The position numbers and the translations under genes were made by a program. From Pseudomonadales bacterium (GTDB lineage: Bacteria > Pseudomonadota > Gammaproteobacteria > Pseudomonadales > Azotimanducaceae), in assembly GCA_029251375.1 (NCBI GenBank), contig JAQXDL010000030.1, positions 1-34,144 on the forward strand: 34,144 nucleotides of DNA. Direction: 5' to 3'. Positions within the stretch are counted from its first letter, which is position 1; each line of letters opens with the position of its first letter. The notes beneath the pieces were generated by a model. The model was not told the origin of the DNA. It ran no database searches and was given only the letters and a program-made list of their open reading frames with translations. This document shows, one piece after another, positions 1 to 34,144 of this stretch.

Positions 1-34
1 GTTTAATGTTTAATGTTTAATGTTTAATGTTTAA
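1..34. repeat. 7-bp tandem repeat at window edge
   Basis: The unit GTTTAAT is repeated in perfect head-to-tail copies from the first base, four full copies plus a partial one. The array may continue outside the window. Each unit contains TAA, so the array could cover the end of a gene lying to the left, which would match the arrays at the 3' ends of other genes here; that is inference. The rest of 35-186 is the leader of the acyl-CoA synthetase gene. It holds an AT-rich TATATAA stretch near 132 but no clear -35/-10 pair. Confidence 0.9.
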
Positions 35-186
35 CAACCAAGCGATTAACGACTGGCTACCAAGTTAAGTGCATCGCATAAGTGATTGATAGATACATTA
101 GGGTAATGGACACGTCACGTTAAGTGGCAGTGTATATAAATGAGCTTCGGTCGATATAGAGAGTCGACAGCAAGAGGGCGGAATTA

Positions 187-1809
187 ATGAGTGAAGTATG
201 GAACTACGGCGATATATTGGATGCTGTGGGAAAAGTAGTACCCGGAGATAGAGCTGCATTTATTCATGGTGATAATGTCACGACATGGAGTGAGTTTGTC
301 GCAAGAAGCAATCGTATTGCTAACAACTTGCTCGCTAATGGTGCCAAGGCGGGAGACAAGATTGCCTTCTACACCCGAAATCGTCCTGAATATCCGGAGG
401 GAATGGCGGCAGGATTCAAAGCACGTTTAACCCACGTAAATGTGAATTACCGATATATAGCCAACGAGCTAATTTATTTGTTAGACAATGCGGACGCAAC
501 GGTGTGTGTATTCGCTGCAGAATTTGCCGATCAGGTTTCCAATATTCGCGGTCAGCTGCCTAAGGTAACGCAGTGGATCCAGATCGAAGACGGCTTTACC
601 GGTCTTGATGACGTTACTAGCTATGAAGATTATGCCACGCAAGGTGATGATTCGACTCTCGATATTAAGCGAGAAAGTACTGACCAGCTGTTTATCTATA
701 CGGGTGGAACCACGGGCATGCCGAAAGGGGTCATGTGGAGTCATGATGCACTTTGGAACGTACTCGGTGCTGGCGGTAACGTACGCTTAGGTATCCCTGG
801 TAGTGAAAACATTGCCGAACACTGCAACAGGGTTGCCAATAATCCGAGTCCACCAGTCACATTGCCGTTACCCCCTATTATGCATGGCACGGGCTTGCTC
901 TCTGCAGTTGGCGCAATGGCCAATGGCGGCACTTGCATCACATTGACCTCAAAGAGTTTTGAGGCCGACCTCGCGCTGCAAGCAATTGATCAGCATAAAG
1001 TTACTACTGTGACGATCGTTGGCGATGCGTTCGCGCGTCCTCTAGTCGAAGCGATGGATGAAAACCCCGGCAAATATGATGTTTCTAGTGTTGTCGCGGT
1101 AACGTCAAGCGGAGTGATGTGGACACGTGAGGTCAAGGCCGGCTTGTTAAGGCACAATGAAAACATGCTGCTTGCAGACGGTTTTAGTTCCTCTGAAGCG
1201 ATTGGCTTAGGCTCATCCGTCATGACGAAGGATGAAACTATCGAAGTTGCTCAGTTTACTTTAGGGCCAGCATGTAAAGTTTTTACTGAAGATGGCGTCG
1301 AAGTTCAGCCGGGTTCAGGCGAGAGTGGTATGGTCGCAGTTTCTGGTTTTCTGCCGGATGGATATTACAAAGATCAAGAAAAAACCGATAAAACCTTTAA
1401 AGTTTATAACGGCGTGCGCTATTCGATTCCAGGTGATTTCGTCCGCGTCGAAAAAGATGGCAGCCTGACATTGCTAGGAAGGGGTAGTAACTGTATCAAT
1501 ACGGCAGGGGAAAAGGTCTTCCCAGAAGAAGTAGAAGAGGCCATGAAATTTCATGAAAGTGTCGCAGACTGCCTAGTGGTTGGCGTGCATGATGCGAAAT
1601 GGGGCCAGGCAATAACCGCCGTGGTTGAAATGAATGCGGGCTTTGAGCTTGAAGAGACTGAACTAAAAGATTTCTCTCGACAACATCTTGCTGCCTACAA
1701 AATTCCAAAACGCATTCTGATGCGCCCAAGTCTTGAACGAGCACCCAATGGCAAAGCTAACTACAAGCTCATTCAAGAATTTGCAGAATCTCAATTAGGT
1801 ATCGCATAA
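187..1809 (+). CDS. Acyl-CoA synthetase (AMP-dependent, ANL superfamily)
   Basis: The 540-aa product activates a carboxylic acid with ATP to an acyl-adenylate and then forms the CoA thioester. The adenylate-forming P-loop YTGGTTGMPKG is at residues 171-181. The C-terminal domain carries the GRGSNCINTAGEKVFPEEVE hinge region, and the late catalytic lysine lies in PNGKANYK (about K523). Length is normal for the family. The start is supported by a purine-rich GAGGGCGG about 8 bases before the ATG. The overall look is of the FadD3/FadD19-like group acting on unusual acyl or steroid/terpenoid side-chain acids, but substrate cannot be read from sequence. The selC tRNA follows 28 bp downstream on the same strand and could be cotranscribed. 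Family call firm, substrate unknown. Confidence 0.93.
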   Translation: MSEVWNYGDILDAVGKVVPGDRAAFIHGDNVTTWSEFVARSNRIANNLLANGAKAGDKIAFYTRNRPEYPEGMAAGFKARLTHVNVNYRYIANELIYLLDNADATVCVFAAEFADQVSNIRGQLPKVTQWIQIEDGFTGLDDVTSYEDYATQGDDSTLDIKRESTDQLFIYTGGTTGMPKGVMWSHDALWNVLGAGGNVRLGIPGSENIAEHCNRVANNPSPPVTLPLPPIMHGTGLLSAVGAMANGGTCITLTSKSFEADLALQAIDQHKVTTVTIVGDAFARPLVEAMDENPGKYDVSSVVAVTSSGVMWTREVKAGLLRHNENMLLADGFSSSEAIGLGSSVMTKDETIEVAQFTLGPACKVFTEDGVEVQPGSGESGMVAVSGFLPDGYYKDQEKTDKTFKVYNGVRYSIPGDFVRVEKDGSLTLLGRGSNCINTAGEKVFPEEVEEAMKFHESVADCLVVGVHDAKWGQAITAVVEMNAGFELEETELKDFSRQHLAAYKIPKRILMRPSLERAPNGKANYKLIQEFAESQLGIA

Positions 1810-1837
1810 GACGGATGGTGTTTGATAGACTGGGCGA

Positions 1838-1931
1838 GGTAGAGCGTTACACCCGGTGGTGTGCCTGGTCTTCAACATCAGTGAGGCGCTGTTAAGGTGC
1901 TTGGTGGGTTCGACTCCTACCTCTACCGCCA
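1838..1931 (+). tRNA. selC: Selenocysteine tRNA (tRNA-Sec, anticodon UCA)
   Basis: This tRNA reads UGA as selenocysteine with SelA/SelB/SelD, none of which is in the window. The cloverleaf can be drawn by hand. Acceptor GGTAGAG pairs with CTCTACC, followed by discriminator G and an encoded CCA. The D-arm is the selenocysteine type: a 6-bp stem (1848-1853 with 1858-1863) closing the tetraloop CGGT. The anticodon stem is 5 bp with loop CTTCAAC, giving anticodon TCA at 1872-1874. A 6-bp variable arm pairs 1884-1889 with 1897-1902. The T-arm is GTGGG/CCTAC with loop TTCGACT. Oddity: the acceptor/T helix is 7+5 = 12 bp, not the usual bacterial 8+5. C1845, at the expected eighth position, has no partner. 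Confidence 0.93.
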
Positions 1932-1948
1932 TATACGTTCAAGATTAG

Positions 1949-1983
1949 CGAGTGGGTAACACGTGTACCCACTTGTTGGTTTT
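1949..1983 (+). terminator. Rho-independent terminator after selC
   Basis: An inverted repeat pairs AGTGGGTA (1951-1958) with TACCCACT (1966-1973) around a 7-base loop, extended by a G-T and a C-G pair. A moderate T tract follows (TTGGTTTT). It sits 18 bases beyond the tRNA CCA end and before the TauD-type gene, so it most likely ends the selC transcript. Confidence 0.75.
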
Positions 1984-2013
1984 GATGCCGCCTCATAAAT
2001 TGAGAATCCAATC

Positions 2014-2847
2014 ATGCAATTAAATCCTCTAAATCCAAATCTTGGATTAGAAATCAAGGATATCAATCTCGCTGCACTGACGGATACTGACTTCGAAAAA
2101 GTTGAAGATTTGTTTAACCAGCATATGGTGTTGGTCTTTCGAGACCAGAAGCTTAGTCGAGATCAACACAAAGCATTTGCAAAACGGTTCGGCGATATCC
2201 ACATTCATCCCTCCCATCGTGGTGGTATGAAGGGTAAGGGTGATGATCCCGAACTCTTTGTGATTGATACACCCGCGGATTCAAAAATCACCAATGGTGA
2301 GTTGTGGCATTCAGATGTTAGTTGCGAAGTCATCCCGCCGCTGGCCTCGTTACTCTATATCACCGAAACACCAGACAATGGAGGCGGTGATACCCTGTTT
2401 GCCAATATGTGCACAGCTTTCTCGGAGATGTCCGAGGAACTTCAAAACTTCCTGATTGGTAAAACAGCGGTACACGACGGCGAAGTGGATCTAGCGAACT
2501 ACAATGTTCGGCTGCGTGTTGGCCAAGAGTATCCGAAGGCAAGCCATCCGGTTATTGTTGCGCACCCCGTCACCGGAAAGCCGATATTGTTCGTCAACCC
2601 GAGCTTTACTTCTCACATAGAGGGCTTGAAGCAGTGGGAGAGCAAGATGATTCTTGACGGCATTCATCGTTTTGTTGCGACCAATGCGCGGATCCAATGC
2701 CGCGTCAATTGGCAGCCCAACACCCTCGTAATGTGGGATAACCGATGCGTGCAGCATCAAGCGATTCGAGACTATGCAGGCTTCCCTCGTTACGGAGAAA
2801 GGGTCTCCGTTGTACCGTCGGTTCAGCCTAAAGCGTTTAACCCTTAG
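2014..2847 (+). CDS. TauD/TfdA-family Fe(II)/2-oxoglutarate dioxygenase
   Basis: The 277-aa product is a non-haem iron oxygenase that couples 2-oxoglutarate decarboxylation to substrate hydroxylation. The facial triad is visible: H99 and D101 in LWHSDV, and the distal H248 in VQHQAIRDY. R259 and R263 follow the distal histidine by 11 and 15 residues, the same spacing as the co-substrate and substrate arginines of E. coli TauD. T127 in GGGDTLF fits the 2-oxoglutarate contact. Length is typical. Substrates of the family include taurine, alkyl sulfates and chlorophenoxyacetates; with no taurine transporter nearby, taurine cannot be assumed. The gene converges on the AhpD-like gene with a 15-bp gap. 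Confidence 0.92.
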   Translation: MQLNPLNPNLGLEIKDINLAALTDTDFEKVEDLFNQHMVLVFRDQKLSRDQHKAFAKRFGDIHIHPSHRGGMKGKGDDPELFVIDTPADSKITNGELWHSDVSCEVIPPLASLLYITETPDNGGGDTLFANMCTAFSEMSEELQNFLIGKTAVHDGEVDLANYNVRLRVGQEYPKASHPVIVAHPVTGKPILFVNPSFTSHIEGLKQWESKMILDGIHRFVATNARIQCRVNWQPNTLVMWDNRCVQHQAIRDYAGFPRYGERVSVVPSVQPKAFNP

Positions 2848-2862
2848 CGCCAGCTACTTGAA

Positions 2863-3450
2863 CTATCCGTGTTTACCGGCTTGCCAGCCATGACCCGCAA
2901 GCTTGTTCGCCGCAAAGGATTTAGGTGTTTCTTCCAGTGTACTGGCCATCGTATCGTTCCATCGGTTCAGAAAACCAAATAGTGATATCACGGCAACGAT
3001 TTCGACAATTTCGCGCTCTGAATAAAATTCAGATAACTTTTCCATATGCGCTGCTTCTACAGCATTCGGCACCATGCCAGCATGCAGTGCGACATCAAGG
3101 GCTGCTTTCTCAGCTTGTGTAAACAAGTCGCTTGTACGGAACTCAAACGCCGCTTCAATTTTTTCAGGGCTGACGCCACGGTTCTGTGCGCTATGGGATG
3201 TATGTGCCTGGCAGTAACGACAGCCTGCGGCATTGCTGACAACAAATGCGATCAACTGTTTCAATCCGGGATCAATGCTACCGCTGTTAAGAACCGGTCC
3301 CGCGAATGCACTAAAAGATGTCATCAGCTCAGGCCAGTGAGCCATTGTTAGCATGCTGTTCGGAACGAAGCCCATAGCAGCTTCGACCATTTTTAGTACT
3401 GGTGCTAACTCCGGGATCGAATCAGGGGCTTTCGGCGTTATATGCGTCAT
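2863..3450 (-). CDS. AhpD-like / carboxymuconolactone decarboxylase family protein
   Basis: A 195-aa all-helical protein of the alkylhydroperoxidase AhpD/CMD superfamily. The redox signature is intact: C77 and C80 in GCRYCQAHTSH, followed by H83 and H86, as in peroxidase-active members. These act as thiol-dependent peroxidases or carrier oxidoreductases in the cytoplasm. The exact substrate is unknown. It lies 29 bp downstream of the nitronate monooxygenase gene on the same strand and is probably its operon partner. A thiol peroxidase next to a flavin oxidase that may release peroxide is a sensible pairing, but that is inference. Confidence 0.88.
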   Translation of the reverse strand: MTHITPKAPDSIPELAPVLKMVEAAMGFVPNSMLTMAHWPELMTSFSAFAGPVLNSGSIDPGLKQLIAFVVSNAAGCRYCQAHTSHSAQNRGVSPEKIEAAFEFRTSDLFTQAEKAALDVALHAGMVPNAVEAAHMEKLSEFYSEREIVEIVAVISLFGFLNRWNDTMASTLEETPKSFAANKLAGHGWQAGKHG

Positions 3451-3479
3451 CGTTTTTACTCGTGTTGGATGTATGTGTT

Positions 3480-4523
3480 CTATCGATTCATTTCTTCGCT
3501 GAGCGTGCGGAGCAGACTATAAGCATCTGTATCTCTCGTTTGGTAAGCGTTAGTGCCCGCCCAAAGTGACATATAGTCGATATTGTTTAGTTCAGCGGCT
3601 TTGCTTCGAAGTGTCGTGGTAAGTGCATTTTGAATGGGATATTCGGGGACATCGGTTTCTGTCTGCTGTAGCCTTTGCATGAATTGATTGACTAAACCCC
3701 GCGCCGGTTTTCCCGAGAAGACCCGTGTCATGCGGGTTTCGTCAGGCACAGACGTAAGAAGTCGAGTTTTGTATGCTTGATGAATACCCGACTCCTGACA
3801 CGTTAAAAATGCCGTGCCGAGCTGACATGCAACAGCACCTTGTTCTATTAGTTGTTTAATTCTCGTTCCCGTCATAATGCCACCGGCAGCAATAACCGGC
3901 GTGTTAACTGAATCACTGACGGTCTTCAGTAGCGCCTCGATACCAAGTTGCGAGGCTTCGTAATCACCGATGAATGTGCCTCTATGACCGCCGGCTTCAT
4001 AACCCTGCAGGCAAATCGCGTCGGCACCGGCATCTTCCCAGGCGCGGGCTTCTAATAGATTAGTGGCCGTGCCGATAATGACGCTGCCATTGTGTCTAAA
4101 AGCAGCTAAATGACTTGGCGATGGAATCCCAAAGGCAAAGCTAACCACTGCCGGCGCGGCATCAATGAGCGCCTCGATCTGGGCCTGATTGTCCTGACAC
4201 CAACGTTTCGGAGCCTCGATGCTTGGCAAACCAAGCTCTTCTCTAAATGGCGCTAAGCGTTGGTTAGCAGTTGCCAGTGTTTCATCGTCAACGGTGGGTG
4301 AATCCAAAACGAACAGGTTGACGCAAAACGGCGCACGGGTTTGAGAGCGTATCTCGTTGATGGCTAGTTTAATTGCTTCAGGTGATAACAACGCTGCTGC
4401 AAATGAGCCGAGAGCTCCAAAGTTAGAAACCGCAGCGACAAGTTCAACAGACGTCGCACCGCCTGCCATGGGCGCCTGAATAATTGGCGTTTCGAGATTG
4501 AGTTTGTGGAACGCAGAGGTCAT
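3480..4523 (-). CDS. Nitronate monooxygenase family flavoprotein (2-nitropropane dioxygenase-like)
   Basis: A 347-aa FMN-binding TIM-barrel protein. It opens with TPIIQAPMAGGATSVELVAAV, the usual N-terminal FMN-site pattern. The signature GYEAGGHRGTF carries the catalytic-type histidine H180, and the phosphate-binding part AAGGIMTG follows at about residues 214-221. Family members oxidise alkyl nitronates such as propionate-3-nitronate, or act as NAD(P)H:quinone/enoyl reductases; the sequence does not decide between these. It is the first gene of a two-gene unit with the AhpD-like protein. The region 4524-4772 upstream is AT-rich and without a gene. Confidence 0.9.
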   Translation of the reverse strand: MTSAFHKLNLETPIIQAPMAGGATSVELVAAVSNFGALGSFAAALLSPEAIKLAINEIRSQTRAPFCVNLFVLDSPTVDDETLATANQRLAPFREELGLPSIEAPKRWCQDNQAQIEALIDAAPAVVSFAFGIPSPSHLAAFRHNGSVIIGTATNLLEARAWEDAGADAICLQGYEAGGHRGTFIGDYEASQLGIEALLKTVSDSVNTPVIAAGGIMTGTRIKQLIEQGAVACQLGTAFLTCQESGIHQAYKTRLLTSVPDETRMTRVFSGKPARGLVNQFMQRLQQTETDVPEYPIQNALTTTLRSKAAELNNIDYMSLWAGTNAYQTRDTDAYSLLRTLSEEMNR

Positions 4524-4772
4524 TTTTTAAGCTCTGATATATGAGTACAGGCATGCTAGAACGATAAGCGCAGTATAACTAATGTAATTTAGGAATAGCT
4601 AAGATTCTCAATTAACCGCATTACTCTGTTCAAAATTGCTACGTGTTCTTGGTTTAGACAACGCTTCACTTTTTAAACCCAAATATGGATTAGGATTGCC
4701 AGTACACCCGCATCATGCTGAGACAACATCCACAGCTAACTCTTTTTTTCGAATGATCTTTTGTTCGAACTT

Positions 4773-5555
4773 TTAATGGGTATTTTTTTTCTGTATCAAC
4801 GGTGAGTACATTGTATAAAGCCGTTGATCGATTTCCCACTGATCTCCAGCAAGGGCATGGCCGATGTTTTCTTTATTCAACCGATCAATCAAACTTTGTA
4901 CAGCGAGGTCCATATCGGGCAAGTTGTCTGCGTTGGGATGGGATGCAAGTATGTCGTTCGCGGTTTGTGCCATGTCAGTTCGGTGGGCGTTTAGGCTCGC
5001 CAAAAATGCGACGTAGATGTAGTACGGTTCATAAGAACCAAACTGCTTCACGCGACTAACATCATCAATCCTTTTAAAGGGAGTATTGTTAAACTCTACG
5101 ATTCCTTGACTCATGTCGTGCAGAAAACGCTGGTCTTGTTTCATCGTTAGGGTCAGGCCGTTGGGTCTCTTGTCTAATGCATCGTCGGTTTGGCTTGCGA
5201 GCAGGTGATCTAGTTCGGCGTAAAACGCATTAGGTCCTTGACCGACTTTGACTACCAAAGTGTTTATTTTGTCAGCGGCGGCAACCCACGTTTTGAAGCC
5301 AAAAAGACATCCATTGTGATTCGTTACGCCAGGCTTTGGAGATTCTTTCGACCTATCCTCGGAAGCGGCATACGCAATCCAGCCATGCTGTTTTAATTCT
5401 GAAAAAGTAGCCCTAATAGCGGCTTGGTAGCCAGCAATAAAAACATAGGCAGGGTTACAGGATATTTTGCCTGTCTGGATTGCTAATTCGCGGGGTTTGT
5501 CCAAACAGTCTAGGCTGGCGGATACCCATTGTTCATAGTATTGCGATTCGTTCAC
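4773..5555 (-). CDS. Acyl-CoA dehydrogenase-like protein, atypical and short
   Basis: A 260-aa product read from a GTG start, with an in-frame stop five codons upstream. I do not recognise a characterised relative. The middle part, about residues 80-115 (GCLFGFKTWVAAADKINTLVVKVG), resembles the beta-domain of acyl-CoA dehydrogenases, where a G-x-KTWV segment is followed by a hydrophobic strand. The segment FLHDMSQGIVEF also fits that fold. The protein lacks the usual ACAD N-terminal helices and the long C-terminal helical domain with the catalytic acid, so it may be a noncatalytic or partner protein. A 23-residue signal-like peptide is encoded immediately upstream in another frame (5563-5632), which leaves a frameshift open. 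The existence of the gene is likely, the function uncertain. Confidence 0.6.
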   Translation of the reverse strand: MNESQYYEQWVSASLDCLDKPRELAIQTGKISCNPAYVFIAGYQAAIRATFSELKQHGWIAYAASEDRSKESPKPGVTNHNGCLFGFKTWVAAADKINTLVVKVGQGPNAFYAELDHLLASQTDDALDKRPNGLTLTMKQDQRFLHDMSQGIVEFNNTPFKRIDDVSRVKQFGSYEPYYIYVAFLASLNAHRTDMAQTANDILASHPNADNLPDMDLAVQSLIDRLNKENIGHALAGDQWEIDQRLYTMYSPLIQKKNTH

Positions 5556-6008
5556 GTCTTTACTCGACTAAGCATGGGTTAGGCAGGATCGCAATTGCGA
5601 ACAGTAATATCAATAGCCGACAACGGCTCATGGTTAAGTACTTGTTTGTCTTATGCGTTGCGCCGGTTCTGCCTCTGTATCGAGGCTGCGCCAACTTGAT
5701 AGGAATTGCGTACAGAAGGCGACCTATAAGTGCCAAACCTCGATGCAAGAGTTAACGAGTCGGCCTTATCTAGTCAGTTAAGGAGGAAAAATAAAGATGG
5801 CTGAAGATAAAGAGAATCTGTGTCAGTGTATGCGTCGACTAAGCGAGTAGGGTGATGATTAAGCTAGAATTAGCCTCGATCAACTTTCACCACAGTCGTC
5901 TGTCACGCTATTAGTCTTGCTAGCTTGAAGCACTTTATGAACTTTAGTACCGAACCTTCGTGCGGAACTTTAGTACTGAACCTTAGTACTGAGCCTTAGT
6001 ACTGAGCC
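5556..6008. other. 453-bp intergenic region without a convincing gene
   Basis: Between two minus-strand genes lie short overlapping frames on both strands with no good ribosome site, apart from the 17-codon frame listed separately. The left part has a minus-strand 23-codon signal-like peptide (5563-5632) ending just before the GTG of the 260-aa gene. The right end holds the 13-bp tandem repeat. No tRNA, riboswitch or strong terminator was seen. Confidence 0.5.
5797..5850 (+). CDS. Possible 17-codon peptide with a strong ribosome site
   Basis: A consensus Shine-Dalgarno AAGGAGG (5780-5786) precedes an ATG by 10 bases. The frame reads MAEDKENLCQCMRRLSE and stops at TAG. The ribosome site is among the best in the window, yet the frame is very short. 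It could be a small peptide, a leader with nothing after it on this strand until sohB, or the remnant of a decayed gene. No relative is recognised. Confidence 0.3.
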   Translation: MAEDKENLCQCMRRLSE

Positions 6009-6021
6009 TTAGTACTGAACC
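5943..6021. repeat. 13-bp tandem repeat overlapping the SCP2 gene stop
   Basis: Four head-to-tail copies of TTAGTACTGARCC occupy 5970-5982, 5983-5995, 5996-6008 and 6009-6021, differing only at R. A degenerate copy lies at 5943-5956. The fourth copy forms the last codons and the stop (TTA at 6009-6011 read as TAA on the minus strand) of the SCP2-domain gene, so the array looks like a duplication of that gene's end. Confidence 0.9.
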
Positions 6022-6368
6022 TCATATGCAATGGTCGGATTATTGCTCTTAAATAAATACAGCAACAATTGACTTAGAACGATATTGCCATCGGCTCGAA
6101 AATCACCCTCCATGAAAGCCTTCATTCCATCGATACGCCCGTCCAGCAAGCCCCAACAGGTTTCATGGTCACTAATGTCTAGGGTGATTGTAGCGTTTAT
6201 GTGAACGCCAGCATGAAATTCGAAATCATCACCGACAATATCGAGGTAAAAGGGCTCATCCGCTTCAAATCGAAACTGGAAGACACAGGTGTCTCGTTGC
6301 AAGAAACCTGGCTGGAAGTGTGCCTTGAACGCGTTTTTTTGCCGTTGCAGAACGTCGGTTAAGCCCAT
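6009..6368 (-). CDS. SCP2 sterol-binding domain protein
   Basis: A 119-aa single-domain protein with the SCP2 pattern: an alternating beta region ending in NATITLDISDHETCWGLLDGRIDGMKAFMEGDFRADGN, where the D-G-R-I-D-G-M-KAFM-G turn and the following amphipathic helix form the lipid tunnel. It probably binds or shuttles lipids, sterol-like molecules or acyl-CoA in the cytoplasm. It is divergent from sohB, with 151 bp shared upstream. Its last codons and stop are part of a 13-bp tandem repeat. Family call is good; ligand unknown. Confidence 0.82.
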   Translation of the reverse strand: MGLTDVLQRQKNAFKAHFQPGFLQRDTCVFQFRFEADEPFYLDIVGDDFEFHAGVHINATITLDISDHETCWGLLDGRIDGMKAFMEGDFRADGNIVLSQLLLYLFKSNNPTIAYEVQY

Positions 6369-6519
6369 GGTGCTAATTCTTATTTTGATTACGATTGGTT
6401 CAACGCAAGGGTACCACGTCGACCATTATAAACGGCAATCTAAAGCTAGTTTTCGACACCTTACGGGTGTTAATCAGCGCTTTGATACGGAGCATTTGTG
6501 GTAGCATAGGCGCCTTTTC

Positions 6520-7626
6520 ATGTATCAGGAAATAAATGTGGAGTTCTTAGCTGAATATGGTCTTTTCCTCGCTAAAACGTTGACCTTTTTGGTTGCCGTT
6601 TTGGTTGCAGCCGCTTTTCTTTTTGGCATGAGTCAGCGTGGTCGGCAAACCAGTAGTGGGCATATTGAAGTCTACAATCTAAACGAAAATTTCGAGAACA
6701 TTACTCGAACCCTTAAAGAAATGGTGATGGATTCTGAAAGTCTAAAGCTTGAAAATAAGGCAGAGAAAAAACGCCACAAGGAAGAATCCAAACAACAAAA
6801 GAAAGATGCTAAAAAAGCCGCGGCCGCAGATGCAACTGAAGACACAACGACGCCGGCGTCAGAAACGCGAAAGCAACGGGTCTATGTCATTGATTTCGAC
6901 GGCGATGTTCAAGCCAGCGCTGTAGATCAACTTCGTGAAGAAGTGACCGCCATTTTATCAGTCGCAGAGCAGGTTGACGAAGTGGTTGTGCGTCTGGAGA
7001 GTCCCGGTGGCGTTGTGCACAGTTATGGTTTGGCTGCCAGCCAGTTACGTCGGTTCGTTGATAAGGATGTGCCATTGACAGTTGCCGTCGATAAAGTTGC
7101 TGCCAGTGGCGGTTATATGATGGCTTGTATTGCCAATAAATTAATAGCTGCTCCGTTTGCCATTCTTGGCTCAATTGGTGTTGTGGCGCAGGTGCCGAAC
7201 ATTCATCGGCTTTTAAAGAATAAAGATATTGATGTGGAGATTCTTACGGCCGGTGAATACAAGCGAACCATGACGATGTTCGGCGAAAACACCGATAAAG
7301 GTCGGCAAAAATTTATCGAAGAGCTCGAAGATGTGCATACGCTGTTTAAAGATTTTGTTGGTGAGAATAGGCCAATAGTTGATACAGAAAAGGTTGCCAC
7401 TGGGGAGGCTTGGTACGGTAAGCGCGCACTGGAGCAAAAGTTGGTTGATGCTTTACAGACGAGTGACGAATATATTTCTGAAAAGTGTGAGCAAGCAGAT
7501 GTTTATCGCGTTAAGTATGTCAAAGATATAAACCGAGTCGACAAAATCATGGACAGATTCACGGGTATGTTAAAGAAGCTGCGAATGAAGGAAGATATTA
7601 GTCACCCGGGTCCTTATACATTTTAA
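6520..7626 (+). CDS. sohB: SohB-type inner-membrane serine peptidase (S49)
   Basis: A 368-aa protease anchored in the inner membrane, related to SppA signal-peptide peptidase. There is one N-terminal membrane helix (about residues 15-36), then a Lys/Glu/Ala-rich linker (78-105), then the S49 domain from about 118. The catalytic dyad is visible: nucleophile S196 in AASGGYMMA and lysine K248 in AGEYKRTMTMFGEN. Length matches E. coli SohB (about 350 aa) with a slightly longer linker. It is thought to degrade leftover signal peptides or misfolded envelope proteins. The ribosome site is weak. The gene appears monocistronic. Confidence 0.93.
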   Translation: MYQEINVEFLAEYGLFLAKTLTFLVAVLVAAAFLFGMSQRGRQTSSGHIEVYNLNENFENITRTLKEMVMDSESLKLENKAEKKRHKEESKQQKKDAKKAAAADATEDTTTPASETRKQRVYVIDFDGDVQASAVDQLREEVTAILSVAEQVDEVVVRLESPGGVVHSYGLAASQLRRFVDKDVPLTVAVDKVAASGGYMMACIANKLIAAPFAILGSIGVVAQVPNIHRLLKNKDIDVEILTAGEYKRTMTMFGENTDKGRQKFIEELEDVHTLFKDFVGENRPIVDTEKVATGEAWYGKRALEQKLVDALQTSDEYISEKCEQADVYRVKYVKDINRVDKIMDRFTGMLKKLRMKEDISHPGPYTF

Positions 7627-7766
7627 CAAATGCCTACCGAGAGAAGTGTCATTGGGCACGATAGATTCCGATAACAGATCTCTAGAACGACAGACTGAGC
7701 GATCGATTACTAACATTGATAACATAAAAATAATTTTTAAAACATATTTAGGATAAGAGAAATCAA

Positions 7767-8753
7767 ATGACAGATTTTAAAGCTTTCTGGGTTGAGAAAA
7801 CCGAAGACTCGATGATTAGTAGCGTAATCACACGTTCCACTGACGATTTGCCTGAGGGCGATGTGTTGATAAAGGTTGCTTATTCCTCCGTTAACTATAA
7901 AGACGCTTTATCCGCCACGGGTAACCCTGGAGTTACTCGTAATTTCCCACATACACCTGGGATTGATGCTGCTGGCGAAGTTGTCGAATCAAGCGATCCT
8001 GCGTTTAAAGCAGGTGACGAGGTGATTTGTATTGGCTTCGACCTCGGCATGAATACGCCGGGCGGTTTTGGAGAGTATATTCGAGTGCCAGCCGGTTGGG
8101 TAACAGCTTTACCTAGAGGGCTCAGTACACGAGAGAGCATGGTCATAGGCACGGCAGGATTCACGGCAGCACTATGCCTCGATAAGATAGAAACGATGGG
8201 TGCAAAACCCGCGGATGGGCCTGTACTTGTCACTGGCGCGACCGGTGGAGTGGGCTCGATTGCCGTTATGTTATTGGCTAAGCAAGGCTATGAAGTGATC
8301 GCCAGCTCAGGCAAGGCAGATAAAACTGACTACTTAAAATCTCTTGGCGCAACAACGGTTATCACTCGAGATGAGCTGTCAGAAGTTGATAAGCGGCCTA
8401 TGGTTGCTCCCCAATGGGCGCATTCTATTGATTGTGTCGGGGGTGAAATTCTATCGAATGTCATTAAAGGTCTGCAGCCACTAGGTAGTGTTGCGATCTG
8501 TGGGTTGGTTGCATCACCCGCGTTCACGACGACTGTATTACCCTTTATTTTAAGGGGCGTAAATATCTTGGGAATAGATTCTGTTGAGATTCCTATTGAG
8601 TATAAAAATAGAATTTGGGACAAGTTGGCTAATCAATGGAAACTTTCTGATCTGGACGCTGCGACGCAGGAGGTTGGATTATCTGATCTTGCTCCTGTCA
8701 TTGAAGCTATTTTTGCTGGCCAAGTGTCAGGTAGAACGCTCGTCACGCATTAA
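7767..8753 (+). CDS. acuI: AcuI/YhdH-type NADPH-dependent acrylyl-CoA (quinone) reductase
   Basis: A 328-aa zinc-free medium-chain dehydrogenase/reductase. The GroES-like half holds SSVNYKDALSATGNPGVTR, typical of YhdH/YhfP proteins. The Rossmann half has GATGGVG at 157-163, and SSGKADKTDYLKSLGA fits NADPH recognition. The known reaction is NADPH-dependent reduction of toxic acryloyl-CoA to propionyl-CoA, important in marine bacteria using DMSP and in 3-hydroxypropionate metabolism. No dmd or ddd genes are in the window, so a DMSP link is inference. A good ribosome site (AGGATAAGAG) precedes the ATG. Confidence 0.9.
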   Translation: MTDFKAFWVEKTEDSMISSVITRSTDDLPEGDVLIKVAYSSVNYKDALSATGNPGVTRNFPHTPGIDAAGEVVESSDPAFKAGDEVICIGFDLGMNTPGGFGEYIRVPAGWVTALPRGLSTRESMVIGTAGFTAALCLDKIETMGAKPADGPVLVTGATGGVGSIAVMLLAKQGYEVIASSGKADKTDYLKSLGATTVITRDELSEVDKRPMVAPQWAHSIDCVGGEILSNVIKGLQPLGSVAICGLVASPAFTTTVLPFILRGVNILGIDSVEIPIEYKNRIWDKLANQWKLSDLDAATQEVGLSDLAPVIEAIFAGQVSGRTLVTH

Positions 8754-8824
8754 CAGCTTGGGGTCGTACTTCTTAGGCCGTTTGCACGATTGTTGACGTG
8801 AGCTGTTAGTTGATTGATATTCCG

Positions 8825-8850
8825 GTGCGTGTACAGACAAGTACGCGCAT
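8825..8850. other. 10-bp inverted repeat between convergent genes
   Basis: GTGCGTGTAC (8825-8834) pairs with GTACGCGCAT (8841-8850), including two G-T pairs, around a six-base loop. It lies between the convergent acuI-like and antiporter genes. Neither side has a proper T tract, so it may act as an mRNA end-stabilising hairpin rather than a classical terminator. Confidence 0.45.
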
Positions 8851-8859
8851 CTAAGCAAT

Positions 8860-10026
8860 CTAGTCACGCCTTAGTTTGTCTGAAACAGCAATCGGTGTGG
8901 GATAGTTAAAGACAACGATGTAGGAGGATAGCAGAAAGGTGATGATGGCTGTCGCTTGAATAAGATGCGATGCATTATCGCCAATCAGGTTTTGTGCACC
9001 GGCGATGAAAGCGATGAGTAACGAGAATTCGCTAATTTGACCCAAACGAAAGCCGATCTCCCAACTCTTCTCCGTTGTCTGGCTGACGCGAAACAACAGC
9101 AGTCTAAACACCGCCGGTTTCGCGCCGAGTATTACAATAGCCATTACTGACGCCGGTATAATCACATGGGACAATAGCTCAAGGTTAAATCCGGCGCCTA
9201 GAGAGAAGAAGAATAAGACCAGAAAAAAATCACGTAACGGTTTGAGATGATTGGCGATGTACAGTGCAATCGGACTCGTCGCAATTGTCACGCCGGCGAC
9301 AAACGCACCTATCTCATGAGATAAACCGACTAGCGTCGCGATTTCCGCCAAGCCTAGACACCAGCCAATGGCAATGAGAAAGATGTATTCATGAAATGCG
9401 TCAAACTTAGCTAATAGCTTTAACAATACAAATTTGACGAATAACCATGCGCCTAGAATCAGTGCAGGTAGTGCAAGCAACACATAAACTATCTTCGATG
9501 AACTCTCTGCATTAAATAGTCCGCCGGTTAATACGAGCAGAACGATAATGGCGACTAAATCTTGTATCAGCAATAGACTGACAACCAGCTCACCGGTGTG
9601 CTTATGATGCAAAACGGTGGTCGGTAAAAGCTTGATGCCAATAATTGTGCTTGAAAACATCATTGCTGCACCGATGATGATGCTTTCAACTAGGCTAAAG
9701 GCAAACAAGTGGCCTATGCAAAATCCTATTGAGAAAAATGCCAACGAGCTAACGATACCAACGAGTAATGCTTCTCTTAATAGATTGATTAGTTTGCGTG
9801 GCTGCATGTCTAGTCCAAGCAAGAATAACAAGAAGATAATACCGATTTTGGCAACGCTGGCGATAAGCGTCGGGTCAGATATTAATGATGTACCCGATGG
9901 ACCAAGAATCACGCCAATTGCGATATAGGCGACGATTAAAGGTTGTCGAGTGTACAGAGCGACGGTTGCAAGCACCGCAGCTGAGGTGAATATCAAGAAG
10001 AATGAAAAGAGTAAATCGTTTTCCAT
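8860..10026 (-). CDS. CPA2-family cation:proton antiporter (Kef-like membrane domain)
   Basis: A 388-aa integral membrane protein of about 11-13 helices, read as a Na+/H+ exchanger domain of the CPA2 (KefB/KefC-like) group. Early segments LIVAYIAIGVILGPSG and IFLLFLLGLDM are typical of helices 2-3. The central GLSHEIGAFVAGVTIA carries the acidic E-x-GAF motif of the ion site. It exchanges K+ or Na+ for protons across the inner membrane. Classical Kef proteins continue with a cytoplasmic TrkA-N nucleotide-binding domain; this one ends after the membrane part, so gating must differ. It is transcribed away from the DUF934/cysI unit's end, 184 bp downstream of it. Confidence 0.88.
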   Translation of the reverse strand: MENDLLFSFFLIFTSAAVLATVALYTRQPLIVAYIAIGVILGPSGTSLISDPTLIASVAKIGIIFLLFLLGLDMQPRKLINLLREALLVGIVSSLAFFSIGFCIGHLFAFSLVESIIIGAAMMFSSTIIGIKLLPTTVLHHKHTGELVVSLLLIQDLVAIIVLLVLTGGLFNAESSSKIVYVLLALPALILGAWLFVKFVLLKLLAKFDAFHEYIFLIAIGWCLGLAEIATLVGLSHEIGAFVAGVTIATSPIALYIANHLKPLRDFFLVLFFFSLGAGFNLELLSHVIIPASVMAIVILGAKPAVFRLLLFRVSQTTEKSWEIGFRLGQISEFSLLIAFIAGAQNLIGDNASHLIQATAIITFLLSSYIVVFNYPTPIAVSDKLRRD

Positions 10027-10210
10027 GATTGAATACTAAGGCATTGGAGGATTAATCTGTAGCGCGAAATTAGTGCGCAACCAACGACGTCGATAGTGGC
10101 TTTTATTGTGCCTGTTAACGTGACAGATTTAACCCGCCAAGCAGCAAGCGCTGCTCGACTCGTGCTTCATACACACGTCTGATAGGCAATAAGGCAGAAC
10201 CCTATAATAT

Positions 10211-10693
10211 TTATCGACTGCGGAACAGGGGCTCAGGCCGATCAATAGAGGTTTGATAGTTAAACGAAAAGGTTTTCATATTCGCAGCGCAAGCTTCAAT
10301 ATCTTGACCATCAGCGAGTTGAAACGCGTCAAAACCACAGCGTAGCATCTGTTCAAGTTGGTCTCGCCGAACATCGCCAATGGCACGAACTTCGCCTGTA
10401 TATGCCAGTTTGCGTCTCAGTATATTTGCGTTGGAGTAAGCGCGCCCATCGCCAAAGCTCGGGAAATCTAATGCGACCAAAGCAAGCTGATCAAGTTTAC
10501 CTGTCAGCTGTTCGATTTCATCATCAGCACTCAGCCACACGCCGACATCATTTCGTTTGGCAAGTTCAGACTCGTTCTGTAGATAAACGCTCAGTGGAAG
10601 TATCGTATTCGCGACAGACACGTCAGCGTCATCAACCGATTGAATTGTGTAGGGGCTATCAATGATTGCCTTGTCCTTGATAATACTAGTCAT
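10211..10693 (-). CDS. DUF934 protein associated with sulfite reductase
   Basis: A 160-aa protein with the DUF934 pattern: VWLSADDEIEQL, then LVALDFPSFGDGRAYSNANILRR, then GEVRAIGDVRRDQLEQMLRCGFDAF. Family members are found next to cysI or cysH in proteobacteria and are presumed to help assimilatory sulfite reduction, but no biochemical role is established to my knowledge. The start codon follows the cysI stop by 3 bases, so the two are translated from one mRNA. No cysH follows. Confidence 0.9.
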   Translation of the reverse strand: MTSIIKDKAIIDSPYTIQSVDDADVSVANTILPLSVYLQNESELAKRNDVGVWLSADDEIEQLTGKLDQLALVALDFPSFGDGRAYSNANILRRKLAYTGEVRAIGDVRRDQLEQMLRCGFDAFQLADGQDIEACAANMKTFSFNYQTSIDRPEPLFRSR

Positions 10694-10696
10694 GGC

Positions 10697-12352
10697 TTAG
10701 GCTTTCTCCGCGTATACACTACTTTTGAAAGGGGCGATGCCGATTCGATTATAGGTGTCGATGAAAAATTCTTCCTCAACACGATTGTTGACATAGACAT
10801 CGACCAGTTTTCCTACCACCTCAGGGATTTCGGCCTGAGCGAAAGACGGGCCTAGTATTTTGGCAAGGCTTGAATTTGCAGCAGCACTGCCGCCAATGGA
10901 GACTTGATAGAATTCTTGTCCCTTTTTGTCGACACCTAGAATGCCGATATTGCCGACATGATGGTGACCACAAGCATTCATGCAGCCGGATATGTTGATA
11001 TCTAGGTCGCCAAGATCGTGCAGGTAGTCGAGATCGTCAAACCTTCGTTGAATGGCGTCAGCAACCGGAAGCGATTTAGCGTTAGCCAGTGAACAGTAAT
11101 CACCGCCTGGACAGCAAATAATATCGGTTAACAAACCCAAATTTGGTGTCGCGAGACCATGTTCACAAAGTGTTTTCCACAAATTGAACAAGCTCGCCTG
11201 TTCTACATCGGCCAAGGTTACGTTTTGTTCGTGGGTAACTCTTAGTTCACCAAAACTATAGGTATCAGCAAGATCTGCGATGACTTCCATTTGTTCATCT
11301 GTCACGTCACCGGGTGCGACCCCTGTCTCCTTGAGTGCAAGGTTCACAATGGCATAGCCTGTTTCCTGATGAGGCTTCACGTTATGCGTCATCCATGCTT
11401 TAAAGGCGAAGTTCTGCTTCAACGCATCATTCAATGCATCAGAACCTTCTGGCAAAGCCTTGTAAGCGGGACGGGTGAAAAAGGATTTAGCGCGTTGAAT
11501 TTCCGCTTCCGTTAATGTGCCTGGTCCATCTTTGATAGATAGCCATTCTTCTTCTACTTTTTCAGCGAAGACTTCAGCAGTCATAGCACGAACAAGGATC
11601 TTGATTCTTGCTTTATACTTATTGTCCCGTCGACCATATCGATTGTATACGCGAAGAATCGCTTCGATATATGTCAACATGTGTTCTTTATCCAGATACT
11701 CTTTGATAACAGAGCCCAGAACAGGTGTTCGGCCTAAACCACCACCTGCAAGAATTTGAAGTCCTACCTTGCCATCCTTCTCAACCAATCGAACGCCAAT
11801 ATCGTGTACTTGGACCGCAGCTCGGTCTTCTCGGCAGCCTGTCACGGCAATTTTGAATTTTCTAGGCAACCAGTTGAATTCTGGGTGAAAAGTTGACCAT
11901 TGACGGATTAACTCAGCGTAAGCTCGGCTATCTTCAATTTCATCAACAGCGACGCCCGCATACTGGTCACTGGTTGTGTTACGAATACAGTTACCACTGC
12001 TTTGAATGGCATGCATTTCAACGGAAGCTAATTCAGCCAGAATGTCAGGCACTTCTTCAAGCTTAGGCCAGTTGTATTGCATGTTTTGTCGGGTGGTGAA
12101 ATGCCCGTAGCCTTTGTCGAAAAATCGAGCGACGTGCGCCAATTTTCTGAGCTGTTTGGAAGACAACATGCCGTAGGGCACATTGACACGAAGCATAGGC
12201 GCCAAGCGCTGGATGTAAAGACCGTTTCTGAGACGCAGATGCTGAAACTCTTCAGCGGGTAAGTCCCCAGCGAGGAAGCGTTGCGTCTGATCTCTATATT
12301 GTTCAACTCGTTCATCGATCATCTTCTGATCGTAATTGTCGTATATATACAT
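10697..12352 (-). CDS. cysI: Assimilatory nitrite/sulfite reductase, sirohaem [4Fe-4S] subunit
   Basis: A 551-aa reductase with the duplicated ferredoxin-like/sirohaem half-domains. The cluster cysteines C414, C420, C457 and C461 lie in CCPGGDYC and GCMNACGHHH and would bind the [4Fe-4S]/sirohaem centre. The N-terminal half has YGHFTTRQNMQYNW, which binds the substrate side. It reduces sulfite to sulfide in cysteine synthesis; the DUF934 partner favours sulfite over nitrite. No flavoprotein subunit (CysJ) is adjacent, so electrons may come from ferredoxin. The 468 bp upstream to the 43-aa gene probably contain its promoter. Confidence 0.92.
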   Translation of the reverse strand: MYIYDNYDQKMIDERVEQYRDQTQRFLAGDLPAEEFQHLRLRNGLYIQRLAPMLRVNVPYGMLSSKQLRKLAHVARFFDKGYGHFTTRQNMQYNWPKLEEVPDILAELASVEMHAIQSSGNCIRNTTSDQYAGVAVDEIEDSRAYAELIRQWSTFHPEFNWLPRKFKIAVTGCREDRAAVQVHDIGVRLVEKDGKVGLQILAGGGLGRTPVLGSVIKEYLDKEHMLTYIEAILRVYNRYGRRDNKYKARIKILVRAMTAEVFAEKVEEEWLSIKDGPGTLTEAEIQRAKSFFTRPAYKALPEGSDALNDALKQNFAFKAWMTHNVKPHQETGYAIVNLALKETGVAPGDVTDEQMEVIADLADTYSFGELRVTHEQNVTLADVEQASLFNLWKTLCEHGLATPNLGLLTDIICCPGGDYCSLANAKSLPVADAIQRRFDDLDYLHDLGDLDINISGCMNACGHHHVGNIGILGVDKKGQEFYQVSIGGSAAANSSLAKILGPSFAQAEIPEVVGKLVDVYVNNRVEEEFFIDTYNRIGIAPFKSSVYAEKA

Positions 12353-12820
12353 GCTAAACGTTTTCTATAGTAAGTGGTTTGGGTATGAAGGTTAGGGCAT
12401 ACCCCAAAATGGAAGCTTAAAGTACCAGTATCTGTTGTATCTAGATATGAACGTTTTCCTATAAGTTTAGAAGCCCAAACTATATCGAAGAGAACGCCCG
12501 GTGTGGCTTTCCGGTTATTTTCTGTGTTCCTATGTTTGCCGTCTTTTGTTTGTTTTCTTAATGATTTCTCGTTGTGTTCTACAAAGATAGCGTAGTGTTT
12601 GGCGACACTTGGCTTCTGCGAAGCGCGACATGTTAGCAGAGAAAGATTACTCTGTCAGATGTGGCAACAGTTAGACCACAAACGTATAATCAGCGCCAGT
12701 GCAACTTTAAGGCATTGTTCGCATCGCATTACTTTTTCAGATATTTGAAAAATGCTGAACAGTCCTTCACGTGTACAAATGCATTAAGAAATTCCAAAAA
12801 ACTTTAGAGAGTAATAAATA
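12353..12820. other. Divergent intergenic region between cysI and the 43-aa gene
   Basis: The 468 bp contain no frame I would call a gene. They must carry the minus-strand cysI promoter and, at 12662-12690, a plausible plus-strand promoter. No riboswitch motif was recognised; regulators such as CysB have sites too loose to assign by eye. Confidence 0.5.
12662..12690 (+). promoter_or_regulatory. Candidate sigma-70 promoter for the 43-aa gene
   Basis: A perfect TATAAT at 12685-12690 lies 17 bases after TGGCAA (12662-12667), a poor match to TTGACA. It is about 130 bases upstream of the small membrane-protein start, with no other gene between. The call rests mainly on the -10 hexamer. Confidence 0.4.
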
Positions 12821-12952
12821 ATGAGCGACGAAAGCCAGGTAAATGAAGAAGCTGTTGCAGAAAATACTGACAGCAAACTAGATGTGATTTGTGCGCTAGC
12901 CTTAATCTCCATCAGTGTACTCGTAATGATTTATTGGGTCTCAAACCAGTAA
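12821..12952 (+). CDS. Small single-helix membrane protein, 43 aa
   Basis: The frame runs ATG to TAA. An acidic N-terminal half (MSDESQVNEEAVAENTD) is followed by one hydrophobic helix of about 19 residues (22-40, VICALALISISVLVMIYWV) and a polar end SNQ. A modest ribosome site (AGAGAG) lies about 9 bases before the ATG. A strong terminator starts 13 bases after the stop and a candidate promoter lies upstream, so it looks like an independent transcription unit. I recognise no family. The charge pattern predicts an N-out or N-in single-pass anchor, perhaps a regulator of a larger membrane complex; that is inference. Confidence 0.7.
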   Translation: MSDESQVNEEAVAENTDSKLDVICALALISISVLVMIYWVSNQ

Positions 12953-12964
12953 GTTCGTTTTATG

Positions 12965-12987
12965 AGGCGCTTTTTAAAGCGCCTTTT
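12965..12987 (+). terminator. Rho-independent terminator of the 43-aa gene
   Basis: AGGCGCTTT (12965-12973) and AAAGCGCCT (12976-12984) are a perfect inverted repeat, with a T run at its end (TTTT). In practice the inner A-T pairs open to give a normal loop. Confidence 0.88.
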
Positions 12988-13068
12988 AAAGAAAAGCTGT
13001 TACTTGACTACCAACCCTTAAGCGGCGCTGAAGCACCCCAAGTATATTGGCGGGCAACAGCGCAATAA

Positions 13069-14259
13069 TCAGTTGATCTCAATTTTGTTATCACCATCGT
13101 TCCAACGAATTTCATTGCCCGGAGTCGGCGTGTTGGGAATGAGTTGAGATAAGATTAACGAGCCGACAGCGATCGCGGCACCAATCACGAATACAGCACT
13201 GTGATCTACTATCCAAACCAAGCCAAGCATAGCCGGTAATACGACTGCGGCAATATGATTAATGGTGAAACTAATACCCGCTGTGGCGGATATATCTGCA
13301 GGGTCGGCGATTTTTTGGAAATACGTTTTGATGGCGATCGCCATTGAGAAGAATATGTGATCGAGAATGTAGAGCACAATTGCGACGACGATATTGTCGA
13401 CGACCGCGTAACTTAAGAATATACCGATCAGTCCGCAGTACTCTAGTGTCAATGCCCGACGTTCACCTATAAAACTAATCAGTTTGCCTATTTTGGGAGC
13501 TGCGTAGATGTTGATAGCAGCGTTGGCGAGTACCAGTAAAACCATGCTCTCGAGTGGGAAGCCAAATTTTTCAACGAGTAAGAAGCCAGCAAAGACAGTA
13601 AAGATTTGCCGTCTAGCGCCGGCCATAAACGTCAGCAGATAGTATAGCCAGTAACGTTTACGCAAAAAGAGTTCATTCTTTTGTACGATATCATCCTTAA
13701 AATGCGGAATTGCCATCCAGCAAAATAAAGCTACAGCGACCGTCAAAAAGCCTGCCGCCGAGTAAATATAGGTGTAGTTCAACTCGATAAACTGCAACGC
13801 CAAATATAGGCCGCCGAGACAAGTCAGTGTCGCAATTGATCGGACACTGATTAGCTGTCCCATAACAGTCGGTGCTTCGCTCTTATCTAACCATTGTAAG
13901 CTCAAGGATGACTGCATGGTTTCAAGATAGTGGAACCCGACAGACATAATCACAGTGGTGATATATAGGCCGACAATGGTGGGAAAGAAACCTGTCAATG
14001 CAGTACCTAAACCGAGTATCAGCAAAGATAAAACCGCTAGGTTCTGCTGACGGATCAGTAAAAGTACGTAGATGACCGTGAAGGCTAGAAAGCCAGGTAT
14101 CTCCCTTAAACTCTGCAGGTAACCAATTTCTTGGCCGCTAAAGTTCGCGACTTCAATGCTAAAATTGTTTAACAGTGTTTGCCAAGTTGCGAATGCGATC
14201 GGGCTGGCGCCAGCGAGAATGAACAGTAGCGTTTTTCGATCTTTAACCAAGGGTTTCAT
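13069..14259 (-). CDS. MFS transporter
   Basis: A 396-aa protein with about twelve hydrophobic segments and the size of a major facilitator. The loop after helix 2 is weakly conserved; after helix 8 the segment GKLISFIGERRALTLEYCGL corresponds to the repeated MFS loop motif. Charged and aromatic residues in helix 1 (FATWQTLLNNF) hint at a solute site. The substrate is unknown. Its ATG overlaps the stop of the DUF2970 gene by 4 bases, so the two are translationally coupled. Confidence 0.85.
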   Translation of the reverse strand: MKPLVKDRKTLLFILAGASPIAFATWQTLLNNFSIEVANFSGQEIGYLQSLREIPGFLAFTVIYVLLLIRQQNLAVLSLLILGLGTALTGFFPTIVGLYITTVIMSVGFHYLETMQSSLSLQWLDKSEAPTVMGQLISVRSIATLTCLGGLYLALQFIELNYTYIYSAAGFLTVAVALFCWMAIPHFKDDIVQKNELFLRKRYWLYYLLTFMAGARRQIFTVFAGFLLVEKFGFPLESMVLLVLANAAINIYAAPKIGKLISFIGERRALTLEYCGLIGIFLSYAVVDNIVVAIVLYILDHIFFSMAIAIKTYFQKIADPADISATAGISFTINHIAAVVLPAMLGLVWIVDHSAVFVIGAAIAVGSLILSQLIPNTPTPGNEIRWNDGDNKIEIN

Positions 14260-14546
14260 GGCAAAACGAGGGAGACGACGCCCATGATCGTCAGCACAAA
14301 CAGTACTGTAAATACTAGGCCAGCAATGATGTAGGGGAGTGGGCTGCTGGTATTGAAGTCCCGTTGTCGCGTGGCTTCTGTCTGGACACCAAATGCTGCG
14401 CCGAACACACTAATAACCAGCTGCCATATCGACGGCGATGATGCCTTAGTTTCGGGTTTTGCGGAGGGCTGCTGTTTTTGCATATGCGCCTGATTCTGCT
14501 CGGGTGGTTCTTGTAAAGACTTGTCTGATTCTATTGAGGGAGCCAT
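14256..14546 (-). CDS. DUF2970 membrane protein
   Basis: A 96-aa protein. A disordered Gln/Glu/Lys-rich N-terminus of about 37 residues is followed by the DUF2970 core (SIWQLVISVFGAAFGVQTEATRQRDF) and a C-terminal membrane helix (about 72-95). Such proteins are common and uncharacterised in gammaproteobacteria. The four-base overlap with the MFS gene makes a two-gene operon. A ribosome site (GAGG) precedes the ATG. Confidence 0.85.
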   Translation of the reverse strand: MAPSIESDKSLQEPPEQNQAHMQKQQPSAKPETKASSPSIWQLVISVFGAAFGVQTEATRQRDFNTSSPLPYIIAGLVFTVLFVLTIMGVVSLVLP

Positions 14547-14722
14547 CTTTATCCTCTTAAAATTACCCTTTGCTAATTATCGCTTGTGGGGTTTCCCATG
14601 TCTGCAGCGATCTACTGGAAAGCGCGACCGAGATTGTAGCACAGGGCCAAAGCGTAACAGCTATCCTTAATCTCGATAAAGCGGGCTCGTTTTGCATCAT
14701 TCGTCTATCGCTGAGCCCGTTA

Positions 14723-17700
14723 CTACTTGTAAGTCAACACAGGCATCAGCCAGCGCTCTGCAGTTTCTAGAGTCATGCCTTTTCGCTCTGCATAATGTTC
14801 GACCTGGTCTTTATCAATTTTACCAATGCCGAAATAACGTGATTCGGGATGTGAAAAATAGAATCCACTAACGGCGGCGGCCGGCATCATTGCGTAGGTC
14901 TCGGTGATATCGACGCTAATTTTCTGCGTCGCGTCGAGCAATTTAAACAAGGTGCCTTTCTCTGTGTGGTCGGGACAAGCAGGGTAACCTGGTGCAGGTC
15001 GAATACCTTGATAAGCCTCTTTGATTAAATCAGGGTTAGAGTAGTGCTCATCGGATGCATATCCCCAGAATTCCTTCCGGACCCGTTCATGCATTCGTTC
15101 AGCTAGTGCTTCAGCTAATCTGTCTGCAATAGCTTTAACCAAAATTGCATTGTAGTCATCATTATCAGCTTCGTACTGCGCCGCGAGCGCTTCAACACCA
15201 TGGCCCGCACTGACCACGAAACCCCCAACATAATCTTTCAGTCGAGTCGCGACTGGCGCTACATAGTCTGAAATGCAGAAGTTAGCTTGGTCGTTAGGCT
15301 TGTCCATCTGTTGTCGAATGTGATGGAGCTTATCGATCACAGTTTTTCTTTCATCGTCTTCGTAAAGAAGGATGTCATCATTATCGGTCGAATTCGCCGG
15401 CCAAAAGCCAATGATTGCATTGGCTTTGATTAGGTCGCTATCCATCATGTGTTTGAGCATAGCCTGTGCATCGTTGAACAAGCTTGTCGCAGCTTCTCCG
15501 ACCACTTCGTCTTCGAGAATCTTAGGATACTTACCAGCAAGCTCCCAAGTAATGAAGAAGGGGGTCCAATCAATATAGTCGACCAACTCTGCTATCGGAT
15601 AGTTGTCAAAGACTTTCGTACCAAGAAACGTTGGGGTGGGTGGGGTGTAGCCTTCCCACTCTATGATCGCTTTGTTATCAACGGCATCTGTATAACTCAA
15701 CAGATTGCCCTTTGGTTTTCGGTTTTTGTTTCGAATACGAATTTTTTCGTACTCAGTACGCAAGTTAGCGGTGAATTCAGGTTTCAGTTCTGGGCTCATT
15801 AGCTGAGTGGCAACGCCAACCGCTCTTGAAGCATCGGGTACATACACAGTCGATTCGGCCTGATAGCAAGGTTCAATCTTTACCGATGTGTGTGCTTTCG
15901 ACGTTGTAGCACCGCCTATTAACAGTGGCTTATCAAAGCCCTGACGTTGCAATTCGCTAGCCACATATACCATCTCATCAAGAGACGGTGTGATGAGACC
16001 ACTGAGACCAATGATGTCGACATCCTCTTCAATCGCAGTTTTTAGAATTTTATCGGCCGGTACCATCACACCTAAGTCGATAACATCATAGTTGTTACAT
16101 TGTAGAACGACACCGACAATATTTTTGCCGATATCATGTACGTCGCCTTTAACCGTCGCGAGTAGTATTTTACCTTTTGAATTGCTTTTACTGTCTTTAG
16201 CAGCGTCAATGAAGGGGACAAGGTGCGATACGGCCTGCTTCATCACACGTGCGCTTTTAACAACTTGAGGTAAGAACATCTTACCCGCGCCAAATAGGTC
16301 GCCGACTCGATTCATACCGTCCATTAACGGTCCTTCGATCACTTCGATAGGTCGTTCAACGGTGAGCCTCGCTTCCTCGGTATCTTCGACGATATAGGTG
16401 TTGATACCTTTTACGAGTGCGTGTGCTAAACGTTCGGCAACCGGTGCCTCTCGCCAGCTTAAATCTGCAGTTTTGGCAGCCGAACCGCGACCGGAGTATC
16501 GATCTGCGATTTCAATAAGTGCTTCAGTTGCCTCATCGGATCGATTTAGAATCACGTCTTCGATCTTGTCCCGCAACTCTGTTGGGATGTCTTCATATAT
16601 AGCGAGTTGACCCGCGTTCACTATGCCCATCGTTAAGCCTGCCCGAATCGCGTGGTAAAGAAACACAGCGTGTATTGCTTCGCGCATTTGATTGTTTCCC
16701 CGAAAGGAAAAGCTGACATTGCTTATTCCGCCTGAAATTTTAGCGTGTGGCAGGTCACTTTTAATATACTTGCAGGCCTCAATAAAATCCTTTCCATACA
16801 AATTGTGCTCTTCAATACCCGTCGCTACGGCGAATACATTGGGGTCAAAGATAATATCTTGCGGCGGGAAACCAATTTCGTTTACCAGAATATCGTAAGA
16901 TTTTTTACAGATTTCTTTTTTGCGTGCAAGACTATCGGCTTGGCCATCTTCATCGAATGCCATTACAACAACGGCTGCACCGTGTTTCAGACAGATACGC
17001 GCTTGCTCGACAAATTCTTCTTTACCCGCTTTTAAACTAATGGAGTTGACGATTGATTTACCCTGTAAACACTTCAAGCCAGCTTCAATAATTTCCCACT
17101 TGGAGGAGTCGACCATAATCGGTACCCGGCTAATATCCGGTTCGGAAGCAATCAGATTTAAAAAATGAATCATTGCTGCCTTTGAATCCAACATGCCTTC
17201 ATCCATGTTGATATCGATGACCTGCGCACCATTGTTCACTTGCTGAAGAGCAACCTCCAAAGCCTCTTCATAGCTCTCCTCGCGTATCAGCCGTGCAAAC
17301 TTTGCAGAGCCAGTCACGTTCGTGCGTTCACCGACGTTCACGAACAAAGACTCGTCAGTAATATTAAACGGTTCTAGTCCACTGAAAAGCGTATCCGTTG
17401 TAGCTGCAACCGGTTGTCGTGGAGCTATCCTCGTTGCCAGATCAGCGAAAGCTTCAATGTGTCCCGGCGTTGTGCCACAACAACCGCCAATAATATTAAC
17501 TAGTCCCGACTCCGCATAGTCTTGAATAGCTTGAACCATTTCCGGCACAGTCTCATCGTATTCACCAAATTCATTTGGTAAGCCGCGATTTGGGTAAGCG
17601 CTGATATAACAGTCTGAAATTCTAGCGATGTCTTCAATATAAGGTCTAAGTTCATCGGCGCCAAGTGCGCAGTTAAAGCCAACGGAAATAGGTTTTGCAT

Positions 17701-18409
17701 GCCGTATCGATGCCCAAAAGGCTTCCACTGTCTGGCCCGACAACAACCGTCCACTGGCGTCAGTAATCGTGCCTGAAATCATGATTGGGTATTGTGTATC
17801 AAGTTCCTCAAATACAGAAAGTGCAGCATAGATAGCTGCCTTTGCATTGAGTACATCGAATATTGTCTCGATAAGAATGATGTCTGAGCCGCCGTCAATG
17901 AGTCCATGAATCGCTTCCGAGTAATCGTCTACGAGTTCATCAAAGGTGATGCTTCGAAAGCCTGGGTCATTAACATCGGGCGAAAGGCTTGCGGCTCTTG
18001 TGGTTGGCCCAACTGCGCCAGCGACGAACCTTGGTTTTTCGTCTGTGCCGATTTCATCAGCTGCTTCTTTCGCGAGTTTTGAAGCCGCAACGTTAATTTC
18101 GTAGGATAAACTTTCCATCGCGTAATCTGCTTGTGAGACACGATTAGCGGTAAAAGTATTCGTTTCGATAATGTCAGCGCCACGTTGTAGGTATTCACTG
18201 TGGATCTTTCTTATCGCATCAGGCTGGGTTAATGCGAGAATCTCGTTGTTTCCCTTCAGGTCCTGCTTGTGATCTGCAAAGCGCTCGCCTCTGAAATCGT
18301 TCTCTTCGAGTTTTAGATCTTGGATCATTGTGCCCATCGCACCATCCATGACCAAAATTCTCTGGGATAGAAGTTTTTCGATGAGATCAAAATTCTTAGA
18401 ACGATTCAT
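14723..18409 (-). CDS. metH: Cobalamin-dependent methionine synthase
   Basis: The 1228-aa product transfers a methyl group from 5-methyl-THF via cobalamin to homocysteine. The order is the full E. coli one. The homocysteine domain (about 1-330) has zinc ligands C247, C310 and C311, identical in number to E. coli. The methyl-THF domain follows (about 350-620). The cobalamin domain carries [13 protein letters not shown] near residue 760, with the cobalt-ligating histidine. The C-terminal SAM-dependent reactivation domain includes [11 protein letters not shown]. Length matches E. coli MetH (1227). No cobalamin or SAM riboswitch was recognised in the 245 bp between it and the divergent nfuA. It works beside GlyA, which feeds the same folate pool. 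Confidence 0.97.
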
Positions 18410-18511
18410 TTAAATTGTCTTGTAGGCGAGAAGGGGCGCAGTTTATCAGCTTATGGAGGCAAACGTTTTGAAGATCTTAGCCAGCCAAGATGAATGTTGT
18501 TCATGATCGCT

Positions 18512-18520
18512 TGGTATAAT
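18512..18520 (+). promoter_or_regulatory. Extended -10 promoter candidate for nfuA
   Basis: TGGTATAAT is a perfect extended -10 (TG-N-TATAAT). No good -35 is present, as is common for this promoter class. It would start a leader of about 130 bases before the nfuA ATG at 18655. Confidence 0.5.
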
Positions 18521-18654
18521 AAACCCCAGCTAAAGCAAGGAATTATAGGTGACGATTAGACTTGGATGGTGTGTCGTGATTCAGTAAACTGCGTCTCCTT
18601 TAGCGCCATATCGGTAAGCATGGTGCGCGTATTTTACTATTTCAGAGAAAATCG

Positions 18655-19236
18655 ATGATCGATATAACCGAACAAGCTCAAGCGTATTTTGTCGAGTTAC
18701 TGTCTAAGCAGGACGCTGAAGATATTGGTATCCGTATCTTTATCTCAGACCCAGGAACACCCATGGCTGAAACCTGTATTGCCTACTGCAAGCCCGGTGA
18801 GGAGCAGGAGGCTGACCTAAAAGTAGAGTATACGGGTTTCACAGGTTGGTTGGATGAGCGAAGCATGCCCTTTTTAGAAGGGGCTTTGGTCGACTTTGCG
18901 GAAGATAGAATGGGTGGACAACTTACGATTAAGGCACCGAATTCAAAGGTACCGCAAGTTTCCGACGACAGTCCAATCGAAGATCGGATCAACTATGTTC
19001 TACATAGTCAGATAAATCCTGGCTTAGCGTCACATGGCGGCATGGTGAATTTGGTTGAGGTAATTGATGACGAAGTGGCAATTTTGCAATTTGGTGGCGG
19101 ATGTCAGGGTTGTGGAATGGTCGATATGACATTGAAGGATGGTGTCGAAAAAACATTGCTCGAACAGTTGCCGCAGTTAACCGCTGTGAAAGACGTAACT
19201 GATCATAGTGTTACGGACAATGCGTTCTACAAGTAA
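18655..19236 (+). CDS. nfuA: Fe/S biogenesis protein NfuA
   Basis: A 193-aa carrier that receives an Fe-S cluster and passes it to apo-enzymes, especially under oxidative stress or iron limitation. The N-terminal degenerate A-type domain (1-95) retains the fold but lacks the full cysteine set. The C-terminal Nfu domain has the cluster motif C150-x-x-C153 in [11 protein letters not shown]. Length matches E. coli NfuA (191). Local clients could include sulfite reductase in this window, which is inference. It is divergent from metH and ends at a strong bidirectional hairpin. Confidence 0.96.
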
Positions 19237-19275
19237 GACCGCTTTTGCGCTGAGTAAGTTTTGTACACCAATTCT

Positions 19276-19307
19276 AAAAAAAAGCCTGCTCGGTGAGCAG
19301 GCTTTTT
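19276..19307. terminator. Bidirectional terminator between nfuA and aroG-type gene
   Basis: An A run, then GCCTGCTC, loop GGT, GAGCAGGC and a T run make a perfect 8-bp GC-rich stem flanked by A and T tracts. It can stop transcription from nfuA on the plus strand and from the converging DAHP synthase gene on the minus strand. Confidence 0.92.
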
Positions 19308-19371
19308 GTCTACGGGACTAATCGCTATCCTGTCGAACGCGCCCTTATGAACATTGCGAAGGCGCTCGCCG

Positions 19372-20481
19372 TTAAGCCGTCTTATTAATTAGCTCATCCG
19401 CCGCTAAGGCCTTGCGTTCCGACAGTTTAGTTTTGACACTCAGACGGAAGTCTCGGATCATCTTTTCGGTTGTATCCCAATCGACACAAGCATCGGTCAC
19501 CGACACGCCGTAGGCCATGTCATCTTGATTCTCCATAATTTTCTGATTGCCAGCATTGATATTACTTTCAATCATCAAGCCGATGATTGAACGGTTACCA
19601 TCATCAATTTGCTTGGCAACCTCGTCGAGAACTTTTGGTTGGCGGTTGTGATCTTTCTCTGAGTTTGCATGACTACAATCAATCATAATGTTTGCCGGTA
19701 TACCTGCACCCAGCAGCTGCTTCTCGCAAGTGGCTACACTGTCACTATCGTAGTTAGTCGTTCCGCCGCCACCACGCAGCACGATATGCGCATGTTGGTT
19801 GCCTCGTGTATGAATCACCGACACTTCACCTTGATGATTGATCCCCAGAAAGCGATGCGGTGCAGATACTGATTGGAGTGCATTGATTGCTACGCCCAAA
19901 CCGCCGTCCGTACCATTTTTGAAGCCAACGGATGATGATAAACCGCTTGCCATTTCTCTGTGGGTTTGTGATTCGGTGGTTCTTGCGCCAATGGCACTCC
20001 AGCTAATCATATCCTGAAGAAACTGTGGTGAAATAGGGTCCAATGCCTCAGTGGAAGTAGGTACGTTCATTTCAGCAAGGTCCACTAGTAGCTTTCGACC
20101 GAGATGAAGACCTTCGGATATGTTAAATGAATCGTTTAGATGCGGATCGTTTATAAAACCTTTCCAACCAACCGTCGTGCGAGGCTTCTCAAAGTAAACA
20201 CGCATAACAAGAAACAACGTATCTGATACTTCTTCAGCAAGCGTCTTAAGTCTTTTGGCATAATCCAATGCCGCATCTACATCATGAATAGAGCAGGGGC
20301 CGACGACCAGAAACATCCTTGGGTCTGATCGGTCAATAATATTCTTTATGGTAAGCCGAGCATTCGAGACGGTCGCAAGTCCTTTTTCAGAAACAGGCAC
20401 TTGCTGCTTTAGCTGATCGGGTGTGACCAATGTTTCTTCACTTAACACGTTTACATCATCCACTTTAATTGTTGTCATCAT
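19372..20481 (-). CDS. aroG: 3-deoxy-7-phosphoheptulonate (DAHP) synthase, class I
   Basis: The 369-aa enzyme condenses phosphoenolpyruvate with erythrose-4-phosphate, the first step of the shikimate pathway. Hallmarks are VGPCSIHD (metal cysteine C63), PRTTVGWKG, FKNGTDGG, HIVLRGGG and DCSHANSEKDH. It is the AroF/AroG/AroH type, about 20 residues longer than E. coli AroG, mostly at the N-terminus. Which amino acid inhibits it cannot be read safely. Two consecutive ATG codons open the gene. A leader peptide rich in Phe, Trp and Tyr codons, followed by a terminator, lies directly upstream, so expression is probably controlled by attenuation. Confidence 0.94.
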   Translation of the reverse strand: MMTTIKVDDVNVLSEETLVTPDQLKQQVPVSEKGLATVSNARLTIKNIIDRSDPRMFLVVGPCSIHDVDAALDYAKRLKTLAEEVSDTLFLVMRVYFEKPRTTVGWKGFINDPHLNDSFNISEGLHLGRKLLVDLAEMNVPTSTEALDPISPQFLQDMISWSAIGARTTESQTHREMASGLSSSVGFKNGTDGGLGVAINALQSVSAPHRFLGINHQGEVSVIHTRGNQHAHIVLRGGGGTTNYDSDSVATCEKQLLGAGIPANIMIDCSHANSEKDHNRQPKVLDEVAKQIDDGNRSIIGLMIESNINAGNQKIMENQDDMAYGVSVTDACVDWDTTEKMIRDFRLSVKTKLSERKALAADELINKTA

Positions 20482-20516
20482 TTGGGTTCCGAGTTGACTT
20501 CGATAAAAATTAGTTC

Positions 20517-20554
20517 AAAAAAAAACCCCGTTAGACGCTCGCCTATCGGGGTTT
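20517..20554 (-). terminator. Attenuator terminator in front of the DAHP synthase gene
   Basis: Read on the minus strand, AAACCCCG pairs with CGGGGTTT, and the inner part TAGGC/GTCTA extends the stem, followed by nine T residues. It lies only about 36 bases before the synthase ATG and after the leader-peptide stop, which is the place of an attenuator. A 22-bp perfect palindrome just before it can offer competing pairs. Confidence 0.85.
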
Positions 20555-20558
20555 CCTT

Positions 20559-20580
20559 TTAGGCGGTCATGACCGCCTAA
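20559..20580. promoter_or_regulatory. 22-bp perfect palindrome in the DAHP synthase leader
   Basis: The half-site TTAGGCGGTCA is followed directly by its exact reverse complement. In RNA it is a hairpin between leader-peptide stop and terminator. Its later half contains CGCCTA, which can also pair with TAGGCG in the early arm of the terminator, so it could be the antiterminator switch. As DNA it could equally be a dimeric repressor site. Confidence 0.6.
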
Positions 20581-20596
20581 TTTTCAAAAAAGCGAT

Positions 20597-20692
20597 CTAT
20601 TTCTCAAAGAAATAATAGAAGCCGAACCAGAAGAAACCTGTTGTGGTCTCGTTGGTAAACTCGGCTGATCGTTTTTGTAGGGTTAAATTCAT
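20597..20692 (-). CDS. Aromatic leader peptide upstream of DAHP synthase
   Basis: A 31-codon frame starting at the ATG at 20692 ends in TTTGFFWFGFYYFFEK and stop TAG. Six Phe, one Trp and two Tyr codons fall within ten positions, far above chance, and all three products of the shikimate pathway are represented. The frame stays open upstream to 20860, so an earlier ATG (for example MLAERLQ) is possible. The Tyr-Tyr-Phe-Phe codons also form an RNA hairpin with the following GAGAAATAG. A leader peptide, terminator and DAHP synthase gene in this order suggest ribosome-mediated attenuation. No ideal ribosome site is seen for the chosen ATG. Confidence 0.75.
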   Translation of the reverse strand: MNLTLQKRSAEFTNETTTGFFWFGFYYFFEK

Positions 20693-20965
20693 GGCTGCAA
20701 TAATAGCGGCCTGCAGCCGTTCTGCAAGCATTTTCTCGTTAATAGGGCGATTTAGCATGAAATAGAATTGAATTTGTCGGCAAGTGGCGGATATTTTGTT
20801 AATCCAATCTCTAATATGACGCAATAATGTCATAACGCTGCGAGCATGCACTTTTAGCATAGACTGCGAGCATACAAACGCAGCATTCGGTTAGTTTGGC
20901 CGTCTAAGGTTTGACTTATGGACCGAAGCGCCTAGTATGCGCTTTTTCGTCTTTAGGTTCAGATT

Positions 20966-21730
20966 GTGGAATTTGAATTCTCGTATTTACTTCTTGGCTT
21001 GTTGGCACTCACAGGTATTGCAGCGGGCTTCATTAATACCCTTGCGGGCGGTGGCTCAATGTTAACGCTGCCGGTAATGATGATGATGGGAATGCCCGCA
21101 GATATTGCCAATGGTACAAATCGAGTCGGTGTATTACTTCAATCTCTGACCGCGATGCGCGGTTTCGACAAAGAGAACAAGCTTGAGTCCACAGCAATAT
21201 TACCCATGTTAGTACCAACCTTGGTTGGTTCTTTAGTCGGTGCTATTGCGGCTAGTATTCTTCCGGTCATGCTGTTAAAGCCTATATTGCTTGTCACGAT
21301 GATACTGATGGCATTGGTGATGTTGGTTAAACCCGATATGGTTGCGCCGGCGCAAGGTACTCAGGCGCATAAATTACGCGACAAACCCAGCGCCGTGCTA
21401 GGGCTGTTTTTGGCTGGTGTCTATGGCGGCTTCATTCAGGCTGGCGTCGGATTTATATTGTTGGCAGCTCTGGCAGGTGGTTTAAGGTATGATCTTGTTC
21501 GGGCAAACGCCCTGAAAACTGTTGCCACAGCAGTTTTTAGTGGTCTAGCTCTGGCGGTTTTTGTGGTCATGGGGCAAGTCAGCTGGATCCCAGGTTTGGT
21601 GTTAGCGGTTGGCTCTATGATCGGAGCAACACTAAGCGTCAGGTTTGCGATTAGTGTGTCTCAGACAGTGCTAAAATGGATATTGTTTATTATGGTCAGT
21701 ATCACCTGCTTAATGGCAATGCTGTTCTAG
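20966..21730 (+). CDS. TauE/SafE-family sulfite/organosulfur exporter (TSUP)
   Basis: A 254-aa membrane protein with about eight helices in two repeats. The first repeat has GFINTLAGGGSMLTLPVMMMMGMP-ADIANGTNRVGVLLQS, the usual signature; the second has GVYGGFIQAGVGFILLAAL. It reads from GTG with an in-frame stop four codons before, so no longer start is possible. The family exports sulfite, sulfoacetate, sulfide or related anions, or moves organosulfur compounds; direction and substrate are unknown here. A sulfite reductase lies in the same window but not in the same operon. Confidence 0.9.
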   Translation: MEFEFSYLLLGLLALTGIAAGFINTLAGGGSMLTLPVMMMMGMPADIANGTNRVGVLLQSLTAMRGFDKENKLESTAILPMLVPTLVGSLVGAIAASILPVMLLKPILLVTMILMALVMLVKPDMVAPAQGTQAHKLRDKPSAVLGLFLAGVYGGFIQAGVGFILLAALAGGLRYDLVRANALKTVATAVFSGLALAVFVVMGQVSWIPGLVLAVGSMIGATLSVRFAISVSQTVLKWILFIMVSITCLMAMLF

Positions 21731-21845
21731 CGCATGTTTATCGCTAGGGGGCGTTGAGCCGAGCAGCAAACCAACATAATAAAATTAGTCGATCTATCAT
21801 CCAACCCCTAGGCTGATAGGATAATTCTAAAAACATCACAGGAAC

Positions 21846-23549
21846 ATGTCGAAAGGCAGCGTAGATAAAATGTCAGATGAGATAGAAAAGTACCCACCGA
21901 ATTTTATTCGAAATATTATTGAGAAAGACGTTGGTGAGGGCAAAAATGGTGGTCAGGTTGTCACGCGATTTCCTCCCGAACCAAATGGTTTCCTACATAT
22001 CGGCCATGCTAAAGCGATCTGCCTAAGTTTTGGTGTCGCAAAGGAATTCTCCGGTAAGACATATTTAAGATTCGACGACACAAACCCTATTAAAGAAGAC
22101 ACACGCTTTATTGACGCAATGAAAGAGGATATTGCTTGGCTCGGTTTCCAGTGGCATGAAATTCGTAACGCTTCTGACTACTTTGAGCAGCTGTATCAGT
22201 TTGCTGAGCAATTAATTCAAGAAGACAAAGCGTACGTTGACTCAAGCACAGCAGATCAGATTAGAGAAATGCGAGGTACATTGACCAGCCCAGGCACGGC
22301 AAGCGAATACAGAGGCCGGTCGATTGACGAGAACCTTGATCTTTTTAGGCGCATGAGAGCGGGGGAGTTTGCTGACGGCGAACACATACTCAGACTTAAG
22401 ATTGACTTGGCGTCGCCCAATATCAACCTACGCGATCCGGCCATTTATCGGATCCGTCACGTTGAGCATCATCAAACAGGTAACGCATGGTGTATCTATC
22501 CTCTCTATGACTACACTCACTGTATTTCTGATTCACTCGAAGGCATTACACACTCGTTGTGCGATTTGAGCTTTGAGGATCATCGGCCACTTTACGACTG
22601 GGTTCTAGACCAGTTAAAAATGAATTGCCATCCTCAGCAAATCGAGTTTTCGCGTCTGAACCTGCAGTACACAGTCATGAGCAAAAGAAAGCTCAAACAA
22701 TTGGTCGAAGAAGATTTAGTAGATGGATGGGATGATCCTAGGCTGCCAACCATTGCTGGATTGAGACGCAAGGGTTACACGGCTGATTCTATTCGGGATT
22801 TTTGTCGTCGTATTGGGGTCACAAAGAGTGATAACAATGTTGAGTTGGCTATGCTCGAGAGCTGCATAAGAGACGACCTTGAAAGTTCGTCGCCGAGAGT
22901 CATGGGTGTGCTAAAACCACTTAAAATAGTGATCGAAAATTACCCTGAAGGCAAGATAGAAGAACTGACGGTGCCGAATCATCCGAAAGATGAATCTTTA
23001 GGCGAGAGGATTGTGCATTTCAGTCGTGAGATCTTCATTGATCAAGAAGACTTTCGCGAAGAAGCTAATCGTAAGTACAAACGACTCGTTGCAGGTGGTG
23101 AAGTGAGGCTGCGTTACGGTTATGTCATCAAGGCTGAGGAAGCGATAAAAGATTCGGATGGCAACATCACTGAACTACGTTGTTCCTACGACCCTGACAC
23201 CCTGGGTCAAAACCCGGAAGGTCGAAAAGTTCGCGGTGTTATTCACTGGGTTTCTGCAGAGAAAGCACAAAGCGCCGAAATTAGGCTTTATGAACCAACC
23301 TTTACGGTCGATTTTCCTGATGCCTCTGATGAGGATTATCACGACTTGATGAATCCAACTTCTCTTGTGGTACATCAAGGTTATGTGGAGGCAAGTTTAG
23401 GAAAGGCGAGCGTCGATGAACGCTTTCAATTTGAGCGGGAGGGCTATTTTTGTATCGACAGGAATGACTCAAAACCGGAAGCCTTGATTTTTAACCGAAT
23501 AGTAGGGCTTAGAGATACGTGGGCAAAGATCGAGAATAAGCCTGCTTGA
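21846..23549 (+). CDS. glnS: Glutaminyl-tRNA synthetase
   Basis: The 567-aa class I enzyme charges tRNA-Gln. The HIGH motif is in [10 protein letters not shown], preceded by FPPEPNGF, and the KMSKS-equivalent is VMSKRKL near residue 277. Two C-terminal beta-barrels recognise the anticodon. It is about 13 residues longer than E. coli GlnS at the N-terminus; an internal Met at codon 10 is an alternative start, but AGGA lies properly before the first ATG. The gene ends with adjacent TGA-TAG and is followed by a terminator and a 15-bp tandem repeat. Confidence 0.97.
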
Positions 23550-23550
23550 T

Positions 23551-23577
23551 AGGGTTAATGTTGTGATAGCCCTTTTT
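23551..23577 (+). terminator. Probable terminator of glnS
   Basis: AGGGTT (23551-23556) pairs with AGCCCT (23568-23573), one G-T pair included, and is followed by TTTT. It begins two bases after the glnS stop. The stem is short, so strength is moderate. Confidence 0.55.
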
Positions 23578-23581
23578 AGGC

Positions 23582-23641
23582 ATAGCCCCTCCTGAGATAG
23601 CCCCTCTTGAGATAGCCGCTCTTGAGATAGCCTCTGTTGGG
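23582..23641. repeat. 15-bp tandem repeat downstream of glnS
   Basis: Four head-to-tail units of ATAGCCSCTCTTGAG-type occupy 23582-23596, 23597-23611, 23612-23626 and 23627-23641. The middle two differ at one base and the last is more diverged. It lies between glnS and the LLM oxidoreductase gene. Its core TCTTGA-ATAG resembles the 14-bp repeat at the end of glyA. Confidence 0.88.
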
Positions 23642-23718
23642 TTGAGCCGGGTTATTAAACATTATTACTGACCATCACTGGTTCAGGATAAGAGAAACAT
23701 TTGGACGAGGACAACACG

Positions 23719-24570
23719 ATGAAATTTGGATTAATCCCAGTAAATATTGGCGTTGAATCTTCCGAACAAATGATTGGCATGGCACAATTAGCGGAATCCA
23801 AGGGTTTCGAATCGGTGTGGACGTTCGAACACGTCATCGTACCGATGGACTACCAATCTAAGTACCCCTATAACGCGTCTGGTAAAATGGGTGCCGATCC
23901 GGAATCCAACTTTGTTGATCCGTTGATAGCACTGACGGCAATCGCCGCGAGCACCTCAAAAATCCGTTTGGGTACAGGGGTCAATATATTGAGTCAGGTT
24001 AATCCTCTTTATATGGCAAAACAGGCTGCTAGCATCGATATGATATCGAACGGACGCTTTATGTTAGGCGTCGGTATTGGATGGCTTCGAGAAGAATTTG
24101 AAGCACTTGGCGTGCCCTTCGAAAAACGCGGCGCTCGATTTGATGACTATGTTGCCGCCATGAGAAAAGTTTGGTCAGGCGACGTTGTTGAGCATCAAAG
24201 TGAGTTTATTAATTGGTCGGGTTTTAAGAGCTATCCCATTCCAAAGCAAAGCCCACTGCCTGTTATTATGGGCGGCATTAAGGGCAAAATTCACGAACGC
24301 ATAGCGACTTTAGGTGACGGCTGGTATGCCCCAGTGAGTGATCCTGCGGAATTGAGAGGGCACCTAGATAAGATTAGAGCGAAGTGCGATGAGATTGGCA
24401 GAGACTTCTCTGAGATAGAAATAACATGTATGTGGCCTGGTGTTGGGGGTCCTGAAGCTGTCGAAGCGCTCGAGGTTGCTGGCGCTCACAGATTAGTTGT
24501 GCCCGTTATGGCGCTAGGCCCAGATCCTGTTGCTGGTATCAGCAAACTTGCTGAAGAGCTAATCGATTAG
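23719..24570 (+). CDS. LLM-class (luciferase-like) F420/FMN-dependent oxidoreductase
   Basis: I place the start at the ATG 23719, preceded by GAGG at a good distance, rather than at the TTG 18 bases earlier; the protein is then 283 aa. It has the luciferase-like TIM barrel: GLIPVNIGV at the N-terminus, FESVWTFEHV, IRLGTGVNILSQVNPLYMAKQAASIDMISNGRFMLGVGIGW, and a C-terminal domain. This pattern fits the F420-dependent TIGR03619-like group, though related proteins use FMN. Substrate unknown. A threonine/serine dehydratase gene follows 40 bp later on the same strand. Confidence 0.87.
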   Translation: MKFGLIPVNIGVESSEQMIGMAQLAESKGFESVWTFEHVIVPMDYQSKYPYNASGKMGADPESNFVDPLIALTAIAASTSKIRLGTGVNILSQVNPLYMAKQAASIDMISNGRFMLGVGIGWLREEFEALGVPFEKRGARFDDYVAAMRKVWSGDVVEHQSEFINWSGFKSYPIPKQSPLPVIMGGIKGKIHERIATLGDGWYAPVSDPAELRGHLDKIRAKCDEIGRDFSEIEITCMWPGVGGPEAVEALEVAGAHRLVVPVMALGPDPVAGISKLAEELID

Positions 24571-24610
24571 AATAAAAGTGTGGCGTAGAACAGAATGGGA
24601 TGTCGCTTAG

Positions 24611-25549
24611 ATGAAAATTGACTATGACGCTATCGTGCAGGCCAGCACCAGAATTTCCGCTCATATCAATACCACGCCGGTTCTAACGTCTAGCGCGCTA
24701 GACGAATTGACCGGTGCTGCGCTGTTTTTTAAAGCGGAACACTTGCAAAAAGTCGGTGCATTTAAGGCAAGAGGCGCGATTAATGCGGTTCTTAATCTCG
24801 AATTATCTGAGCGAGTGAACGGGGTTGCCACACATTCTTCGGGTAACCATGGCGCTGCTTTGGCGCGTGCTGCCAAGATCGTCGGGATCCCTGCTTATAT
24901 CGTCGTTCCTAATAACGCCAACGAAATCAAGAAGGCGGCGATCCTATCTTATGGCGGTGTGGTCATCGAGTGCGAGTCTACGCTTGAGGCAAGGGAAGAG
25001 ATGCTGGCGCAGGTTATCGACAAGCATAATGCGATGCCTATTCCTCCTTACGATCATGAAGATATCATTGTTGGCCAAGGTACCGCAGCTTTAGAACTTC
25101 TGAGGCAAGTGCCGAGTTTGACCCGATTTGTAATACCTGTTGGAGGAGGAGGCCTGCTAGCGGGCTCATCCATCGCAGCAATGCAGACCGAAAGTATTCA
25201 GGTTTATGGCGCTGAACCAGCAGCGGCGGACGATGCGTATCGCTCCTTTCAATCAGGTATTCGGGTTAAGAGTCATACACCCGACACCATTGCTGATGGT
25301 CTCAGAACGACCCTCGGCGAGCTGAATTTTGAAATTATAAAGGACAACGTGACAGATATTTTGTTGGTCACAGAAGAGGAAATCACGGATGCGATGAAGT
25401 TGCTATGGACGCGTTTGAAACAAGTGGTTGAACCCTCAGCGGCAGTCACCCTAGCAGCCGTCATTCGATACCCAGAGCTCTTCAATAATGAACGTGTTGG
25501 CATCGTGCTCACAGGCGGCAATATTGATCCTGACAACCTACCGTTCTAG
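24611..25549 (+). CDS. Threonine/serine dehydratase (PLP fold type II, IlvA/serine racemase-like)
   Basis: A 312-aa enzyme of the short, catabolic type without the C-terminal ACT-like regulatory domain. The PLP lysine is K52 in GAFKARGA. Substrate loop SSGNHGAA is at 77-83, and the tetraglycine phosphate loop GGGG at 178-181. It deaminates threonine or serine to 2-oxoacid and ammonia, or racemises serine; the sequence does not settle which. The 40-bp gap to the LLM gene suggests cotranscription. Confidence 0.9.
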   Translation: MKIDYDAIVQASTRISAHINTTPVLTSSALDELTGAALFFKAEHLQKVGAFKARGAINAVLNLELSERVNGVATHSSGNHGAALARAAKIVGIPAYIVVPNNANEIKKAAILSYGGVVIECESTLEAREEMLAQVIDKHNAMPIPPYDHEDIIVGQGTAALELLRQVPSLTRFVIPVGGGGLLAGSSIAAMQTESIQVYGAEPAAADDAYRSFQSGIRVKSHTPDTIADGLRTTLGELNFEIIKDNVTDILLVTEEEITDAMKLLWTRLKQVVEPSAAVTLAAVIRYPELFNNERVGIVLTGGNIDPDNLPF

Positions 25550-25913
25550 TAGATAGTGTCCTATCAAAAGTAAACGTTCATGACGTTTTGCAGATAGTAT
25601 CGAGTCGACAACGCTCAGATTCAGTTAGTTTCAAATGTCCCGGGTTTTGTCTGCTAGCTTGCCGATGTTTCAGGATTGCTGCGTATCATATTTTGAAATT
25701 ATTTGACCGCCTATTACGCCATCAAATATACCGTTGCCTTCAAGTAACAGCTGGGCTGCAACGCCTAAACGCGTTTCCAATTAAGCCGCCAAACTGACGG
25801 CTGCAGGCTTATAACTTGACTGCGCGCCCTAATGAATGTCGATATTCAATATAGGCTTTTCATCCTTCGTTAAGTACGGATGGATGTAAAGGCGGCGTTT
25901 ATCTGATGAAGAA
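25550..25913. other. 364-bp intergenic region, convergent genes, no gene seen
   Basis: Nothing convincing is coded. A two-part hairpin is present: TAAGCC (25782-25787) with GGCTTA (25806-25811) and inner GCC/GGC. No T tract follows on either side, so it is at best an RNA end structure between the dehydratase and the M50-like gene. Confidence 0.5.
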
Positions 25914-26597
25914 CTAAACTGCTAGCAACCAAACTGCTGCTGCTGTTACATAGCCTAAGACTTGGCTGCGATCGAGTGAACCATTGTCTAATTGCCTGTC
26001 GAGCTCTTGCTGTGGCTGGCCACCATTCATCGTTCTAGCGATGATAGGACCTTCGAAAATAATAACGCCAACAGCTCTACCAAATACCATGGCAAACAAG
26101 GCGGCACGACCTGCGTTGTCAATTGGAATTAGTAGGACAACTAGAGCGACTAAAAGCCAGTTTGCGATTGGACCACCAAGGCTCATTGAAAGAAATTGAT
26201 TTGAAGTGTTCTTTTCCATGTTAAAGCCGAACACAAAAGTGCCGCCCGGTTTCGGTACGATTGGCGAACGCGACTTTGCGAGCCTTGCTCCCGCAAAGTG
26301 TCCCCATTCATGGAAGATCCCAGCCAAGTAATTACCGACAATAAGTGCGGCGATGATGCTTAGTACATTGGCAAGCAGCAAATCAGATGCTAATACCCAA
26401 GCGTCCAAAGCTGCGAATATTGCCATATAGGCTATTACCCTCAAGCCATGATATTCAGCAACTTGCTTGAGTCGTTGCTTATCCGGCATTGATTTACGCT
26501 TGGTCTTAACTTCAGTAGTTGATTGGGCTTGCGTATCAACTTGAGTCTCGTTGCTGCTCATTTTGTCAGATGCGCCTTGCTGTTCAATTTCATCCAT
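25914..26597 (-). CDS. M50-like membrane metalloprotease homologue
   Basis: A 227-aa membrane protein. The first 45 residues are soluble and charged. A hydrophobic helix contains the zinc motif HEWGH (H96, E97, H100), followed by ARLAKSRSPIV and then the SLGGPIANWLLVALVVL helix, which resembles the third element of site-2 proteases. The usual NxxPxxxLDG motif, which supplies the third zinc ligand, is not evident; D157 in IPIDNAG or other residues might substitute. It could be an intramembrane protease or a relative that has lost activity. A good ribosome site (AGGAGACAAAG) precedes the ATG. Confidence 0.7.
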   Translation of the reverse strand: MDEIEQQGASDKMSSNETQVDTQAQSTTEVKTKRKSMPDKQRLKQVAEYHGLRVIAYMAIFAALDAWVLASDLLLANVLSIIAALIVGNYLAGIFHEWGHFAGARLAKSRSPIVPKPGGTFVFGFNMEKNTSNQFLSMSLGGPIANWLLVALVVLLIPIDNAGRAALFAMVFGRAVGVIIFEGPIIARTMNGGQPQQELDRQLDNGSLDRSQVLGYVTAAAVWLLAV

Positions 26598-26821
26598 GAC
26601 TTTGTCTCCTAATTGCGTCTTCTACCTATAATGGAATCATACACGAGTCTGCCTTATTCTGATTACTTTCAGAGGGGACTAAGCGCAGCTTTGTTATTTT
26701 GTAGTAAGCATTTAGGCTGCCAAGCGCACAACCGAGTTGAGCAGATTCTGTATGAATAGAATTAGTGTAGTAAATGAGAAATTGCCGGTTTTAATTTTCG
26801 AGGTGTGACGTTAGAATCTGC

Positions 26822-26925
26822 GGCTTACATGACTGGCGATATACTGCGTCTTAACGTAGTAACAGGTGGACCTAACCATCGGGAAGTGTGAACGTAAGAC
26901 CTAAAATGCCGTTCGCCTGGGCGCA
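26822..26925 (+). ncRNA. ZTP riboswitch (pfl motif) controlling glyA
   Basis: The conserved order of the pfl RNA is present. P1 pairs CTTAC (26824-26828) with GTAAG (26894-26898). It encloses the block GACTGGCG (26831-26838), a 6-bp hairpin CTGCGT/ACGTAG, the GGTGG...CCATC stem and the GGGAAGTG block. The downstream hairpin/pseudoknot element CGCCTGGGC (26914-26922) follows. The known ligand is ZTP/ZMP, an alarmone of folate stress, and glyA is a typical target. No strong terminator lies between it and the ATG, so control is likely at translation. Confidence 0.9.
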
Positions 26926-26953
26926 CACCAAGTTAACCTGAGAAAGATAGCCC

Positions 26954-28213
26954 ATGACAACAAATTTAGAATATCTGCAGCAAAATGATCCGGACGTATT
27001 CGCAGCGCTTAAAGGCGAAGAGAATCGACAGCGTATGGGGATCGAACTCATACCCTCCGAAAATTATACATTCCCAGAAGTCTTGGCGACCCTCGGTAGT
27101 GTGTTTACCAACAAGTACTCTGAAGGCTATCCGGGCCGGCGTTATTACGGTGGCCAGGAGTTCACCGATCAGATTGAGACCCTCGCACGGGATCGAGCAA
27201 AGGACGTGTTTCGATGTGAACACGCCAATGTTCAGCCGCTGTCAGGTTCTGCGATGAATCAAGCGGTTTACTTAGGCTTGCTTGAACCTGGCGATACGAT
27301 TCTTGCCATGGACCTATCCCACGGTGGTCACCTGACACACGGAGCGCCCGTGTCACACATGGGTAAAATATTTAATTTTGAACGTTACGTGACAAACCCG
27401 GTCGATGGCTCAATCGATTTCGATAAAGTACGCGAAGATGCTCTAAAACATAGACCAAAGATGATACTCGCGGGCTACACGTCGTATCCACGCGACCTTG
27501 ATTACGAAGCCTTTGTTTCTATTGCAGAAGAGGTCGGTGCAATCACTATGACAGATGCTTCCCACTTCGGTGGCTTAGTAGCGGGTGGCGCAATGAAAAA
27601 CCCGTTCGACTTTGGCTTCGATGTTGTCACAACTACGACTCACAAGAGTTTGAGAGGACCACGCGGCGGCATGATCTTATGTAAGAAAGAATTTGCTAAA
27701 AAGATTGATAAGTCTGTTTTTCCTGGACTCCAAGGTGGCCCGCACATGAACGCCGTTGCGGCCATTGCGACCACGCTGTTGAAAGCACAAGGTCAAGAAT
27801 TCAAGAATTACGCGCAGCAAGTCCTGGTTAATGCCAAAACACTTGCCGCGAGTTTAATGGAGCGCCAAGCGTCGCTTGTCACCGGCGGTACGGACAATCA
27901 TATGATGGTTGTTGATACATCTATTAGTTATGGGCTCGACGGCAGAGTTGCTGAAGAGCTGTTGGATAAAGCATCCATTACAACAAATAAACAGATTATT
28001 CCTGATGATCCAAACCCACCGCTACGACCCAGTGGTGTTCGTATTGGCACGCCAGCGGCCACCGCACGCGGTATGGGTGAAGCAGACATGGAAAAACTCG
28101 CGGCATGGATACATACCTGCCTGACCAATCCAGAAGATGAAGCAAAAATTACATCTATCAAGGGTGAAGTCGAAGAGTTCTGTCAGCAATTTCCTGTTCC
28201 CGGTCTTGAATAG
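26954..28213 (+). CDS. glyA: Serine hydroxymethyltransferase
   Basis: The 419-aa PLP enzyme interconverts serine and glycine with loading of tetrahydrofolate. The PLP lysine is K231 in TTTTHKSLRGPRGG, and the folate/substrate segments IPSENY, YYGGQE and LSHGGHLTHG are recognisable. Compared with E. coli GlyA, several motifs differ: THKSLRGP for THKTLAGP, DASHFGGLVAGG for DMAHVAGLVAAG, and IPSEN for IASEN. It therefore belongs to a more distant SHMT clade and could be a second or transferred copy. The ZTP riboswitch lies 28 bp upstream. The stop codon lies inside the first unit of a 14-bp tandem repeat. Confidence 0.95.
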   Translation: MTTNLEYLQQNDPDVFAALKGEENRQRMGIELIPSENYTFPEVLATLGSVFTNKYSEGYPGRRYYGGQEFTDQIETLARDRAKDVFRCEHANVQPLSGSAMNQAVYLGLLEPGDTILAMDLSHGGHLTHGAPVSHMGKIFNFERYVTNPVDGSIDFDKVREDALKHRPKMILAGYTSYPRDLDYEAFVSIAEEVGAITMTDASHFGGLVAGGAMKNPFDFGFDVVTTTTHKSLRGPRGGMILCKKEFAKKIDKSVFPGLQGGPHMNAVAAIATTLLKAQGQEFKNYAQQVLVNAKTLAASLMERQASLVTGGTDNHMMVVDTSISYGLDGRVAEELLDKASITTNKQIIPDDPNPPLRPSGVRIGTPAATARGMGEADMEKLAAWIHTCLTNPEDEAKITSIKGEVEEFCQQFPVPGLE

Positions 28214-28243
28214 AGGGTCTTGAATAGAGGCTCTTGAACAGAG
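28202..28243. repeat. 14-bp tandem repeat covering the glyA stop codon
   Basis: Three head-to-tail units: GGTCTTGAATAGAG at 28202-28215 and 28216-28229, identical, and GCTCTTGAACAGAG at 28230-28243 with two changes. The first unit encodes the last residues Gly-Leu-Glu and the TAG stop of glyA. Confidence 0.92.
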
Positions 28244-28303
28244 GGGCGAGAGCGAAAAGTCCTGAGTTGACTGCGCCAAAGCGCGTAGCGAGGAAAAACA
28301 TCT

Positions 28304-28999
28304 ATGATCCAAGGGTTGCTGTTTGATTTTTTTGGCACCCTTGTGATCTATGATGAAAGGCGGGTTCACCAACGATTCCCGCGTACTCATCAGCAGTTAG
28401 CTGATCACGGCGTCAGACTTGATGAGCAAGCTTTGATCCGCAGTATAGATCAGGTTTTTACGCGTTTTGAGTTAGACGCGCGTGATTCGATGCTCGAGTT
28501 TTCAATGGCAGACATTTTTACTGTCGTGCTAAACAACTTGGAAGTCGACCCGTTGACCGTCGATCTTGAGCAACTCGCACATTGCTACACGCAAGAGTGG
28601 TCCGCCGACATCAAACCAATCAAACACGTCCAAACACTTTTGCGGCAATTGCAGCGTGAGTATCAACTCGGCCTGATTACCAACACACATTTTGCGCCGA
28701 TGATTACGCGCCTATTGAAGAAGTTTGAACTTGAATCCTATTTTTCAACGGTCGTGACGTCGGTCGAACATGGTAATAGCAAACCACATCCAGCGATTTT
28801 CCAATATACACTTGAGACGATGGCATTGAATGTGTCGCAAGCCATCTATGTTGGCGATAGTTATCGTGCGGACTATTTAGGTGCGCAGGGGGTTGGCATG
28901 AACTGTTTTCTGGTTGGCAAGCATGCACGGGTACCCGATGCTTATCAGATCCCGACTGTCGTTGATTTGCCCAGGTATCAAATTTCGAAAATGAGTTGA
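28304..28999 (+). CDS. HAD-superfamily hydrolase
   Basis: A 231-aa haloacid dehalogenase-like protein. Motif I is DFFGTL with nucleophile D8; the usual second aspartate of phosphatases (DxD) is F10. Motif II is in LITNTHFAP, the motif III lysine is in NSKPHPAIF, and motif IV is in YVGDSYRADYLGA. A helical cap lies between motifs I and II. DxxGT without the second Asp occurs in dehalogenases and some other members, so the activity may be dehalogenase-like or another hydrolysis. A good ribosome site (GCGAGGA) precedes the ATG, close behind glyA. Confidence 0.85.
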   Translation: MIQGLLFDFFGTLVIYDERRVHQRFPRTHQQLADHGVRLDEQALIRSIDQVFTRFELDARDSMLEFSMADIFTVVLNNLEVDPLTVDLEQLAHCYTQEWSADIKPIKHVQTLLRQLQREYQLGLITNTHFAPMITRLLKKFELESYFSTVVTSVEHGNSKPHPAIFQYTLETMALNVSQAIYVGDSYRADYLGAQGVGMNCFLVGKHARVPDAYQIPTVVDLPRYQISKMS

Positions 29000-29052
29000 C
29001 GCATTGCGATCGGTTTGGCGTCAGTCATCCATGTGATTTTTTATTGCGACCT

Positions 29053-29940
29053 TTACGATGACAGGGTGCCGCATACCACGCCATTTGCGATCGCATGCTG
29101 GCCGTCACCATTAATGACCTGATAAAAAACCTGCAGTTCATTGCCGTTTTCCTGAATACCTAAACATTGAACCGAGATAGTCGTCTCCATCAATACCATT
29201 GCGCGTAATTGGCCGCATAGGCGCGTTATTCTCGACGCATCGCCGTCAAAACAGCGATCAATGACGCAGGTGAGTGCATGTGCCTTGGTTGCGCTGCCAT
29301 GTAGGATAATGTCCGGTAGCCCTGCGGCTATAGCTACGCTTGGCTCGGTATGTATTGGGTTGTAGATATCAGCACATTCCGTGTACTGCTGACCCGCGTG
29401 TTTTGGAATAAAAATATCAGCTCGCCAATGTGGTTTGATGCCAGCAGAATCCATGCTGGGACGAATAGGCGAAGGCTCAAGTTCGCGATCCTCGCCATTT
29501 AGTGTCGCTCCACGGGTTATGCCATTGTAGTCCAATTCTGCGAGCAGGGCGCCACTGCTGTTTGTCATGCGGAACCTATCGACGCTAAATACACCCGGTG
29601 TAATCTTTTTCCTAGCGACGAGCTGTCCTTGCACCGTGACAACTTGGTTGTGTTGAAACGGCTGGTATATTCGTAGATCAGTTTCTGCGTGGACACCAAA
29701 AGGTGCTGCACGCGGGTTAGCGGGTAGATCAGGTCGAAAACGCGTATTCCATTGAAGCGCAAAACAAATCGCGGGATGAACTTTCAGTCCACCTTCACGT
29801 AGATCGTCAAAATAGGACTCATTGGTATCGTTGACGGATGCGGCATAAGCCATGATTTTTCTTGCGTCAAGGATGTAGGACTTCGCAACTGTATATCCAC
29901 CGACATCATCGACATCGAGTTCACCGGGACCTTGGGACAT
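29053..29940 (-). CDS. Double-hotdog MaoC-like acyl-CoA hydratase family protein
   Basis: A 295-aa protein with two hotdog domains. The first is about residues 5-145; the second, from about 165, contains TECADIYNPIHTEPSVA (N194, H197) and GLPDIILHG. This is the hydratase-2 region. The canonical GDxNPxH becomes DIYNPIH here, so the aspartate is shifted one residue and the catalytic Asp/His pair is not standard. It may hydrate or dehydrate enoyl-CoA-type substrates, or bind them. Neighbours on the same strand are an alpha/beta hydrolase and an FMN reductase, with 130-200 bp gaps, so an operon is possible but not tight. Confidence 0.8.
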   Translation of the reverse strand: MSQGPGELDVDDVGGYTVAKSYILDARKIMAYAASVNDTNESYFDDLREGGLKVHPAICFALQWNTRFRPDLPANPRAAPFGVHAETDLRIYQPFQHNQVVTVQGQLVARKKITPGVFSVDRFRMTNSSGALLAELDYNGITRGATLNGEDRELEPSPIRPSMDSAGIKPHWRADIFIPKHAGQQYTECADIYNPIHTEPSVAIAAGLPDIILHGSATKAHALTCVIDRCFDGDASRITRLCGQLRAMVLMETTISVQCLGIQENGNELQVFYQVINGDGQHAIANGVVCGTLSS

Positions 29941-30071
29941 TGATAACTTCCTTTTTGTGGTTACGCTTATTCGTCGTGTTTGGCATAACTTTTTAAATGA
30001 GTTTTAAAACGTGATGCCTTGTGCAAGAGCTTACAGACACTTTCTCGAATTATAATTTTCACTAGCAATGG

Positions 30072-30791
30072 TTATAAATGGTGCTGACTGATCCAGCTCA
30101 CCAAGGCGCGAGCTGCTTCGTCGTAGACGCTTTCCGGCGAGATCCGTGTGCGTTTTAGAATTTTAAAACCATGGTCGGCCGTATCAAGCGTGATGAGTTC
30201 AGCATTATCGAGTTTATCAATAATAGGCTTTAACAGGTCCATTTCTGCAAGGCTATCGCGGGTGCCCGAAAGGTAAAGCTGCGGGACACGAATATCCGTT
30301 AGATGCAGCGCCCGCTTGGTATCTGGCTTTTTTGAAGGATGCAGTGGGAACGAAAAATACACCAGTCCGTCAATACTGTCGGTGTGCATCGCAGCGTAAT
30401 GGGAGGCCATTCTACCGCCAAAGGAATGGCCGCCGAGCAGTAGCTTTGAACTCGGTTTCCGCATGGCTGCTTGGGAGCCGCTTATCTCCCCAAGCATCCT
30501 GCGTCCCTGCTGAACGGCGTGATCGATAGCTTCGATGCAGGTTGGCAGGTTGTCAGTGCGGCCGCCGCCTTTTTCCATAAAAGGGAAATTAAACCTGAAA
30601 GTGGCTATGCCAACATTGGCTAGAGCATCGCAGATCGAATTCATATGAACGTGATCGAGCGGTGCACCGGCACCATGTCCGAACACTAAAAGGTGGGAAC
30701 AAATACTGGGTTGCACCAGAAGCGATGTGACATTTACGCCAGCTTTTGCCTGGAAAGTCGATCTAGTACAAAGGGCATTCGAGACTCGCAT
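30072..30791 (-). CDS. Alpha/beta-hydrolase of the KANL3/TEX30-like family
   Basis: I prefer the ATG at 30791 (239 aa); the longer reading from TTG at 30848 adds 19 residues unlike the family. The oxyanion/N-terminal segment is VFGHGAGAPLDHVHM. The nucleophile is in LGGHSFGGRMA, the acid in SGTRDSLAE and the histidine in TADHGFK, so the Ser-Asp-His triad is complete. Related bacterial proteins are annotated as dienelactone-hydrolase-like; the natural substrate is unknown. The ribosome site is weak. Confidence 0.82.
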   Translation of the reverse strand: MRVSNALCTRSTFQAKAGVNVTSLLVQPSICSHLLVFGHGAGAPLDHVHMNSICDALANVGIATFRFNFPFMEKGGGRTDNLPTCIEAIDHAVQQGRRMLGEISGSQAAMRKPSSKLLLGGHSFGGRMASHYAAMHTDSIDGLVYFSFPLHPSKKPDTKRALHLTDIRVPQLYLSGTRDSLAEMDLLKPIIDKLDNAELITLDTADHGFKILKRTRISPESVYDEAARALVSWISQHHL

Positions 30792-30988
30792 TAACCAACA
30801 ACCATTTAGCGCCAAAACATTTGAGCGAATAAGGATCAAAGACGTCAATGTTACGGGTTTGGCTTACGGTGAGCTAGTGGTCTGCTGTGCGATAATTAGC
30901 GGCCTCATGTTGTTTAACAAATCCATCGAGATTAGCCGTTTTCACGGCGCGGTATGTTCATAGTGTTCAACGGTATGTTGAACTGCGA

Positions 30989-31564
30989 TTATGCCGACTT
31001 AAGCTTTTTGGTGAATGTAATGAACTGATCTATTTGGACGGCCGCCCTTTGTTGTATTGTTGAATCAATAAACTCGCCGTTTTCATCGAAAGCGCCATAG
31101 GATCCCGCGATGACAAGCGCTTGCGGTGACACGTGGCATCCAATTCCCATTAAGAGCGATTTCAAATGTGTGCCTGCTCGGCTACCGCCGCCGGGTCCTG
31201 GTGAGGCACTCGCAACGAATACCGATTTGCCAGCGAATGCACTCAGACTTAGTGATGCTGTCTCAGAACGCGTGCACCAATCGATGGCGTTAAGAAGTAG
31301 GGGCGTCATGAAGCCATTATATTCGGGGCATGTAAAAATTATGCCGTCTGCATCCTGCAAAGCCGCTTGCAGCGCCTTGACGCTGCTTGGCAGACCTTCT
31401 GCATCCTCAAGGTCGCCGCTGTAAATCGGCATTGGATAACTCTCCAGTTCGATATGCGTTGCTTGAGCACCACCAGCGTTGCAACAGCTTTCAAGTATTC
31501 GAGCGAGTTTTAGGTTGCTTGACTCTTTTCTAGAGCTTCCACTTATTATCACTAAATTTGTCAC
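30989..31564 (-). CDS. NADPH-dependent FMN reductase family protein
   Basis: A flavodoxin-like quinone or chromate reductase-type protein, about 191 aa from the GTG at 31564, chosen because AAGGA lies 7 bases upstream and NLVIISGSSRKESSN then starts the protein as in relatives. ATG at 31582 is the alternative. The FMN phosphate loop is GSSRKESSN, and the second flavin site is PEYNGFMTPLLLNAIDW. It would reduce flavins, quinones or other acceptors with NAD(P)H in the cytoplasm. Confidence 0.87.
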   Translation of the reverse strand: MTNLVIISGSSRKESSNLKLARILESCCNAGGAQATHIELESYPMPIYSGDLEDAEGLPSSVKALQAALQDADGIIFTCPEYNGFMTPLLLNAIDWCTRSETASLSLSAFAGKSVFVASASPGPGGGSRAGTHLKSLLMGIGCHVSPQALVIAGSYGAFDENGEFIDSTIQQRAAVQIDQFITFTKKLKSA

Positions 31565-31585
31565 AACGCTTTCCTTAGTCATCAA

Positions 31586-31958
31586 TGTGAATGAGGCAGA
31601 GATACTACCTTATGTCTTTAATGCGTTGCCATAGACTTCAGGTTGCTGACAAAGAAGAAACATGAGTGGCGTACGAAGCAAGCAGGGGTCACTGTTTTTG
31701 GTTATCTGGTTTGGCCCGGATTAGCGGCACAGAGAGATAATTTACTTTATATAATAATTATAAGTAATTGATTATATTAAATATAAATTGATAAATAGGC
31801 CGCTACAAAGCTGTTTGCACTCGACCTTTTCGATAGCGATGTTGTCGAGAGACTTGGGGGACAATTAGCCCCTTACATATTCCGATATAAGTCATTCGGA
31901 TACACCCAGATATTCATGGATATTGCTGACTTCATGGCGTTAGTATTACTGCGCGGCT
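31586..31958. other. Intergenic region with a very AT-rich stretch
   Basis: Divergent upstream region of the FMN reductase and acyl-CoA dehydrogenase genes. About 31738-31796 is almost pure A/T and stands out from the surroundings. Two weaker inverted repeats follow: GGGG/CCCC around 31856-31872 and TCCGA/TCGGA around 31881-31900. No coding frame is convincing. Probably promoter and regulator binding space. Confidence 0.5.
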
Positions 31959-31973
31959 GGGATCAGTGATCCC
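31959..31973. promoter_or_regulatory. 15-bp palindrome upstream of acyl-CoA dehydrogenase
   Basis: GGGATCA-G-TGATCCC is a perfect inverted repeat centred on 31966, 33 bases before the ATG. The loop is too small for a useful RNA hairpin, so it is a good candidate operator for a dimeric repressor. No regulator gene is nearby. Confidence 0.5.
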
Positions 31974-32005
31974 GCTAAATATAAACAAGTTCAAGGATAT
32001 AGGAC

Positions 32006-33223
32006 ATGATGGATTTAGACATTCCAGAAAAATTAGTACCAATACGAGACAAGATTGACTCGTTTGTTCGGTCGAAGGTTGACCCACTGACAGAAGAATA
32101 CTTTGAAAACATTGATATCGGTGATCGTTGGTCTTGGAATGATCGTCAGAAAGAAATCATGGAAGGACTTAAATCCGAAGCAAAAGAAGCTGGATTGTGG
32201 AACTTTTTCTTACCCGAGAGCCAAGGCGGTGCGGGTGTATCGAATTTAGAATACGCTCATCTTGCTGAAGTTATGGCGAGAAACCCGATAGCGTCTGAAG
32301 TATTCAACTGCGCTGCACCTGATACCGGCAACATGGAAGTACTTGAGCGGTACGGCACAGAAGAACAAAAGAAAGAATGGTTGGAACCATTGCTTGATGG
32401 CAAGATTCGTTCAGCTTTTGCCATGACAGAGCCAGATGTTGCTTCGTCTGACGCGACAAACATTGCTACTAGCGCCGTACTTGACGGTGACGAGTGGGTT
32501 ATCAACGGCGCGAAGCACTATATTTCTGGTGCTGGTGATGATCGTTGCAAGATCATGATTACAATGGTTGTGACTAACCCCGATGCACCGAAGCACCTGC
32601 GTCAGTCACAGATCCTTGTACCTATTGATGCAAAGGGTGTTGATGTTGTTCGTCCTATGTACGTGTTCGGTAAGGACGACGCGCCACACGGTCATATGCA
32701 CATTACATTTACAGATGTCCGCGTACCAAAAGAAAACATTCTTCTTGGCGAAGGACGTGGATTTGAAATTTCTCAGGGTCGACTTGGGCCAGGCCGAATT
32801 CATCACTGCATGCGTTCAATCGGTGTTGCAGAGCGCGCACTTGAACTGCTTTGCAAACGAGCACTTTCACGTGAAGCTTTTGGTAAATCTTTAGCAGAGC
32901 TTGGCGGTAACTATGATGTGATTGCCGAGTCCAGAATTGAGCTAGATATGTGTCGACTCGCTGTGCTCAAGGCAGCCTACATGATGGATACCATCGGTAA
33001 TAAGGAAGCACGAAAGTATATCTCTGCAATTAAGGTGTCTGTTCCTAACATGACGCTTAAAATTGTCGACCGAGCTATCCAGATATACGGCGCTTTGGGC
33101 GTATCTCAAGACACGCCTCTTGCGGCAATGTGGACAGGTCAAAGAACACTAAGACTCGCCGACGGTCCTGATGAAGTTCATAAGCGAGTAATTGCTCGCG
33201 AAGAGCTGAAGCAGTATCAATAG
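32006..33223 (+). CDS. Acyl-CoA dehydrogenase (ACAD11-like)
   Basis: A 405-aa flavoprotein that desaturates acyl-CoA and passes electrons to ETF. The N-terminal helical domain ends in [24 protein letters not shown], the beta domain has [16 protein letters not shown] and [13 protein letters not shown], and the C-terminal FAD part has [18 protein letters not shown] and [13 protein letters not shown]. These last two segments are typical of ACAD10/ACAD11 relatives rather than classical medium-chain enzymes. The chain-length preference cannot be told. Two ATGs in a row open the gene after AGGATATAGGA. A strong terminator follows, so it is monocistronic. Confidence 0.94.
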
Positions 33224-33259
33224 ATCGAAGTGTAAAATTGACAAGTAGTAATAAGAATC

Positions 33260-33286
33260 AAGGGGCCTTTACGGCCCCTTTTTTTT
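33260..33286 (+). terminator. Rho-independent terminator of acyl-CoA dehydrogenase gene
   Basis: AAGGGGCC, loop TTTAC, GGCCCCTT and eight or more T residues form a classical terminator 36 bases after the stop. Confidence 0.95.
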
Positions 33287-33625
33287 GTCTGCTCCCCTCC
33301 ACAAAAATACGAGGAGGTTGCATCCAGCGCATCTTTAGCAAATCGCTTTGCCACAAGCGATGTAGGGTCAGTTGTTGAACTGCACAGCGCATCAGTAGTA
33401 GGATACGGCTGGTACCGCGAAGCGCCGTCATGACTTTTTATTGCTACAAGAGAGGGCTCTAGTAAAGACTTTTGTATACATTTTAGGAGCTCTTTAGTCA
33501 TCGCCTTCGTAAACCAATAGACAGTTGGCGGGTTAATCTTGGCCTTACGTATTTGTTGGCTTTAGTTATCGAACGCGTGCACTGTCGTGGGTATACTAAA
33601 TATAACTAACTAATAGGTGAGTGTG
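33287..33625. other. Intergenic region before the last gene
   Basis: The 339 bp contain an open minus-strand frame of 94 codons (33501 down to 33217) with unusual composition that runs through the terminator, which I do not accept as a gene. Near the right end TATACT (33593-33598) may be the -10 of the last gene, with only a weak -35. Confidence 0.4.
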
Positions 33626-34144
33626 TTGGATATCCAATCAGTCAGAAATGCCTCTCTGCAAAGTATCTCGTTGTTGATGTTACTTGCCTCGCCCTTGTTT
33701 GGATCGGCACAAGCGAGCGCCGATAGCGCCTACAAGGTGACCCGAGACATCGTCTATGGGGATCCCAAGGCTTTTTTTTCTGAGCTAGAATCGCTAGATA
33801 TTTATTGGCAAGACAATAAAGAATCTCGGCCTGTGATCATCTATGTTCACGGTGGTGGTTGGGCTTTTGGTGATAAGTCTGAAGTGAATTCTAAACCTGA
33901 TTTTTTTGTTCCCAATGGCATAGCTTTTATAAGCATGAATTACCGTCTGCGTTGGGATGATAAGCTTTATGATCAGCTAGAAGATATCGTCTCTGTTGTT
34001 AAATGGGTAAAAGACAACAGTAAAACCTACGGTCTCGATTCCAAGAGAGTCATTTTGATGGGGCACGAAGCGGGCGCGCATCTCGTTTCACTGATCAGCA
34101 CAGATCCTCGTTACATGAGGGCGCAGGGGTTGTCTTTAAATAAT
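33626..34144 (+). CDS. Secreted alpha/beta-hydrolase-like protein, 3' end outside the window
   Basis: The first 173 residues are visible, and the frame is open at the window end. The start is uncertain: TTG 33626 has AGGTGA at a suitable distance, while GTG 33623 and GTG 33617 are alternatives. An N-terminal signal peptide (hydrophobic core SLLMLLASPLFG, likely cut after AQA) precedes the catalytic fold. YVHGGGWAFGDKS at 74-85 is the oxyanion-hole HGGG motif of the HSL/BD-FAE type. The nucleophile elbow reads GHEAGAHL, with E148 where GHSAGAHL carries the catalytic serine. It may be a non-catalytic member or use a different chemistry. Confidence 0.8.
   Translation, partial: MDIQSVRNASLQSISLLMLLASPLFGSAQASADSAYKVTRDIVYGDPKAFFSELESLDIYWQDNKESRPVIIYVHGGGWAFGDKSEVNSKPDFFVPNGIAFISMNYRLRWDDKLYDQLEDIVSVVKWVKDNSKTYGLDSKRVILMGHEAGAHLVSLISTDPRYMRAQGLSLNN

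Follow-up and report, generated by a model that had tools for sequence, protein, structure and literature searches.

How might a bacterium adjust a single DAHP synthase to the supply of three different amino acids? In E. coli, three isozymes and two repressors share the feedback on the first step of the shikimate pathway. In the Pseudomonadales genome studied here (99.6% complete), the DAHP synthase encoded at 19372..20481 is the sole match of its kind; no class II DAHP synthase was found in it, and a search for TrpR and the TyrR-type helix-turn-helix gave no match at E <= 0.001. The window, i.e. the whole stretch of DNA that was analysed (34,144 nt), carries an aromatic-codon leader and a terminator in front of this gene. 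We consider it likely, from the sequence and its conservation, that a ribosome-mediated transcription attenuator couples the supply of Trp, Tyr and Phe to the expression of this one synthase. Leader-peptide attenuation itself is classical; if the reading is right, a single RNA would combine three signals in the control of one enzyme.

The leader region of the window

The relevant features, all on the minus strand, are the following.

20722..20727, minus strand: predicted -35 box TTGCAG, of the TTGCA type that, with a 16 nt spacer, is common to many of the 97 family leaders described below
20700..20705, minus strand: predicted -10 box TATTAT, 7 nt 5' of the leader ATG, from the promoter score
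20597..20692, minus strand: leader peptide frame of 31 codons, MNLTLQKRSAEFTNETTTGFFWFGFYYFFEK, with its ATG at 20692 and its stop TAG at 20599-20597, from the sequence; predicted to be leaderless
20606..20635, minus strand: putative sensor codons FFWFGFYYFF, nine of the ten aromatic, from the sequence
20590..20597, minus strand: segment 0, GATCGCTT, whose first base is the last base of the stop codon, from the sequence and family swaps
20570..20580, minus strand: segment 1, the left half of a 22-bp palindrome, from the sequence and swaps
20559..20569, minus strand: segment 2, the right half of the palindrome, from the sequence, swaps and shuffles
20560-20565, minus strand: CGCCTA within segment 2, which can pair with segment 3 too
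20540..20545, minus strand: segment 3, TAGGCG, within the terminator hairpin, from swaps and shuffles
20517..20551, minus strand: intrinsic terminator, from the sequence and predicted fold
19372..20481, minus strand: DAHP synthase, class I (AroFGH equivalog TIGR00034, with subfamily PRK12755 as the best fit)

The original prediction of a 31-codon minus-strand frame ahead of a 22-bp palindrome and a terminator with nine T residues is confirmed in the sequence. The frame ends in FFWFGFYYFFEK, and the sensor run indeed brings all three aromatic amino acids together within ten codons, so that a short leader frame rich in codons for the products of the pathway precedes the gene. The palindrome TTAGGCGGTCATGACCGCCTAA is perfect over 22 nt (20580-20559), which makes the pairing of segment 1 with segment 2 plain. 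The terminator, placed between the leader and the first gene by sequence and predicted fold, consists of CCCCG (20547-20551), CGGGG (20526-20530, segment 4) and nine T (20517-20525). The synthase ATG, expected about 36 bases beyond it, follows the T run at a distance of 35 bases, at 20481. The next gene upstream of the leader (20966-21730) is divergent and therefore has no need of this terminator.

Aromatic runs of this kind are rare. The six frames of the window contain a single 12-codon stretch in which at least nine residues are aromatic and Trp, Tyr and Phe are all represented, and the only stretch of the same density in the six frames of 527,635 bases of loci L001-L133 is this leader itself. 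At gathering score, no leader, T-box or riboswitch family of Rfam matches 20482-20692, and neither the Trp nor the Phe leader of Rfam matches the window. The only Rfam matches in the window, both away from this region, are a selenocysteine tRNA (1838-1927, plus strand), flanked by genes for an acyl-CoA synthetase and a TauD-like dioxygenase, and a ZMP/ZTP riboswitch (26819-26929, plus strand) directly 5' of a serine hydroxymethyltransferase gene (26954-28213). The plus strand of the window also encodes a luciferase-like oxidoreductase (23701-24570) of a family described as F420-dependent (TIGR03619).

Conservation of the leader and of its predicted start in the family

The family to which the window belongs is represented by 206 genomes, of which 143 contain the synthase at E <= 1e-120, with a total of 145 matches; 142 upstream regions, from 141 genomes and 33 genera, were examined. 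The predicted Phe/Trp/Tyr leader and terminator stand upstream of the synthase in 107 of these regions, in 27 of the 33 genera, and in all five genomes examined of the genus to which the window belongs. Pattern matching for a leader followed by a terminator picked out 102 regions, from which L204, L206, L214 and L220 (lacking a convincing aromatic leader) and L134 (a second copy) were dropped; the resulting 97 leaders from 26 genera form the set used for statistics. Nine leaders added later through the covariance model or a strand correction (L003, L008, L171, L173, L176, L177, L181, L221 and L223), together with L134, complete the count of 107. The other 35 regions lack a clear leader and attenuator; 16 of them belong to genus g21, five to g49 and four each to g48 and g45. 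Some of these misses show partial signs: L220 matches the model without a clear aromatic leader, and L143, L146 and L147 have aromatic frames without a clear terminator. Second matches to the attenuator model, away from the main synthase, were observed in three family members (G201 C1:599130-599219, G079 C144:4874-4952 and G022 C82:1761-1843).

The aromatic run is conserved along with the terminator, as had been anticipated. Trp, Tyr and Phe all occur within the last 20 codons of 84 of the 97 leaders, and the remaining 13 lack one of them (Phe in six, Trp in five, Tyr in two; five of the 97 regions contain unread bases). In genus g42, five of six leaders are without Phe. When one representative is taken per genus, all three residues are present in 23.2 of 26, against 16.8 (sd 2.4) for the same number of aromatic residues with random identity (2000 runs, highest 25). 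There is a tendency for Trp to come first (mostly at -10 or -7), followed by Tyr and then by Phe (-3 to -5), and in 76 of 97 leaders the last aromatic codon is followed by two or three others before the stop. From the conserved presence of the three residues we infer that the leader responds to a shortage of any of them; codon order alone would then make an OR-type sensor.

It is also conceivable, albeit doubtful, that the leader senses a single amino acid (Phe or Trp) and that the other aromatic codons are there through codon similarity or peptide chemistry. Phe is the commonest of the three (237 of 555 aromatic residues), and the aroR leader in front of the DAHP synthase gene aroF of C. glutamicum, which contains Phe-Tyr-Phe, is described in the passages concerned as answering to limitation of Phe and not of Tyr (PMC11802643, PMC4046766). 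However, no single residue is present in all 97 leaders, and the three co-occur beyond expectation. A TnaC-like mechanism, in which the leader peptide would arrest the ribosome by binding a free aromatic amino acid instead of having tRNA charge read by codons, is very improbable in our view. Recurring residues exist, such as W.GYYF in the window's group and SQ.PGRP in part of a second group of leaders (see below), but outside the aromatic positions the leaders are highly variable, the order and spacing of the aromatic residues vary, and arrest at a high amino acid level would need the opposite fold switch.

The start of the leader was approached with a generic sigma-70 score, applied to the stretch between 230 and 30 nt ahead of the stop. 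For the best-scoring promoter, an in-frame ATG lies 6-10 nt past the -10 box in 86 of the 97 leaders, which represent all 26 genera; a first ATG out of frame at 5-12 nt past the -10 box was found in none of the 97. A Shine-Dalgarno-like tetramer precedes only two of the 86 leader ATGs, versus 67 of 95 synthase starts (the latter tested more loosely). Because of this spacing and the near absence of Shine-Dalgarno sequences, we predict that transcription starts at the leader AUG or within about 3 nt of it, and that the leader mRNA is probably leaderless. In the window a start further upstream would give a frame of 87 codons; the ATG at 20692 is favoured on account of the promoter-to-ATG spacing. 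Leaderless leader peptides would thereby exist in gammaproteobacteria.

Competing helices and the predicted switch at the stop codon

Five segments (0 to 4) follow the aromatic codons, and their pairing supports a chain of alternatives in which 0:1 plus 2:3 would antiterminate and 1:2 plus 3:4 would terminate. In each leader, segments 1 and 2 were taken as the best hairpin beyond the initial 12 nt. Partners from the same genome were then compared with partners from other genera (2000 swaps), and the letters of one partner were shuffled, with the mean z taken per genus. The own partners reach -12.80 kcal/mol for 0:1 (swapped: -9.33) and -14.54 for 2:3 (swapped: -11.43), with 0 of 2000 swaps equalling either value; the test keeps no tree, and these numbers are therefore descriptive. 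The corresponding values for 1:2 are -15.86 and -11.66 kcal/mol (0 of 2000), but this helix had been chosen by folding. Composition shuffles, which keep no tree either and are likewise descriptive, give a mean z of -2.63 for 0:1 and -2.65 for 2:3, compared with -0.14 to -0.37 for four controls; for either helix, 25 of 26 genera fall below -1. In the window itself z is -3.86 for 0:1 and -2.91 for 2:3, and segment 0 forms eight pairs, three of them G-U, with 20571-20578 of segment 1.

Other pairings did not stand out. The original prediction had named two competing pairs: CGCCTA with TAGGCG, which is part of the conserved helix 2:3, and GGTTTCTT with AGGAAACC, which is not conserved. Both motifs of the latter pair are present in the window, but they occur together in only three of 97 leaders, and for the coding region with segment 3 as many as 788 of 1000 swaps were as good or better (mean z -0.14). 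A pairing of segment 0 with segment 3 was rejected as a general feature, since 1915 of 2000 swaps were as good (window z -1.91). Nor does the coding region pair with segment 0, as segment A would in a his-type attenuator, above the level of controls (104 of 2000 swaps as good, mean z -0.33); the control pairing of the coding region with segment 1 gave 297 of 2000. RNAalifold on a MAFFT alignment recovered the terminator alone. In genus g35 (L174, L189, L193, L199, L216 and L219) the partner of segment 2 (e.g. GGAAGG) precedes the terminator stem, and the antiterminator seems to extend into the CCCC arm of the terminator.

The perfect palindrome of the window also brings to mind a DNA operator for a dimeric repressor, followed by a plain 5' terminator. 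This is extremely improbable: in the relatives the arms differ, the middle is often non-palindromic, and both arms pair elsewhere too.

Under the attenuator reading, a ribosome would load onto the bare 5' end of the RNA because transcription would start at or next to the AUG. If Trp-, Tyr- or Phe-tRNA ran short, the ribosome would halt 3 to 12 codons before the stop and leave segment 0 free to pair with segment 1; segment 2 would thereby be released for pairing with segment 3, the terminator would not form, and the synthase would be transcribed. With all three amino acids plentiful, a ribosome at the stop codon would mask segment 0, so that 1:2 would pair, the 3:4 terminator would form and transcription would end.

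The folding alternatives were computed for the RNA up to just before segment 4, at equilibrium, with the 5' part hidden as if beneath a ribosome. Averaged over the 97 leaders, moving the first free base from the stop codon to stop+9 lowers 0:1 from 6.4 to 1.4 expected pairs and 2:3 from 6.8 to 4.3, and raises 1:2 from 0.8 to 3.9; hiding more than this changes the mean pairing little. The helix 2:3 outweighs 1:2 in 88 leaders when the RNA is free from stop-3, in 49 from stop+9 and in 43 from stop+13. Between stop-3 and stop+13, 2:3 falls in 73 leaders and rises in three, and 1:2 rises in 75 and falls in three. In these model folds the balance tips over the stretch that would be covered by a ribosome at the stop but not by one stalled on the aromatic codons. 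The 43 leaders in which 2:3 still outweighs 1:2 at the exposure of a ribosome at the stop speak against the reading. Equilibrium folding ignores the order of synthesis; that order favours 0:1.

The expected shift on hiding the bases after the stop is thus predicted for most leaders, but it is weak in the window and reversed in one sister species. Freed from stop-21, approximately the exposure that a ribosome halted on the earliest Phe or Trp codons would leave, the window leader has 5.65 (0:1), 1.56 (1:2) and 5.31 (2:3) expected pairs, and freed from stop+3 it has 0.38, 8.01 and 0.42, respectively. However, among six exposures (stop-30, -21, -12, -6, -3 and 0), 2:3 beats 1:2 at stop-21 only (0.37 vs 8.04 at stop-30; about 2.7 vs 5.0 from stop-12 to stop+0), so that by predicted fold the window's own leader is a weak switch. 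The sister species L004 and L005 switch clearly, with 2:3 going from 4.61 to 0.52 and from 5.50 to 0.25. In the sister species L002 (G003) the predicted fold moves the opposite way on masking; there segment 0 can pair with segment 3, which, judged by eye, may explain this odd fold. A mutually exclusive antiterminator is in summary predicted, conserved in the relatives and weak in the window itself.

A classical trp-type attenuator, in which the stalled ribosome itself masks segment 1 and lets 2:3 form, has the palindrome, antiterminator and terminator in this same order, and at most exposures no helix of the window is stronger than 1:2. We nevertheless regard it as improbable. The window's aromatic codons are 6 to 36 nt short of the stop, and segment 1 starts 16 nt past it, so that the regulatory codons neither overlap nor abut segment 1. 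Given a ribosome footprint of about 12-13 nt past the A site, a ribosome halted on the aromatic codons cannot reach segment 1, and the conserved 0:1 pairing would be superfluous. The window element appears to work most like the enteric his attenuator, with its segments A-F, in which B:C plus D:E antiterminate and C:D plus E:F terminate. The alternating chain is shared; the element differs in that no segment A was found, in addressing three amino acids instead of one and in having no Shine-Dalgarno sequence. The trp type hence fails on geometry and the his type on its absent first segment. Since that segment is lacking, a ribosome at the stop would be the OFF signal, and untranslated RNA would tend to read through: unlike trp or his, 2:3 is predicted to be favoured in 77 of 97 untranslated leaders, the window's own leader favouring 1:2 (7.42 vs 0.74 for 2:3). 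This logic yields a prediction that distinguishes the element from both trp and his.

Wider occurrence and relation to known systems

A covariance model of the attenuator (R1) was searched over 390 genomes of the order Pseudomonadales and matched 179 of them at E <= 0.001. R1 contains little but the terminator helix, and therefore only matches with a leader and a DAHP synthase were trusted. Of 21 matches inspected, 11 have both, and the other ten have no DAHP synthase frame within 250 nt (e.g. L238, L245 and L247). Among 80 named loci with the window's synthase type, R1 finds the element upstream in three (L031, L077 and L078), which are contigs of the window's family; four weaker matches lie at or past the gene's distal end. 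R1 matches in other Pseudomonadales families also stand before a second type of DAHP synthase, with leaders such as FFWWFGYGFYFSQSPGRP and AYWQFGFGYFYFSQEPGCH. This second synthase was found at 17 loci in 293 genomes at E <= 1e-125, and all 16 readable loci have leader and terminator, the query itself having been taken from such a locus.

Seventeen named genomes contain 34 synthase loci, of which 30 were examined. An aromatic leader and terminator were recognised at six of the 30, in Oceanobacter, Marinobacter, Stutzerimonas, Pseudomonas taiwanensis, Billgrantia and Halomonas. The other 24 failed, including all examined loci of Vibrio, Photobacterium, Yersinia, Catenovulum, Cocleimonas and Ectothiorhodospira. 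Within the second group of leaders the ATG lies 7 nt past the best -10 box in 17 of 26. The Pseudomonas, Halomonas and Billgrantia leaders, as well as L249 and L260, have a Shine-Dalgarno-like sequence and other spacings, and L246, L252 and L281 have neither; leaderless and Shine-Dalgarno versions would then coexist in what is apparently one family. In 19 of these 26 leaders, segment 3 loses more than two expected pairs with upstream RNA when the stop region is hidden. No such drop was seen in the two Pseudomonas relatives and in Halomonas alkalisoli, and the five-segment model is therefore unsupported there.

More tentatively, these observations allow for a Pseudomonadales-wide family of attenuators that would use one leader peptide to address Trp, Tyr and Phe alike, mostly leaderless and with five segments lacking the his-type first one. 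A ribosome at the stop would switch them off and untranslated RNA would tend to read through; they would serve two types of DAHP synthase where TrpR and TyrR are not found, and would include the Pseudomonas small RNA P15. We regard this broad reading, taken as a whole, as possible. With respect to the original prediction, three things are new: the segment that directly follows the stop codon (segment 0), a start that is probably leaderless, and the extension to a wider family of leaders.

E. coli trpL and pheL share with the element a leader peptide with aromatic codons, an antiterminator and a terminator; they respond to one amino acid, with four segments and a Shine-Dalgarno start. C. glutamicum aroR is alike in being an aromatic-codon leader peptide attenuator before DAHP synthase, a likeness that goes by its description; in the passages concerned it has no named Trp and responds to Phe only, and it belongs to another phylum (PMC11802643, PMC4046766). 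Attenuator leader peptides without a Shine-Dalgarno sequence are indicated by the passage on S. meliloti trpL, whose rnTrpL begins at the ATG (PMC7298713), and by a cited title on the C. glutamicum ilvBNC leader, said to be without a ribosome binding site (in PMC4046766); these concern a single amino acid or the branched-chain amino acids, in other bacterial classes. Attenuators have been predicted before gammaproteobacterial DAHP synthase genes, namely in the Vibrio operons of DAHP synthase (Tyr type) and tyrA (Merino database, Table 7, PMC1173090), for which the passage gives no leader peptide; no aromatic leader with terminator was recognised at the Vibrio and Photobacterium loci among our 30. 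A passage of a Shewanella survey mentions predicted RNA motifs before aroF and aroH (PMC2659441). Among the open-licence papers listed by our searches, we found none that describes an attenuator upstream of a DAHP synthase gene in Pseudomonas and its relatives, none that treats P15 as such an element and none on a three-amino-acid, leaderless, five-segment version.

Finally, Rfam family RF00627 (Pseudomonas sRNA P15) matched two of 12 sources, L283 with 104.7 bits and L284 with 114.4 bits; at gathering score the window and ten other sources gave no match.

L283 2775-2893 and L284 2809-2930, minus strand: RF00627 match, coincident with the aromatic attenuator

The P15 match spans the aromatic codons, the hairpins and the terminator before a DAHP synthase paralog (Pseudomonas taiwanensis, Stutzerimonas stutzeri). 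P15 is filed as a small RNA gene, and its two leaders, in distinction to that of the window, have Shine-Dalgarno-like sequences. The coincidence suggests that this orphan RNA is probably the terminated leader transcript of the aromatic attenuator, which would give it a function. Between attenuator and synthase, the same two loci contain a second small frame on the minus strand (L283 2730-2632, MTTYYRTDRYYRYDWRFSRF..; L284 from 2758, MNYATYCYANTYAWRFSQ.., the latter by eye), with a Shine-Dalgarno-like sequence and many Tyr codons, which is perhaps a second, translational leader.
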